The notes under the pieces were generated by a model. It did no database searches and was not told the DNA's origin. It was given only the letters and a program-made list of their open reading frames with translations. Shown here piece after piece: positions 1 to 55,875 of a DNA stretch of 55,875 nt. The position numbers and the translations under genes are program-made. Numbering within the stretch: the stretch's first letter is position 1; every line of letters begins with the position of its first letter. This DNA comes from Clostridia bacterium (GTDB taxonomy: Bacteria > Bacillota > DSM-12270 > Thermacetogeniales > Thermacetogeniaceae). The stretch lies in assembly GCA_902812435.1 (NCBI GenBank), contig CADDZA010000003.1:1-55875 (forward strand), given 5' to 3'.

Positions 1-1138
1 TAGCTTTTTCTATTCGACCGGCACCCCGGATTAACAGTCCGTCGGGCTTCTCTTCTATAGCAACTCCCATTTTTTGCAACTCGCAAGTTATAGCCTTGAG
101 ACGATCCGTCTCCTTTACCCTGAGTTCGGAGGCGTCGTTTATTTCGGTAGTCCCCACGGCAACAGAAGCAGCCACTGCGATAACCGGGATCTCATCAATT
201 ACCCGGGGAATCAACTCCCCACCGATCCTGATGCCTTTCAACCGGGCCGACTGAACGTGAAGATCCGCAACAGGTTCACCATTCCAACTGCGTTCATTGC
301 AGACATCAATTTTTGCCCCCATCATATCCAGTACCTCAAGGATTCCGGTCCGGGTGGGATTTATTCCCACGTCCTGGATAAGTATGTCGCTGCCCGGAAT
401 CACACTCCCGGCTACAAGCAGAAAGGAAGCAGCAGATATATCCCCGGGAACCCTGACTTCCTGCGCCTGCAAGTCTTTGCCTCCTGTAATGCGTACTGTC
501 ATGCGATCAACCTCTACATTGGCCCCAAAAGCCTGTAACATCCTTTCCGTGTGGTCCCTGCAGGGAACCGGCTGCGTTACTTCAGTTGTTCCCTGAGCAT
601 ATAAACCGGCCAAAAGAATAGCTGATTTAACCTGGGCGCTCGCCACAGGAAGGGTATAGGCAATGGAAGTCAGATTGGCAATTCCTTTCACCGCCAGCGG
701 TGCCATGCTGTCATTGGCGCGGCCCCATATTTGTGCTCCCATCTCCTTTAGAGGCTTAATGACTCTCGCCATCGGTCTTCGACGGAGGGAGTCATCTCCG
801 GTTATTACTGTAAAAAAATCATGCCCGGCTAAGATTCCCAGCAGCAACCGTATGGTGGTTCCCGAATTTCCCGCGTCAAGCACCGTCAAAGGTTCTGTTA
901 ACCCGCGCAGGCCCTTTCCCACCACGCGAACCGCTTCTGTGCTTTCTTTGATTTCCACGCCAAGGGCTTTAAGACAGCCCAGCGTACTCCGGCAGTCCGC
1001 ACCCTGCAGAAAATTTACGATATCCGTATTCCCATGCGCAATGGCACCTAGCAATGCCGCCCTGTGCGATATTGATTTATCGCCGGGCACCTTACATACT
1101 CCAGCCAGCCCATGACTGGGATAAATTCGCAGTTTCAT
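1..1138 (-). CDS. aroA: 3-phosphoshikimate 1-carboxyvinyltransferase (EPSP synthase), 3' end cut by window edge
   Basis: EPSP synthase joins shikimate-3-phosphate and phosphoenolpyruvate in the sixth step of the shikimate pathway in the cytosol. The ATG at 1138 opens a frame that stays open to base 1, about 379 codons. The N-terminus reads MKLRIYPSHGLAGVCKVPGD followed by KSISHRA, the family's phosphate-binding PGDKSISHR signature. The last visible codons give a LLIRGAGRIEK-like segment that precedes the C-terminal DSYGDHR motif in the family, so roughly 50 codons are missing. It starts 13 bases after the tyrA stop and is the third gene of the aroF-tyrA-aroA operon, presumably controlled by the aroF leader. 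Identification is firm; only the C-terminus cannot be checked. Confidence 0.93.
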   Translation of the reverse strand, partial: MKLRIYPSHGLAGVCKVPGDKSISHRAALLGAIAHGNTDIVNFLQGADCRSTLGCLKALGVEIKESTEAVRVVGKGLRGLTEPLTVLDAGNSGTTIRLLLGILAGHDFFTVITGDDSLRRRPMARVIKPLKEMGAQIWGRANDSMAPLAVKGIANLTSIAYTLPVASAQVKSAILLAGLYAQGTTEVTQPVPCRDHTERMLQAFGANVEVDRMTVRITGGKDLQAQEVRVPGDISAASFLLVAGSVIPGSDILIQDVGINPTRTGILEVLDMMGAKIDVCNERSWNGEPVADLHVQSARLKGIRIGGELIPRVIDEIPVIAVAASVAVGTTEINDASELRVKETDRLKAITCELQKMGVAIEEKPDGLLIRGAGRIEKA

Positions 1139-1151
1139 ACTACCACCTTTT

Positions 1152-2237
1152 TTAACGTCTTTTTGCCACGAAACCCCGAGCACGTAAAACCGCCCGAGCC
1201 GAATCCGCTTCCTCGCTCGTTTTGAATGCCAACTTAAGGGTGCCACCTTCCCCCTCCCGGATCCGCACTATCTCAATGTCGATAATGTTTATCCCGGTTG
1301 CCGCTATGGCCGCCGTTACGTCGGCGATGCTTCCCGGTTGATCAGGCACCGTAACCATCACCTCATGTACCGAAGGGAGAAAACCTCTTATTTTAAGAGG
1401 TATTTTCTCCCGCTCCTGCCGGGCCCTCTGCATTTTTGTTACGATAGCATCAAAATCCTCCTGTTCCAGACTTCTTTCTATCTGCTCCAGATACTTTCGC
1501 AACTTCCGACTTACTTCTATGATATTCTTCCGGTTGGTGGCATAAATATCACGCCACATGGAGGATTGACTGGAGGCAACACGGGTGATATCGCGAAAGC
1601 CGCCTGCTGCCAGAATTAACGTCTCCGGGTGATCACGAGCAACCTCACAAGCGGTATTCATCAAGGAAACGGCTAAAAGATGCGGCAAATGGCTGACAGC
1701 AGCCACCATCAGATCATGTTCCTGCGGCGATACACAAAGGATACGCGCCCCTGTATCCGCTACAACAGTTTTAATGATGTCAAGGGCATCAGGATCCGTA
1801 CGGGAAGTGGGTGTTAGCACATAAATCGCATTCTCGAAAAGATACTGGTCGGCTCCCTTTATTCCCGTATACTCGGAACCGGTCATGGGGTGCCCCCCCA
1901 CAAACCGTGAGAAAAATTTCCTTTCCAAAGCCTCAACAACAGTTCGTTTCGTACTCCCGACATCGGTCACAACCGCCCTGGGGGACACATAATCCTCGAT
2001 TATCACTGCAATTCTCACGATCTCGGTTACGGGCACTGCCAGAAACACAACATCTGTATCCCGGACACCCTTACAAACATCCCCGGTTATCTCAGCAACA
2101 GCCCTGGTTTCCAGAGCTACCTGTAGGGTTTCAGCATCCTTGTCGATACCAATCACATGATATTTTCCTGTGGCGTTGAGAGCCATCCCGAGAGAGGCGC
2201 CGATCACACCCAAACCAACAATGGCGATCCTCTTCAT
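1152..2237 (-). CDS. tyrA: Prephenate dehydrogenase with C-terminal ACT domain
   Basis: This cytosolic enzyme converts prephenate to 4-hydroxyphenylpyruvate with NAD(P) in tyrosine biosynthesis. The N-terminus has the dinucleotide-binding [10 protein letters not shown] motif; DVVFLAVPV and GGHPMTGSE follow, the latter being the conserved prephenate-binding stretch. The last ~75 residues (from about 290, [17 protein letters not shown]) form an ACT domain, typical of tyrosine-inhibited Gram-positive TyrA. I chose the ATG at 2237, which overlaps the aroF stop as TAATG, over one three codons upstream. It gives about 361 residues, normal for the ACT-containing class. The overlap implies translational coupling in the aroF-tyrA-aroA operon. 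Confidence 0.93.
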
Positions 2238-3283
2238 TACTGGCACTGTCCCTTTGGAACCTCAATTTCAGGGAGGCACCGTCCTACAGCGGAAGCAACA
2301 TCCTTAATCCCTGCCACAAGGGCACGGAAATTTTCCGGTGTCAAGGACTGTTCTCCGTCTGACAGGGCCTCGCTGGGAGATGGATGCACCTCAACCATGA
2401 TGCCATCGGCTCCGGCTGCAATAGCCGCCTGGGCCATAGGTCGTACCAGCCACCATTTCCCTGTGCCGTGGCTGGGATCCACCAAAACAGGAAGGTGCGA
2501 AAGGTGCTTGACAACAGGAACTGCGTTTAGATCAAGGGTATTGCGTGTAAATGTTTCAAAGGTTCTGATACCCCGTTCACAAAGGATTACCTGATAATTG
2601 CCTCCCAGCATAATGTACTCGGCGGCCATCAGCCATTCTTCAATGGTTGCAGATGGTCCTCTCTTTAGCAAAATCGGTTTGTTAACCTTGGCAACTTCCT
2701 TTAATAGAAAGAAATTCTGCATGTTCCTTGCTCCAATCTGTAGCACATCGGCATAATCGGCTACTAAAGGCACCTGGCGCGGGTCCATTACTTCAGTTAC
2801 CACAGCCAGGCCGGTCTTTTCCCGTGCCTCCGCGAGGATTTCCAGCCCGTCCTCTTCAAGCCCCTGGAAAGAGTACGGGGAGGTACGGGGTTTAAAGGCG
2901 CCCCCTCTCAAAAAGGTTGCACCCGCCTCTTTCACCGCGAATGCAGTTTCCAACAATTGCTCCCTTGACTCTACAGCACATGGTCCGGCAATTAAATGAA
3001 TCTCATTTCCACCCAGGGCATGCTTGCCGACTCTAATAACGGTGTCCTCCTGCTGGAATTCCCGACTGGCAAGTTTGAAAGGGTTTATGATTGGAATAAC
3101 TTTCTCCACTCCCGACATGACTCCCAGTGATAAACTCAGGGCCCGGGTTCTGTCCCCAATAACACCAATAATGGTTCTTGCAACTCCCTCTGAAAGATGG
3201 ACAGAAAACCCTTCTTGAACTAACTTCGTACGTACCGCTTCGATTTCCTGCTTGGTTGCCGACGCTTCCATCACAATAATCAT
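2237..3283 (-). CDS. aroF: 3-deoxy-7-phosphoheptulonate (DAHP) synthase, type I-beta
   Basis: DAHP synthase condenses PEP and erythrose-4-phosphate, the committed step of aromatic synthesis. The ~348-residue protein has an N-terminal ferredoxin-like regulatory domain (residues 1-70, starting [16 protein letters not shown]), then the KDO8P-synthase-like barrel with [28 protein letters not shown] and [15 protein letters not shown]. This is the Thermotoga/Bacillus type I-beta arrangement, in which the N-terminal domain mediates feedback inhibition. The ATG at 3283 is preceded by GGGAGG with good spacing; an upstream in-frame ATG at 3334 lies inside the attenuator region and has no such site. First gene of the aroF-tyrA-aroA operon. 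Confidence 0.95.
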
Positions 3284-3332
3284 TTTAAAGCCTCCCTTAC
3301 TTTTCTGAGGAGGACATGCGGGAAAATGAAAC

Positions 3333-3356
3333 AAAAAAATACTCCGCCAGGAGTAT
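3333..3356 (-). terminator. Attenuator-like intrinsic terminator in the aroF leader
   Basis: On the minus strand ATACTCC, loop TGGC, GGAGTAT is followed by six T residues, a compact intrinsic terminator ending about 50 nt upstream of the aroF ATG. The upstream ferredoxin already has its own terminator (3544-3573) and a promoter-like sequence lies at 3464-3492, so this hairpin sits inside the aroF leader and is best read as an attenuator. A GAGTAT segment at 3444-3449 in the same leader can pair with the 5' arm of the hairpin. The ligand or protein that would control it is unknown. Confidence 0.72.
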
Positions 3357-3463
3357 CCTTAATTTTACTATCTCCTCCCCGCCGTCCTACCGTCCTGCTT
3401 TATAAAACTCCCAATCGGTAACCGGGCAAACCTAACTACCGTAATACTCTCCCGGTCAGATTT

Positions 3464-3492
3464 ATTTTAGCATATAATGTTGCGCACAACAA
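3464..3492 (-). promoter_or_regulatory. Predicted sigma-A promoter of the aroF-tyrA-aroA operon
   Basis: TTGTTG (-35, 3487-3492), a 17-nt spacer and TAAAAT (-10, 3464-3469) with an extended TG two bases upstream. The start would fall near 3457, giving a leader of about 175 nt. The gene-free 3284-3588 interval holds this promoter, the structured leader, the attenuator and the ferredoxin terminator. The leader contains ACCGGG (3451-3456) complementary to CCCGGT (3421-3426) and CGGTA (3437-3441) complementary to TACCG (3416-3420), which cannot all pair in one simple fold. No T-box GGTGG-type motif is present. Confidence 0.6.
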
Positions 3493-3543
3493 CTAACCGC
3501 ACAACAAACCGAACCTGATTGATCCGACTCCTGACATTAGCAC

Positions 3544-3573
3544 AAAAAAAAGCCAGTGCTGAAACGGCACTGG
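3544..3573 (-). terminator. Intrinsic terminator downstream of the ferredoxin gene
   Basis: On the minus strand CCAGTGC, a 7-nt loop and GCACTGG are followed by C and eight T residues. It ends transcription coming from the hutP-aroH-ferredoxin side about 15 nt after the ferredoxin stop, separating that unit from the aroF promoter. Confidence 0.85.
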
Positions 3574-3588
3574 ATTCACACGTACATT

Positions 3589-3768
3589 TTATTCCACTAA
3601 TTCAATTGCTTCTTCAGGGCATTCCTCAACGCAGGCCTCGCACCCTGTGCAATCGTCCGGCCGAGCAACCTTTGATTTTTCGTTCTCAATTTCAAATACC
3701 TCGCTGGGACATACGTCCACGCAGGCCCCGCAACCGGAACATTTGCCAAGATCGACTTTCGGCGGCAT
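3589..3768 (-). CDS. 2[4Fe-4S] ferredoxin
   Basis: A 59-residue low-potential electron carrier, cytosolic. Two CxxCxxCxxxCP cluster motifs are visible: CSGCGACVDVCP near residues 10-21 and CTGCEACVEECP near residues 41-52, separated by a short acidic linker, as in clostridial-type ferredoxins. The ATG at 3768 (MPPKVDLGKCSG) has GGGAGAGG six bases upstream; the longer frame from 3789 adds an unlikely basic tail. It follows aroH by about 127 bases and ends in its own terminator. Partners cannot be told from the context; ferredoxins serve hydrogenases, oxidoreductases and reductive activases such as those encoded at 18.6-21.7 kb. Confidence 0.93.
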   Translation of the reverse strand: MPPKVDLGKCSGCGACVDVCPSEVFEIENEKSKVARPDDCTGCEACVEECPEEAIELVE

Positions 3769-3895
3769 TCGTATCCTCTCCCTCTTCATTACTTTAAAAT
3801 TATAGCCCGCCTGCTGGTATCTCAGAAAATATTTCTAATTTCTAATTGCCAACAGGCCAAGCCCTTTCTCATGATAGCAACCCAACAATAATCCG

Positions 3896-4288
3896 TCAAC
3901 AATATTTATTTTCCTTTTTTTCATTTAGATCCGGTCTTAGTTTCACCGCATCCCCAAGGTAAATGTGGCGCACTTCTTCCTGCGAACAAGACATATAAGC
4001 ATGTATCAGAACCCGGATGCATTTTTCCAGGGAACCAGGAACCGGAATCTCGGTTGCACATAAAAGCGGTACAAGGTTCCATCCCAATTCCCTTGCTGCC
4101 TCCGCAGGAAAAGCGGCATCAAGGTCGTTGGTGACCGTAAAAATGATGCTGATAATATCCCTGCTGGTGATTTTATTTTCAGCGGCGATCAGCGATAACA
4201 AGTCCTTTGCGGCTTCACGGATGGCCTTTGGCGTATTTTCCTTTATAGTAACGGCTCCCCGTATGCCGCGCACCCATACTTTGTCCAA
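3896..4288 (-). CDS. aroH: Chorismate mutase, AroH class
   Basis: Monofunctional chorismate mutase rearranging chorismate to prephenate, the substrate of TyrA encoded nearby. The 130-residue length and the MDKVWVRGIRGAVTIKENTP start (RGIRGATT-like, containing the active-site arginine) are those of the Bacillus subtilis AroH trimeric class rather than the all-helical AroQ class. ISIIFTVTNDLDAAFPAEAAR and PVPGSLEKCIRVLIHA are also conserved segments. The start is TTG at 4288, behind AGGAGG with nine bases spacing. It lies 13 bases after the HutP-family gene, so the two are very probably co-transcribed. Confidence 0.93.
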   Translation of the reverse strand: MDKVWVRGIRGAVTIKENTPKAIREAAKDLLSLIAAENKITSRDIISIIFTVTNDLDAAFPAEAARELGWNLVPLLCATEIPVPGSLEKCIRVLIHAYMSCSQEEVRHIYLGDAVKLRPDLNEKKENKYC

Positions 4289-4301
4289 ACTGCTAAACCT
4301 C

Positions 4302-4718
4302 CTAGGGCACGGCCCGGTGGCCCAGTCCGATGGCCACCTCGTCTAAATGAAGCAAGCCAACACCCAAAAAGATAGCAACAGTGATATGATCCTTATAACG
4401 TGCTATACCTATTTTCCCTCCAACATTAAAGCCAACCGCTTTCATACTGATCTGGTTCAACGCCTCCCTGGTTGCACCGGCAACCGCACCCTCTTCGCTG
4501 TGATTTTCTTTAATAACCCCCTCCCGCTTGGCAGCGACAACGGCATGTTCCACAAACTTTTTAACCGAACTGATAAATTCCCCGCCACAGTCCACTGCAG
4601 CGGTTCGAATGCCCATTTTAGCAAACTCGGCCTTCTTTTTTATCTCTTCTTCCCGCTTCCCCGTCAAGGCCATTGAAATCGCAATTGCAGCTACCTGCCG
4701 GCTTCCCAAATTGTCCAA
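4302..4718 (-). CDS. HutP-family RNA-binding antiterminator-like protein
   Basis: About 138 residues. The central and C-terminal parts resemble Bacillus HutP: VEHAVVAAKREGVIKEN, then GATREALNQI, and near the end HITVAIFLGVG and VAIGLGHRAVP. HutP binds NAG-repeat RNA as a hexamer with L-histidine and Mg2+ and prevents termination in the hut leader. Aligning from memory of the B. subtilis protein, the two metal-ligand histidines in its YRESHALYHATMEAL segment correspond to glycines here, so histidine/Mg control may not apply. The start is TTG at 4718 behind GGGGGG, two bases after the upstream stop. No hut genes are in the window; the neighbours are aroH and, further on, an attenuated aro operon. 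Confidence 0.72.
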   Translation of the reverse strand: MDNLGSRQVAAIAISMALTGKREEEIKKKAEFAKMGIRTAAVDCGGEFISSVKKFVEHAVVAAKREGVIKENHSEEGAVAGATREALNQISMKAVGFNVGGKIGIARYKDHITVAIFLGVGLLHLDEVAIGLGHRAVP

Positions 4719-4719
4719 T

Positions 4720-5220
4720 TCAATCCCCCCAGCCGCCGTAATTTTTTTTCATTTTAACCTTTCCCAAACTCACACTAGATGAGCAGGTAGTTACCAAATA
4801 ATCAGACGGAGGCCAGAGCACTCCTGAAGAAAGTTCTTTCACCCGAAAAGTCAGTGGCCCTTCATGTCTTGAGCCGTCAATCAGGATTTCGTCCCCTTCT
4901 TGAATGCCGATCAAGACCCTCTGCTTGTTAAAATTTGCTACAGGTCGACCATTAATGAGAACAAAAACTTCAGGGAAAGCAACATGCTCGAGCAGCACAA
5001 TTTCTATTTTACCCATGTCATGGGCTGGTCCTGGTGCTCTGGAATGGTTGCCCGCAGACCAAACAACTCCCTCTAATCTCTCCGTCGAACTAAGATAAAA
5101 CCGAAATGGTTCCCTTGTAGAAATGACTTGGAGAAAAAGGAGAAGGAAAAACGTGAGAACTAAAGTTTTGTGCAGGAACTTTTCCCAACCGCGGACTTCA
5201 TCAAAAAAATCCCTTCCCAC
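4720..5220 (-). CDS. Membrane-anchored protein of unknown function
   Basis: About 166 residues. A hydrophobic helix near residues 18-33 (LHKTLVLTFFLLLFLQV) follows a short charged N-terminus, predicting one membrane anchor with the remainder outside. The exported part is beta-rich in appearance (IEIVLLEHV, FVLINGRPV, VLIGIQEGDEILIDG) and resembles a small cell-surface domain, but I recognise no family. The C-terminus is basic (KVKMKKNYGGWGD). It starts with GTG at 5220 behind GGGGTAA and its stop lies one base before the HutP-family TTG, so it belongs to the same operon as HutP and aroH. Function unknown. Confidence 0.7.
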   Translation of the reverse strand: MGRDFFDEVRGWEKFLHKTLVLTFFLLLFLQVISTREPFRFYLSSTERLEGVVWSAGNHSRAPGPAHDMGKIEIVLLEHVAFPEVFVLINGRPVANFNKQRVLIGIQEGDEILIDGSRHEGPLTFRVKELSSGVLWPPSDYLVTTCSSSVSLGKVKMKKNYGGWGD

Positions 5221-5292
5221 AGTACTTACCCCAGTTCTGGAACATTTTAGGCTACATTTTTTTTGCCCGTTCTGGTACTTTTTTATGCAGGA

Positions 5293-6147
5293 TCAAACGG
5301 TAGGCAAGAAAGCATTTTGATCAATAAAGAGATCCCCTAGTTCTCCCATAATACTCTCAAGGTCTTCCGGTTTTAGCCCGAGCGCCGCAAAAGCCTGGGG
5401 TACCACCGAGTAATACATGCCGTCCCCACCCAGCCCGATCCCCATGGTCATGCACAATACATCGGCAAGGTGGACAATGGCTACAAGCCTGGGATTCTCT
5501 TTAGCCAACTGGGGGTTATGATGGTAGGCAATTGCCTGCACAAGAGATTCCGGTAAGTTCCACTTGTCTGCCACCCTGGCTCCAACTACCGCATGAGTAA
5601 AGCCCAGTATTTCCTCTTCTGCTTGCGAAAAGGGGATTTGAAATTGCCGTACCTTTTGAAAGATCTCATCGTATGTATCACTAACGTAAACACTGAGTAT
5701 AACCTTGCCGATATCATGTAACAGTCCTGCAATAAAAGCCTCATCCGGTTTAGGGTACCGGACCCGTCTGGCCAGTGTTCTGGCCGTCATAGCACAGGCA
5801 ATTGAGTGTCGCCACAGCTCACCCGGGCCCAACTGGTAGCCTGGTACTTCCTTATTGAGCAAGTTATGGACAGATGCAGCGAGCACTAAATTACGGATCG
5901 CGTTAAACCCCAAAATCACGATGGCTTCAACTATTGTTCCAATACGGCGGGGATAACCGTAGTAAGCGGAGTTGGCAAGCCGAAGCACTTTTGCGGTCAA
6001 CGCCTGATCCTGGCATATAATGTCATTAAGTTCTTTTACCGTGGAATTTGGATCCTCTGTGAGCTTCAAAACCTGGTCGACAACATGAGGCAAAGCCGGT
6101 AAATCGTTAACACCACGGACAATCTGGTCGAGAGAAACGTGCACCAC
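5293..6147 (-). CDS. HDOD domain signalling protein
   Basis: About 284 residues, almost entirely one HDOD domain (residues ~10-210): LPALPHVVDQVLKLTEDPNS, LTAKVLRLANSAYYG, ILGFNAIRNLVLAASV and FIAGLLHDIGKVIL. Stand-alone HDOD proteins are regulators of signalling, often tied to cyclic-di-GMP, motility or stress; most do not hydrolyse nucleotides. The HD dyad of HDIGK is present, so residual phosphohydrolase activity cannot be ruled out. It starts with GTG at 6147 behind GGGGAGG, 28 bases after the preceding unknown gene. Its target is unknown. Confidence 0.88.
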   Translation of the reverse strand: MVHVSLDQIVRGVNDLPALPHVVDQVLKLTEDPNSTVKELNDIICQDQALTAKVLRLANSAYYGYPRRIGTIVEAIVILGFNAIRNLVLAASVHNLLNKEVPGYQLGPGELWRHSIACAMTARTLARRVRYPKPDEAFIAGLLHDIGKVILSVYVSDTYDEIFQKVRQFQIPFSQAEEEILGFTHAVVGARVADKWNLPESLVQAIAYHHNPQLAKENPRLVAIVHLADVLCMTMGIGLGGDGMYYSVVPQAFAALGLKPEDLESIMGELGDLFIDQNAFLPTV

Positions 6148-6175
6148 TCTACCTCCCCGGAGATATCCCTCAACT

Positions 6176-6622
6176 TCATTTTGTGTTCAACCGTTTTTCC
6201 AGGTAAAAACGATACGTCCGCAGTTCTTCATTCATTTTGTAAATAATGCGCTCAACCTCATGCTTGTCCAGCGTAACCTCAGACGGAGCGACTACTTCGA
6301 TTTTGCGGAACTCTTCCCTGAGTAGAAAAGGGATTACGTTTTCGATACTGTCGGCCTCTAGAATAAACTCAATGGGTGCGTAAGCAACTTCACGACCCGT
6401 TACCTCATCCCTTATTAGGTAGATTTCACCGTTGGTATTAATGTCCTCAACTTTAACACCCTGGATAGGGATATTGCGCAGTAAAATCGCTCTCTGTTCC
6501 CTGATTTCCTCGGCAACCTGTTCTCCGTCTTTACCCCGTGAAAAAATACGACCCGGCTTATCTTCTCCACGATAATCAAACCGAACTTTTAAACGTAATT
6601 TTTTATTATTTATTTCAGTCAT
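6176..6622 (-). CDS. Conserved-looking hypothetical protein, first gene of the HDOD operon
   Basis: 148 residues, soluble and highly charged (many Glu, Lys and Arg), with no signal peptide or membrane segment. The N-terminal part is beta-strand-like (KLRLKVRFDYRG, GVKVEDINTNGEIYLIRD, EVAYAPIEFILEAD) and the last 40 residues look helical (DKHEVERIIYKMNEELRTYRFYLEKRL). I do not recognise a family; a PilZ-like barrel was considered but the RxxxR signature is absent. It starts with ATG at 6622 and is followed 28 bases later by the HDOD gene, so a shared signalling role is the simplest guess. A SigH-like promoter lies just upstream. Confidence 0.68.
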   Translation of the reverse strand: MTEINNKKLRLKVRFDYRGEDKPGRIFSRGKDGEQVAEEIREQRAILLRNIPIQGVKVEDINTNGEIYLIRDEVTGREVAYAPIEFILEADSIENVIPFLLREEFRKIEVVAPSEVTLDKHEVERIIYKMNEELRTYRFYLEKRLNTK

Positions 6623-6670
6623 TCCGGCTCTTTGTTCCTCCCCTGGACATAATTCTCCAACCCTGTAATA

Positions 6671-6699
6671 ATTTCTTTATAATCTGCCAAAATTCCTCT
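6671..6699 (-). promoter_or_regulatory. Predicted SigH-type promoter before the unknown/HDOD operon
   Basis: AGAGGAATT (-35, 6691-6699), a 12-nt spacer and AAAGAAAT (-10, 6671-6678) fit the Bacillus SigH consensus RnAGGAwWW-N11/12-RnnGAAWW. A poorer sigma-A reading (TTGTTT, 18-nt spacer, TTATAA) overlaps it, so the assignment is tentative. Confidence 0.45.
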
Positions 6700-6730
6700 T
6701 AAACAAATCATTCAACCACATCTGTTCATC

Positions 6731-7519
6731 TTAATTTTTCTGTTCGAACAGCTTGCAATTTTCGATTTTAGGGGCGTGCTCGTTTTTCTTTCTCCTGGCA
6801 AGATCTTTTAAACGCTTGATTTCTTCTTGGGTTAGAAAACGATATTCCCCGGTTCGCAACCCTTTGAGAGTGAGAAAGGCAAGCTTGACGCGCTTCAACT
6901 CCACCACAGGGTGGCCTACATACCGGCACATCTTGCGGACCTGCCGTTTTTTCCCTTCCCGCAGGCTGATCTCCAGCAGAGCCTGTGAGCCTGGCAACTC
7001 TTTCAGCAGTTTGACACGTGCGGGAGCAGTTTTTCCCTCAGGAAGCGGAACCCCTTCGCGTAATCTATTCAAGGCTTTAGGGCACGGGATCCCTTTGACA
7101 AGAGCGTGGTAGGTTTTCCAAATTCCGTATTTCGGATGGGTTAACAGGTATGCCAATTCCCCGTCATTTGTTAAGAGAATTAAACCGCTTGTCTGGTAAT
7201 CCAGCCTTCCAACGGGAAAAAGACGTACCCCAGGGATATGTATAAGGTCGGTAACCTTTGGTCTTCCCTGGGGATCTTTTACTGTGGAAACATAACCTTT
7301 AGGTTTGTTGACAATCAAACAAACATGCCCTTGAGAAACGGTAAACTTTCTTCCGTCCACACATATCAGGTTCTTAGCGGGGTCGACCTTCATCCCAAGG
7401 GTCGCAACCTTACCGTCAACCCTCACCCTGCCTGCACGAATCAGATCTTCACAATAACGCCGGCTTCCGATGCCTGACCCTGCCAATACCTTTTGAAGCC
7501 GCTCTAGAGCAATCTTCAC
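6731..7519 (-). CDS. rluB: Pseudouridine synthase RluB/RsuA family
   Basis: 262 residues. An S4 RNA-binding domain covers residues 1-60 (LERLQKVLAGSGIGSRRYCE), followed by the RsuA/RluB catalytic domain with VNKPKGYVSTVKDP, the catalytic-aspartate motif GRLDYQTSGLILLTNDG, and REGKKRQVRKMCRYVGHPV. The family converts a specific uridine in 23S or 16S rRNA to pseudouridine; in Gram-positives this form is usually annotated RluB (23S U2605). The tail is lysine/arginine-rich. It starts with GTG at 7519 behind GGAGG, 26 bases after the chemoreceptor-fusion gene, and ends before the SigH-like promoter at 6699. Confidence 0.92.
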   Translation of the reverse strand: MKIALERLQKVLAGSGIGSRRYCEDLIRAGRVRVDGKVATLGMKVDPAKNLICVDGRKFTVSQGHVCLIVNKPKGYVSTVKDPQGRPKVTDLIHIPGVRLFPVGRLDYQTSGLILLTNDGELAYLLTHPKYGIWKTYHALVKGIPCPKALNRLREGVPLPEGKTAPARVKLLKELPGSQALLEISLREGKKRQVRKMCRYVGHPVVELKRVKLAFLTLKGLRTGEYRFLTQEEIKRLKDLARRKKNEHAPKIENCKLFEQKN

Positions 7520-7545
7520 TTCGCCTCCCGTTACAACTATATCGA

Positions 7546-8412
7546 TTATTCCAGCATAGCAAGTCGCTGGGCGATCTCTTCCAGGTTTCCGGCCACTCTC
7601 CCCAACTGCTCGATGGTGGCCGCCACCTGTTCGGTCGATGCGGCCTGGCGTTCGCTCACACCCGCCGTTTCGACGACTTCTATTATTATTTCACCTACAG
7701 ATTTTTCAATATTCCGCAGGATCGATCCGATTTGTTCTGCGGACACGGCGCTATCCTCTGCGAGTTTACGAACCTCATCGGCAACCACGGCAAAACCACG
7801 CCCGTATTCCCCGGCACGGGCAGCTTCAATAGCCGCATTCAGGCCTAACAGCTTTGTCTGGGTGGCCACTTTTTTGATAAAGTTCAGCACCTCTCCCGTA
7901 TCGGTCACATGTTGCTTCGCCGTATCTGCAATGCTCCCCAGCTTTTTACTCTGTACAGCCAGATTCTCAGCTCCCGCCGCAAGCTCCTGGGCTGTTGCCG
8001 CTATCTCCCTCACGCTCCTGTTCAGTTCATCGGCCATCGCCGCCAGTTGCTGTGCCTGGGCATGGAGTTCCTTGATCATATCATCCTTCTCACTATTGGA
8101 ATCAACCATGATCATCATCAAACGCGCCACATGGGAGTCCACGATGGTGGCCCCAGGAGGTTTATTTTTATGTAAAAGTTCCTGCACTTTTGGATTTCCT
8201 GTGACCTCGACCACTATCTCTAAATTGGGCAAACGCAGCAGATCCAAACAATCATGAAAGGTTTTCACGCCCAGTTCCCTGGCAAGTCTCATCCCAGGAG
8301 CATCTTCGTTTACATCCGCGATTCCGACCACCCTTACGTCTGGAAGGCCGTCCATTACCTTTAAAACTGCCAATCCACCTTTCCCTGCCCCAACAATTCC
8401 AACATTGATCAT
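7546..8412 (-). CDS. Soluble methyl-accepting chemotaxis-type signalling protein with N-terminal Rossmann domain
   Basis: 288 residues in two parts. Residues 1-~105 form a dinucleotide-binding fold: [19 protein letters not shown] carries a GxGxxG loop, then [14 protein letters not shown] and [14 protein letters not shown], as in aspartate/homoserine dehydrogenase-type NAD domains. Residues ~110-288 are a compact MCP signalling domain, with the hairpin tip [20 protein letters not shown] and [14 protein letters not shown] nearly identical to the family consensus. No membrane segment is present. The architecture suggests a cytosolic receptor sensing NAD(H), NADP(H) or a metabolite and acting on CheA/CheW. 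No catalytic domain of an oxidoreductase follows the Rossmann part. It has a SigH-like promoter with an exact 0A box. Confidence 0.85.
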
Positions 8413-8438
8413 TTTTGGTCCTCCCCTCGAAGCGATCT

Positions 8439-8466
8439 ATTTCGACATTTTGGCTTTTTTTCCTGC
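8439..8466 (-). promoter_or_regulatory. Predicted SigH-type promoter overlapping a consensus Spo0A box
   Basis: GCAGGAAAA (-35, 8458-8466), an 11-nt spacer and GTCGAAAT (-10, 8439-8446) match RnAGGAwWW and RnnGAAWW. TGTCGAA at 8441-8447 on the minus strand is the exact 0A-box core and overlaps the -10. The pair sits about 30 bases before the Rossmann-MCP start codon. The geometry is the same as in the spo0A promoter of this window (40907-40933). Confidence 0.6.
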
Positions 8467-8494
8467 ACTGGCAATATCGCCTTTCTCATTTGTT

Positions 8495-9031
8495 TTACTT
8501 AAAGATCAGGTTGCAAAGAAATATTGAGAGGAGAAGTCCTGTCAGATCTGCAATCAGGCCCAGGGCCAGGGCGTGACGGTACTTTTTTATCCCAACTGAA
8601 CCGAAATATATAGTTAATACGAAAAAGGTTGTATCCGTGGTACCCTGCATAACAGAGGCAAGCCGGCCGATAAATGAATCAGGCCCGTAGGTTTTAACCA
8701 ACTCTGTGGCAATTCCCAGAGCGCTGCTTCCGGAAAGCGGTCTCATCAAAGCCAGGGGTAGAACCTCCGGAGGTGCTCCCAGGATTCCCAGTACAGGAGC
8801 ACATAAGCGAGCGAGCATGTCCATTGCTCCCGAGACCCGAAATACTTTGATCGCCACAAACATCGCAACAAGGTACGGAATAATCCGTACGGCTATCTGA
8901 AAACCCTCTGCCGCTCCCTGGATAAATGTCTCGTAGACAGGAAGGCGGCGCGCCCAGCCAAGCAGCAGGAACACGCAAAAGAGTACCGGAATCGCCCAGT
9001 TTGATATTTTTGCCAGGATCAACTCTAGCAC
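8495..9031 (-). CDS. spmB: Spore maturation protein B
   Basis: 178 residues, very hydrophobic, with a nucleoside-recognition/Gate-like fold: IVRIIPYLVAMFVAI, LMRPLSGSSALGIATELV and VMQGTTDTTFFVLTIYFGS. SpmB works with SpmA in dehydrating the spore core. Four to five membrane segments are apparent. Its start overlaps the spmA stop by a few bases, and the dacB-spmA-spmB order reproduces the Bacillus subtilis sporulation operon, there transcribed by SigE in the mother cell. Confidence 0.93.
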   Translation of the reverse strand: MLELILAKISNWAIPVLFCVFLLLGWARRLPVYETFIQGAAEGFQIAVRIIPYLVAMFVAIKVFRVSGAMDMLARLCAPVLGILGAPPEVLPLALMRPLSGSSALGIATELVKTYGPDSFIGRLASVMQGTTDTTFFVLTIYFGSVGIKKYRHALALGLIADLTGLLLSIFLCNLIFK

Positions 9032-9630
9032 CTTTTAAACCTCCTGTACCAGGGGCGGAGCAAAGTGCGCCAGAGAATATCAATGATGATTATAATAACC
9101 ATGGAGAGACCTGTTGCGATAATCGTAGGTGCAACTATTTCCGTCGGATTAGAGGATCCTGCTGCAACCCGGACACCTATAATAGTTGCGGGAATAAGGG
9201 TAAGACAGGAAGTATTGAGGGCCAGAAAAGTGCACATGGCATCTGAAGCCGTGCTGGGGTCGGGGTTTATTTTTTGAAGTTCCTCCATCGCTTTCAGACC
9301 AAAAGGCGTCGCAGCATTCCCCAGCCCGAGAATGTTCGCGCTGATATTCATAATAATGGCGCCCAAGGCTGGGTGTTCCGGGGGAACGCCGGGGAATAAA
9401 ATTCCGGTAAGAGGACGCATACAACGGGCAATAAAGGTAATGAGCCCGGATTGCTTGGCAATTTCCAGCATGCCCAGCCAGAGAGTCATGAGTCCGATCA
9501 GATCCAGGCAGACCTTTACCCCTTCATTCGCACCGCTGAAAAAAGTTCCGGTTACGAGCTCTATTTTCCCGGTAAGGGCTCCGACTAAAATACCTCCTAA
9601 AAACAATATAAGCCAGATCAGGTCGAGCAT
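9025..9630 (-). CDS. spmA: Spore maturation protein A
   Basis: 201 residues, polytopic membrane protein. Diagnostic stretches are GALTGKIELVTGTFFSGANE, ARCMRPLTGILFPGVPPEHP and NILGLGNAATPFGLKAMEEL, followed by ALNTSCLTLIPATIIGVRVA. Acts with SpmB in spore-core dehydration. It begins 35 bases after the dacB stop and overlaps spmB, so the three are one operon. Confidence 0.94.
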   Translation of the reverse strand: MLDLIWLILFLGGILVGALTGKIELVTGTFFSGANEGVKVCLDLIGLMTLWLGMLEIAKQSGLITFIARCMRPLTGILFPGVPPEHPALGAIIMNISANILGLGNAATPFGLKAMEELQKINPDPSTASDAMCTFLALNTSCLTLIPATIIGVRVAAGSSNPTEIVAPTIIATGLSMVIIIIIDILWRTLLRPWYRRFKRC

Positions 9631-9664
9631 GTTTCTCCCCTCCAGTTTCTACCTAATTCAACCT

Positions 9665-10852
9665 TTATGTAGGAGAGGAATTAAATAGACCGGATCTCTG
9701 GCTTAAATTATCCAATATTTTATGGATAAGGAGCTTAAGTCTTATCCAAAACGACGGCCGCCTGCTGACATCTGATTGGGCTATAAGATTAATACTGCCG
9801 ATTTCCTTACCCTTCAATAAAATTCGAGTGGAACCGAGGACTGCCCCGCGTTTAACAGGTGCACGAACGCTCCCCGGTACGGAAACCCTATAAGACAGCA
9901 GTTTCCTCTCAGAAGGGGTAACCGCAACCACAATGTCCCGTTCCGGCTTTAAAAGAACATCCTGGGAGCACCCGCCAATGACATTTACTTTTAAAAGTTT
10001 TTCGTCCAATTTGATTGCATGTCCCTGATAACGAGCAAACGCATAATCGAGCAGTTTTTCGGTATCCTCATATACCTGTGATGAGTTGAGCACAACGGCG
10101 ATTAATTTCAAAGGACCCCGCTGAGCTGCTCCCACAAGGCAGTTTCCTGCTCTTTTGGTATATCCGGTTTTGACCCCAATTGCTCCACTGTACCTGTAGA
10201 GAAGCCTGTTTTTATTAAATAGTTGCCGGTTCCAGGGGTGACCTGTCCATGGTATCTCAATTGCTCTGGTTGCGACAACCCTTTGAAAAAGGGGATCAGC
10301 CATGGCCTGCCTGGTAAGAAAAGCAAGGTCATAAGCCGTAGTGTAATGGCCTGGGGCTTCGAGACCGTGGGGATTGCAGAAGTGCGTATTTTTCAAACCA
10401 AGCTGCCTGGCACGGATGTTCATTTTTTGCACAAATTTTTCTTGGGTGCCGGAAACGCTCTCCGCAAGGGCAACAGCCGCATCATTTGCTGAGTTTAACA
10501 TCATGGCGTACAAAAGCTCTTTCCGGCTCAATGTTTCTCCGGCTTCCAACCAGATAGAACTCTCACCAGTCTCTGCCGCGCGTTTGCTGATGCGCACTTT
10601 CCTATCCAACTGATCGTCCTCGACAACTAGTAGCGCCGTCATAATTTTTGTGAGGCTGGCCGGAGACATTCGCTGATGAGCATTTTTTTGGTAAAGGACC
10701 CGCCCTGAGCCTTCGTCTATAAGAATTGCTGCTTTTCCTTGTATCTCGGGCAAACTCAAGTCTGTTGCCTCGACAGGTTGGAGTACAGGGGTAACATTAA
10801 ACATAACCACAAATATTACAATAAACAAACATGACGTCATTCGCCATATCAT
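9665..10852 (-). CDS. dacB: D-alanyl-D-alanine carboxypeptidase, sporulation type (DacB-like)
   Basis: 395 residues. A signal peptide/hydrophobic segment (TSCLFIVIFVVMFNVTPVL) is followed by an S11 serine peptidase domain with catalytic SxxK in RMSPASLTKIMTAL, the SxN motif in MLNSANDAAVALAES and KTG in GAIGVKTGYTKRAGN. The C-terminal third carries the all-beta DacA-type domain and a final amphipathic or hydrophobic stretch (FWIRLKLLIHKIL). It trims pentapeptide stems of the spore cortex precursor. Position before spmA-spmB matches B. subtilis dacB. A second paralogue, dacF, is at 25741-26886. Confidence 0.92.
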   Translation of the reverse strand: MIWRMTSCLFIVIFVVMFNVTPVLQPVEATDLSLPEIQGKAAILIDEGSGRVLYQKNAHQRMSPASLTKIMTALLVVEDDQLDRKVRISKRAAETGESSIWLEAGETLSRKELLYAMMLNSANDAAVALAESVSGTQEKFVQKMNIRARQLGLKNTHFCNPHGLEAPGHYTTAYDLAFLTRQAMADPLFQRVVATRAIEIPWTGHPWNRQLFNKNRLLYRYSGAIGVKTGYTKRAGNCLVGAAQRGPLKLIAVVLNSSQVYEDTEKLLDYAFARYQGHAIKLDEKLLKVNVIGGCSQDVLLKPERDIVVAVTPSERKLLSYRVSVPGSVRAPVKRGAVLGSTRILLKGKEIGSINLIAQSDVSRRPSFWIRLKLLIHKILDNLSQRSGLFNSSPT

Positions 10853-10942
10853 GACGAGTTCAACCCCCAGAAGCTGCCGATAGGATAAGAGGATGCTTTT
10901 TAGAATTTCAGTTGCAGGCTTGATCCAACTAGCATAGCAAAG

Positions 10943-10964
10943 AAAAAAGGGGAAACAATTCCCC
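10943..10964 (-). terminator. Intrinsic terminator downstream of ytfJ
   Basis: On the minus strand GGGGAA, a 4-nt loop and TTCCCC are followed by TTTTTTC. It closes the trpS-scpA-scpB-DUF2953-ytfJ transcription unit about 40 bases after the ytfJ stop and isolates dacB, which then needs its own promoter in 10853-10942; I could not recognise a convincing SigE promoter there. Confidence 0.83.
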
Positions 10965-11003
10965 TCGTTCTATATCTTAATTATACATAGTTTTTCAACG
11001 CAT

Positions 11004-11447
11004 TTAAACTGTTGGAGAGGTTGACGTGGGTGTGGTAGTTGCCGTAGGAGGTGCCGGTGGTGCTGTCGGCTGTTGCCGCTTTAACATTCCCTGCAACTTT
11101 TCCAAAAGCTCCGGTGCTAAATCTATTAACCGGTCAACAACAAGATTTCCTTCAACAGGAAGCAGCCTGATCTGGTTATGACCCACAACCAGAAAACCGA
11201 CCGGTTGCACAGAAACACCACCTCCGCTGCCTCCACCAAAAGGAAGAGCGCTTTCTGCATCTCGGCTCCCTTCAGGCTGGTAGTCCGCCCCGCCTGCTGC
11301 AAAACCGCAAGAAACTCTTGAAACTGGCATAATTACGCTGCCGTCAGGTGTTTCAACGGGATCACCGATGATCGTGTTAACATCAATCATTTCTTTAATG
11401 TTTTCCATGGCTGTCTTCATGAGTGTTTCGATCGGATGGTCGCCCAA
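11004..11447 (-). CDS. ytfJ: Sporulation protein YtfJ (GerW family)
   Basis: About 147 residues. The N-terminal GDHPIETLMKTAMENIKEMI, then NTIIGDPVETPDGSVIMPVS, the glycine-rich PFGGGSGGGVSVQPVGFLVV and IRLLPVEGNLVVDRLIDLAP are characteristic of YtfJ/GerW, a forespore protein needed for normal germination in Bacillus. The last ~25 residues are a low-complexity Pro/Thr/Ser tail. The best start is TTG at 11447, with AGGAGG eight bases upstream; GTG at 11456 is too close to that site. It follows the DUF2953 gene, whose product commonly accompanies YtfJ. Confidence 0.9.
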   Translation of the reverse strand: MGDHPIETLMKTAMENIKEMIDVNTIIGDPVETPDGSVIMPVSRVSCGFAAGGADYQPEGSRDAESALPFGGGSGGGVSVQPVGFLVVGHNQIRLLPVEGNLVVDRLIDLAPELLEKLQGMLKRQQPTAPPAPPTATTTPTSTSPTV

Positions 11448-11469
11448 TACTTCCACCTCCTAGTGCTTT

Positions 11470-12150
11470 CTATTTGTTCAAAGATATCTGGAACCACCAA
11501 AGCAAAAATTTCATCAACTGGATCATAATATGGCCTAAACGTGTCTCTAATATGCAATCCAGACTGATTTCAAAGTCTGTCTTTCCGAATTTTGGGACAA
11601 CCCGAAACCTCGGACCGGGAGGAAGAATCCGGAGCCAGCTGGATATACACCCGATTATATACCCTTTGAGAACCCATAGCAGCCCGGTGGCCATACCTGT
11701 TGCTGCGTAATCATTGAAACCGACGGTGGTATTCCAGGCGAATCGCTTACAGACACTATGACGCATGAAGACCTGTATAAAATTAATAAACTTTTTCAAT
11801 GTCAGGTAATAAAATTTAATCTCATTCAGGGAGCGAAGACTACGACGGTGAGATTTGCGCTTCATGCGTGAGAATAACTTTATTCCCGTCCTTTTAACCA
11901 AACCGACTTTAGGTTCTTCGCTTTTTATCTGCCGACCAAATAAAAACTTCGTACCAAATCCTATACGACCGTTAAAAATTTGAAATCTCAACAATAACGA
12001 ATGTTTTTTCCCCTTCCCCTTGTACTTAATATGTAGCTGGATGGGCAAAGCAATAAGGACATAAACCACAACTGCAAGAAGTGCAATTAAAACCAAGGAA
12101 AAGTCGAGCCCGTGCAAAAACCCTGTCACCTCGGCAATTAATCCCAGCAT
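11470..12150 (-). CDS. DUF2953-family membrane protein
   Basis: 226 residues. An N-terminal membrane segment (FSLVLIALLAVVVYVLIALP) precedes a basic soluble part; a second hydrophobic stretch appears near residues 155-170 (MATGLLWVLKGYIIGCI), and the C-terminus reads GRHIMIQLMKFLLWW-like (here RLGHIMIQLMKFLLWWF). The adjacent ytfJ and this fold pattern match the DUF2953 proteins found beside YtfJ in spore formers. Function unknown; a sporulation role is inferred only from the conserved pairing. No clear SD precedes the ATG at 12150, so a start further downstream is possible. Confidence 0.75.
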   Translation of the reverse strand: MLGLIAEVTGFLHGLDFSLVLIALLAVVVYVLIALPIQLHIKYKGKGKKHSLLLRFQIFNGRIGFGTKFLFGRQIKSEEPKVGLVKRTGIKLFSRMKRKSHRRSLRSLNEIKFYYLTLKKFINFIQVFMRHSVCKRFAWNTTVGFNDYAATGMATGLLWVLKGYIIGCISSWLRILPPGPRFRVVPKFGKTDFEISLDCILETRLGHIMIQLMKFLLWWFQISLNK

Positions 12151-12194
12151 TAATTAGGTTCGCGCACTTTTTCAAAAATATACCATCATCCGGA

Positions 12195-12731
12195 TTATTC
12201 TGGCTTTTCAACGGGTTTAAGAGGTGGCAGGTCGTCCAGGCTTTTAAGACCGAATGTTTCCAGGAAGGCTGTCGTTGTACCGTAGAGGACCGGCCGGCCA
12301 GGGCCCTCCCCGCGGCCGACCTCTTTGATCAAGCCGCGGTCCAAAAGGTTGGCTAAAACGTGATCAACCTTGACTCCCCGTATTATCTCAATTTTTGCCC
12401 GCGTCACTGGCTGGTAGTAAGCGATAATGCTCAACGTTTCCAGGGCGGCTGAGGACAATGGAGGTTCTTTTACTCTCTCCTGCTGGAGTTTCTGTACGTA
12501 GGGATGGTATTCCTTGCGGGTGACCAACTGGTAACCGTGAGCAACTTCTACCAACTGAAGCCCGTGGCCGGGCTGGTCATAGAGTTTCTGCAGTTCTCCT
12601 AAAAGCTGTTTAACATCCTCGGGAAGCAACCCCAAAAGGCTGCTCAACCTGTCCAATGTCAGTGGCTCTGAACTAGAAAAAAGCAGGGCATCTAAAATGG
12701 CCATGGCTTCTTTCGGAAAAATTACAGACAT
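12195..12731 (-). CDS. scpB: Segregation and condensation protein B
   Basis: About 178 residues with two winged-helix domains. Key stretches are AILDALLFSSSEPLTLDRLS, the central LETLSIIAYYQPVTRAKIEI with RGVKVDHVLANLLDRGLIKE, and GRPVLYGTTTAFLETFGL. ScpB pairs with ScpA and SMC to form the bacterial condensin. The ATG at 12731 has GGGAGGAG five bases upstream; the longer frame to 12773 overlaps scpA without support. scpA ends 25 bases upstream, so the two are co-transcribed. Confidence 0.95.
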   Translation of the reverse strand: MSVIFPKEAMAILDALLFSSSEPLTLDRLSSLLGLLPEDVKQLLGELQKLYDQPGHGLQLVEVAHGYQLVTRKEYHPYVQKLQQERVKEPPLSSAALETLSIIAYYQPVTRAKIEIIRGVKVDHVLANLLDRGLIKEVGRGEGPGRPVLYGTTTAFLETFGLKSLDDLPPLKPVEKPE

Positions 12732-12756
12732 GCCAGCTCCTCCCAGAGAACATATC

Positions 12757-13473
12757 TTAGCAAGCCGGGGCAAGATAAATATCTCCTGAGTGGTCCTCCT
12801 GCCTCACTTTAATCTTTCCCTGGTAGACCAGTTCCAATATGGCAAGAAAAGTTATAATAAGTTCCTCCCTACGTGAGTTTGGAAGAAACATCTCGCGAAA
12901 TAGAATACCCTCCGGTTTTTGCATAAGAAAACCCAAAACCACCTCGATCCTCTCCCATATGTCAAGCACAGGAGCCTGGACTTGATAGGGCTCCGGAGGA
13001 ACATTTCGTTTCAGCACTTCCTTGAAAGCAGAAACAAGCAATGAAATGTCCAGGTGCTTGACCTTTGGAAGGTCTTCCTTCTGAAAGGGTTTTGCAGGGC
13101 GTTTATGGATCAACCGCCAGTCTTCAGCGCGCTTCTCGAGGATGGCGGCAGCTTCCTTGATACTCAAATATTCCAGTCCGAAATCAACATCAATGCCACC
13201 ATCCTCTTCTAATTCTATGCCTTCATCCGTAGCGTCCTGCTCCGGCCTCGGCAGCACTAACTGCGCCTTAACGGAGAGAAGGGTAGCCGCAATTACCAAA
13301 AAGCGGCTACCCTCTTCAACATCGGTAAATTCGGTTTTCATAAAATAATCCATAAACTGATCAATGATCTCACAGACGGATACAGAAGCAACAGCAATTT
13401 CTTGCCTTTCTACGAGTTTAAGGAGCAGGTCAAGCGGCCCCTCATAAACTCCCAATTTTACACGGTATTTCAA
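12757..13473 (-). CDS. scpA: Segregation and condensation protein A
   Basis: 238 residues; the kleisin subunit linking SMC heads. The N-terminus YRVKLGVYEGPLDLLLKLVE is the family signature, followed by FLVIAATLLSVKAQLVLPRP, and a C-terminal winged helix (FLAILELVYQGKIKVRQEDH). The start is TTG at 13473, inside the end of trpS (32-base overlap); comparison with known ScpA N-termini (MQYQVKxDxFEGPLDLLL type) supports it. The acidic linker region (GIELEEDGGIDVDFG) is variable in the family. Confidence 0.95.
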   Translation of the reverse strand: MKYRVKLGVYEGPLDLLLKLVERQEIAVASVSVCEIIDQFMDYFMKTEFTDVEEGSRFLVIAATLLSVKAQLVLPRPEQDATDEGIELEEDGGIDVDFGLEYLSIKEAAAILEKRAEDWRLIHKRPAKPFQKEDLPKVKHLDISLLVSAFKEVLKRNVPPEPYQVQAPVLDIWERIEVVLGFLMQKPEGILFREMFLPNSRREELIITFLAILELVYQGKIKVRQEDHSGDIYLAPAC

Positions 13474-14455
13474 GTCCCATCGCCGCCCGTACTTCTTCCA
13501 TAGTCTGGCGCGCCTTATGCCGCGCCTTCTTGCCCCCGTCGTTCAGGATATCCCACACGTAGTCGGGGTCTTTCTCCAATTCGCGGCGCCGCTCCCAGTA
13601 AGGCGAAAGAAATTCAATAAGAATTTGCGCCAATTTCTTTTTGCAGGGAACACATCCTATTTCGCCCCGTCTGCATACCCGATCGATCTCTTCAACTTCA
13701 GGTTGGTTAAACATTCGATGAAAGGCGTAAATATTGCAGACATCCGGGTGGCCCGGGTCCTTTGCATGAATGCGTTCAGGATCTGTGATCATTTGCCGCA
13801 CCCTCGCTTGAATTTCTTCGGGTGTTGTGGCAATAGGTATATGATTGCCGTAACTCTTACTCATCTTCCTGCCGTCAATCCCGGGCACGAGAGCAACCTC
13901 AGCGAGATAAGGTTGCGGTTCGGGGAAAACCTTTTTTTGATAAATATAGTTAAAACGCCGTGCCACTTCCCGGCATAATTCCAGATGAGGGAGTTGGTCT
14001 TCTCCGACCGGCACCATGTTAGCCTTGTATACCAAAATATCAGCAGCCTGTAAAAGCGGGTATCCTAAAAAACCATATGTTGTAATGTCCTTACCCTGCT
14101 CCCGGAACTGCTGGATCTGATCCTTGTAGGTCGGGCAGCGCTCCAGCCAGGAAACCGGTGTGATTAAAGAAAAGAGCAGGTGCAGTTCAGCGTGTTCCTT
14201 AACGTCGGACTGGACAAATATCGTGCTCTGCTTCGGGTCAAGGCCTACCGTCAACCAGTCAAGCACCATCTCCCTGGTATTTTCTACCGTCTGCCCGGGT
14301 TCGTCATAAGCAGTAGTCAAAGCATGCCAGTTGGCGACCATAAAAAAACAGTGATATCTATCCTGGAGCTTGCTCCAGTTCTGCAAAACGCTCAAGTGTC
14401 CAAGGTGAAGGCGGCCGGTGGGGCGCATCCCGCTCAAGATAGTACCCTGCTTCAT
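13442..14455 (-). CDS. trpS: Tryptophanyl-tRNA synthetase
   Basis: 337 residues, class Ic aminoacyl-tRNA synthetase charging tRNA-Trp. The HIGH-like motif appears as TGRLHLGHLSVLQNW near residue 13, and KMSKS as DGRKMSKSYGNHIPI near residue 195. GVPVGEDQ-type tryptophan-pocket sequence (NMVPVGEDQLPHLELCREVA) is present. No T-box leader is visible in the 47 bases separating it from the M50 peptidase gene; it may be expressed from the lysA promoter. Confidence 0.96.
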   Translation of the reverse strand: MKQGTILSGMRPTGRLHLGHLSVLQNWSKLQDRYHCFFMVANWHALTTAYDEPGQTVENTREMVLDWLTVGLDPKQSTIFVQSDVKEHAELHLLFSLITPVSWLERCPTYKDQIQQFREQGKDITTYGFLGYPLLQAADILVYKANMVPVGEDQLPHLELCREVARRFNYIYQKKVFPEPQPYLAEVALVPGIDGRKMSKSYGNHIPIATTPEEIQARVRQMITDPERIHAKDPGHPDVCNIYAFHRMFNQPEVEEIDRVCRRGEIGCVPCKKKLAQILIEFLSPYWERRRELEKDPDYVWDILNDGGKKARHKARQTMEEVRAAMGLEIPCKIGSL

Positions 14456-14503
14456 ATTGCATCCCTTCCTTGTAATTTCAACATATTTACCACCCTCTCC
14501 GGC

Positions 14504-15139
14504 CTAAACGAAGGGACCGGCGACAAAACGGGTGATGACCGTAAAGAAATTATACAGCCAGGAAGCAATGGGAGACAGTACAAGGCCGACTATACCAGTG
14601 AAGATCAAAAGGATCAGGACAATGGCTCCATACCTTTCCAGCTGGTATATCAATTCGCTGGAGGGAAACAAGCCTGCCAGGATCCTGGAGCCGTCCAGGG
14701 GAGGTACGGGAATCAGATTGAACAGGGCCAGGTAAATGTTGATAAAGATAATACCATTAAGGATTTCCGTTATATAAAAATTCGGCACAACTCCTTCAGG
14801 TATGGCAAGGCTTCTAATAAGGGTAGCCGTAAACGCAACCAGCAGGTTCATGATCGGTCCAGCCGAAGCAACCAGCATCATCCCCTTGCTGCGATCCCCC
14901 TTGAAATTCAGGGGATTAACCTGAACCGGCTTTGCCCACCCGAAGTGGGTAACAAGCAGAAGCAGGAAACCGATGGGATCCAGGTGAGCAACCGGATTTA
15001 AGGTGAGCCTACCCTGATAGCGCGGTGTTGGATCGCCCAGCCAGTCGGCTACCTTGCCATGCGCATATTCATGAAAGGTAAGGGCGATAATCACCGCAGG
15101 CAACCAGAGAATAAGCTCATTAATATTAAAACCGTACAT
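14504..15139 (-). CDS. Site-2 protease-type M50 family metalloprotease
   Basis: 211 residues, polytopic. The zinc motif HEYAHG (HExxH, about residue 23) lies in the first hydrophobic helix, and the second metal site is in FNLIPVPPLDGSRILAGL (NxxPxPxLDG). This compact S2P subgroup without PDZ domain is common in Firmicutes between lysA and trpS/scpA (YwhC-like). It presumably cleaves substrates within the membrane; the substrate is unknown. ATG at 15139 is preceded by AAGGG, six bases after the lysA stop. Confidence 0.9.
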   Translation of the reverse strand: MYGFNINELILWLPAVIIALTFHEYAHGKVADWLGDPTPRYQGRLTLNPVAHLDPIGFLLLLVTHFGWAKPVQVNPLNFKGDRSKGMMLVASAGPIMNLLVAFTATLIRSLAIPEGVVPNFYITEILNGIIFINIYLALFNLIPVPPLDGSRILAGLFPSSELIYQLERYGAIVLILLIFTGIVGLVLSPIASWLYNFFTVITRFVAGPFV

Positions 15140-15145
15140 CAGTAT

Positions 15146-16480
15146 CTAACCCTTCTGCCGGCAGGTTCCAAGCAAACGCGGTGGTATGCGATGGCGTCTT
15201 CTCAAATCCTCGTAGGTTTCCCTCTCTACAATCAGATCGGCGCTGCCGTCCTTTACCAATACCACAGCGGGCCTTGGAAGGCCGTTATAGTTGCTTGACA
15301 TGGAATAATTATAAGCCCCCGTACAGGATATGGCCAGGAGGTCCCCCGGTTCCACCTTTGGAACTGCCAGATCCCAGATCAGCATATCACCGGACTCGCA
15401 GCACCTTCCCGTAACTGAAACCACTTCCTGAGCCGACATATCCGCCTTATTGGCAATCAGTCCTTCATACTTTGCCTGGTATAAGGCAACCCTTGGGTTA
15501 TCGGTCATACCACCATCAACTGCCACGTACTTGCGTATACCCGGGATATCCTTAATACCACCAATCGTATATAGTGTCGTTCCGGCAGGGCTGATAATGG
15601 AACGGCCGGGCTCTACGATCAGACTCGGCCTCGGGTAGCCCCATTTTTGGCAACAGTCATCCACACTGGATTGTATAGCAACAGCATAATCCTTGATAGA
15701 CGGAGGGTTATCCCCGTCGCTGTAATAAACCCCGAGACCGCCACCCAGATCGAGTTCCTCTGCCGTCCAACCGAGCTCGTCGCGAATTTCCTTTAAGAAC
15801 TTCATCATTACCTGTGCGGTATGACGGAATGCATCCAGTTCGAAGATTTGGGATCCGATATGACAGTGCAGACCCTTAAGAACAATGTCGTTTGATGCCA
15901 GGGCGATTTTGACGGCATTTAGAGCATCCCCGTTTGCCAGGGTAAACCCGAACTTGGAGTCGGTTTGACCCGTTGTTATAAAAGAGTGGGTGTGAGCCTC
16001 AATCCCAGGGGCGATCCTCAGCAGTACCGCCGGGCGCACCCCCTCCTGGGAGGCCAGTTTTTCCAGCGTCTCCAGATCAAAGTAATTGTCAATTACAATT
16101 CGTCCTACTCCGCTCTTCAAGGCATACAACATTTCGGCCGGAGATTTGTTATTTCCATGCAGAAATATTTTTTCGGCAGGAAATCCCGAACTCAATGCAA
16201 TTGAAAGCTCCCCACCGGATACAACATCGAGCCCTAAACCCTCTTCGGCCACAATCCGGCTCATGGCTCCAACTAAAAAAGCCTTGCCCGCATAAATAAC
16301 CAAATCGTTGCTGTTTTCTTTAGTAAAAGCATCGTAGTACTCGCGGCAATTACTCCGCAGCAAGGCTTCATCTATCACGTAAAGGGGGGTCCCGAAATCG
16401 CGGGCGAGATCCACAGTGTCGCAGCCGCCGATTTCTAGATGACCGGCAGCATTAATCCTCATTGTTCCCTGCAGTCTCAA
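15146..16480 (-). CDS. lysA: Diaminopimelate decarboxylase
   Basis: 444 residues; PLP enzyme making L-lysine from meso-diaminopimelate. VIYAGKAFLVGAMSRIV holds the PLP lysine, GLHCHIGSQIFEL and LDLGGGLGVYY are conserved fold-III elements, and VTGRCCESGDML carries the CESGD substrate motif. The family N-terminus (GTMRINAAGHLEIGGCDTVD) supports the TTG start at 16480, behind GGAAGGAG. A good sigma-A promoter lies at 16530-16559. No L-box-type riboswitch is evident in the short leader. Confidence 0.95.
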   Translation of the reverse strand: MRLQGTMRINAAGHLEIGGCDTVDLARDFGTPLYVIDEALLRSNCREYYDAFTKENSNDLVIYAGKAFLVGAMSRIVAEEGLGLDVVSGGELSIALSSGFPAEKIFLHGNNKSPAEMLYALKSGVGRIVIDNYFDLETLEKLASQEGVRPAVLLRIAPGIEAHTHSFITTGQTDSKFGFTLANGDALNAVKIALASNDIVLKGLHCHIGSQIFELDAFRHTAQVMMKFLKEIRDELGWTAEELDLGGGLGVYYSDGDNPPSIKDYAVAIQSSVDDCCQKWGYPRPSLIVEPGRSIISPAGTTLYTIGGIKDIPGIRKYVAVDGGMTDNPRVALYQAKYEGLIANKADMSAQEVVSVTGRCCESGDMLIWDLAVPKVEPGDLLAISCTGAYNYSMSSNYNGLPRPAVVLVKDGSADLIVERETYEDLRRRHRIPPRLLGTCRQKG

Positions 16481-16529
16481 TGGCTATACTCCTTCCTCCG
16501 TTTTCCGCTTTCTCCCATACATTTAGGTT

Positions 16530-16559
16530 ATTCTAACACGCACCTCTGCAAGGTGTCAA
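16530..16559 (-). promoter_or_regulatory. Predicted sigma-A promoter of lysA
   Basis: TTGACA (16554-16559), an 18-nt spacer and TAGAAT (16530-16535), about 50 bases before the lysA TTG. The spacer contains CACCTTGCAGAGGTG, a short inverted repeat that could be an operator. The leader is too short for a lysine riboswitch. Confidence 0.7.
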
Positions 16560-16587
16560 CGCGAACCCACCCGAAACGCACGTTTAA

Positions 16588-16606
16588 GGCCACACCATGT
16601 GTGGCC
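16588..16606 (-). terminator. Palindromic hairpin after trpB2, weak terminator
   Basis: GGCCACAC, loop of three, GTGTGGCC: a perfect 8-bp stem about 30 bases after the trpB2 stop. The following minus-strand bases are TTAAACG, so the U-tract is poor; it may be a weak or factor-assisted terminator, or an mRNA 3' stabiliser. Confidence 0.5.
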
Positions 16607-16637
16607 TATAAAATTGAATTATAAAAAATCCATAGCG

Positions 16638-17993
16638 TTATCCGACCTTTGGGACTGATTTCAAGCCCTCTTCTAGCATTTCTTGGGTATATTGAGCATT
16701 GCTCAATTGATTGTTTAAAAAGGCGCTGTAGGCAGTCAGGTCAAAATGGCCGTGGCCGCTCAATCCGAATAGGATAACCCTCTTTTCTCCGGCATCCCTG
16801 GCTTTCAAAGCCTCAACCACAGCTGCGTGAATAGCATGGGCAGACTCGGGAGCGGGCAGTATTCCCTCATTTTGTGCAAACATCACCGCGCTCTTGAAGA
16901 CATCAGTCTGGTCAAAAGCCTGTGCTTCAATGTAACCGTCGTGATAAAGTTTACTGACTAACGGGGCTGCACCATGGTAGCGCAGGCCGCCGGCGTGGAT
17001 TCCCGGAGGAACGAAGTCGTGACCAAGGGTGTACATCTTCATCAGGGGTGTGAAGCCAGCAGTGTCGCCAAAATCGTAAAGATACTTGCCCATGGTCAGG
17101 GTCGGACAGGAAGTGGGTTCTACCGCCACGGCACGAAACTTCTTCCCATTGAATTTATCCTGTAAAAAGGGAAAGACAAGACCTGCAAAATTGCTGCCTC
17201 CTCCATGGCACCCGAATATAACGTCAGGATATAAGCCAATCTTCTCCATCTGTGCCTTGGCCTCTAAACCGATTACTGATTGATGCAAGACAACATGGTT
17301 TAATACACTACCAAGGGAATAATTAGTATCAGGGCGCCCGGCGGCTACTTCAACCGCTTCACTGATGGCGATTCCCAGGCTGCCGAGCGAATCGGGATTC
17401 GCCGAAAGCACGCGCCTGCCCGACTCCGTTTCAGTGCTGGGACTCGGTACCACGCGTGCTCCATAGACCTCCATTATAGCCTTGCGGTATGGCTTCTGCT
17501 CATAACTGACCCGTACCATGTAAACGGTGCAATCCAATCCGTAAAACCTACAGGCGATACTGAGAGCGGTCCCCCACTGTCCGGCTCCCGTCTCGGTAGT
17601 CAAGTGCTTGATCCCGGCCTTTTTATTGTAATAGACCTGGGCAACCGCGGTATTCAGTTTATGACTACCGGCAGGACTGCCCCCTTCGTACTTGTAGTAA
17701 ATCTGGGCGGGGGTGTCCAGGGCCTTTTCAAGCCGTCTGGCGCGACAAAGGGGCGTAGGTCTCCATAAACGGTAGATATCCAGTATTTCTCCTGGAATAT
17801 CAATATACCGTTCGGTTGAAACCTCCTGGGCAATTAAATCGGGCGGAAATATTGCTGACAGATCTTGGGGGCCAACCGGCTGCTTGGTGGCAGGATTTAA
17901 CGATGCCGGTAGGGGTTCAGGCAGATCGGCCTGAACGTTGTACCATGCCTGGGGAAGCTCTCTCTCGTCCAGAAAGATCTTCGTCTCTTCCAT
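16638..17993 (-). CDS. trpB2: TrpB2-type tryptophan synthase beta-like protein
   Basis: 451 residues, PLP-dependent fold-II enzyme. The lysine that binds PLP lies in [20 protein letters not shown], and [30 protein letters not shown] and [12 protein letters not shown] are also conserved. The extended N-terminal region and length identify the TrpB2 (TrpEb_2) branch, which often exists without TrpA and can condense free indole with serine. No trpA or other trp genes adjoin it; the neighbours are lysA and an activase. TrpB2 as an indole-salvage enzyme is inference. It has its own promoter at 18045-18074. Confidence 0.92.
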
Positions 17994-18044
17994 CTCGTCT
18001 CATCTCTCCTAACTCTGTTTTTACTTGTTACAAGCATTTTGTGT

Positions 18045-18074
18045 ATTGTACCAACCGATCATTCCAATTGTCAA
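18045..18074 (-). promoter_or_regulatory. Predicted sigma-A promoter of trpB2
   Basis: TTGACA (18069-18074), 18-nt spacer, TACAAT (18045-18050). About 25 bases further on, in the 5' leader, is CTTGTAACAAG, a short palindrome that could serve as an operator. No T-box is recognisable. Confidence 0.65.
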
Positions 18075-18129
18075 TAAATATGTTTTGCCAAAACCCATAA
18101 ACACCATTGGTTCGACAACATTAGTATGA

Positions 18130-18600
18130 GAGTGCACCGCCGAAAGGACTTAGGGAATGCCGGTCAACCCGGTCACTTAAAGTCACTGCCCTGAAAATAC
18201 ATCGAGTACACCCGCCGGTCTACCGCTCGACTCCCGATTCCAGGCCGGACAGGACAACGGCTCGCTTCGGGACACCTCTGGGATGCTGCGTAACAAGTTG
18301 CGAACTGCTTCTGTCAAACGTCGCGTTTGGCCTCGCTGCAAATCAATTCCATCGCAGGTCAAGAGGTGTCTGTACTCGCATCCCGACCTGTCATCCTCGC
18401 TTCGCCTGTCCTGTTACCCGGCCTTCCATAAGTCGCTCGCCGGTAGACCCTTCGGGTATTTTCATACTCTGCTGGTGCCGCCGGAGGCGGCGTGATGGTC
18501 TGCGCCATAGTATCAATAACCCGGTCTCATAACTCATTCCGGGATGGTTCAACCAGTGAAACTGCATTGAGTGTCAGGGAGCAAGCGTAAAGATAAATAA
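18130..18600. repeat. Gene-free, inverted-repeat-rich element or structured RNA candidate
   Basis: The 630-base gap between trpB2 and the activase contains no credible ORF but many long-range complementary pairs: GGTCTACCG (18217-18225) with CGGTAGACC (18441-18449); GGCCGG plus ACAGGACA (18243-18256) with TGTCCTGT and CCGGCC (18407-18423); GACACCTCT (18271-18279) with AGAGGTGTC (18362-18370). These three nest into one long arm. CGAGTACA near 18203 pairs with TGTACTCG near 18371, crossing the second helix. Small hairpins ACCCTTCGGGT and GCCGCCGGAGGCGGC lie outside. The right end (GGGAGCAAGCG near 18578) matches the end of the element at 26990-27190. It could be a mobile intergenic repeat or an RNA. 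Confidence 0.55.
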
Positions 18601-18628
18601 ATAGGATTGATTAACGTAGATCACCTTA

Positions 18629-19633
18629 TCAAGATATTGACTTAAGATTGCTCCGACCGGCCTGGCTGGAATCTTGTTCAGTGATGCCCCATCGCCCGCA
18701 GCGGTCCCCCCAACGGGCAAGCACCTGTTTTCCCTGCCTGATTTCGACCACTTCGCAGGCGTTTGGACAACCCTTGCAGATAAAGCTCCGGGGTTGAAAC
18801 TGGATTTCGGAGACCCTGAAGCCGCGAAACTTGGTTTCCCCGTATTCTGCCGCGTGATCAATGGCAAGCAGGGCCGCGCCAAACGCCCCCATCACGTTGA
18901 AATAGGGAGGAACGATGATTTCTGTCTGGAGGGCTTTCTGAAAGGCCGCCCGCATACCCAGGTTGGCGGCAACACCTCCCTGGAAAACAACAGGAGGCAG
19001 GATTTCCAGACCTTTTCCTACGTTATTCAAATAATTGCGCACCAGAGCCTCACAGAGACCTGCAATAATATCTGGTAAGGTGTGCCCCATTTGCTGTTTA
19101 TGGATCATGTCCGACTCGGCAAATACAGTACACCGTCCCGCAATCCTGACGGGGTTGGTCGCCTCGAGGGCCTTTTCCCCGAACTCTTCAATAGACAAGT
19201 TAAGGCGAAAGGCTTGCTGATCCAAAAAGGAACCGGTCCCGGCGGCGCAAACCGTATTCATGGCAAAATCCACCACAATTCCATCCCGCAGGATGATTAT
19301 CTTGGAATCCTGTCCACCTATCTCAAGGATTGTCTGCACTTCAGGTACTATTTTCAAAGCAGCTACGGCATGCGCCGTTATTTCGTTTTTTATCACATCC
19401 GCTCCGACTAGAACGCCTGCCAGGAAGCGAGCGCTTCCCGTTGTACCGACCCCGCAGATCCGGTCGCGGGGAGAGAGTTGCTCCTCGAGCAGGGCCAAAC
19501 CTTGCTGTAAAACGGCGATCGGTTGGCCCTGCGTACGCAGGTACAGCGGCTGCACATACGGCTCTCCTTCCGCATCAAGCAGAACCAGGTTCGTACTCAC
19601 AGACCCGACATCTATTCCCAGGAAAAGATCCAT
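18629..19633 (-). CDS. Acyl-CoA dehydratase activase (BadF/BadG/BcrA/BcrD ATPase family, HgdC-like)
   Basis: 334 residues. ASKHA ATPase signatures are LFLGIDVGSVSTNLVLLD at the start and LEIGGQDSKIIIL, with MNTVCAAGTGSFLDQQAFR carrying the conserved cysteine that binds the bridging [4Fe-4S] cluster, and GRCTVFAESDMIHKQQ the second. These activases use ATP to push one electron into 2-hydroxyacyl-CoA dehydratases or benzoyl-CoA-type reductases. A C-terminal CKGCPNACEV segment adds more cysteines. It overlaps the next gene by one base and forms an operon with two activase-related proteins. No dehydratase alpha/beta subunits are in the window, so the substrate is unknown. Confidence 0.88.
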   Translation of the reverse strand: MDLFLGIDVGSVSTNLVLLDAEGEPYVQPLYLRTQGQPIAVLQQGLALLEEQLSPRDRICGVGTTGSARFLAGVLVGADVIKNEITAHAVAALKIVPEVQTILEIGGQDSKIIILRDGIVVDFAMNTVCAAGTGSFLDQQAFRLNLSIEEFGEKALEATNPVRIAGRCTVFAESDMIHKQQMGHTLPDIIAGLCEALVRNYLNNVGKGLEILPPVVFQGGVAANLGMRAAFQKALQTEIIVPPYFNVMGAFGAALLAIDHAAEYGETKFRGFRVSEIQFQPRSFICKGCPNACEVVEIRQGKQVLARWGDRCGRWGITEQDSSQAGRSNLKSIS

Positions 19634-20727
19634 TACAGGTTCTCCTTTCTTCTTTTCTCGCGCCTTGCCGCCATCAAATCCACAAAGGCCTCAAGCCTGG
19701 TTTGTATCCCTGCTTCACCCGACTGCTCGTCCAGGTAAAATGTTAACGTAGGAATCCCATAATCCTTGGAAACGGCAGGAAGTATGGAATGAGCCACGAT
19801 TTCGGGCATACAGGTAAAAGGGGCGACATGCACCACCCCGTCATAACCCTGTTTGCCGAATTCCACGGTGGAACCGACCGTTTCCTGTCCGTGGCCTCCA
19901 ACAAAGCTGTTGAGGTAGGGTGCGGCCAGCTTGTCAACGTGCTCCATACCCTTTACCCGGAGCAGGCCGCCGAAGAGATGCTCGTTGATCCAGGCACTCA
20001 AATAAATGCTGCGGGTCACTTCCACTCCCAACAACCCCAAACGCCTCTCCATGTCGTAATTTGCAAAAGGCTCGAGCACGGTAAATATCTCTCCCACAAA
20101 ACCCACCCTGAGAAAAGGCCCGGATCTCAAGGGCAGTGCCCGGCACTGGTTGTTGAAATCCCGGAGGATCTCGTCCATCTCACGCTTGTCGCTTGCTTCA
20201 TCAATTCTGCGCAGGGCCTGACGCCTGTATTCCTCTAGCCGATGCGGCTCGTAGGTGCGAGGACGCAGAAAGAGTACTCTTTCCTCGACTGTATCAACCG
20301 CCCGGGCCTTATACCATGCAAACCTGATCGCCTTAAAAATGCGCCACCAGGAGATATCACCAACAAGGCACCTGATTTTGTCTCTTACTTCCCTCCAGCT
20401 GACATCAGGGGGTTCTAGGACCACCATTTCCATGGATTTTCCGAGTTCATCGAGTATTTCCTTCTGCACCTGGGCATAGTAACCGAACCTGCAGGGTCCA
20501 ACACCTCCCGCCATCAAAATGGTATCTGCTCCTAATTCCCATGCCTCAAGGAAATTACCCAGGTTAAGTTTGAGAGGAAAACAGGCAAATTCCGGGGCAT
20601 ATCGCACACCTAACTCCACAGTGCGCCTTGAGGTGGGAGGCGGTAGCACTAAATCAAGTCCCAGATTGGTAAAAAGTGCTCTAACAACAATGTACAGGTT
20701 GCCCATATGAGGGTACGTGATCCTCAT
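19633..20727 (-). CDS. Acyl-CoA dehydratase activase-related protein (DUF2229/CoA protein activase type)
   Basis: 364 residues. ITYPHMGNLYIVVRALFTNL, YAPEFACFPLKLNLGNFLEA, MAGGVGPCRFGYYAQVQ and VHVAPFTCMPEIVAHSILPA are typical of the activase-associated DUF2229/HgdB-like domain; conserved cysteines in CFPLK, GPCRFG and TCMPE could hold an iron-sulfur cluster. In some clostridia such domains are fused to the BcrA/D ATPase as one ~1,400-residue protein; here they are separate ORFs. ATG at 20727 has GGAGG seven bases upstream. It overlaps the preceding gene by 47 bases and is coupled to the activase. Function: probable electron-transfer partner, unproven. Confidence 0.82.
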   Translation of the reverse strand: MRITYPHMGNLYIVVRALFTNLGLDLVLPPPTSRRTVELGVRYAPEFACFPLKLNLGNFLEAWELGADTILMAGGVGPCRFGYYAQVQKEILDELGKSMEMVVLEPPDVSWREVRDKIRCLVGDISWWRIFKAIRFAWYKARAVDTVEERVLFLRPRTYEPHRLEEYRRQALRRIDEASDKREMDEILRDFNNQCRALPLRSGPFLRVGFVGEIFTVLEPFANYDMERRLGLLGVEVTRSIYLSAWINEHLFGGLLRVKGMEHVDKLAAPYLNSFVGGHGQETVGSTVEFGKQGYDGVVHVAPFTCMPEIVAHSILPAVSKDYGIPTLTFYLDEQSGEAGIQTRLEAFVDLMAARREKRRKENL

Positions 20728-21712
20728 TCTTCTTCCTCCGTTTGATCATCTCTATGAATGCCTCTAAACGCGTCACCAAACCTGCCTCCCCGGTGTGCTC
20801 GTCGATGGTCAGCATCATAAATGGAGGGTTGCCCCTGTGTTTTGCCCACCTTTTTACCAATTCGCCGACCAGCGACTCCGGCCCGCACCCGAAAGAAGTC
20901 AGGTAGATTACTCCATCCAACTTCTCGTTCTCAAAAAAAGTCAAGGCCGATCCAATCATCTGTTTTCCCAGCGTCCAAAAAAGCCTCTTGGGAAGCCTTT
21001 TCGTTTGGTTGTCAATTAAATCATCAGACACGGAAGCAGGAGTAACAACAGATGCTCCCATTTGACGCATTTTTCCGATCAGGTTCATGCTGATGTATGA
21101 GTCATAAAGGTTATAAGGATGTCCGAGAAGACCTATTTTCAAGAAACCAGGGGAAGCAACCGACGTGGCAGCCGCCTCGCTAATCCCATCAGCGGCATCC
21201 ATCGCCTCCGGTGGAAGCAGGCCACTTTTAAGAAGCCTCCGAAAATTTTTATCTGCTTCCAGGGCAGAGCAATAGGCTCGCTTGATCAAATGCCTGTCGC
21301 GGGTAAAGATGCTTCCGACCTTCTCAAAAAAGTGAGACCAATCAAGTCCCCTGCGCCCGCTGACATCAAGAGCGGTGTCAATAATTGGAGGAAGGTTTGC
21401 AAGGCGAACCCGCAACATATCGGAAAGTCCCATAAATTTCGGGCAGATGTACTCTTTGTGTTCCACGCTGATCAACCGCGGTACAAATAAATAATCTACT
21501 TTGCCGGACAATTCCAGCACATGCCCGAAGAAAAGCTTAACAGGGAGGCACGCCTCGCCCAGGGCGGTACGCAACCCGGCGTCCAGGATTCTCTTGTTGG
21601 TTTCAGGTGAAACAACAACCTGGATATCTAACTCAGTGAAAAATGCCCGCCAAAGTGGGTAGTAAAAATAAAACAAAAGGGCGCGCGGTATTCCAACTTT
21701 GATCATACTCAC
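20681..21712 (-). CDS. Acyl-CoA dehydratase activase-related protein, first gene of the trio
   Basis: 343 residues, paralogous to the next protein: IKVGIPRALLFYFYYPLWRA, ALGEACLPVKLFFGHVLEL, EYICPKFMGLSDMLR and IYLTSFGCGPESLVGELV. ACLPVK, ICPKF and GCGPES supply conserved cysteines in the same order as in DUF2229 proteins. Tail LTIDEHTGEAGLVTRLEAFI matches LDEQSGEAGIQTRLEAFVD of its neighbour, showing duplication. It opens the three-gene operon; 76 bases separate its start from the spoVAE stop... upstream gene order implies an own promoter, which I could not pinpoint because the sequence upstream belongs to no gene only over 21713-21788. Confidence 0.82.
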   Translation of the reverse strand: MSMIKVGIPRALLFYFYYPLWRAFFTELDIQVVVSPETNKRILDAGLRTALGEACLPVKLFFGHVLELSGKVDYLFVPRLISVEHKEYICPKFMGLSDMLRVRLANLPPIIDTALDVSGRRGLDWSHFFEKVGSIFTRDRHLIKRAYCSALEADKNFRRLLKSGLLPPEAMDAADGISEAAATSVASPGFLKIGLLGHPYNLYDSYISMNLIGKMRQMGASVVTPASVSDDLIDNQTKRLPKRLFWTLGKQMIGSALTFFENEKLDGVIYLTSFGCGPESLVGELVKRWAKHRGNPPFMMLTIDEHTGEAGLVTRLEAFIEMIKRRKKNEDHVPSYGQPVHCC

Positions 21713-21788
21713 GACCTTCTTTAATCTGGTCTTGTCTAAAACATATTTTAGGTAATTTATCTTGATAAGGCAAATTCTTCTTTAAAAT

Positions 21789-22145
21789 TTAGCTGCGCGG
21801 GTTGAAAAGAACCGCGGCTGCATATCCAAAAACAACAGCAGCCACAATACCTGCTGCCGTGGCCTCCACTCCTCCGGCAAACGCTCCTAACAAACCTCTG
21901 GTCTGGACGGCTTTGATGGCACCCTGGGCCAGGCTATGGCCGAAACCGGAAAGGGGAATGGTGGCCCCTGCTCCCGCGATATTAACCAACGGCTGATATA
22001 AGCCTAGCGCACTCAAGATGGCCCCAACGGTCACATATCCAACAAGAACATGAGCTGGAGTAACGGAGGTCCTGGTAAGGTCCATAAACAACTGACCAAT
22101 TGCACAAATAATCCCACCAATCACAAAAGCTAGTAGAAATTGCAC
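21789..22145 (-). CDS. spoVAE: Stage V sporulation protein AE (SpoVAEb)
   Basis: 118 residues, three to four membrane helices. QFLLAFVIGGIICAIGQLFM, TPAHVLVGYVTVGAILSALG and GAGATIPLSGFGHSLAQGAI are typical of the SpoVAC/SpoVAEb family. It forms part of the SpoVA channel for dipicolinic acid uptake into the forespore and release in germination. It starts 15 bases after spoVAD in the operon spoVAC-spoVAD-spoVAE. Confidence 0.94.
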   Translation of the reverse strand: MQFLLAFVIGGIICAIGQLFMDLTRTSVTPAHVLVGYVTVGAILSALGLYQPLVNIAGAGATIPLSGFGHSLAQGAIKAVQTRGLLGAFAGGVEATAAGIVAAVVFGYAAAVLFNPRS

Positions 22146-22160
22146 CGAATCAACTCCCTA

Positions 22161-23180
22161 TCAGTTAAATTCAACAACCACCGCGTGTGCTATACCGGGG
22201 ATTGTTTCCCCCTGCTGGGCACTGGTTGGGCTCATCAGAGCACCGGTAGCCAGGAAAAGAATTTTTTGATATTTCTTTTCCCATAACCGCCGCAGGATGA
22301 GTCCCGAAAACACCACAGCGGCACAGCCGCAGCCGCTGCCGCCCGAATGGACGTCCTGCCTCTCCAGATCGTAAATAAGCATGCCGCAATCCTGGTAGTT
22401 CTCACCCATCTGGTAGCCGCGTTGCTGCAAAAGATTGACTAAGGCAGCTTTGCCGACAGCACCAAGGTCACCGGTTAGAATGAGATCGTAACTGTCAGGC
22501 TTTGTTCCGGTGTCCTGAAAGTGGGTAACAAGGGTGTCCGCCGCGGCCGGAGCCATGGCCGAACCCATATCGTTGGCGTCTGTCATGCCCATGTCAACCA
22601 CTTTTCCGATGGTCCCCATGGTTACTCTGGGCCCATTTCCCGACTCTTCCAGTACCAGCGCCCCGCTCCCCGTCACGGTCCACTGGGCGGAAGGGGGGCG
22701 CTGCACTCCCTGCTCAGTGGGGAAACGATACTGGCGTTCAGCGGTATTGTGATGACTGGAAGAAGCAAGCAGAACACGTCTGGCAAATCCGCCGTCAATT
22801 AAAATACTTGCAACCAGCATGGCTTCAACGAATGTTGAACATGCCCCAAATAAACCAAAGAACGGGATCGCAATCCCCCTTGCCGCAAAATTTGCGGAAA
22901 TAATCTGGTTTAACAGATCACCGGCCAGGAAATAGTCGATATCCTGTTCCTGAAGATTTACCTTGCGGAGAGCCAGTTTCGCGCTTTCCCGGAGCATCTT
23001 GCATTCCGCCTTCTCCCATGACTGCTCCCCAAAAAGGAGATCCTCGACAATCCAATCAAAGGTATCCGCCAGAGGGCCTGCACCTTCCGTATTCCCAACT
23101 ACACTGGCACTTGATGTAATGACTATTGGTTTAACAAAGCGGATCGATTGCTGACCTACTTTTTTTTCGATTTCCATCAC
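22161..23180 (-). CDS. spoVAD: Stage V sporulation protein AD
   Basis: 339 residues with a thiolase-like fold; the dipicolinate-binding soluble subunit of SpoVA. Signature stretches are VGQQSIRFVKPIVITSSASV, FFGLFGACSTFVEAMLVASI and SGGSGCGCAAVVFSGLIL. The ACS cysteine sits at the position of the thiolase nucleophile. The start is GTG/ATG around 23180, immediately after the spoVAC stop. Confidence 0.96.
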   Translation of the reverse strand: MMEIEKKVGQQSIRFVKPIVITSSASVVGNTEGAGPLADTFDWIVEDLLFGEQSWEKAECKMLRESAKLALRKVNLQEQDIDYFLAGDLLNQIISANFAARGIAIPFFGLFGACSTFVEAMLVASILIDGGFARRVLLASSSHHNTAERQYRFPTEQGVQRPPSAQWTVTGSGALVLEESGNGPRVTMGTIGKVVDMGMTDANDMGSAMAPAAADTLVTHFQDTGTKPDSYDLILTGDLGAVGKAALVNLLQQRGYQMGENYQDCGMLIYDLERQDVHSGGSGCGCAAVVFSGLILRRLWEKKYQKILFLATGALMSPTSAQQGETIPGIAHAVVVEFN

Positions 23181-23181
23181 C

Positions 23182-23664
23182 CTAACGTATCAAATAATAG
23201 ATTAATCCGATCACAGCAGACACCAGGAATCCATAAACAAGAACGGGCCCGGCTACCGTAAACAACCTGGCTCCCACTCCGAAAACAAAACCCTCCCGTT
23301 TAAACTCCATAGCCGGTGCTACAATGGAGTTGGCAAACCCGGTGATGGGCACAATTGACCCCGCTCCACCGTATTTACCAATGACGTCATAGACTCCCAA
23401 TCCGGTCAGTAAAGCTCCTAAAAAAACCATGGTTGCTGCGGTGGCCGCAGCGGCTTCCTTGTCACCGAGTCCCTGCTTTTTCAAAAGCCAGAGAATCAAC
23501 TGACCGAAGAAGCAAATCGCACCACCAACCAGAAACGCCAGAATGGTGTTTTTCAAGACAGGCGGTCTCGGTTTAACGTTTTTTACCAACTGCTTATACT
23601 CTTGCTGCATATCCTGCTGCATTTTTTGCTGTTGCACATTACCCTGTCCCTGGCTCTGTGTCAT
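23182..23664 (-). CDS. spoVAC: Stage V sporulation protein AC
   Basis: About 160 residues: a glutamine/methionine-rich hydrophilic N-terminus, then three to four helices beginning VLKNTILAFLVGGAICFFGQ, with GAGSIVPITGFANSIVAPAM. SpoVAC is the mechanosensitive membrane subunit of the SpoVA channel in Bacillus. ATG at 23664 (MTQSQGQ) has GGTGGTG eight bases upstream, favoured over a start nine codons earlier. An intrinsic terminator just upstream isolates it from dodecin, so the spoVA genes have a separate, presumably forespore (SigG-type) promoter. Confidence 0.93.
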   Translation of the reverse strand: MTQSQGQGNVQQQKMQQDMQQEYKQLVKNVKPRPPVLKNTILAFLVGGAICFFGQLILWLLKKQGLGDKEAAAATAATMVFLGALLTGLGVYDVIGKYGGAGSIVPITGFANSIVAPAMEFKREGFVFGVGARLFTVAGPVLVYGFLVSAVIGLIYYLIR

Positions 23665-23689
23665 GAGATAATCACCACCAATATCTCTC

Positions 23690-23727
23690 AAAAAAAATAG
23701 GAGTACCCCCTACCAGATACTCCTATT
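23690..23727 (-). terminator. Intrinsic terminator between the dodecin gene and spoVAC
   Basis: On the minus strand AATAGGAGTA, a 12-nt loop and TACTCCTATT make a perfect 10-bp stem followed by six more T residues. It closes the sigF/dodecin side of the locus. Confidence 0.88.
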
Positions 23728-23734
23728 CCCTGAA

Positions 23735-23947
23735 TTACAGGCCACCTTTATCTCCATCGGCATAAGCTATCTTGACATTGGCCTTGTACTCCATAATATC
23801 GCCGTGTACAACATTTGCTGTAAGATTTAATACTTCGACACCCGTGATATTACCCACCGTTTTAGATGCTTCTCTAATGGCGGACCTTACGGCATCCTTC
23901 CAGCTTGTTTCCGATTCTCCTACGAGTTCAATAACTTTTGCGTGCAA
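23735..23947 (-). CDS. Dodecin family flavin-binding protein
   Basis: 70 residues. The sequence KVIELVGESETSWKDAVRSA followed by IREASKTVGNITGVEV and YKANVKIAYADG fits dodecin, a dodecameric flavin/CoA-binding storage protein with a small beta-alpha-beta-beta fold. It lies between sigF and spoVAC and ends in a terminator. A sporulation-linked role is suggested only by position. Confidence 0.85.
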   Translation of the reverse strand: MHAKVIELVGESETSWKDAVRSAIREASKTVGNITGVEVLNLTANVVHGDIMEYKANVKIAYADGDKGGL

Positions 23948-24015
23948 GTTCTCGCCCCCTTTTGGTTTTTTCTTTTTGTATTATCTCCTTTCTCTATCTA
24001 AATATTCAGGGATCG

Positions 24016-24783
24016 CTATGACCTCAGATGATCCCGCAGCCTTGCAACAGCCTGCCGTTCCAACCTGGAAATCTGAACCTGGGATAGACCGAGCAGTGCA
24101 CCAACCTCGGCCTGGGTTTTATCCTCAAAGAACCTCAACCAGATAATTTGCCGCTCCCGTTCGGGCAGCCTGGTTAAAGCCTCCCGCAGTGCAATTTTTT
24201 CCAACCAGGCATGCTCCTGCTCACCTTCGCTTTTCAAGCAATCTAGTACACTGAGGGAATCTCCTTCGTCATGGTTAAGGGTTTCAAAAAGAGATATCGG
24301 CAGTTGAGCAGCCTCGAGGGCTGCTGCAACTTCTTCCTTCCCTAAATTTAAAGCGCTGGCGATTTCTCCCACAGTTGGTTCCCGGCCTAACTCGCGCACC
24401 AGCTTTTCACGCATCCGTTTAATAAGAATCCCCTTTTCCTTCAAAGCTCGCGTGACCTTGATCGGGTGATCGTCCCTGAGAAACCGCCTGATTTCGCCAA
24501 TAATCATTGGTACTGCGTATGTAGAAAATCTTACTCCATAATCGGGATTAAAATTATCTATAGCCTTAATTAGGCCGATTACGCCGATTTGAAACAGATC
24601 CTCCGGGTCAAAACCACGCCCCTCAAAGCGTTTGACAATGTTAAACACCAACCGGAAGTTGCAGTTAACCAATTTTTCTCTTGCCCTTTGATCCCCCTTG
24701 CGGGCTTTTTTTAAAAGGCGAACGGTATCCCTCTCCGACAGGAGAGGGAAACGGGGAATGCTCATGCCCTGTAAGGAACCCAT
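24016..24783 (-). CDS. sigF: Sporulation sigma factor SigF
   Basis: 255 residues, the first forespore-specific sigma factor. Region 2 is visible as EDLFQIGVIGLIKAIDNFNP with VRFSTYAVPMIIGEIRRFLR, and region 4 as LPERERQIIWLRFFEDKTQA with LGLSQVQISRLERQAVA. The ATG at 24783, behind GAGAGG, gives the same length as B. subtilis SigF; a GTG eight codons upstream lacks an SD and overlaps spoIIAB. Third gene of spoIIAA-spoIIAB-sigF. Confidence 0.95.
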   Translation of the reverse strand: MGSLQGMSIPRFPLLSERDTVRLLKKARKGDQRAREKLVNCNFRLVFNIVKRFEGRGFDPEDLFQIGVIGLIKAIDNFNPDYGVRFSTYAVPMIIGEIRRFLRDDHPIKVTRALKEKGILIKRMREKLVRELGREPTVGEIASALNLGKEEVAAALEAAQLPISLFETLNHDEGDSLSVLDCLKSEGEQEHAWLEKIALREALTRLPERERQIIWLRFFEDKTQAEVGALLGLSQVQISRLERQAVARLRDHLRS

Positions 24784-24793
24784 TTCAAGCCTC

Positions 24794-25234
24794 TCAGTTC
24801 TTGACACAGTTTTGAATTTTAAGCGATTTCACTAACTTAACCCTGGTTCCCCTGCCAACTTCCGTCCAAATGTCCACCTCATCCATGAAAGATTTCATAA
24901 AGACAAAACCCAAACCCATCCGCTCTGGGTCACTACCAGAACCGGGCTGCAGGGCCTGGTGCAGGTCCTCAATCCCCTTACCCGCATCCTCGACAATAAT
25001 TTCAAGATGATCGGTATAAAGTTTGGCGGTGAGGGTGATAATCCCGTTGGTTCGCTCCTCGTACCCGTGGATTATGGCATTGGAAACCGCCTCCGATACT
25101 GCAACTTTAATTTCTTCGAGGTCACTCAGATTAAAGTCAACCTCGGCAGCAACGGTGGCAACGGTTACACGCGCCAAAGCCACATTTTCAGGACGGCTCA
25201 GAAACTCCAATTTCACTTTATTGCGCAGGCTCAA
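24794..25234 (-). CDS. spoIIAB: Anti-sigma F factor / serine kinase SpoIIAB
   Basis: 146 residues, GHKL ATPase that holds SigF and phosphorylates SpoIIAA. VKLEFLSRPENVALARVTVA at the start, IKVAVSEAVSNAIIHGYE with the N-box, and DAGKGIEDLHQAL plus GLGFVFMKSFMDEVDI for the G boxes. Start is TTG at 25234 behind GGGGGGAG. Lies 14 bases after spoIIAA. Confidence 0.96.
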   Translation of the reverse strand: MSLRNKVKLEFLSRPENVALARVTVATVAAEVDFNLSDLEEIKVAVSEAVSNAIIHGYEERTNGIITLTAKLYTDHLEIIVEDAGKGIEDLHQALQPGSGSDPERMGLGFVFMKSFMDEVDIWTEVGRGTRVKLVKSLKIQNCVKN

Positions 25235-25248
25235 GTGACTCCCCCCTT

Positions 25249-25590
25249 TTAAGCAAGCTGCCGCAGGGCGCTCGACGTATCCTGGTAAATGGAGATCAAA
25301 CGTGATAACCCCGCCAGCTCTAATATTCTTAAGATTTTTGGAGCCACGTTAGATATAGCCACTTTACCTCCCTGTTCGGTCACTTTCCTGTATCTTCCCA
25401 GAATCACCCCGAGGCCTGAACTATCTATAAACGTAACTCCATCCAAATCGAATAAAATATGCTTTGCACCATGCTCTCTCATTTTTTGATCGATGTCACG
25501 CCTGCAGTAATCTGCCGCGGAGAGATCAAATTCACCATATATGCTTACAATTAAAATATCCCCTTGTTTCTTTATCTCAAGGCTGCCCAA
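25249..25590 (-). CDS. spoIIAA: Anti-sigma F factor antagonist SpoIIAA
   Basis: 113 residues, STAS domain: ILIVSIYGEFDLSAADYCRR, then ILFDLDGVTFIDSSGLGVIL with the phosphorylatable serine in DSSGLG, and ISNVAPKILRILELAGLSRL. Binds SpoIIAB to free SigF when dephosphorylated by SpoIIE. A longer frame reaches 25710, but I choose TTG at 25590: it has AGGAGGGG seven bases upstream, gives the family's usual length, and the upstream part of the frame contains a SigH-type promoter. Confidence 0.9.
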   Translation of the reverse strand: MGSLEIKKQGDILIVSIYGEFDLSAADYCRRDIDQKMREHGAKHILFDLDGVTFIDSSGLGVILGRYRKVTEQGGKVAISNVAPKILRILELAGLSRLISIYQDTSSALRQLA

Positions 25591-25621
25591 GCCGTTGCCC
25601 CTCCTGTCTTTTTTCAATAAC

Positions 25622-25649
25622 ATTTCTCCATCTTCCCATAAAATCCTGC
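25622..25649 (-). promoter_or_regulatory. Predicted SigH promoter of spoIIAA-spoIIAB-sigF
   Basis: GCAGGATTT (-35, 25641-25649), an 11-nt spacer and GGAGAAAT (-10, 25622-25629) match the SigH consensus, placing the start near 25615 and the SD at 25598-25605. In B. subtilis the spoIIA operon is transcribed by SigH with Spo0A~P, so both sequence and position agree. I did not find an exact 0A box nearby. Confidence 0.7.
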
Positions 25650-25740
25650 TAATTTCTGGCATAAAAAATACCCCCTTACGGGGTAATCTGAAGATGAAAG
25701 GCAGATTCAAATAAACTTGGAGAGCTTGAACTCCGTTAGG

Positions 25741-26886
25741 CTAAAATGCTAGGAAACGGAAACTCTTTTTGAACTGCTGCCAGAGGGTCCCTTTTGGCAC
25801 ATCATTTCCGGCAACTACTGGGACCCTTTCGCTGACACGCCCATCGACACGAACCAGCAACTCACCCAGCCGGGTGCCTTTACATACAGGTGCGGAGATA
25901 GAGGATCTCAATTTTATTTCAGTTTTAATTTCCTGATCCTCACCCTTTTTCACCAGGACGCCTACGACACGGGGAGCCACAGCCTCCACCCGTTCCTTGA
26001 CTCCCCTGTTGACCCGCACTTCCCCAAGCCGCTGCCCGGCATCAAACAACTTCTTGAGGTCAAAATTAGCAAAACCCCAGTTATACAGTTTGACAGACTC
26101 CCGGAAGTGACCGCGGGGTTCCGGAACTCCAAAAACTGAGCAAATCAAGCGCAATTCGCCTCGCTTAACGGTTGAAGCCAAACAGTAGTTGGCTTCGGTG
26201 GTCCAACCTGTTTTGAAACCGTCGGTTCCATCGTACCACCAAAGCAGTTTGTTCGTATTGTCAAGCCTGGTTTTCCCGCCGCGCAGTTTATAATAGTGCT
26301 TTATCCCGGTAAGTTTCAACAGGTCCGGGTATTTAAGAGCTTCCCGGCAAATTACGGCCATATCATAGGCGCTGGTATAGTGCCCTTTTGCGGGAAGGCC
26401 ATGACAGTTTACGAAATGGGTGTCTTTCAATCCTAACGATTTTGCCTTCCGGTTCATCAAGTCAACGTAAGCCTGCTCGCTTCCGGCTATATGTTCAGCA
26501 ACAGCCACACATGCATCGTTAGCAGAACCAACCGCGATAGCGATCATCATTTCCCGGAGGGACATCTCTTCACCCGGCTCAAGCCAGATTTCCGAACCTC
26601 CCATTTCCCAGGCCGCTTCGCTTGCCACTACCCTGTCGCTCCACCTGACCTTCCCCTTTTCGAGGGCCTCCATGGCGACGAGCAGAGTCATAATTTTGGT
26701 TACACTTGCCGGTGCAAGGCGTTTATGAGGCTCCTTTTCGTATAATATTTTTCCCGAATAGGCATCCATAAGTACTGCTGAAGCAGCACTGGTTTCCAGC
26801 GCAGGGCTGCTCCACGCAAAACCACAGGGGAAAACCTGGAACAGGAAAACAAAGAGCAGAGAAAACACGAACACCTTTCTACGCAT
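25741..26886 (-). CDS. dacF: D-alanyl-D-alanine carboxypeptidase DacF
   Basis: 381 residues. A signal peptide (VFVFSLLFVFLFQVFPCGFA) precedes an S11 peptidase domain: catalytic SVTK in RLAPASVTKIMTLLV, SAND in VGSANDACVAVAEH and KTG in GFKTGWTTEANYCL. It sits directly upstream of spoIIAA, as dacF does in Bacillus, where it helps set spore cortex cross-linking. Upstream GGGGAAAACAT could be part of a forespore-type -10, but I see no convincing -35. Paralogue of dacB at 9665-10852. Confidence 0.93.
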   Translation of the reverse strand: MRRKVFVFSLLFVFLFQVFPCGFAWSSPALETSAASAVLMDAYSGKILYEKEPHKRLAPASVTKIMTLLVAMEALEKGKVRWSDRVVASEAAWEMGGSEIWLEPGEEMSLREMMIAIAVGSANDACVAVAEHIAGSEQAYVDLMNRKAKSLGLKDTHFVNCHGLPAKGHYTSAYDMAVICREALKYPDLLKLTGIKHYYKLRGGKTRLDNTNKLLWWYDGTDGFKTGWTTEANYCLASTVKRGELRLICSVFGVPEPRGHFRESVKLYNWGFANFDLKKLFDAGQRLGEVRVNRGVKERVEAVAPRVVGVLVKKGEDQEIKTEIKLRSSISAPVCKGTRLGELLVRVDGRVSERVPVVAGNDVPKGTLWQQFKKSFRFLAF

Positions 26887-26989
26887 GAGACTACCTCCCT
26901 GAACATGTTTTCCCCGTTATTATTTGCACTTTAAGGTTAATTAACGCAGGAACCCTTTTCCAAACCGCTGTGCTGAAAATATGATCTGG

Positions 26990-27190
26990 CTTATCCTTGC
27001 AGGCGCAGCTACCCTACGGAGGTTATTACTCGCCCTTAACGAGGAGCAGCTAACGGCAGCCGAACTGAGGCATGGATGCCGAAGTAGCCGACTCCGCTGC
27101 AAGGATGCAGCGTAGGAGGCGGTCGGCTGCCGTCTGCGACGAGTTTTAGGGCGAGTTAAACCGGAGTCCGGGAGCAAGCGCAAGGATAAG
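26990..27190. repeat. 201-bp intergenic element with 11-bp terminal inverted repeats
   Basis: The 340-base gap between pdp and dacF holds an element bounded by CTTATCCTTGC (26990-27000) and its exact complement GCAAGGATAAG (27180-27190). Inside are nested pairs CTCGCCCT (27029-27036) with AGGGCGAG (27148-27155), CGGCAGCCGA (27054-27063) with TCGGCTGCCG (27123-27132), and hairpins GGCAT/ATGCC and CTGCA/TGCAG. The right end GGGAGCAAGCGCAAGGATAA resembles the end of the 18130-18600 element. This is a non-coding, strongly foldable repeat; MITE-like origin or mRNA 3' structure are both possible. Confidence 0.65.
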
Positions 27191-27227
27191 CTACTTTCTG
27201 ATTGCGTCATACGAGCGTCACGAAAGT

Positions 27228-28532
27228 TTAAGAAACAACTTCGTAAATGAGGGGATTCGGGGTAGGCGCCTCAGAGCCGATGGTAAAAGCTTCCATAGCC
27301 CTGCGTTCCGCTTCAGGCAGGAAATCCTTTTTGTTAACGTGCAGAACGGCCAGGGGTTCACCCTCTTGGACGTAATCGCCGACTTTCTTGAGCAAAATAA
27401 TCCCCACCGCAGGATCTACCCGGTCCTCTTTCCGCAACCTGCCGGCCCCCAGCAGCAAGGAGACCCACCCAATCTCCCGAGCTTTGATTTCTCTCACGTA
27501 GCCGCTTGCCGGTGCCTTGATATCAACCCGGTTGGCCGCTTCAGGAAGCAAACTTAAATCGTCGACAACCAGCGGGTTTCCACCCTGTGCCTCGATGATC
27601 TGGCGCATTTTCTCTAAACCCGCTCCTCGCCGCAGCAGTTTCCTCAATGTTTCATAACCGTCCGGAGGGGATGATACAACTCCTGCCGTATAAAGCATTT
27701 GTGATCCTAGAGTTAAAGAAAGTTCGGTCAGCTCCGAGTTTTCCTTCCCCTGTAGTGTTATAATTGCCTCGCGAACCTCCAGGGCGTTGCCCACTGCATT
27801 TCCGAGAGGCTGCTCCATACTGCTCAGCACCGCCACGGTACGCCGGTCAAACTCCATGCCGAGCTTTACCATCCAACTGGCCAGTTCCCGAGCCGTTGCA
27901 ACCTCAGTTATAAACCCGCCCGAACCCACCTTCACGTCCAGTACGATCCGGTCCGCCCCCCCAGCGATCTTTTTGGACATGACACTGCTGGCGATCAGGG
28001 GCAGACAATCAACTGTGCCTGTGACATCCCTCAAGGCATATATCTTTTTGTCTGCCGGAACCAGATTTGCGGTCTGGCCTGCCACAACTGCACCGACCCT
28101 GGAAGCCAATTCCTTTATTTCATCCAGATCGAGATCCGTTCGAAATCCGGGAATGCTCTGGAGCTTGTCGATCGTGCCGCCGGTATGGCCGAGAGCCCTT
28201 CCGGACATTTTAACCACCGTAACCCCGGCTGCGGCCACCAAAGGAACAACAACCAGGGTGGTCTTGTCCCCCACACCCCCGGTGCTGTGTTTGTCAACCT
28301 TGATGCCTGGCATTCCTTTGAGGTCCACAACCTCGCCTGAACGGATCAAAGCACGGGTCAAATCCCTGGTTTCATCGAAAGTGAGGCCTTTAAGGAAAAC
28401 CGCCATCAAGAAAGCGGCCATCTGGTAGTCTGGTATCTCTCCCCGGGTGTAACCCCTCACCAAATAATCTATTTCGTCACCGGTCAAGCTTTCCCCATTT
28501 CGTTTCCTGATGATCAGGTCAAGCGCACGCAC
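27228..28532 (-). CDS. pdp: Pyrimidine-nucleoside phosphorylase
   Basis: 434 residues; phosphorolyses thymidine, deoxyuridine and uridine to base and (deoxy)ribose-1-phosphate. Conserved stretches include PGIKVDKHSTGGVGDKTTLV, KMSGRALGHTGGTIDKLQSI (thymidine/pyrimidine phosphorylase signature) and VDCLPLIASSVMSKKIAGGA. The C-terminal domain VDIKAPASGYVREIKA is the biotin-carrier-like fold of the family. GTG start behind GGGGAG, two bases after deoB. Functions with DeoB in deoxynucleoside salvage. Confidence 0.95.
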   Translation of the reverse strand: MRALDLIIRKRNGESLTGDEIDYLVRGYTRGEIPDYQMAAFLMAVFLKGLTFDETRDLTRALIRSGEVVDLKGMPGIKVDKHSTGGVGDKTTLVVVPLVAAAGVTVVKMSGRALGHTGGTIDKLQSIPGFRTDLDLDEIKELASRVGAVVAGQTANLVPADKKIYALRDVTGTVDCLPLIASSVMSKKIAGGADRIVLDVKVGSGGFITEVATARELASWMVKLGMEFDRRTVAVLSSMEQPLGNAVGNALEVREAIITLQGKENSELTELSLTLGSQMLYTAGVVSSPPDGYETLRKLLRRGAGLEKMRQIIEAQGGNPLVVDDLSLLPEAANRVDIKAPASGYVREIKAREIGWVSLLLGAGRLRKEDRVDPAVGIILLKKVGDYVQEGEPLAVLHVNKKDFLPEAERRAMEAFTIGSEAPTPNPLIYEVVS

Positions 28533-28534
28533 GG

Positions 28535-29740
28535 TTACTCCCCTCCCTGAAAAATACCGGTTATAGCTGTTCCGTCCCCCGGCTCAACCCCGAAATACAC
28601 GGCAAGCGTCGCTCCCAGATCCGCCATGGTTGAGCGGGTTCCAATAGCTGCAGGATTTACACCGGCTCCTGTCATCAGCAAGGGAACATACTCCCGCGAA
28701 TGATCCGTGCTTGGCGTTGTGGGGTCGCAGCCGTGATCCGCCGTGATAATCAATATGCCTCCGCTCGTCAACTGATTCAGGAAGTCTGGCAGCATTTCAT
28801 CAAATTCCTCTAAGGCCCGGGCAAGCCCCCTGATGTCGTTGCGGTGGCCATACAATGTATCAAAATCAACCAGCGTGGCGAAGACAAGCCCCTTTTCGAG
28901 CTCCTGAAAAGCCTGCAAGGCCTTGCTGATAATCTCCCGGTTGCCCGCCGCAGGTATGGCCTTCGTGATCCCGCGGCCCGCGAAAACATCTACCACCTTA
29001 CCGACGGCAGCCACCTGGTACCCGGCTTCTGTCAACCTGTCAAGGAGGGTAGGGCGCGGGGGTGGCAGTGAAAAATCGTGACGTCCGGCCGTTCTCTGGA
29101 AATGACCAGGTTTTCCGATAAATGGACGTGCGATTACCCGGCCGACGGAGTGCTTGCCTGTAAGAATCTGTCGCGCTATCTCACAGATTCGATAGAGTTC
29201 TGGAACCGGGATTACCTCTTCGTGAGCAGCTACTTGAAATACACTGTCAGCAGAAGTATAGACAATTGGTCTGCCCGTAGCCATGTGTTGCGCTCCGAGT
29301 TCCTTGATAATCTCAGTTCCAGAGGCAGGCTTGTTTCCCAGTACCTTCCGGCCGATCCTGGCCTCGAAGGGCTCGATGACCTCCGGTGGGAAGCCGTGCG
29401 GGTAAACGGGGAAAGGGGTTTTCAAAACGACCCCTGCCATCTCCCAATGACCGCTTGTCGTGTCCTTACCTGCTGCCTGCATGGCCATCTTGCCCCAAGC
29501 GGCAAGGGGACATTCCCTGGGGAGAACACCCTTGATGGGAATAATATTACCCAAACCAAGGGAACCCAGGTTGGGTAGGTTTAACCCATCCACTGCCTCC
29601 GCTAAGTTCCCCAGGGTACAGGAGCCCTCGTCACCATATGCGGGAGCATCGGGTAGCTCACCCACACCTATACCATCCATCACTATGATACATACTCTTT
29701 TTAAATCTGACTTTTCAGGCACGGGGATGCGCCCGCTCAT
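28535..29740 (-). CDS. deoB: Phosphopentomutase
   Basis: 401 residues, alkaline-phosphatase superfamily metalloenzyme converting (deoxy)ribose-1-phosphate to the 5-phosphate. [20 protein letters not shown] at the N-terminus, [13 protein letters not shown] with the phosphorylated threonine, and [20 protein letters not shown] carrying metal ligands. ATG at 29740 behind GGGAGG overlaps the xerD stop by 26 bases, coupling the two. Confidence 0.96.
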
Positions 29741-30614
29741 AGACCTCCCTCAACTTCCTCTGACTCAAATGGGTATATATTTGCGTGGTGGTTATATCAG
29801 CATGGCCAAGCAACTCCTGTACTACCCTAAGGTCGGCTCCGTTTTCCAGCAGGTGGGTGGCAAAGGAATGGCGCAGGACATGCGGAGTTATTTCTTTTTG
29901 AATGCCCGCCTTTTTGGCGTAGCCTTTGAGTATTTTCCAGAAACCCTGTCTGGTGAGTCTTTTGCCAAGCCTGTTTAAAAAAAGTGCCCTTTCCCAGTTG
30001 TTTTTTCTTAGCTTTGCCCGCCCTTTGGCAAGGTATTCCCTCGTATACCGGACGGCGATCTCGCCTACGGGAATGATGCGCTCCTTTGAGCCTTTTCCGA
30101 AGCACCTGACAAAGCCGGCGTCCAGGTTGACGTGCTCCGTATTCAAGCCCAGTAACTCCGACACCCGCATCCCGGTGGCATAAATCAGTTCCAGCATGGC
30201 CTTGTCCCGGAGACCCGTTACGGTACCAACATTGGGCTGGGAAAGGAGCAAATCCACCTCACTGACGCTTAAGATACGGGGCAGGTGTTTTTCCAGCTTC
30301 GGAGATTCCAGATTTTCCGTCGGATCCGCTTGAATGTAGTATTCCTGCAGGAGGTAGTGGTAGAAGCAACGGATTGCTGCCAGGTAACGCGACAAGGTCC
30401 GCGGTGTTCGCCCCTGTTCCCGCTGATAATTGAAATAGCCCAGGATCACGGTTTGAGAAGCGTCTTTCAAAGTGGTTTCCTTCTCAGCCAGGTATGCCTC
30501 AAACTGTGTGAGGTCATACCGGTAGGACTGTACTGTATTGTTTGAGAGGCCCCTCTCAACGAGCAGGAAATTTAAAAAATCGGTAAGATAACGATCCTCT
30601 TTTGAGTCACTCAA
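29715..30614 (-). CDS. xerD: Tyrosine recombinase XerD
   Basis: 299 residues. N-terminal SAM-like domain ([20 protein letters not shown]), then the catalytic domain with the Arg of [32 protein letters not shown] (HxxR) and [16 protein letters not shown] (H and nucleophile Tyr). Acts with XerC at dif to resolve chromosome dimers. The neighbourhood (spoIIM-small membrane protein-xerD-deoB-pdp) matches Firmicute xerD. Start TTG at 30614. Confidence 0.93.
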
Positions 30615-30663
30615 GCAACATCACCCGTTAATTTTTTCCTCTCTTGGTTACAGTTCCACGGGC

Positions 30664-30702
30664 AAAAAAAAATTCCTCCTCGAAGTATAAAAATTAGGAG
30701 GA
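30664..30702 (-). terminator. Intrinsic terminator upstream of xerD
   Basis: On the minus strand TCCTCCT, a 15-nt loop and AGGAGGA are followed by A and nine T residues, immediately after the stop of the small membrane-protein gene at 30709. xerD therefore probably has its own promoter within 30615-30663. Confidence 0.85.
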
Positions 30703-30708
30703 GTGCTT

Positions 30709-30978
30709 CTATCTTGTATGCTGATCGTGGTAAAATCCCCGCAGCTTCTTTAAAAAACGCTCATCCAGGGGATGTTTTTTCTGAACACCGGGATCTGCCT
30801 TTTCCACCCGAAGCGCCGGAGGCGTTCTTCCTTCGGGGCGGATCTTAAAATCCGCAATTTCTGCGGCTATGTAATTTAGAAATTGCGGAATAACCACGCC
30901 TATCAAAACTAGAAACAGAATCAACCGGATGACTAACCCACACTTCTCCTTCCATTTTGTAATTGCGATAAACAGCAT
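30709..30978 (-). CDS. Small single-pass membrane protein of unknown function
   Basis: 89 residues from the ATG at 30978, which has GGGGAG four bases upstream (a longer frame begins at 31017). One helix near residues 16-36 (CGLVIRLILFLVLIGVVIPQ) is followed by a basic, proline-containing tail. It occupies the place between spoIIM and xerD where Bacillus has the small DUF4227/YqzK membrane protein, but sequence similarity cannot be confirmed by eye. Function unknown. Confidence 0.65.
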   Translation of the reverse strand: MLFIAITKWKEKCGLVIRLILFLVLIGVVIPQFLNYIAAEIADFKIRPEGRTPPALRVEKADPGVQKKHPLDERFLKKLRGFYHDQHTR

Positions 30979-31060
30979 CAGGCTCCCCTGCCCGGATGAA
31001 GTATTTTGCTTAATCATATGCCCGTCCCGACCATCCTAGAACAACCCTTCAAAAAAGATT

Positions 31061-31693
31061 TCATGTCAAAGACACCAGAAGTCGAATCAGGCCGGGGACA
31101 AAATAGGCTTCGATCCATGTGCCGAGCAGGATGAGCAACAAAATCAAAATAAAAAACAGGGAATAGACAAGCACCCCCGATAGAACCGGGCCATCACGGT
31201 ATCCCCGCAGGAGAGAGAAGGAGAAGTAAAAAGCAATGCTTCCCGCACAAATGAGGGCGGGCACATAGCAGAGATTTTGGGGAAGAACGGCGACCAGGGC
31301 CAGAAGCAGCCCCTGCACCGCCTGTTCCTTGATCAAAAAACCAACCGTAAAACCCAAAACAAACCCTCGCGCCACGATCACGAAAACAATCAGGGGAATA
31401 CCTACAACTGTCAACCCCAAAATCCAGATGATCCCCAGGATGGGTAACTGGGTCTTGAGAATCTGACACCATGCGTGGAAGCCGGATGCCTGGGAGGTTT
31501 CAGCAAGGGGTTCTACTCCCTGAAGAAACCCGTTTAAATACTGGCGCAGTTCCTCAAGCTGTGAAGAATGCAATGTGTGCAGCGTCAGGGCCCCGCAGAT
31601 TAAACCACTTAGGAAGGTGCCCAGAATTAGGATTACGGGGAAAAATACTTCTTTATGCTGGCTGAGCCAGAGGCGTGACTTGGATACCAACAT
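31061..31693 (-). CDS. spoIIM: Stage II sporulation protein M
   Basis: 210 residues, five or six membrane helices. Part of the SpoIIDMP machine that degrades septal peptidoglycan and drives engulfment. FFPVILILGTFLSGLICGAL, LGIIWILGLTVVGIPLIVFV and ARGFVLGFTVGFLIKE match SpoIIM, the RGFVLGF motif being typical. Between it and the upstream gene (31694-31783) is a hairpin CTCTTAGGGA/TCCCTAAAGAG without a U-tract. Confidence 0.93.
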   Translation of the reverse strand: MLVSKSRLWLSQHKEVFFPVILILGTFLSGLICGALTLHTLHSSQLEELRQYLNGFLQGVEPLAETSQASGFHAWCQILKTQLPILGIIWILGLTVVGIPLIVFVIVARGFVLGFTVGFLIKEQAVQGLLLALVAVLPQNLCYVPALICAGSIAFYFSFSLLRGYRDGPVLSGVLVYSLFFILILLLILLGTWIEAYFVPGLIRLLVSLT

Positions 31694-31783
31694 GCTTTTT
31701 CTCTCCCGGTCACTCTTTAGGGAGCAAGTTATTATTATCCCTAAGAGAGTCTATGCCGGGAAAAAGAAACCAAGTACAGGCCC

Positions 31784-32464
31784 TTAAAAAATGCAATTGA
31801 AACCGTCCGCAATGGCACGCTGGGCAAAGTAATGAGCTGCCAGAACATCTTCAAGGGCCTTGCTGCTTGCGGCGACAATACAGAGACCACGCTCCTCCTT
31901 TATGGACAACTGGAGTGCCCGCCGAATGCCGGAATCGGCATTCTCCCATCCTGTCCTCCCGAAAGTGCGGGCGGTTGTACCGGTAACGACGGGAGCGCCC
32001 GCATTGAAAGCGGCATCGAAAGCCGTTCCGCCGCAATCCGAAACAGCAACAACGATCTTGTTTTTGAAATCCACAAGTTTGATCGTTTCTGCGCCGAGGT
32101 TCGGATAGATCCCAACAGGTTCCTTACCCCCTTGTTGCATGCCGCGCAGGACCCCCGCCGCTCGTTCGATCCTTTCAACATCACTGCCGACCCGGGGTTC
32201 GGCAATTAAAACGATGTCGGTCTGTAGATCATTGGACACCCGAGCAGCGTACCTGCCAATGGCTTCCGGATTAACCGGCACCGGGGCATTGCAGAAAGCG
32301 GGGCTTGCTCCTAACACTAGAGACGCACCTGCCTGAAGAGCGGCTTCAAGGGTTGTGCCCATGTCAATGACATCAATGATCAAAACCACCTGTCCCGCAC
32401 ATGCCGCATGATAAGCGCCGCTGGCATCGGCAGCTACCGTGAGAATCCTCTTACACCGCTCCAT
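31784..32464 (-). CDS. ComB-like (2-phosphosulfolactate phosphatase-like) protein
   Basis: 226 residues, soluble alpha/beta protein. VVLIIDVIDMGTTLEAALQA resembles the ComB signature (VVIDVLRATTTIVTAL with Asp and TT), and IVVAVSDCGGTAFDAAFNAG could replace the family's TTNGTRA segment. The rest is divergent, so sulfolactate chemistry is doubtful; I treat the call as a fold-level guess. Its start overlaps the EndoQ-like gene by 14 bases and it is the last gene of the DUF3866-Nudix-EndoQ run. No sulfolactate or coenzyme M genes are in the window. Confidence 0.5.
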   Translation of the reverse strand: MERCKRILTVAADASGAYHAACAGQVVLIIDVIDMGTTLEAALQAGASLVLGASPAFCNAPVPVNPEAIGRYAARVSNDLQTDIVLIAEPRVGSDVERIERAAGVLRGMQQGGKEPVGIYPNLGAETIKLVDFKNKIVVAVSDCGGTAFDAAFNAGAPVVTGTTARTFGRTGWENADSGIRRALQLSIKEERGLCIVAASSKALEDVLAAHYFAQRAIADGFNCIF

Positions 32465-33653
32465 ACCCCTGACTCATCACCTTTCCGTAGGTTCCCCCGC
32501 CCCCGGTCCTGATGGTGACGTTACCCGCCCGGGCCTGTAAAATCACCTCGGCTAATTTCAAACCAATCGCTTCTACAACATCCTCGCGGCTTGCCCTGTG
32601 CAGTATCTCAATTTCTGAACCAAACCTGTCCAACAGCTTTCGAACCGTTTTAGCACCGATACCCGGCAAAAAAGATAGCGGAACCTGGTAGTTGTAAGGA
32701 GGCCGGTGCTCCGGGTGCCGGGGTTCGCACCAGTCGCCGATCTCCACGATCCTGTCAAATACCCCCTTTACAACGTGCTCAGATCCACAGTGCGGACAGG
32801 CAAGTACAGGGGGATCTGCCATAGCAATCCGCCGGCAGGATAGACAGAAGGTCCGGTGATACTTCCCCAGTTTGGGGTCCAAGCCGTAATTAGCAACGAC
32901 CCGGCGCCCGCCGCTCCGCTTGAAAGCTTTTATCAACTCGCTCCAGCTCGGCTCCTCCAATAGAAAAACATTGAATTCCCGGCCTATGTTTCTCAATGAA
33001 TGGGCGTCCGAGTTGCTCAAAAAGGTGAGATCAGCCAGTTCCTCCAGGTGGTCCGCCATGTCGGTATCGGCGCTCAACCCCAATTCCAGAACAAATATCG
33101 ACTGAAAACACTCTGACCCCAGGAGTTCTTTGATGCGCCTGGTGCACTGGCCGTAGACACCTTTGTGGGGGGTGAAGGCATGGGCCGGGAAGAAAATACC
33201 GCCGACTGCCGTTACCTCTCGCAGCAACAACCATGCGGGAAGATGGCAGGGTTGGGTACTGAGCTCGGGATTGGTAAGGTGTTTGGATAAAAAAATTGAA
33301 AACTCTCTCAGTAGCTCAAGAGAAGGAAAATAGGCGAGCCAATGGGCGTGGCACCCATTTTCCTCCGTCGTCTCCACTTCGGCTCCGGGGATGACGGTCA
33401 GGCGATCCCGGTAGCACAGTCCGCCTCCGGCAAGCTCTCTGGCGTCTCCCTTCTCAACCATACCGGCGAGCTCCAGGTAAAGCCGCGGGCAGGCGGCATC
33501 AACTATGCCTACAATGTTCAGGCCCTTTCTTGTCACCGCCTCCTCAAAGACATATGGCAGGGTCTGGGTTCGCGAGGCCGTCACCTTAACCGGATAGCCT
33601 TCCTGTGTACGCCCGATGTGTATGTGCAGATCCCCATAATACTCAGCCAGCAA
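32451..33653 (-). CDS. Endonuclease Q-like protein (PHP domain, zinc finger, HhH)
   Basis: About 400 residues. The PHP phosphoesterase domain begins EYYGDLHIHIGRTQEGYPVK with HIH, GIVDAACPR, IPGAEVETTEENGCHAHW, IFFPAHAFTP and LSNSDAHSL giving its metal ligands. A four-cysteine knuckle follows: CLSCR and CPHCG, near residues 290-310. The C-terminus holds a helix-hairpin-helix (LSFLPGIGAKTVRKLLDRFG). This order is that of archaeal and bacterial EndoQ, which nicks DNA 5' of deaminated bases (uracil, hypoxanthine). Start TTG at 33653 behind GGAGGAG; upstream codons lie within the Nudix gene. DNA repair role is inferred from family. Confidence 0.84.
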   Translation of the reverse strand: MLAEYYGDLHIHIGRTQEGYPVKVTASRTQTLPYVFEEAVTRKGLNIVGIVDAACPRLYLELAGMVEKGDARELAGGGLCYRDRLTVIPGAEVETTEENGCHAHWLAYFPSLELLREFSIFLSKHLTNPELSTQPCHLPAWLLLREVTAVGGIFFPAHAFTPHKGVYGQCTRRIKELLGSECFQSIFVLELGLSADTDMADHLEELADLTFLSNSDAHSLRNIGREFNVFLLEEPSWSELIKAFKRSGGRRVVANYGLDPKLGKYHRTFCLSCRRIAMADPPVLACPHCGSEHVVKGVFDRIVEIGDWCEPRHPEHRPPYNYQVPLSFLPGIGAKTVRKLLDRFGSEIEILHRASREDVVEAIGLKLAEVILQARAGNVTIRTGGGGTYGKVMSQGYGAV

Positions 33654-34209
33654 TTCTCTTCTCCTCCAACAGGGGCAAAGCCAGAATTCCCAGTATGGTT
33701 TTAGCATCCCTGATCTCCCCGGCCAGCACCATACGACGCGCCTCTTCAACAGGAACCGTTATTACATCCAGGAACTCCTCCCCATCCGGGTGCGACTTCC
33801 CTTTTACCAGTCCTCTTGCGGTTACAAAGTAAAGCAGTTCGTTGCAAAAACCAGGGGATGTGTAAAAAGAAAAAAGAACGTCCCATTCCTGCGCAGTGTA
33901 ACCTGTTTCCTCCTCCAGCTCTCTTTGGGCACAGACAAGTGGGGTTTCGTTGTGATCCCTTTTTCCGGCAGGCAGTTCGAGAAGAACCTCTCCTGTGGCA
34001 TGACGGTACTGCCGTACCATCACGATCTCGTTCCGGTCTTTTAATGCCAGTATCACGACAGCACCCGGGTGTTCCACCACCTCGCGCTTCGCCTCCCGCC
34101 CGTCCGGGAGAAGAACTGTATCAACCCTTACCTTGATAATCCTCCCCTTAAATATATCCCTGGAACCGATTATTTTCTCTTTCAACCTGGCTTCAAGTTC
34201 CCGGTTCAT
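33643..34209 (-). CDS. nudF: Nudix hydrolase, ADP-ribose pyrophosphatase type
   Basis: 188 residues. The Nudix box is complete: GKRDHNETPLVCAQ followed by RELEEETGY (Gx5Ex7REUxEExGU). REVVEHPGAVVILALKD and EIVMVRQYRHATGEVLLELP upstream are typical of ADP-ribose pyrophosphatases. It cleaves ADP-ribose to AMP and ribose-5-phosphate, housekeeping. Start ATG 34209, seven bases after the DUF3866 gene; its stop overlaps the EndoQ-like start. Confidence 0.92.
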   Translation of the reverse strand: MNRELEARLKEKIIGSRDIFKGRIIKVRVDTVLLPDGREAKREVVEHPGAVVILALKDRNEIVMVRQYRHATGEVLLELPAGKRDHNETPLVCAQRELEEETGYTAQEWDVLFSFYTSPGFCNELLYFVTARGLVKGKSHPDGEEFLDVITVPVEEARRMVLAGEIRDAKTILGILALPLLEEKRIAG

Positions 34210-34215
34210 AGACTA

Positions 34216-35310
34216 TCACCTCAATTGTAGAATCCCTTTCAATAATTCAACGGCCACCTGACCGGCAGCACCGGCAGCCTCAAAGAAAACCGGATCATCA
34301 TGGGGACCCCTGCCCATGCTGGCTACTGGAATTTCCCTGCGTTCAAGATACTCGAGGGCCGGCCTTCCATCCCTGCTAAGAACCCGGTGCTTTGACAGAA
34401 TACCCCCCTCTGCCAATTGTCCCCGGACAAGCTCTGACTGGGATCGGGTAAGCTCCGGCAGCACTACAAGCGCCGAAGTCAGGGCGACCTGCCCAAGGGC
34501 GGTGAGAGTATGATGGCTGACCCCGCGGTGTCGTGACCGCGGATCCGCGAAACTTATGCGGGGAACGGCTATACCTTTCCCTCCCAGGATGCTGACTGCG
34601 TTAAGAATTTCACCCTGCTCCAGTGCCGTAGTCCCCCATTTCGTCCCCGTCCCAACTATGCCGGGCCCCATTGTGACGACGATCACCTCAGCTTTTAGGG
34701 CGGCATACGCTGCAACAAGACCGGAGTAAACGTTGACCGTCTCCAGATCTCCTCCAAAAGCGTGCCCGCAGGTAACCGTCCCTGCCAGCAGTCCCTTCTC
34801 TTTTAAGTTGCGGACTGTTTTGCTGAGGGTGATGGGCAAGGCCGCACCATCGGTCATAAGGTAAGCAATCCGGATCCCTTCCCCCGCAGCAGCAAGACAC
34901 CCTCCCACCGCAGGGGCCAGCATGCTGTGCAGGGTCCCCACAATCACGGGGGTGCCCTTTAGTGAAGTAAAACCAGCGATTTCTCCCCGGTACGGGCTTG
35001 CCTCCTCCTCGGCGCTCATGACCTTCAACTGAAAGGGGGTGTAACGCAACTTCATAATGTGGCCGGGCCCTAGCGGTCTTACTGGAAGACGGTTTAAATT
35101 TGCAACTACAAAGTGATAACCGCCGCTTCCCAACCCCAATTCCACCGCGCTGGTGTTTAAATACACCTCATCGCCGGGTTCCGCTCTTCCTGTCAAACCC
35201 GTATAATTCCATGCCAAGCCGCTGATACCCTCATACTCAACTGCAAGTTCCTGCAGATCCTCTTGGGACTGCAGAACCTTAGTCACTCTTCCTTTTCGCC
35301 AGGAAATCAA
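34216..35310 (-). CDS. DUF3866 family protein
   Basis: About 364 residues. MISWRKGRVTKVL at the N-terminus, YTGLTGRAEPGDEVYLNTSA, VELGLGSGGYHFVVANL, LKGTPVIVGTLHSMLAPAVG and MGPGIVGTGTKWGTTALEQG are features of DUF3866, found next to nudF and the M20 peptidase in Firmicutes and Actinobacteria. Function unknown; the sequence suggests a soluble enzyme. TTG at 35310 has GGAAGGAG seven bases upstream and overlaps the peptidase stop as TTGA, better supported than the longer frame to 35331. Confidence 0.85.
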   Translation of the reverse strand: MISWRKGRVTKVLQSQEDLQELAVEYEGISGLAWNYTGLTGRAEPGDEVYLNTSAVELGLGSGGYHFVVANLNRLPVRPLGPGHIMKLRYTPFQLKVMSAEEEASPYRGEIAGFTSLKGTPVIVGTLHSMLAPAVGGCLAAAGEGIRIAYLMTDGAALPITLSKTVRNLKEKGLLAGTVTCGHAFGGDLETVNVYSGLVAAYAALKAEVIVVTMGPGIVGTGTKWGTTALEQGEILNAVSILGGKGIAVPRISFADPRSRHRGVSHHTLTALGQVALTSALVVLPELTRSQSELVRGQLAEGGILSKHRVLSRDGRPALEYLERREIPVASMGRGPHDDPVFFEAAGAAGQVAVELLKGILQLR

Positions 35311-36458
35311 CTGCCTTCTCCTTCCCTGCACGCAGTCAGTTTAATCAGTTCCAGGAGCCAGCGGACGTCATCCACGAGGTCTTTGACTTCTAAAAACTCC
35401 TCCTTCGTATGTACCTGCTGCATACCGATCCCGAGATTGGCGGTGGGGATACCGGCAGCATTAAATATATTTGCGTCGCTCCCTCCCCCGCTCCTCTCGT
35501 AACGAACTTGCAAACCTGCTTTTTCAGCTGCCCGGGAAGCATACCTGACAACCGGCATTTCCGGGTTTAGACGAAATTCAGGATACTCAAAGGTTACCTT
35601 GACTTCGCTTTTGGCTCCCGCGGCCTCAACGGCCTTTGTAAAAGTCTCGATTATCTCGGAGGTTAATGCCTCCATCTTTTTTCTACTGAGGCTTCTTACC
35701 TCACCCTCAAGGTAGACAAGGTCTGGAACAATATTCGTCGCCTTGCCTCCCTTGATAACGCCGATGTTGGCGGTGGTTTCGGCATCAATCCTGCCCAGCC
35801 TCAGCCGTACAAGGGCATGGCCCGCGGCCTGGATGGCATTAATTCCCCGTTCTGGTTCTATTCCTGCGTGAGCGGCTTTCCCCTTGATGGTGAAATTTAT
35901 GATGTTCTGGGTCGGGGCAGCGATAATAATCGTCCCTGGCTTGCCGCTGCTGTCGAGCACGTATCCACACTTTGCCTTCAACCTGGAACAATCAAAATTT
36001 TTGCTACCACGCAGGCCCTGTTCCTCCCCTACGGTGAACAGGATTTCCAGCGGTCCATGCGGCACCCGCTCCTCCTTCAGGATCTCAAGCAACTCGATCA
36101 TTGCGGCTATTCCGGCCTTGTCATCTCCTCCGAGAATGGTGGTTCCATCGCTACGGAAAACACCGTCTTTCAAAACCGGCTTAATCCCTTCACCCGGCTG
36201 CACGGTGTCTATATGGGCGCAAAGAAAGAGGGTTGGGCACTTCTCATCTCCCGGTAGGCGTGCAAATATATTCCCGCAGTTGCCGCCGATCTTCTCCCCT
36301 GTGTCGTCCTCCTCCACAAGGAGCCCAAGCCCGTTTAGACGCTTGATCAGATAATTTCCCAACTCCCGCTCCTTATAAGACGGCGAAGAAATCTGAACCA
36401 GACTGGCGAATTCCTGTGTTAGCCTTTCTACGTTAACCTTTGGCATCTTCTTCAACAA
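35307..36458 (-). CDS. M20-family aminopeptidase (tripeptidase T-like, YqjE type)
   Basis: 383 residues. LFLCAHIDTVQPG (HxD), TILGGDDKAGIAAMIELLE (bridging Asp), LFTVGEEQGLRGSKNF (catalytic GEE) and the dimerisation domain beginning KAAHAGIEPERGINAI are those of M20 metallopeptidases. Length and GGSDANIFNAAGIPTANLGI fit the PepT-like YqjE family. Dizinc exopeptidase acting on small peptides. Start TTG 36458 behind GGAGG, followed directly by DUF3866. Confidence 0.9.
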   Translation of the reverse strand: MLKKMPKVNVERLTQEFASLVQISSPSYKERELGNYLIKRLNGLGLLVEEDDTGEKIGGNCGNIFARLPGDEKCPTLFLCAHIDTVQPGEGIKPVLKDGVFRSDGTTILGGDDKAGIAAMIELLEILKEERVPHGPLEILFTVGEEQGLRGSKNFDCSRLKAKCGYVLDSSGKPGTIIIAAPTQNIINFTIKGKAAHAGIEPERGINAIQAAGHALVRLRLGRIDAETTANIGVIKGGKATNIVPDLVYLEGEVRSLSRKKMEALTSEIIETFTKAVEAAGAKSEVKVTFEYPEFRLNPEMPVVRYASRAAEKAGLQVRYERSGGGSDANIFNAAGIPTANLGIGMQQVHTKEEFLEVKDLVDDVRWLLELIKLTACREGEGS

Positions 36459-36475
36459 TAGCCTCCTTTAAACTA

Positions 36476-37300
36476 TTAAACTATATCTCTTCCCAGGCGA
36501 TCTAGAAAACTCAAGATCCTGTTTCTTTCAATAATTTCTGTCAGGGAATACTTCTCTGTAAAAATATGAAGAAGCAGCAGGAACCCAACAACCGCAAGCT
36601 GCGCAAAAAAAGAAAGGGTCCAGGCGGTTGCCATTCCCAAAGCAGATCCTAACAGGTTCGACCCCGTATCTCCCAGCATTGTTCTTGCTTTCAGGTCATG
36701 GGGTGCATAGGCCAACAGGCTCCCTGCCAGTGGGGCGAGAAAAGAAAAAGCACCTCGCACCCCGGCTACGGGAAGAAGGATTAGAAACCAGAGATAAAAT
36801 ACCTTAACCGCTCTCCCAGGACGTAAATCAAAGAGATTGAGAGTATTGGCTGCCAGTGCTATAAGAAGAGCGCTGGTCAGGATCTCCCACCAAGGCTTTT
36901 GGGGAAACGACAGCAGGGAGATCAGGATTGCCCCAATCCCGCCTCCGACTGCCTTCAATCCTCCGGTAGTAAGTTTCCCTCTCATCAGGGAAGCGAAATG
37001 ACCCTTAAAGCCTCTGCTGCTCCGCGACCCCAGCAGATCGTCGATCAGGCCGAGCAAACAAAAAAAGGCTAGTCCCAAGAGGAAAAGGATATACCTGAGT
37101 GTGTGCCATTTTAACAGAAATATGGACGCAATCAAATAAACAAACACAAAAAGAATACCCGTTCCTACCGGAATGGTTTCGTTACGGTAGTTGGGCCGGG
37201 TTGCACCGGCATCCCGTAACATTTCCAGCAAGAAAGGCATCAGCAGTAAGCCAAAAAGATATCCCAACCCACCGCCGATTAGGAGTTCGAATCCGTTCAT
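36476..37300 (-). CDS. MraY/WecA-like glycosyl transferase family 4 membrane protein
   Basis: 274 residues with about nine hydrophobic helices. DAGATRPNYRNETIPVGTGI corresponds to the K/P-rich loop of MraY enzymes, FCLLGLIDDLLGSRSSRGFK has the DD catalytic motif, NTLNLFDLRPGRAVKVFYLW replaces the NAxNLIDGLDG motif, and LGDTGSNLLGSALGMATAWT matches the third aspartate motif. It presumably transfers a sugar phosphate to a polyprenyl phosphate, but the altered second motif could change the sugar. ATGA overlap with the GT2 gene implies coupling. Bona fide mraY would be in the dcw cluster, so this is a paralogue. Confidence 0.82.
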   Translation of the reverse strand: MNGFELLIGGGLGYLFGLLLMPFLLEMLRDAGATRPNYRNETIPVGTGILFVFVYLIASIFLLKWHTLRYILFLLGLAFFCLLGLIDDLLGSRSSRGFKGHFASLMRGKLTTGGLKAVGGGIGAILISLLSFPQKPWWEILTSALLIALAANTLNLFDLRPGRAVKVFYLWFLILLPVAGVRGAFSFLAPLAGSLLAYAPHDLKARTMLGDTGSNLLGSALGMATAWTLSFFAQLAVVGFLLLLHIFTEKYSLTEIIERNRILSFLDRLGRDIV

Positions 37301-37962
37301 CTCCGACCCACAACCCTGATCAAAGTTAATAACACGTGCCAGAATTGCTTGCCGCGATGCCTGAAGCCAGACCAGTCCCTGCCGGTCACATGGTGGGACA
37401 TGGTTGTGGGCACCTCCAAAATGCGGAAACCAGCTCGTGCCGCTTTCACGGTCATCGCAACCTCAACACCATACCCGGTGGCAAAAGGAGTAACCGCTTC
37501 TAAAACTTCCCGCCTTAACACACGCTGGCCGGATAAGGGAGCTTGCAGCCGCAGGCCGGTTAAGAGAAAAATACCCCCTCGCGCCAGCCCTTTAACAAGT
37601 CCAAAACCACCGGCCTTCTGAACTGGCGGAAAACCGGCGATAGTCATATCGGCTTCACCAGCAAGCACAGGCCGAACCAATGTCTCCACCTGGCACGCGG
37701 TTTCACCCAAATCGCCGTCCAATAAGGCAACAAGGGGCTGGGTCAGATGGGCAACCCCCGCGTTTAAGGCGCCCCCCTTCCCCCGGTTACAGGGAAGCCG
37801 CAACACATCTGCACCGGCCTCGGCTGCCCGAGCAGCAGTGGCGTCCTCGGAGCCGTCATCGACCACCAGCACCTGGCGAACCATATCCACTCCCCAGGCC
37901 GCACTGACAGTCGAAGCTATAGTTTCTTCTTCGTTATAAGCAGGGATTAAAACTGAAAGCAA
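37297..37962 (-). CDS. Glycosyltransferase family 2
   Basis: 221 residues, GT-A fold: LSVLIPAYNEEETIASTVSA, VLVVDDGSEDATAARAAEAG, RGKGGALNAGV and VALLDGDLGETACQVETLV (DxD-like). GYGVEVAMTVKAARAGFRIL follows. No C-terminal membrane segments, unlike DPM1-plus types. Donor and acceptor unknown; the adjacent GT4-like gene suggests action on a lipid-linked sugar. Start TTG 37962 behind GAGGAGG. Confidence 0.87.
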   Translation of the reverse strand: MLSVLIPAYNEEETIASTVSAAWGVDMVRQVLVVDDGSEDATAARAAEAGADVLRLPCNRGKGGALNAGVAHLTQPLVALLDGDLGETACQVETLVRPVLAGEADMTIAGFPPVQKAGGFGLVKGLARGGIFLLTGLRLQAPLSGQRVLRREVLEAVTPFATGYGVEVAMTVKAARAGFRILEVPTTMSHHVTGRDWSGFRHRGKQFWHVLLTLIRVVGRR

Positions 37963-37979
37963 GTAAGAAGCCTCCTCGT

Positions 37980-38852
37980 TTATAAGGGAGGAAGAAAATC
38001 TTCGGCTGTTGGCTTGATCCCATAATGGCCAGGATAGCCGGCCATTGCCTGAACCAGAGCAACCTGGCCGTAAATGCTGTCGATATTGTCAACGGTCGTT
38101 AAGCGGGCAGCTTGATAATAGCGCATGTAGGAAACGGGAACATCGCTGTCTTCAACGCCAAAAAGCCTGATTCCATCGCTCTGCCAGGCTTTAACCAGCA
38201 CCAGGTCAAAGATTTTAGCATAATCCTGTTCCTTGGAGTTGCCGCCACTTATCATTATAATATCCTGTACAGGAAGCCCGTAAGCTCCCGAGACCTTAAG
38301 AACCTTTTTATCATCTAATAAACGGACGAGGTCGTCCCCAGCCCCCGTTACCAGAGCACCGGCAAAAAACCGGGCGAATTCAGGCAGTAAAGAGGTTAGT
38401 GAAATATCATTGCTTTTCCCTAGAAAGTTTGCAACCTGTCCTCTCACCACTGGGTCCTTAAGCTGGTTTAAATTGATAATCGTTATAGATTGAATCTCCG
38501 CTCCAGCTTCTCGCAATACGTTGGCCAGGTTGTCGTGCTCTTTCCGGTTGTTGAGGTCTACAACTGCCACTTTTCTTCCCTGTAGTTTTTCCCGTACCAG
38601 TACTGGCAAAACCGCCCGATCGAACTCCTGCTGATAGGCGGAATTCTGCTTCATTGTTGCCAATTCCTGGGCCGTTCGCCGGTTTTCATCCCTCAGGACC
38701 GTGTACTGGGTTTGCAGGCTTGTAATGAGCGCCTCCTGCTTTTTCATCAAGGTGTCGCTTCCAATCATCGTTGTCCCGATCAAGATACCTATACCAAGGG
38801 CGATAAAAACCGCGGCAAGGGAAGCAATGTGATATTTCATATCGATAATCAA
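37980..38852 (-). CDS. steB: SteB/MctB family (copper transporter-annotated) membrane protein
   Basis: 290 residues. An N-terminal helix (YHIASLAAVFIALGIGILIG) with a following TTMIGSDTL motif, then a coiled coil (residues 30-70, MKKQEALITSLQTQYTVLRD) and a soluble alpha/beta domain with GRKVAVVDLNNRKEHD and LVTGAGDDLVRLLDDKKVLK. This is the PF11382 MctB family; in Corynebacterium the partner of SteA in cytokinetic ring formation is SteB. Start is TTG 38852 behind GGAAGGGG. It follows steA by 24 bases. The copper label of the family rests on mycobacterial MctB and should not be assumed. Confidence 0.84.
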   Translation of the reverse strand: MIIDMKYHIASLAAVFIALGIGILIGTTMIGSDTLMKKQEALITSLQTQYTVLRDENRRTAQELATMKQNSAYQQEFDRAVLPVLVREKLQGRKVAVVDLNNRKEHDNLANVLREAGAEIQSITIINLNQLKDPVVRGQVANFLGKSNDISLTSLLPEFARFFAGALVTGAGDDLVRLLDDKKVLKVSGAYGLPVQDIIMISGGNSKEQDYAKIFDLVLVKAWQSDGIRLFGVEDSDVPVSYMRYYQAARLTTVDNIDSIYGQVALVQAMAGYPGHYGIKPTAEDFLPPL

Positions 38853-38876
38853 CTGTCATACCCCTTCCAGCAACCC

Positions 38877-39998
38877 CTAAATACGCAATAAAACCTTTAA
38901 CTGCATAATCAGGAGCTTAATATAATTCCTGATAGCCGGCGAGACAACCGCCACGATAAAAAGGGGAATGAGCGCAGCCAAAAAAATTTCCGCCAGATGC
39001 CTTAAACGCAGTCTTTGGCGATAAAGCTTGCTCACGCCTTTGGCATCAACCAGAATCGACCCCACTTTAAGGCGGACCAAAAAAGTACTGGACATACCGG
39101 AACGGCCTTTTTCCAGAAAATCGATTATATTTGAATGAGTTCCAACAGCAACGATCAACTCGGCGCCCTTTTCATAGGCGATCAGAAGAGCAATATCTTC
39201 ACTGGTCCCTGGGGCGGGATAAAGAACCGCAGGCAAGCCAAGTTTTTGTATTCTTTTGAGTCCCGGAGCGGTCCCATCCGGATAGGCGTGCACGACGATT
39301 TCCGCTCCGGAAAGCAAAGCACTGTCCGAGACACTGTCCATATCCCCAACAATTATGTCGGGGCGGTAACCAAGTTCCCACAAGGCGTCGGCACCGCCAT
39401 CTACTCCGATCAGAACCGGTTTTACTTCATCAATGTATGATTTAATAGCCAAAATGTCCTCGTGGTAACCCTGACCCCGCACCACTACGAGGGCATGCCG
39501 GCCATGAATTTTTGTTCGCAGTTGTGGTACCGGGTAATCACCTAAAATCAAACCCTGTTCCCGCTGGGCGTAGTTCAAGGTGTTATCAACAAATTTTGCT
39601 AACTCATTTTTCAGGTTCTCCTTAGTTGCAGCCATTTTTGCCAGGGCCATTTCTTCTGTAAGCCAGGCGCCCACTGCAATCCGCCTGCCACCCCGGTAGA
39701 TGCCATCCTCGGCAATAACTATTTCGTCACCATCGCGAATCTTTTTCATGACAGCAGGTCCGGCCTCATCAATAAGAGGAACCCCTGCCCTCAAAAGGGT
39801 AAGGGGTCCTGTGTTGGGATACCTTCCGGTTATGGATGCACTCGCATTAACTACCGCACGCGGCCTGCAACTGATCAAGCTTTCTGCTGCAACCTCATCG
39901 AGGTCCGCGTGATCTATCACCGCTATTTCATGAGCTTGTAGTCTCTTGACAAGGTTCTTCGTCCGTTCATCTACCTTAGCCCTTCCCTTTATCACCAT
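38877..39998 (-). CDS. steA: SteA-like cytokinetic ring protein (TPPK-like fold)
   Basis: About 373 residues. KGRAKVDERTKNLVKRLQAH at the start, DHADLDEVAAESLISCRPRA, ASITGRYPNTGPLTLLRAGV, a thiamine-pyrophosphokinase-like core (LIGVDGGADALWELGYRPDI and IVGDMDSVSDSAL), and a C-terminal hydrophobic helix (AEIFLAALIPLFIVAVVSPA). This order is that of SteA from Actinobacteria and of Firmicute homologues. The ATG at 39998 matches the usual MKIKG-type N-terminus; the frame extends to 40034 without SD. Proposed to act with SteB at the division site. Confidence 0.85.
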   Translation of the reverse strand: MVIKGRAKVDERTKNLVKRLQAHEIAVIDHADLDEVAAESLISCRPRAVVNASASITGRYPNTGPLTLLRAGVPLIDEAGPAVMKKIRDGDEIVIAEDGIYRGGRRIAVGAWLTEEMALAKMAATKENLKNELAKFVDNTLNYAQREQGLILGDYPVPQLRTKIHGRHALVVVRGQGYHEDILAIKSYIDEVKPVLIGVDGGADALWELGYRPDIIVGDMDSVSDSALLSGAEIVVHAYPDGTAPGLKRIQKLGLPAVLYPAPGTSEDIALLIAYEKGAELIVAVGTHSNIIDFLEKGRSGMSSTFLVRLKVGSILVDAKGVSKLYRQRLRLRHLAEIFLAALIPLFIVAVVSPAIRNYIKLLIMQLKVLLRI

Positions 39999-40086
39999 CT
40001 CAATGTACCCCGCCACCTTCGTACTTGATTTCAATTTTAAACCAAGCTTGCAACAGGTGCAAGATTACTCCAAAAACCCCAGGCAG

Positions 40087-40851
40087 CTAACTTACTTTCG
40101 CCCCAACGCGGAGCCGGTCTGCAACCATGGCGATAAACTCGGAATTGGTTGGTTTTCCTCTTTCCACATCAATCGTATAGCCAAAGAACTTGTTCATTAA
40201 TTCCACATTACCCCTGTCCCAGGCAAGCTCAATGGCATGGCGAATCGCCCGCTCCACCCTGCTTGGGGTGGTGTTGTATTTTTCAGCGATCATTGGGTAG
40301 AGTTCCTTGGTGACAGCGCCCAACAAACTCATTTCCCCGATAACCAGGATAATAGCATCCCTAAGGTACTGGTAACCCCTTACGTGGGCCGGCACACCCA
40401 TCTGATGGATTAAATTTGTAACCTCCACGTCTAGATTCCTCATTTTAGGTTGAAGAAGACGCACCGGGCCTGATTGATTGTTTGCCAGCTGCCTGACACG
40501 GTTTCCCAGCACCTCAAGATCGAAAGGCTTTAGTATATAATAATTCGCCCCGAGCTCCACAGCCCTCTTGGTCATGGCTTCCTGGCCAAAAGCGGTGAGA
40601 ATAATTACCTTGGGACGAACCTCATACTCTAAGGCAAGCTTCTCAAGTACACCGATACCGTCAAGGTGCGGCATGATGAGGTCAAGAATCATTACATCCG
40701 GCATATCCTGCGACAGAAATTCAAGAGCCTGCAGTCCGTTATGGGCTACCGCAGTAACGAGACAGTCCTCTTGCCCCTCAAAATATTCTTTTAGAATCTC
40801 GCAAAAATCTCTGTTATCATCAACAATCATAAGTTTACACGGGTTTGCCAC
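40087..40851 (-). CDS. spo0A: Sporulation transcription factor Spo0A
   Basis: 254 residues; master response regulator of sporulation. Receiver domain: [20 protein letters not shown], phospho-acceptor Asp in [14 protein letters not shown], and [12 protein letters not shown] with [10 protein letters not shown]. The C-terminal effector domain holds the characteristic [40 protein letters not shown] and [20 protein letters not shown]. Start GTG 40851 with GGGGG nine bases upstream. A SigH-type promoter with overlapping 0A-box-like sequence precedes it. Confidence 0.98.
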
Positions 40852-40906
40852 TCACATTCGCCCCCTAGTTGCTTAGTTCCTAGATTTTCTAATCACGTCT
40901 AAACTG

Positions 40907-40933
40907 ATTCGACGCGGCTACCCAATATCCTTC
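40907..40933 (-). promoter_or_regulatory. Predicted SigH promoter of spo0A with overlapping 0A-box-like site
   Basis: GAAGGATAT (-35, 40925-40933), an 11-nt spacer and GTCGAAT (-10, 40907-40913). CGTCGAA, one base from the TGTCGAA 0A box, covers the -10. This corresponds to the B. subtilis Ps promoter, activated by SigH and autoregulated by Spo0A~P. Confidence 0.7.
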
Positions 40934-40996
40934 TTCGAACTATGGCAAAAGATGGCTTATCATGACACTTCATGTAACACAACACAAAACCGGTCG

Positions 40997-42403
40997 CTAT
41001 CCTAGCCTCTTTGAAGACGACTTGTTATTTACCTTATTATAACTAAACAAAAGAGAAAGGCCGGACATTTTTCTCAGCCCTTTAGCCGAGATCAGTCCGG
41101 CCTCTTCCAGCATTGATTCGGCCAAAACCCCGTACCCTCGTGTGGGATCATTTATGAAAACATGGGTCACCGCACCAACCAGCCTTCCATTCTGTATGAT
41201 CGGGCTCCCGCTCATACCCTGGATAATTCCCCCCGTTCTATTGAGCAGTTCCGGATCGGTAATTCTTATTATAAAGGATTTTCCATCCGGGCGAGGCTGA
41301 CTAAAAACATTTTGAATTTCGACATCGAACGCCTCTATCTTCTCTCCATTCAGAACAGTTAACATCTTTGCCTTGCCTTTTTTGATCTGGTGCCCCATCG
41401 CAACCGGCAATAGTTTAGGGAAAAGCGGGTTGCTTAAGTTGCCTTTCATTGTCCCGAAAATGCCATACACTGTATTTTTTTCGATACTACCCGTTGTCTG
41501 GCCATCTCCGAAAAAAACACCGATCTTTTCGCCAATCTTCCCCCGTTCTCCTTTTTGAATTCCCTGCACTGAGGCTCCAACAATTTTTCCATCACGCAAA
41601 TCCAAAAACTTGTTGGTTTCGGAATTTGTAATCATATGTCCAAGCGCTCCGTATTTTTTGGTGTTCGGCTCGTAAAAGGTTAATGTGCCAACCCCCGCTG
41701 CGCCATCCCGGACGTACAGGCCAACCCGGTAACGCTTCGTTTCCGAGCAGTAGCTCGGTTTAATTCTGTATTCCTGAAGCGATCCATTGCGTTTTACCTG
41801 AAACCGGAGCACATCCTTCTTGCGTGCAAGTTGATCAATCAAAAAACTTACCTGAGAGTCGCTTTGAACAACTTTTTCTTCTATTCTGACAATGACGTCA
41901 CCCGGTAAAATCCCAGCCTGGCGGGCCGGGGAGAAACCAATCGAGTTGCCAGCCTCATGAATATTTGCATAACCAACCACGATGACTCCCTGAGCATGCA
42001 GCAGTACTCCGATAGAGTGTCCCCCTACGATTACCTTGACTGGATGCACTACCTGAAGCGTAACTCTTTTAAGAGGAACGACCCCAAAAAGGCGTAAATC
42101 CAGGTTGATCATTCCAGGAACGGCAGCAATCGGCGATTTATCAAGAAATGGATAAAATGTCTGAGCGGTTAAATCTCCTGTTTCCCACCTTAACTTCTGC
42201 CCGCCGTCTGATACATAAGCGATGATCTGCTTGGAAATCCGCCTGGGCAGGCAACCCCCTAAAGAAACCTGTTCACCAATATTGACCCTGTAGATAGGGG
42301 GGATTGAAAAAAACGATTGAAAAAACAGGCTATAGATGCACGCTCCCAGAAAAATAAAACATAACAGGGCATGAGGCTTCCGCTTGAAAACTTTATTTTC
42401 TAT
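40997..42403 (-). CDS. spoIVB: SpoIVB peptidase, start codon unresolved
   Basis: Forespore serine peptidase that triggers pro-SigK processing. The frame downstream of the ATG at 42112 gives 371 residues with a PDZ domain (GVIVVGYANIHEAGNSIGFS to RIKPSYCSETK) and the S55 domain: GLYVRDGAAGVGTLTFYEPN, YGALGHMITNSET, IVGASVQGIQKGERGKIGEK, and TGGIIQGMSGSPIIQNGRLV with the catalytic serine. Coding clearly continues upstream: the translated codons give a membrane helix (HALLCFIFLGACIYSLFF) and a SpoIVB-like linker. The in-frame TAA is only just beyond; no ATG, GTG or TTG occurs before 42112. ATA at 42403, 11 bases after AAGGGG, is the furthest candidate; CTG at 42367 is another. Confidence 0.85.
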   Translation of the reverse strand: MENKVFKRKPHALLCFIFLGACIYSLFFQSFFSIPPIYRVNIGEQVSLGGCLPRRISKQIIAYVSDGGQKLRWETGDLTAQTFYPFLDKSPIAAVPGMINLDLRLFGVVPLKRVTLQVVHPVKVIVGGHSIGVLLHAQGVIVVGYANIHEAGNSIGFSPARQAGILPGDVIVRIEEKVVQSDSQVSFLIDQLARKKDVLRFQVKRNGSLQEYRIKPSYCSETKRYRVGLYVRDGAAGVGTLTFYEPNTKKYGALGHMITNSETNKFLDLRDGKIVGASVQGIQKGERGKIGEKIGVFFGDGQTTGSIEKNTVYGIFGTMKGNLSNPLFPKLLPVAMGHQIKKGKAKMLTVLNGEKIEAFDVEIQNVFSQPRPDGKSFIIRITDPELLNRTGGIIQGMSGSPIIQNGRLVGAVTHVFINDPTRGYGVLAESMLEEAGLISAKGLRKMSGLSLLFSYNKVNNKSSSKRLG

Positions 42404-42507
42404 CTTGTAAACACCCCTTTAGTCTTCCACTGACATACTCCTCCGCGCTTTTTAAATTAACCCCTTCTCCTTCTATTTATTCACTCATCTTCTCTCCAAA
42501 CAGGCAT

Positions 42508-42530
42508 AAAAAAACAGGCGTGGTTACGCC
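42508..42530 (-). terminator. Intrinsic terminator downstream of recN
   Basis: On the minus strand GGCGT, loop AACC, ACGCC, then TG and seven T residues, about 55 bases after the recN stop. The stem is short (5 bp, plus one flanking pair) but the U-tract is strong. The 42404-42584 gap also should carry the spoIVB promoter. Confidence 0.7.
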
Positions 42531-42584
42531 CATAATACTGTGATCAGGATAGCCGTAGCTTGTGGGGAAACTCTTGTTGTTATC

Positions 42585-44264
42585 TTATTTCTGCCGAAGG
42601 AGCTGTTCCGCATGGCTGCGGGTTACCTCTTCATCTTCAGCTCCACCCAGCAACCTTGCAAGTTCTTTTACCCTCTGCTGCTCGTCAAGCAGGTGAACAA
42701 ATGTGTAAGTTTGATCGTCCACTGTCTTTTTTTCTATGTAGAAATGCCTCTGTCCCTTGCTTGCAATGTAGGGCGAGTGGGTTACGCACAGCACCTGCTT
42801 CGTGCGCGCCACCGTGCTCAACCTTTCACCGACAATCTGAAGGGTCCTGCCGCCGATACCTGTATCGATCTCGTCAAAAATAAGAGTTGGAATCTGGTCT
42901 GTTTCGGCAAGGATCACCTTTAAGGCGAGCATGACCCGCGACATTTCACCACCTGATGCAATTTTTGCCAGGGGTTTAAGGGGTTCGCCCGGGTTGGCGC
43001 TGAATAAAAACTCAATCCGGTCATTTCCAACAGGCGTAGGCGCTGTCAAACTCTCCCAGGCAATATCAAAGCGCGCATTCTCCATTCCCAAACTGCGCAG
43101 TTCATTTACAACCTCAGAAGTAAAGACAGCAGCTTTCTCCCTACGTAGGGCGGCCAATTCATTTCCAACAGTTTCGTATTGACGGAGAACTTCCGCATAT
43201 TCCTCGGCCAGTTTCTCTGCGCGGCTGTGCATCTGACCGAGTTCCTCCAGTTCTGCTGCCGCCTGATCCCGGTAGGCACATACCTCTTCCAATGATGCCC
43301 CGTACTTGCGCATCAAGTTTTTCAGGGCATATAGCCTCTCCTCAACCTCCTGGGCATGATCCGGGTCAAAATCGAGCTTCTCCCGGTATTCCCGTAGAAA
43401 ATCCAAAACGTCTTCCAGCCTGTACTTGATTTCCTGCAGCGTGGCGGAGATCGTCTCCGCCGTCTTGTCATAGCGTACCATTTCCTGGGCCTTATCTGCG
43501 GCACGGCTCAAGAGGTCGTAAGCAGGAATCATATTGGAATACCCATCAAACAGATCCTCTGTGATTTCCTTGGCCAAGCAAGCCAACTTTTCCCCGTAGC
43601 GCAGGCGTTCTCTTTCCTTTTCCAGTTCCTCTTTCTCACCCGGGCACGGTTTAATCCTTTCTATATCTGCTATTGCGTGCCTCAGATAGTCTATGCGCCG
43701 GGCTCTTTCTCTCTCGTCGAGCATTAATTTTTCCTGTTCTTCCTTAAGATGAATCAAGCGCTGGTACAGGTTTTCAACCAGGGCGCGCCTCTCCAGCAAA
43801 TCAGAACCTCCGAAGTGATCCAACAACTCCAGATGCCGATCCACCCTCAACAAAGACTGGTGTTCATGCTGACCATGCAAATCAACCAGGAGCTCGCCAA
43901 TGGAACGGTACATGGCCAGAGGGACAACCCGCCCATTAACCCGGCAGACACCTCTTCCGCCGCGCACCACCTCGCGTGCCAGCATAAGAGTGCCATCCTC
44001 GCTTACAGACAGGCCAAGTTCTGCCAGCTTCCGGGAAACCCGGGGCAATTCGCTGCAGTCAAACAGGCCTTCCACGTAGGCCCTTTCAGTACCGGTGCGC
44101 ACCTGTTCACCCAGAGCTCGTCCCCCTACCAGGAGATTCATGGCATCAACGACAATTGATTTACCAGCCCCGGTCTCCCCGGTCAATACATTTAAACCCG
44201 GTCCCAGGGACAGACGCACTTCTCTGATCAATGCCAGATTCTCAATAGTAATCTCGAGAAGCAT
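42585..44264 (-). CDS. recN: DNA repair protein RecN
   Basis: 559 residues, SMC-like ATPase for double-strand-break repair. Walker A: PGLNVLTGETGAGKSIVVDA; the central ~300 residues are coiled coil (KLACLAKEITEDLFD, AELEELGQMHSRAEKLAEEY); signature and Walker B: LAKIASGGEMSRVMLALKVI and IPTLIFDEIDTGIGG. Full length. Ten bases after argR. Confidence 0.96.
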   Translation of the reverse strand: MLLEITIENLALIREVRLSLGPGLNVLTGETGAGKSIVVDAMNLLVGGRALGEQVRTGTERAYVEGLFDCSELPRVSRKLAELGLSVSEDGTLMLAREVVRGGRGVCRVNGRVVPLAMYRSIGELLVDLHGQHEHQSLLRVDRHLELLDHFGGSDLLERRALVENLYQRLIHLKEEQEKLMLDERERARRIDYLRHAIADIERIKPCPGEKEELEKERERLRYGEKLACLAKEITEDLFDGYSNMIPAYDLLSRAADKAQEMVRYDKTAETISATLQEIKYRLEDVLDFLREYREKLDFDPDHAQEVEERLYALKNLMRKYGASLEEVCAYRDQAAAELEELGQMHSRAEKLAEEYAEVLRQYETVGNELAALRREKAAVFTSEVVNELRSLGMENARFDIAWESLTAPTPVGNDRIEFLFSANPGEPLKPLAKIASGGEMSRVMLALKVILAETDQIPTLIFDEIDTGIGGRTLQIVGERLSTVARTKQVLCVTHSPYIASKGQRHFYIEKKTVDDQTYTFVHLLDEQQRVKELARLLGGAEDEEVTRSHAEQLLRQK

Positions 44265-44273
44265 TGTGATACC

Positions 44274-44729
44274 TCACACCAAAAGGGATTCCAACCTTTC
44301 AACAACCTGCATCACAATCTCCCGCGGTTTCACAATCACGAAAATTGTATCGTCTCCGGCTACGGTTCCGATAATTTCCCGCCAGCCCACCTGATCTATA
44401 GCCGAGGCCACTCCTTGGGCTGCGCCGGGCAAGGTATGGACCACAATGATATTTTCGCTGAAATCAACATCGACAACGGCATCCTGGAAGAGCCGGCGCA
44501 AGCGTTCTTGAGAGCGGGGCGATTCCAATTGCTGCTGTGGCCGTGCATAACGATAGACATCACCGGCAGTGGGTACTTTTACTAACTGAAGTTCTTTAAT
44601 ATCCCGCGAGATCGTTGCCTGTGTGGTTGGAATACCCCTGTTCCTCAGTTCTTGTGCCAGTTCCTCCTGAGTCGTAATCGGTTTTGATTCAATGATTTCG
44701 AGGATTAATTGCTGACGCCTCAACTTCAT
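44274..44729 (-). CDS. argR: Arginine repressor ArgR/AhrC
   Basis: About 151 residues. N-terminal winged helix (MKLRRQQLILEIIESKPITT, TQATISRDIKELQLVKVPTA) and C-terminal arginine-binding/hexamerisation domain (ENIIVVHTLPGAAQGVASAI, EIIGTVAGDDTIFVIV with the GDDT ligand motif). Controls arginine biosynthesis/catabolism. Start taken as the ATG at 44729 because the MKLRRQ beginning is typical; an ATG four codons upstream abuts its SD. Conserved argR-recN pairing. Confidence 0.94.
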   Translation of the reverse strand: MKLRRQQLILEIIESKPITTQEELAQELRNRGIPTTQATISRDIKELQLVKVPTAGDVYRYARPQQQLESPRSQERLRRLFQDAVVDVDFSENIIVVHTLPGAAQGVASAIDQVGWREIIGTVAGDDTIFVIVKPREIVMQVVERLESLLV

Positions 44730-44751
44730 GTTATCAACCATCTCCCAGGGT

Positions 44752-45609
44752 CTAATGATCCTCCTCCCGAAGTTTCAGCCGTAAAACTTCAAAGAACGAT
44801 CTATTCCTGAGTTTGACTAAATTTGTATATACATCGGCCTTCTTAACAAGGATCTGGTCCTTCTTTTGCAGCGGAAAACCAATCTGCCCGTCGATCGTAA
44901 CCATAACATCAGGAGACTCGGATTTTAGAACAATCCTGATCAACTCGTGATCGGCAAGAATGAACGGACGGGCATATAGCGTATGCGGGCAGATTGGGGT
45001 GACAATCAAAACTCCCAGATCTGGCCTAACGATTGGTCCCCCGGCAGAAAGAGAATAAGCGGTGGAACCGGTAGGAGAAGCAACGATGATGCCATCCGCC
45101 CGGTAAGTAGCAAGATACTCATCACCTACGTAAGTCTCGAGTCTGATAATCCGGGAAAGGGGGCCCTTTGTAATCACCACGTCATTCAAGGCATAAAAAC
45201 TGGCTACAGACACTCCTTCACGCCGCACTTCGGCAGAGAGCATCATGCGCTTTTCAATTATGTAATCCCCCCGGAGCAACCTCTCCAGGCACGGAAACAG
45301 ATCGGCCATCTCCAAATCAGTGAGGAATCCCAGGTGACCTAAATTAACCCCTAATATTGGTATTCCCGTCCCTGCGAGTGAGCGGGCTGTCCCCAGGAGG
45401 GTACCGTCTCCTCCTAAAGTAATAATTAGATCAACTTCCTCTGTAAACTTCATCTCGGGACAGGGAACATCCGTATACGGGTTATCTTCACCAGAACTCT
45501 GGGGCATAATCACTTTTATATTTCGCTTTACAAACCAATCCGTAAGAATCTGGAGGAACTCACCGCCCTGGGTTTTTCTAAAATTTACTATTAAACCTAC
45601 CCGTTCCAT
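44752..45609 (-). CDS. nadK: NAD kinase
   Basis: 285 residues; phosphorylates NAD+ to NADP+. The diacylglycerol-kinase-like GGDGT motif is in DLIITLGGDGTLLGTARSLA, followed by NLGHLGFLTDLE, and GIIVASPTGSTAYSLSAGGP in the nucleotide-binding domain. Lies between tlyA and argR as in other Firmicutes. Confidence 0.95.
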   Translation of the reverse strand: MERVGLIVNFRKTQGGEFLQILTDWFVKRNIKVIMPQSSGEDNPYTDVPCPEMKFTEEVDLIITLGGDGTLLGTARSLAGTGIPILGVNLGHLGFLTDLEMADLFPCLERLLRGDYIIEKRMMLSAEVRREGVSVASFYALNDVVITKGPLSRIIRLETYVGDEYLATYRADGIIVASPTGSTAYSLSAGGPIVRPDLGVLIVTPICPHTLYARPFILADHELIRIVLKSESPDVMVTIDGQIGFPLQKKDQILVKKADVYTNLVKLRNRSFFEVLRLKLREEDH

Positions 45610-45640
45610 CTTAAGCCTCCCATACTCTAGCTGATTACTG

Positions 45641-46471
45641 TCACGTCTGTCCGTCCAACAAGGCTTCGTGAGCGGTTGCTACAACGCACCTGACTTCCTC
45701 GGGGGAAAGCTCTGCGGTAAACCCGCCATCTCCTGTTACCATCCACAAAAAAAATTCCACATTCCCGTCTGCCCCTAAGAGCGGTGAATAGGTCACCCCC
45801 TTTATATGAAAGCCTAATTCCCGGCTGATTTTTATGATACGCTCCAGCACCCGGCAATGTACGTCAGCGTCTGTTACGACACCGCCCTTTCCCACGTATT
45901 CACGCCCGGCTTCAAACTGCGGCTTTACCAGGGCTACAACCTCTCCCCCGTTATTGAGCAGTCTCCTTACCGCCGGCAGCACTTTCTCGAGGGAAATAAA
46001 GGACAGGTCAAGGGTGACCAGATCAACCCGGGTACCCAAGTCCTCTGGCGTCAGGTAGCGAAGGTTTGTTCTTTCATATACTGCAACACGCGGGTCCTGG
46101 CGCAGCTCCCAAGCAAGCTGTCCATAGCCAACGTCAACTGCATAAACCCGCCGCGCCCCCTGTTTTAACAGACACTGGGTAAAGCCCCCGGTCGAGGCAC
46201 CGGCATCAAGCGCTATCTTGTCCTTGACAGTTATACCAAATTTATGGAGGGCATCTTCCAGTTTTAGACCACCCCGGCTTACATAGGGGCAGGGATTCCC
46301 TCTGACTTCAATCTCTCCATTGGGATCGACGAAAGTGCCCGGTTTTTCTATGCGCCGTCCCTGGTAAAAGACAAGTCCCGCCATAACAGCCCTCCTGGCC
46401 TGTTCCCGGCTCGAAAAAAAAGCTTTATCTACCAGCAGTGTATCAATGCGAACCTTGCCACGGGAACCCAA
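45641..46471 (-). CDS. tlyA: TlyA family rRNA (cytidine-2'-O)-methyltransferase
   Basis: About 276 residues. S4 domain at the N-terminus (RIDTLLVDKAFFSSREQARR), then a FtsJ-like Rossmann methyltransferase: DKIALDAGASTGGFTQCLLK with the SAM motif, YAVDVGYGQLAWELRQDPRV and VDLVTLDLSFISLEKVLPAV. In actinobacteria TlyA methylates 16S and 23S rRNA. Start TTG at 46471 sits two bases after the dxs stop and nine after AAAGGG; the frame extends to 46480. Also called YqxC. Confidence 0.9.
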   Translation of the reverse strand: MGSRGKVRIDTLLVDKAFFSSREQARRAVMAGLVFYQGRRIEKPGTFVDPNGEIEVRGNPCPYVSRGGLKLEDALHKFGITVKDKIALDAGASTGGFTQCLLKQGARRVYAVDVGYGQLAWELRQDPRVAVYERTNLRYLTPEDLGTRVDLVTLDLSFISLEKVLPAVRRLLNNGGEVVALVKPQFEAGREYVGKGGVVTDADVHCRVLERIIKISRELGFHIKGVTYSPLLGADGNVEFFLWMVTGDGGFTAELSPEEVRCVVATAHEALLDGQT

Positions 46472-46473
46472 GC

Positions 46474-48336
46474 CTACCAACCCTTTGCTTTAACGAAATC
46501 AACGATCCCCTGTGCATCCAATCCGTAATGTCGTCGGAGAAGTTCAGGCGCTCCATGTTCTACAAAGCAGTCGGGTATTCCAATCCTGGCAACTTCACCT
46601 CTAAATCCCCGCTCTGTTAAAAACTCCAGGACCGCACTTCCAAATCCCCCGGCCAGGACATTTTCCTCAAGGGTAAGTACCCTCTGTGTTCCCTCCGCCC
46701 ATTTTAGAATCAGGTCTTCATCCAGGGGTTTCACGAAACGGCAGTTGATGACTGCTGCCATGCAGTTATCCTTTGCCAGTTGTTCGGCCGCTTCGAGAGC
46801 AGCATAAACGAGCGGCCCCACCCCAAAAATGACCAGATCCTTTCCTTCCCGCAGGACCTCGCCCTGCCCGGGAGCAATGGATTCGGGCTTGTACTCAAAT
46901 ACAAGATTCTTCCCATTGCCTCGCGGGTAACGTATTGCCGTCGGTCTTTTATAATCAAGGGCGTTCGCAAGCATAACCGCCAGTTCATTCTGGTCCTTGG
47001 GAGTCATAATGATCATACCCGGAATGCTTCTTAAATAGGATAGGTCAAACAGGCCCTGGTGCGTTTCGCCGTCTTCTCCAACAATCCCCGCCCGATCCAG
47101 GGCAAAAACAACAGGAAGCCCCTGCAGCGCAACGTCATGCACAATCTGGTCATAGGCTCGCTGCAGGAAAGTCGAATAGATGACCACAACCGGCTGGTAG
47201 CCGCCGCGGGCCAGGCCAGCGGCAAGGGTAACAGCGTGCTGTTCTGCAATCCCCACATCGAAAAAGCGTTTGGGAAATTTCCGTGCAAAGTTGCTCAACC
47301 CGGTCCCGTCAGTCATGGCTGCGGTAATCGCAACCAGGCGTGGATTTTCTTCCGCAAGGCGGCAAATGCACTCCCCAAAAACCTGGGTATAAGTAGGAGC
47401 CGTACCCTTCGAGTAAGGTACCCCTGTCTTTAAATCAAACGGACCGATGCCGTGGAATTTGTCCGGGTTCCTTTCCGCGGGAGGGTACCCCTTTCCTTTT
47501 TTGGTGTAAACATGTACCAGGACCGGCCCCGCTAACATTTTCGCCCGCTCAAAAACCTGATACAACAGCTTGATGTTATGACCATCGATTGGGCCCAGGT
47601 AGGTAAAGCCCAATTCCTCAAAGATGATTCCGGAAACAAGCAGGTACTTGACACTGTCTTTGAAGCGTTCAACCGCTTTGACCATGCGCGGCCCGATATT
47701 TGGAATGCGCCGCAGGATTTCCTCAATCTCCTCTTTACTTCTGTGATAGAGGGGATCTGTTCGCAGCCTGCTTAGGTAGCCGGCCATGGCTCCGACATTT
47801 TTGGTTATTGACATTTCGTTATCATTAAGCACCACGATCAGCCTTGTCCCCAGCTGTCCCGCGTGGTTCAAAGCCTCATATGCCATCCCGCCCGTTAAGG
47901 CACCGTCACCGATAACCGCCACAACCGAAAATTTGTCTCTGTTTAAATCCCTCGCCAGCGCCATGCCAAGGGCAGCAGATATTGATGTGCTGCTGTGTCC
48001 CGTTTCAAAACAGTCATGGACACTCTCGCGCAATTTTGGGAAGCCGCTCAGACCTCCGTATTGTCTCAATGTGGAAAACTGTTTGCGACGTCCTGTGAGG
48101 ATTTTGTGAACGTAAGACTGGTGGCCGACATCCCAGATAATCTTATCGCGGGGTGAGTTAAAAGCAAGGTGAAGGGCAATTGTTAATTCCACCACACCCA
48201 GATTGGGTGCCAGGTGCCCTCCTGTTCCGGCAACAGTCTGAAGCACGTAGGCCCTGATTTCACGAGCCAGGGCCTCCAACTCCGAGAAGGACAGCTTGCG
48301 TAAATCGGAAGGGTCTTCAATTCGCTCTAAGATCAC
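46474..48336 (-). CDS. dxs: 1-deoxy-D-xylulose-5-phosphate synthase
   Basis: 620 residues, thiamine-diphosphate enzyme starting the non-mevalonate isoprenoid pathway. [39 protein letters not shown] (ThDP GDG...), [33 protein letters not shown] and [20 protein letters not shown] are conserved. Start GTG overlaps the oapA stop. Its product feeds ispA, located just beyond the OLE RNA. Confidence 0.97.
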
Positions 48337-48920
48337 TTTTTTTTCACCTTTTCTCCTCTTGCGAGGTGAAATATTTCGTATCCCGTGAGCCTTTCAATCC
48401 AGGCTAACAGCTGGCCGAGCCGGAACATGATCTCCGTAGCTTCTCTGAGAGCAATCCCCTTTCCCAAAGCCTTCCCCCCTACAGAGAAAGCCGCCACAAA
48501 ACCTGTCATGACCGTCGTCAATAGACCCGATTCGATGCCCGGCCGGTTAGCAAGCAGGCGAAAAACTATAACAGCCCCCAGTGATCCTGCAAGGGTACTG
48601 GAAATATCACCCATTACATCACTGCAGATAACAGCAACCTGATCGGCGTTCTTGATCAACCTTACTGCCTGACGTGCCCCCATTACCCTGTTGGCCGCCC
48701 TGGCATTCAATGGACTTAGCTCTGCCGCAGCAGCAGCGAATCCGATCATATCGAAAATGATCCCGATAAGAATAACCAACAGTAAAAGGAAAAAGGCTAA
48801 AAAAAGAACGACAATTTGCCGCATGAGTACTTCTGCCAAATAGCTGAAGAGCAAGCTGAAGAAAAAGGTCAAAATGGCGTAACGCAAACCATGGCGCAGC
48901 CATTTAGTTCGTTCCGGCAT
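48333..48920 (-). CDS. oapA: OLE-associated membrane protein OapA (CNNM/DUF21-like)
   Basis: 195 residues with four predicted membrane helices (about [56 protein letters not shown], and [18 protein letters not shown]). The region [20 protein letters not shown] with [20 protein letters not shown] resembles the connecting part of CNNM/CorB Mg2+ transporters. In species with OLE RNA the partner gene oapA lies between the OLE locus and dxs, exactly as here. OapA dimers bind OLE RNA and bring it to the membrane; the complex affects Mg2+, alcohol and cold tolerance in Halalkalibacterium. The assignment rests on size, topology and synteny. Confidence 0.82.
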
Positions 48921-48974
48921 ATTTTTGAGTCACCCATAAAAAAATAACGGTTAATTAAGGATATATCAAAATTT

Positions 48975-49603
48975 TTGCGAGGTGGGAATTGAGTGGGTGG
49001 CCACCCGCTGAGTAAATATTGTGGCTTAGGTCTAGCAGGTTTTCCCAACGAGGCACCAAAACGTCGCCGTCCTGGCGGTTCCCCTTTAAGCCTGTTCTGC
49101 TTCGTTGCCGAAAACAGGGCTAGATTACCACTTAGTCCACACTTTAATCCCCAGCAGGTGCTGCGACGTGCAGACAGTCTAGGAGATTTCCTCAACGGTT
49201 CTACCGACTTCTAGCCTCTTTTGCAGGGAAGGTTTCAGACAGTCTCTCGTGGTATCCAGGGCCCTGGAACCACGAGGCCTTTTTTTATCATCCACCAGCC
49301 CCACTCAAGGCAGGCTACCCAGCAAACCGTACTGCATGCTGGTTCAACCCTGAGCCGTGGTCTGTATCCCACGAACTAGGGCCTCCGCGGAGGAAGGGTC
49401 AACGCCTACATGCCTTTGTAGATCGCCCTTCCCCCTTAACTCCCGGTACAAACCCCCGAATGGGCCTCGGAAGCCGGCACCGGGAACTTCATCGATATGC
49501 CCGTGACGGATTTTTAGGCCCGCCTTTGAAATCGGCTGTCCCGACTAGAATACTGCACCACCCACTATTAATTCACTCCAGGCCGGTAATGTCCGGCTAT
49601 TGA
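48975..49603 (-). ncRNA. ole: OLE RNA (ornate, large, extremophilic), ~630 nt
   Basis: The 730-base gap between ispA and oapA has no ORF but strong RNA features. Its 5' end follows a sigma-A promoter (49610-49638). AGTGGGTGG near the 5' end (49558-49566) is exactly complementary to CCACCCACT near the 3' end (48992-49000), extended by GAATT (49570-49574) with AATTC (48986-48990), closing a ~590-nt fold. A very stable hairpin lies at 49246-49276. AGACTGTCTG occurs twice. Size, position between ispA and oapA-dxs, and orientation match OLE RNA, a membrane-associated ribonucleoprotein RNA of extremophilic Gram-positives. Sequence-level motifs were not checked against a covariance model. The 3' end is estimated. 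Confidence 0.85.
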
Positions 49604-49609
49604 TGTAAC

Positions 49610-49638
49610 ATTATAACATAACTTATATTTACAAACAA
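49610..49638 (-). promoter_or_regulatory. Predicted sigma-A promoter of the OLE RNA
   Basis: TTGTTT (-35, 49633-49638), a 17-nt spacer and a perfect TATAAT (-10, 49610-49615). Initiation near 49603 would put the hairpin CCGG-N6-CCGG at the very 5' end of the RNA. Confidence 0.78.
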
Positions 49639-49651
49639 ATTTTCGTCTTGT

Positions 49652-50539
49652 TCAGGATTTCCGGTGCAGTAAGTAGCGTACCGTTTCCCTCAAAAAATCC
49701 GCCCGCGATCCGAACATTTCGAGACTATGCAAAGCTTTGTTCACTTGTTCAGCGGCTAACCTGCGCGCCTTTTCCATTCCAAAGACAGCCGGGTAGGTGG
49801 CCTTCTTTTTGACAAGGTCGCTTTTTACAGGCTTCCCCAGCTCCCTTTCGTCGCCCGTAATGTCCAATATGTCGTCCGTGATCTGAAAGGCTAAACCAAA
49901 AGCGGCAGCATAGTCCGTTAATGCCTGCAACTGGCGCTCATCTGCCCCTGCCAGTAGAGAAGCTGAGCACACGGCTGCGCGAAACAGGGCCCCTGTCTTG
50001 TGTTCGTGTATGTAAGCAAGGGTATCAGGCATCACCTGAATCCCCTCGGACTCGAGGTCCACAACCTGCCCCCCGATCAGCCCACCGGTACCCGCGGCCT
50101 TACTCACCTCTTCAACGATCTTTACAACCAGCCCGGCATCAAAACCCTCTTTTTTCAGGTCGCTCAAAGTCTGAAAGGCCAGGGTCAGCAATGCATCACC
50201 GGCCAGAATCGCCACAGCTTCACCGAATACTCTGTGGCATGTGGGTTTACCACGGCGGTAATCATCATCGTCCATTGCCGGCAGGTCATCGTGAATCAGA
50301 GAGTAGGTATGGATCATTTCCAGTGACGCCGCTACCGGAAGAACCCGCTTTGGCTCCATACTCAGCAACTCGGCAACAGCCAGTACAAGCGCCCCTCTCA
50401 AACGCTTCCCACCCGCGAAAAGGCTGTACCGCATAGCCTCGTGGATTTTAGGTGGGTACCGGGAGGCCGGAGGGAGATAACGATCTAAAGCAGCGTTGAT
50501 CATGGCTGCTTTTTGACCCAATTCCTTTTTCCAGATCAC
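49652..50539 (-). CDS. ispA: Farnesyl diphosphate synthase (polyprenyl synthetase)
   Basis: 295 residues, all-helical prenyltransferase. First aspartate-rich motif DDLPAMDDDDYRRGKPTCHR, second FGLAFQITDDILDITGDERE, with AGGKRLRGALVLAVAEL and KTGALFRAAVCSASLLAG. Product-length determinants before the first motif (MIHTYSLIHDD) fit FPP/GGPP synthase. The start ATG overlaps the xseB stop. Upstream of OLE RNA and downstream of xseB, standard order. Confidence 0.94.
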   Translation of the reverse strand: MIWKKELGQKAAMINAALDRYLPPASRYPPKIHEAMRYSLFAGGKRLRGALVLAVAELLSMEPKRVLPVAASLEMIHTYSLIHDDLPAMDDDDYRRGKPTCHRVFGEAVAILAGDALLTLAFQTLSDLKKEGFDAGLVVKIVEEVSKAAGTGGLIGGQVVDLESEGIQVMPDTLAYIHEHKTGALFRAAVCSASLLAGADERQLQALTDYAAAFGLAFQITDDILDITGDERELGKPVKSDLVKKKATYPAVFGMEKARRLAAEQVNKALHSLEMFGSRADFLRETVRYLLHRKS

Positions 50540-50778
50540 TTCTGCCTGCCTCCCCCATCCTGGCCGCTGAGCCAGTGAGGAGCTTCCGCATAATAGTCCT
50601 CCAGCAGGACCTCGATCTGTTCTTCAAACTTGTTAAGCTTTGTGATACACAGGCGCAGCAATTTAACTCCTTCCTGAAAGGTTGCGAGGGCCTCGTCAAG
50701 GGTCATCTCTCCCTGTTCCAGCTCCGCAACAACCCTTTCCAATCGCGCCAGGGCTTGTTCAAAGGCTATTTCATCCAT
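50536..50778 (-). CDS. xseB: Exodeoxyribonuclease VII small subunit
   Basis: 80 residues: FEQALARLERVVAELEQGEM, TLDEALATFQEGVKLLRLCI, EEQIEVLLED. The small helical subunit binds XseA in exonuclease VII. The C-terminus (LSGQDGGGRQK) is variable. ATG 50778 has GGAGG five bases upstream. Confidence 0.94.
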   Translation of the reverse strand: MDEIAFEQALARLERVVAELEQGEMTLDEALATFQEGVKLLRLCITKLNKFEEQIEVLLEDYYAEAPHWLSGQDGGGRQK

Positions 50779-51991
50779 GCGGGTCCTCCTTTAATTCTTT
50801 GACCTGGCAATACATGCTTCCGTCGTCTAAAATCACATCAACCAGCTCCCCTACACTGGTCTCTCGAATTCCCTTTATAATATTACCTGTAGAGGGGTTG
50901 CGGCAAATACTGTAACCTCGTTTTAAGATTGCAAGAGGACTAAGTGCATCCAATTTACCCGCAATCAGTTCGGTTTTCGCCCTCGCATTCATGGTTATTG
51001 CCCGCGTTCTATCAAGCAAACGGCGGTTAAGAAAATTCACTTCCTGCTTATGAAGAAACAGGCGACTTTGAACAGAACGCGGCAGGCTTCGACCGGCAAT
51101 TGCCTTGACTTTTGCCCGTTTTTCCTTGAGATCCTGGTTAACAGCCTGTATCAAACGGCTCTGGAGGTTGAGTACTTGCCGTTCCAGTTCCCGGCGGTCT
51201 GGCACGACAATCTCAGCGGCGGCAGATGGTGTTGGCGCCCTTAAATCAGCAACAAGATCCGCTATTGAGTAATCTGTCTCGTGCCCCACAGCGCTCACAA
51301 CGGGGATATGCATGCGAAAGATCGCCCGGGCAACTTCTTCCGTGTTAAACGCCCAAAGCTCTTCGAGCGATCCCCCACCCCGGCCGACGATCACCACATC
51401 GATGTCGTCACGCCTGTCTAGCGCTGCGAGAGCTGCCTGAATCTCTCCAGGCGCCTGCTCCCCCTGGACGGCGGCAGGAGCTAAAACAACCGGCATCTGC
51501 GGGAAACGCCGCCTGATCACAGTGACAATATCGTGCCATGCCGCCCCGTTCGGCGATGTTACAACCCCCACCTTGCGAGGCAAAAAAGGGATCGGTTTTT
51601 TACGCTCTACGGCAAAGAGCCCTTCCGCCTCGAGCTTGTCTTTTAACAAGCAGTAGGCCAGATAAAGGGCTCCCACACCATCCGGCTCTAATTCCTCAAC
51701 ATATAACTGGTAGCTCCCGTCTCTCTCATAGAGACTAATGTACCCACGCACCAGGACATTCATCCCGTTTGCAGGCAAAAAATCCAACAGGCAGGCACGG
51801 GAACGGAACATGACACACCGCAAGCTGCTTAAATCATCCTTCAGTGTAAAGTAAATGTGACCAGAGGTGTGACGCTTAAAATTAGAAATTTCGCCGCGAA
51901 TCCAGAGATCGGACAGCAGTGAGTCAGATTCCAGGAGAGTCCGGATATAACCCGTGATCTCTCCCACCCGGTAGATCCTGCGCAGTACCAC
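50771..51991 (-). CDS. xseA: Exodeoxyribonuclease VII large subunit
   Basis: 406 residues. N-terminal OB fold (LWIRGEISNFKRHTSGHIYF, TLKDDLSSLRCVMFRS), the catalytic domain with VVTSPNGAAWHDIVTVIRRR, DVVIVGRGGGSLEELWAFN and PVVSAVGHETDYSIADLVAD, then a coiled coil of ~100 residues. Degrades single-stranded DNA in both directions. GTG start overlaps the folD stop (TAGTG). Confidence 0.95.
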   Translation of the reverse strand: MVLRRIYRVGEITGYIRTLLESDSLLSDLWIRGEISNFKRHTSGHIYFTLKDDLSSLRCVMFRSRACLLDFLPANGMNVLVRGYISLYERDGSYQLYVEELEPDGVGALYLAYCLLKDKLEAEGLFAVERKKPIPFLPRKVGVVTSPNGAAWHDIVTVIRRRFPQMPVVLAPAAVQGEQAPGEIQAALAALDRRDDIDVVIVGRGGGSLEELWAFNTEEVARAIFRMHIPVVSAVGHETDYSIADLVADLRAPTPSAAAEIVVPDRRELERQVLNLQSRLIQAVNQDLKEKRAKVKAIAGRSLPRSVQSRLFLHKQEVNFLNRRLLDRTRAITMNARAKTELIAGKLDALSPLAILKRGYSICRNPSTGNIIKGIRETSVGELVDVILDDGSMYCQVKELKEDPHG

Positions 51992-52848
51992 TAACAGGCT
52001 CCGGCCTTTTGTTTAGCAGCCAGCACCAGGTTGTAAATCAGCATGATAATCCGCATCGGGCCGACACCGCCGGGAACAGGTGTGATGTAGCCCGCCACCT
52101 TGGCGGCACTGTCGTAATCAACATCACCGATCGATTTGCCGTCCACAAAATTGGAACCGGTGTCAATGACTATCGCTCCCGGCTTGATCATATCGCCGGT
52201 AATCGCCCTCGGCCTGCCCACCTCTGTGACAATGATATCCGCCTGTTTTGTATACGGAACGAAATCTGAATCGGGGTGTACCAAGGTAACCGCGCATCCT
52301 TTTTCAAACAGCAGGACGGTCACGGGTTTGCCGATTTCGATTGACCAGCCCACCACGACAGCGTGCTTACCCTTAAAATCGATACCGAGGTTCTCAAGTA
52401 TTCTTATACAGGCATATGCTGTAACACCCAGGTAGCACTTGTCCCCGATCACCATGTTTCCGATGTTCACAGGATGGAAGGCATCTACGTCCTTTTCCGG
52501 CAAAATAGCGTTCATCACCTGCTTTTCATACTGGTGCAGATGATGGGGCAGGGGAAGTTGAACCAGGATGCCATGCACCTTGTCATCCCGGTTCAGTTTA
52601 TCCACCAAAGCCATCAATTGATCGATAGTGGTGTCTTCCGGCAGGTGGTGAACTTCGGCAAAGCCTCCCACAGCTTCGCAGTTTTTGGCCTTGCTCCTTA
52701 CATAAAGAGCGGAATCCTCCGCGTCCCCAACCAGAATCAGGGCCATGTGCGGTGTTACGCCCTTCGCCTTTAGCTCTTCTACCTCTTTAATCAACTGTTG
52801 TTTGATCTCCTCGGCCATCGCCTTGCCGTCAATGCGAACCGCTGACAT
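51991..52848 (-). CDS. folD: Methylene-THF dehydrogenase/cyclohydrolase paralogue 1 (FolD-like)
   Basis: About 285 residues. The FolD catalytic elements are present: SALYVRSKAKNCEAVG with the conserved Lys of YVxxKxK, HGILVQLPLPHHLHQ, and ILPEKDVDAFHPVNIGNM. ITPVPGGVGPMRIIMLIYNL closes it. However, the nucleotide-binding GRSxxVGxP is GWSIEIGKP, and the usual PCTPxG reads LGVTAYACI, so cofactor specificity or use may be altered. Start ATG 52848 with AAGGGGG nine bases upstream. Neighbour of a second FolD at 52948. Confidence 0.9.
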   Translation of the reverse strand: MSAVRIDGKAMAEEIKQQLIKEVEELKAKGVTPHMALILVGDAEDSALYVRSKAKNCEAVGGFAEVHHLPEDTTIDQLMALVDKLNRDDKVHGILVQLPLPHHLHQYEKQVMNAILPEKDVDAFHPVNIGNMVIGDKCYLGVTAYACIRILENLGIDFKGKHAVVVGWSIEIGKPVTVLLFEKGCAVTLVHPDSDFVPYTKQADIIVTEVGRPRAITGDMIKPGAIVIDTGSNFVDGKSIGDVDYDSAAKVAGYITPVPGGVGPMRIIMLIYNLVLAAKQKAGAC

Positions 52849-52894
52849 ACCATACAACCCCCTTGTTCGTGTATAAAATTCTCGGATAAGGAAA

Positions 52895-52926
52895 GGAGAA
52901 CTGGACCCTCCCGCGTCCAGTTCTCC
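52895..52926 (-). terminator. 12-bp perfect hairpin between the two folD genes
   Basis: GGAGAACTGGAC, an 8-nt loop and GTCCAGTTCTCC. On the minus strand it is followed by TTTCCTTATCC, so the U-tract is interrupted. It lies 20-50 bases after folD2 and may attenuate expression of folD1 and xseAB, or stabilise the folD2 mRNA. Confidence 0.6.
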
Positions 52927-52947
52927 GGTCAGTCACAAATACGTTTT

Positions 52948-53817
52948 CTAACCTCTTTTTTCCAACTGCCACTTGGCGGCTTCCACAGTATTCTTCATCA
53001 AGATAGCTGTGGTTGCAGTTCCTGCGCCACCCGGGACAGGGGTAATCCAGGAAGCTTTCTCTTTCGCCACCTCGAACTCCACGTCGCCAACGATCTTCCC
53101 GTCTTTCGTGGGATTGATCCCGATATCGACCACGATGGCGCCCTCTTTAATCCAATCTCCTTTGATGAGTTCAGGCACACCCACTGCAACCACTAAAATT
53201 TCGGCCCTTCTAACGTGTTGTTCCGTTAATCCTCTCTTACCGGTTGCAATATGGCAGATAGTTGTAGTGCCAAAGCTGTTGAGGAGAAGCAGCGCAGCCG
53301 GTTTCCCGACGATGTCGCTGTGCCCGACCACAACAACCTCTTTACCGTAAATATCGACACCTGTCGATTTGATCAATTCGAAAGCACCGAGTGCGGTGCA
53401 CGGCACCAACCGGGGTTTCCCGAAGGTAACCAGGCCCATGTTCGTTGGAGTGACGCCTTCTACGTCCTTCTCGTAGGCAATGCTCCACTGGCAAACCTTA
53501 CCGTCAATCTGTGGGGGAACAGGCATCTGAAGAATGATGCCGGAAACATTCGGGTCGGCATTAAGACCTGCAATATGCTTCAGGAGTTGTTCCTGTGTCG
53601 TATCTTCCGGAAGTTCCTGGAGATCGTATTTGATTCCACATTTCTCCGCATTCTTCGCCTGGGCATTTGTATAAACCCGTGAGGCATCGTTCTTCCCTAC
53701 CTGGATGGCCACCAGGCTCGGGTAAACACCTTTGGACTTCAGTTCCTCAACATCCTTGACGACCTCTTCCCTGATCTTCTCTGCAAGAGGTTTTCCCAAC
53801 AATAGCTGAGCTGCCAT
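52948..53817 (-). CDS. FolD-like paralogue 2 with altered catalytic lysine
   Basis: 289 residues, full length and clearly FolD-fold: GIILQMPVPPQIDGKVCQWS, VPCTALGAFELIKSTGVDIY, VVVVGHSDIVGKPAALLLLN and ITPVPGGAGTATTAILMKNT. At the position of the catalytic Lys of YVxxKxK it reads RVYTNAQAKNAEKCG, i.e. Gln; KDVDG reads KDVEG. The glycine-rich nucleotide motif is GHSDIVG. Loss of the lysine in FolD enzymes abolishes cyclohydrolase activity, so this copy may be a dehydrogenase only or a regulatory partner. ATG 53817 behind GGGAGG; the 250-base gap to nusB includes AT-rich promoter-like sequence near 53840. Confidence 0.85.
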   Translation of the reverse strand: MAAQLLLGKPLAEKIREEVVKDVEELKSKGVYPSLVAIQVGKNDASRVYTNAQAKNAEKCGIKYDLQELPEDTTQEQLLKHIAGLNADPNVSGIILQMPVPPQIDGKVCQWSIAYEKDVEGVTPTNMGLVTFGKPRLVPCTALGAFELIKSTGVDIYGKEVVVVGHSDIVGKPAALLLLNSFGTTTICHIATGKRGLTEQHVRRAEILVVAVGVPELIKGDWIKEGAIVVDIGINPTKDGKIVGDVEFEVAKEKASWITPVPGGAGTATTAILMKNTVEAAKWQLEKRG

Positions 53818-54054
53818 TTTTCCATCCTCCCTTATTTATATAATATTTAGTAAGAATAAGCCGAGCTTTGCTTCTCTCACCTCCCCGGGGTTTCTGGTTC
53901 CTGCAATACAGCAAATAATCCTCACCTATCCGGTTCCAGACTTCAGCAAGTAAAACCTAAATACGCACACGCAAAGCGTACACATATAACTATTCGTGAA
54001 AAACCTTCCGAATTCCTGCCTTAAGAGCAAAACTTTCTTCAATTTATAACCAAG

Positions 54055-54088
54055 AAAAAACCCCGCCTTATCTTTTCAAGCCGGGGTT
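54055..54088 (-). terminator. Intrinsic terminator overlapping the nusB stop
   Basis: On the minus strand AACCCCG pairs with CGGGGTT, followed by six T residues. The 5' arm and loop encode the last residues of NusB and its TAA, so the stop codon lies in the loop. Confidence 0.85.
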
Positions 54089-54490
54089 GACCGGTAGTTC
54101 CTTTGCTATTCTCCCCAGGACTCCATTGATAAACCGTGGGGCATCCTCGTCACTGTAAGTCTTGGCAAGCTCCAACGCTTCATCTATCGCCACATTGAGC
54201 GGTGTCTCGGGGTAATACAGCATCTCAAAAAGACCCAGCCTCAAAATGTTGCGATCCACATTCGCCATACGAGGTAGATCCCAGTCGCTGGAATAACGTT
54301 TGAGATAATCGTCGATTTCCTTCCGGTGCGCCAGGGTTCCCTCCACCAGAGTCCTGGCGAAAGCACCCGTTTCCTCGTTCACCTGAAACTCTTTGATGGT
54401 GTAGTCCAGCGCACGCTCCGGTTTGATCTTTCCCACGTCAACCTGAAACAAAACCTGTAATGCTATTTCCCTGGCCCGCCGCCTTCCCAA
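54068..54490 (-). CDS. nusB: Transcription antitermination/utilization factor NusB
   Basis: 140 residues, all-helical. RRRAREIALQVLFQVDVGKI, WDLPRMANVDRNILRLGLFE and TPLNVAIDEALELAKTYSDE are family hallmarks. NusB with S10 binds boxA in rRNA leaders for antitermination. TTG start 54490 behind GGAGGG. Last gene of the asp23-amaP-DUF2273-nusB run. Confidence 0.95.
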   Translation of the reverse strand: MGRRRAREIALQVLFQVDVGKIKPERALDYTIKEFQVNEETGAFARTLVEGTLAHRKEIDDYLKRYSSDWDLPRMANVDRNILRLGLFEMLYYPETPLNVAIDEALELAKTYSDEDAPRFINGVLGRIAKELPVNPGLKR

Positions 54491-54526
54491 TAAAAAACCC
54501 TCCTTAACATCCTTGCTTCGGGCCTG

Positions 54527-54760
54527 TCAACGCTCGTCAAAGAAGCGATCCCACCAGTCCCCCGGACTCCCCTCGTCATCGAAGCGCTTTCCCAAAAAAT
54601 ATCCGATCAGGATACAGAAGATTATAAAAACAGTTTTCCAAAAGCCAAATACAATTATTAAAAGTCCTATTATAAGACCAAATATGGCGCCAAGGACTTT
54701 ACCACGGTGTGTTTCCAGAAGCTCCCGTATAATTTCCAGAAATGTTCTACCGCCCCACAT
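54527..54760 (-). CDS. DUF2273 small membrane protein
   Basis: 77 residues, two hydrophobic helices (KVLGAIFGLIIGLLIIVFGF and KTVFIIFCILIGYFLGKRF) and an acidic C-terminus (DDEGSPGDWWDRFFDE). The family usually sits between amaP and asp23 or nusB in Firmicutes. Probably an envelope accessory; no known activity. Confidence 0.88.
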   Translation of the reverse strand: MWGGRTFLEIIRELLETHRGKVLGAIFGLIIGLLIIVFGFWKTVFIIFCILIGYFLGKRFDDEGSPGDWWDRFFDER

Positions 54761-54790
54761 CCGATATCCCTTCTTTCTGCAGTGCCGTAA

Positions 54791-55336
54791 TCATTCGACA
54801 CGAGCGCGGGGCTCTACGGAAACACTATCGACGCGTACACCTACCTGGATAACACGCACCCCTGCCTTTTCCTCCAGGTACTCCTGTACGATCTGCTGTA
54901 TCTCCTCGGTTACGGACGGAATATGAGCCTCCGGATTTACATTCAGGTGAAGGGATATTCCCAATCCATCGCGGTCACAGCGCAAAACCGGTTTAACTTC
55001 ACGGACATCTCTCACCTGGCGGGCAGCACGGCGAATCAGATTTTCAAGTGCGGATGCCGCAATCTCAACCCTGCCCAGCCCCGTTTCCTGGATGATTATT
55101 TCATGTTCCCGGCGCCTGCTGAATGCTGTAGATAAAAGCTGTAAAGACATAATAAGGAGAAATACGCAGGTGATTATAGCGCCCCAGCGGTTGGCGGGAT
55201 CCGCCTTAAAAGCCGACACCAAATTGGTAGGAAATGTCCATCCCAGCAGGAGAGCAATGGCTACACAGGAGGAAACGAAAACAATTAATGAAAAAAACAC
55301 AAGGAGTACCCGGTATGGTAGATGCGTGTATCTCAT
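54791..55336 (-). CDS. amaP: Alkaline shock response membrane anchor protein AmaP
   Basis: 181 residues. Two N-terminal membrane helices (PYRVLLVFFSLIVFVSSCVA and GAIITCVFLLIMSLQLLS) and a soluble domain (GRVEIAASALENLIRRAARQ, EYLEEKAGVRVIQVGVRVDS) resembling the Asp23 fold. AmaP tethers Asp23 to the membrane in Staphylococcus. Start overlaps asp23 stop (ATGA). Confidence 0.9.
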   Translation of the reverse strand: MRYTHLPYRVLLVFFSLIVFVSSCVAIALLLGWTFPTNLVSAFKADPANRWGAIITCVFLLIMSLQLLSTAFSRRREHEIIIQETGLGRVEIAASALENLIRRAARQVRDVREVKPVLRCDRDGLGISLHLNVNPEAHIPSVTEEIQQIVQEYLEEKAGVRVIQVGVRVDSVSVEPRARVE

Positions 55337-55725
55337 TTGACCCGCTGCTCTTCCTGGGGTTCCGGGAACGAAACACCCTGAACATGAACATTGACCTCGA
55401 CAACAGCAAGTCCTGTCATGCTCTCAATTGCCTCTTTGACATTCTCCTGCACCTGAACTGCAACCTCAGGAATTCGCACGCCATATTCGACGATCACAAA
55501 GAGATCGACCGCCGCTTCCCGTTCACCCACTTCAACCTTGATACCCCGGGCTAGATTGCGCCTCCCGAGCATCTCCGCGATGCCGCCGGCAATGCCCCCG
55601 CTCATGCCCGCAATACCCTTTACTTCGGTAGCTGCGAGACCGGCGATCACTGCCACCACCTCGTTGGCGATCCGCACCGCTCCCAGCGGGGTGCGGCTTG
55701 TCTCCTCAATCTTGCTTTCGACCAT
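55333..55725 (-). CDS. asp23: Asp23/Gls24 family envelope stress protein
   Basis: 130 residues: GAVRIANEVVAVIAGLAATE, VKGIAGMSGGIAGGIAEMLG, IKVEVGEREAAVDLFVIVEY and GVRIPEVAVQVQENVKEAIE, the standard Asp23 sequence. Forms membrane-proximal filaments with AmaP. ATG 55725 behind GGGGGTG. Its leader contains a possible hairpin-masked short ORF (55647-55808). Confidence 0.94.
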   Translation of the reverse strand: MVESKIEETSRTPLGAVRIANEVVAVIAGLAATEVKGIAGMSGGIAGGIAEMLGRRNLARGIKVEVGEREAAVDLFVIVEYGVRIPEVAVQVQENVKEAIESMTGLAVVEVNVHVQGVSFPEPQEEQRVK

Positions 55726-55817
55726 TTCCCGGTCACCCCCAATAAATTAATGTAGTTTCTCGGAAACTCCACTTGCTTGCGGCTAAAGCATATTTCTAGC
55801 CACATCATTTGGTTTCA

Positions 55818-55868
55818 CCTCCAATATCTTTGGGTGCGTAAAACTACGTAAGAACGAGATATTGGAAG
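55818..55868 (-). promoter_or_regulatory. Hairpin masking a ribosome-binding site upstream of asp23
   Basis: On the minus strand CTTCCAATATCT (55857-55868) pairs with AGATATTGGAGG (55818-55829) over about 12 bp with one G-U. The 3' arm includes the Shine-Dalgarno GGAGG, which lies seven bases before ATG at 55808. That ATG opens a 53-codon frame overlapping the asp23 start. The window ends here, so the full leader is not visible. Confidence 0.45.
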
Positions 55869-55875
55869 TTACTCA

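Follow-up and report, generated by a model that had tools for sequence, protein, structure and literature searches.

The window, a 55,875-nucleotide stretch of a contig from a Clostridia bacterium (Thermacetogeniaceae), carries a gene for a soluble chemoreceptor in which an N-terminal Rossmann module is joined to an MCP signaling hairpin. The explanation that best accommodates the evidence, with a probability of roughly 0.6, is that the protein is a chemoreceptor of the cytosol that responds to NAD(H), is produced as cells pass into stationary phase and feeds an ordinary CheA/CheW array; here the ligand, the coupling, the taxis output and the dependence on SigH are what we infer. The host is a spore-forming anaerobe.

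Domain Organization of the Receptor

The gene and its parts are as follows.

7546..8412, minus strand: Rossmann-MCP soluble chemoreceptor gene, 288 aa (ORF, Pfam, family alignment, AlphaFold)
8140..8412, minus strand: N-terminal Rossmann sensory module, residues 1–91, with GxGxGG at 8–13 and Asp33 closing β2 (AlphaFold, conservation, fold matches)
7555..8136, minus strand: antiparallel MCP hairpin, residues 93–286, tip near residue 201 (Pfam, AlphaFold, fold matches)
7972..8001, minus strand: methylation-like motif, residues 138–147 (pattern match only)
7615..7644, minus strand: methylation-like motif, residues 257–266 (pattern match only)

The reading frame opens with an ATG at 8412, preceded by a GGGGAGG Shine-Dalgarno sequence. 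In Pfam, residues 164–284 match MCPsignal (E 1e-29; 104 bits against a curated cut-off of 34.6), a partial match covering model positions 27–144 of 172, and residues 2–73 match GFO_IDH_MocA (E 2.6e-5) with 25.3 bits, barely above the cut-off of 24. The full-length AlphaFold model, calculated from a 39-sequence alignment, has a mean pLDDT of 90, and its pTM of 0.48 makes the placement of the two domains relative to each other uncertain. It consists of a five-strand Rossmann fold up to residue 91, a helix from 93 to 199, a turn at the tip and a return helix from 201 to 286. Both the Pfam domains and the model bear out the proposal of an earlier, sequence-only reading that a truncated Rossmann domain is fused to an MCP. 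The same reading called the MCP domain complete, which holds only in the sense of a short-class hairpin: each arm has ∼85 residues, about 12 heptads, and it is from this arm length in the model that the class is judged. The tip is invariant across 12 aligned family members. No membrane-like segment was found in the receptor, the maximum 19-residue Kyte-Doolittle value being 1.35.

Because the final Rossmann strand (residues 89–91) runs almost directly into the helix of the MCP arm in the AlphaFold model, a ligand-induced change in the Rossmann fold could pass straight into the hairpin. In the proposed mechanism, the N-terminal part would be a pared-down NAD(P)-binding Rossmann domain lacking a catalytic domain. 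The binding of NAD(H), or a change in its occupancy by NAD+ and NADH, would displace the first hairpin helix and thereby modulate CheA through CheW, serving as an input for energy or redox taxis.

A structure search with the full-length model returned the Bacillus subtilis YfmS-CheW model (9a72_A) and a T. maritima soluble receptor as the best PDB matches. YfmS, an orphan receptor, is likewise soluble (286 residues in the model), with an N-terminal sensor of ∼100 residues and a short MCP hairpin; the aligned part, with 32% identity, comprises 172 columns, roughly what the hairpin alone would fill. Soluble MCPs are a known kind; a Rossmann sensor on such an MCP, and the recurrence of that sensor before other outputs under SigH-type promoters, appear to be new as judged from the libraries searched and the open literature. 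The redox/oxygen receptors Aer and HemAT sense energy or redox state in the cytosol and couple it to an MCP domain, as is proposed here, but the sensor of Aer is an FAD-PAS domain (PMC9668731) and that of HemAT a globin (PMC7542364), in place of the Rossmann domain of the present receptor.

The Rossmann Module as a Candidate Dinucleotide Sensor

Predicted alone, the N-terminal domain reaches a pLDDT of 93 and a pTM of 0.86 (AlphaFold). Its best PDB matches are a DmpFG-type dehydrogenase subunit and NAD-bound proteins of the Gfo/Idh/MocA type, such as GenD2, KanD2 and YjhC. Enzymes of the Gfo/Idh/MocA type and the acylating acetaldehyde dehydrogenases (DmpF-type) are closest to it in fold and share its predicted architecture, the glycine-rich loop and the Asp ending β2. 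In contrast to these enzymes, the receptor has no catalytic/substrate domain, in the place of which Pfam and AlphaFold locate the MCP hairpin.

Rossmann folds that bind NAD are classically marked by a glycine loop together with an acidic residue closing the second strand. Both the GxGxxG loop and the acidic residue ending β2 are present in the receptor, and G8, G10, G13, D33, A44 and T71 do not vary in an alignment of 37 domains that represent several architectures. Since Gly8, Gly10, Gly13 and Asp33 are retained across architectures and the fold matches NAD-bound dehydrogenases, the ∼105-residue module is probably a dinucleotide sensor. The earlier suggestion of a cytosolic receptor with a domain of the dinucleotide-binding type agrees with this predicted fold, the conserved fingerprint and the hydropathy profile.

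The fold could also accept another nucleotide or no ligand at all. In particular, the module may respond to an acyl-CoA, an aldehyde-related metabolite or a nucleotide other than NAD(H), in which case the protein would be a receptor for metabolites and not for redox state. That acylating aldehyde dehydrogenases are among the closest fold matches fits such a ligand, as does the variable gene neighborhood outside the family, which gives no clear clue to the ligand; the conserved G8, G10, G13 and D33, however, constitute a dinucleotide fingerprint, and the catalytic domain of the aldehyde dehydrogenases is absent. We regard this alternative as unlikely, though worth keeping in mind.

Neither Pfam nor NCBIfam holds a sensor model for the module, which gives only weak matches to enzyme families. 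A survey of sigma54 activators in Clostridiales lists PAS, GAF, ACT, CBS and other inputs, and no NAD-binding domain (PMC6615313). The titles and abstracts listed in searches of the open literature contain no description of a Rossmann input to an MCP or to a sigma54 regulator; an earlier account may exist elsewhere.

Distribution and Fusion Partners

A search of genome contigs with the full-length protein was swamped by the MCP hairpin, and the N-terminal domain was therefore searched alone. Strong matches were obtained in 10 of 20 genomes of the host family (searches at the level of order and class gave the identical 20 genomes), with syntenic copies 66%–89% identical to this receptor. Across the phylum, the domain was found in 108 of 398 genomes (E ≤ 1e-10); a second search, centered on Caloramator, drew on the same phylum and contributed little more.

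The partners of the module identified by Pfam include, besides the MCP hairpin, a middle region followed by an MCP (L157), PAS-Sigma54_activat-HTH_8 (L163, L172), PAS-HTH_8 (L192) and GAF-PAS-HD (L188). Histidine kinases and receiver-domain proteins carrying the module were recognized by eye, from the sequence, in one genome each of Nitrospirae, of Armatimonadetes and of an uncultured organism (L245, L246, L251, L258). In the Armatimonadetes and Nitrospirae proteins L251, L258 and L246, the module lies behind receiver domains or before kinase/HD outputs. The Rossmann-PAS-sigma54-Fis regulators (such as L163 and L172, with a PrdR-like C-terminal part) come from the same phylum and have the same N-terminal module; their output is sigma54-dependent transcription, whereas that of the receptor would be a chemotaxis array.

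As judged by these sequence searches, the Rossmann-MCP fusion is a real and widespread arrangement, and the MCP is one of several outputs served by a common input domain. The domain architecture proposed earlier was confirmed, but it is not unique, as the module is shared with sigma54, Fis, HD and kinase outputs. To call it "not a standard arrangement" was too strong: both MCPs and other regulators repeatedly use the module as their input domain, and SigH-type sites also occur at roughly one in four of the other MCPs sampled.

A broader proposal, which we put forward tentatively and at somewhat less than even odds, is that the ∼105-residue unit is an unrecognized general NAD(H)-state sensor of Bacillota, present also in Nitrospirae and Armatimonadetes genomes, which serves chemoreceptors, sigma54 activators, kinases and HD domains, often under SigH, so that redox state would be read through several outputs at the end of growth. 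Anaerobes living near the thermodynamic limit need a tight NAD+/NADH balance. If the proposal is true, a Rossmann input common to chemotaxis and sigma54 regulation would be a direct route from cellular redox state to behavior, and a likely ligand class could be assigned to a large set of regulators now described by their output domains alone.

A Conserved SigH-Type Promoter

The following elements lie upstream of the receptor gene or were used for comparison.

8458..8466, minus strand: SigH −35 element, GCAGGAAAA (pattern match; conserved in orthologs)
8440..8446, minus strand: SigH −10 element, GTCGAAA (pattern match; conserved in orthologs)
8441..8447, minus strand: exact 0A-box match, TGTCGAA, over the SigH −10; not conserved (sequence, footprinting)
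40907..40933, minus strand: SigH-type promoter of spo0A, GAAGGATAT-N11-GTCGAAT, comparison site (pattern match)

The two elements of the receptor promoter are separated by 11 nt, within the spacing of 10–12 nt required of SigH sites, and the −10 ends 27 nt upstream of the ATG. The N11 geometry is that of the spo0A promoter, as had been claimed; the likeness does not extend to the 0A box, which at spo0A reads CGTCGAA and is one base off the consensus. A strict search of the genome gave 58 matches to the SigH pattern and 2 to its reverse, and the sites precede spo0A, motA, glmU, nadE, ftsE, a NADH-dehydrogenase-type subunit, HU and others (names assigned by eye). A further SigH-type site at 25623–25649 (minus strand) lies inside an over-long spoIIAA-like reading frame, shortly before a plausible true start, and resembles the classic SigH promoter of spoIIA.

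To avoid circularity, upstream regions were scored with a matrix derived from 29 C. difficile SigH promoters (PMC7438776, Table 3). All 10 syntenic orthologs in the family have a site (15–21 bits, at −48 to −70), and the reverse strand has none. Outside the family, sites of at least 14 bits precede 27 of 54 Rossmann-MCP genes, compared with a single one on the reverse strand and an expectation of 2.3 from shuffled sequence. This proportion exceeds those for neighboring ORFs (19/153; p 7e-8) and for other MCP genes (6/25; p 0.025), p values that are indicative only, as the neighboring ORFs were called mechanically, so that they include some that are no genes, and related genomes do not count as independent samples. 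This phylogenetic footprinting supports the SigH −35/−10 promoter that had been proposed from the sequence alone. Of 16 Rossmann regulators whose output is not an MCP, 9 also have an upstream SigH-type site (L163, L168, L175, L178, L188 and L192 among them). The paralogs of two genomes (L106, L107) lack both the promoter and the synteny. As half of the Rossmann-MCP genes outside the family have no recognizable site and some of the other MCP genes do have one, this class of receptor is not set apart by SigH control.

SigH is a sigma factor used by cells as growth slows, and the promoter would direct synthesis of the receptor as growth ends; its conservation makes the timing of expression testable in culturable relatives. 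Alternatively, the site may be unused, the gene being read through from spmA-spmB and the motif being a chance pairing of AGGA and GAA. The gap between spmB and the receptor is merely 82 nt, and AGGA-rich sequence is common near ribosome-binding sites. On the other hand, the site is kept in every syntenic ortholog although the intergenic sequence around it is in large part variable, its enrichment over reverse strand, shuffles and neighboring ORFs is strong, and most −10 elements lie about 26–62 nt upstream of the start codon. Read-through with an idle promoter is, in our judgment, very improbable.

The 0A-Box Match

The exact 0A box reported over the −10 is indeed present, at 8447–8441, but does not behave as an independent conserved element. 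Only 2 of the 10 syntenic orthologs (this gene and L104) have TGTCGAA; the others read CGTCGAA, AGTCGAA, TGGCGAA or TAGCGAA and yet keep the SigH elements. Among the SigH sites scored, 4 of 38 have the exact sequence. In C. difficile, the SigH −10 of spo0A, lplA and ssuA is itself TGTCGAA, and many others are TGTAGAA (PMC7438776, Table 3). Within the host genome, TGTCGAA occurs at the −10 in 7 cases, against 0.45 expected under a uniform model; over the 2.4 expected from the column make-up of the SigH sites the enrichment is mild (p 0.009), and some contribution of Spo0A is possible. SigH-type sites with an exact TGTCGAA at the −10 lie upstream of motA, glmU, ftsE and the NADH-dehydrogenase-type subunit of the host genome (gene names by eye; L228 (G000:C47), L226, L229 and L227). 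Footprinting and the overlap with the SigH −10 consensus led to rejection of the box as a separate element; the match appears to be largely explained by the SigH −10. Because the exact box is unconserved and overlaps this consensus, binding of Spo0A at the receptor promoter is possible but not supported.

Chemotaxis Partners and Gene Neighborhood

The host genome has four CheW-family matches, one of them in a 691-aa frame adjoining CheW; from its size and context, this CheW-domain protein is taken as CheA-like. The presence of CheW and the CheA-like protein led us to reject an orphan receptor lacking a chemotaxis system. Of the 15 family genomes with CheW, 10 have the receptor, as against none of the 5 that lack CheW (p about 0.016, hypergeometric), a co-occurrence confounded by incomplete genomes. 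An input to the array is favored over a stand-alone role because the receptor is confined to CheW-containing genomes within the family. The second short soluble MCP of the host genome (L005, 1504–2331, minus strand) is YfmS-like by eye and adjoins an mnmA-like gene.

The genes flanking the receptor in the window are as follows.

9025..9630, minus strand: spmA-like gene, Gate domain (Pfam; synteny)
8495..9031, minus strand: spmB-like upstream neighbor, Gate domain (Pfam; synteny)
6731..7519, minus strand: rluB-type pseudouridine synthase gene, downstream, 26 nt after the receptor; possibly co-transcribed (Pfam; synteny)

The order spmA-spmB-receptor-rluB is found in all ten family genomes that have the receptor and in a single genome of another family (G053). 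This setting raises the alternative that the protein is a chemoreceptor-like input to the sporulation decision and not to motility, acting via CheA or another kinase. Its position within a sporulation gene cluster, the retained gene order and a SigH promoter with TGTCGAA speak for such a role. Against it, the other genomes with the fusion do not share the spm order, few sites retain the exact 0A box, and the presence of the receptor tracks CheW within the family; we consider a sporulation input improbable. The link to sporulation entry drawn earlier is not supported; among family members the gene accompanies the chemotaxis machinery (CheW). The spm neighborhood was also rejected as a general functional link, its order being absent outside the family except in the one genome.

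At two loci outside the family (L303, L306), the Rossmann-MCP gene has soj/spo0J-like genes on one side and a hydG-like gene on the other (names by eye), which may point to a connection with redox. A 148-aa ORF of the window with no Pfam match (6176–6622, minus strand) precedes an HDOD gene in L100, L101 and L302 and follows rluB in L312.
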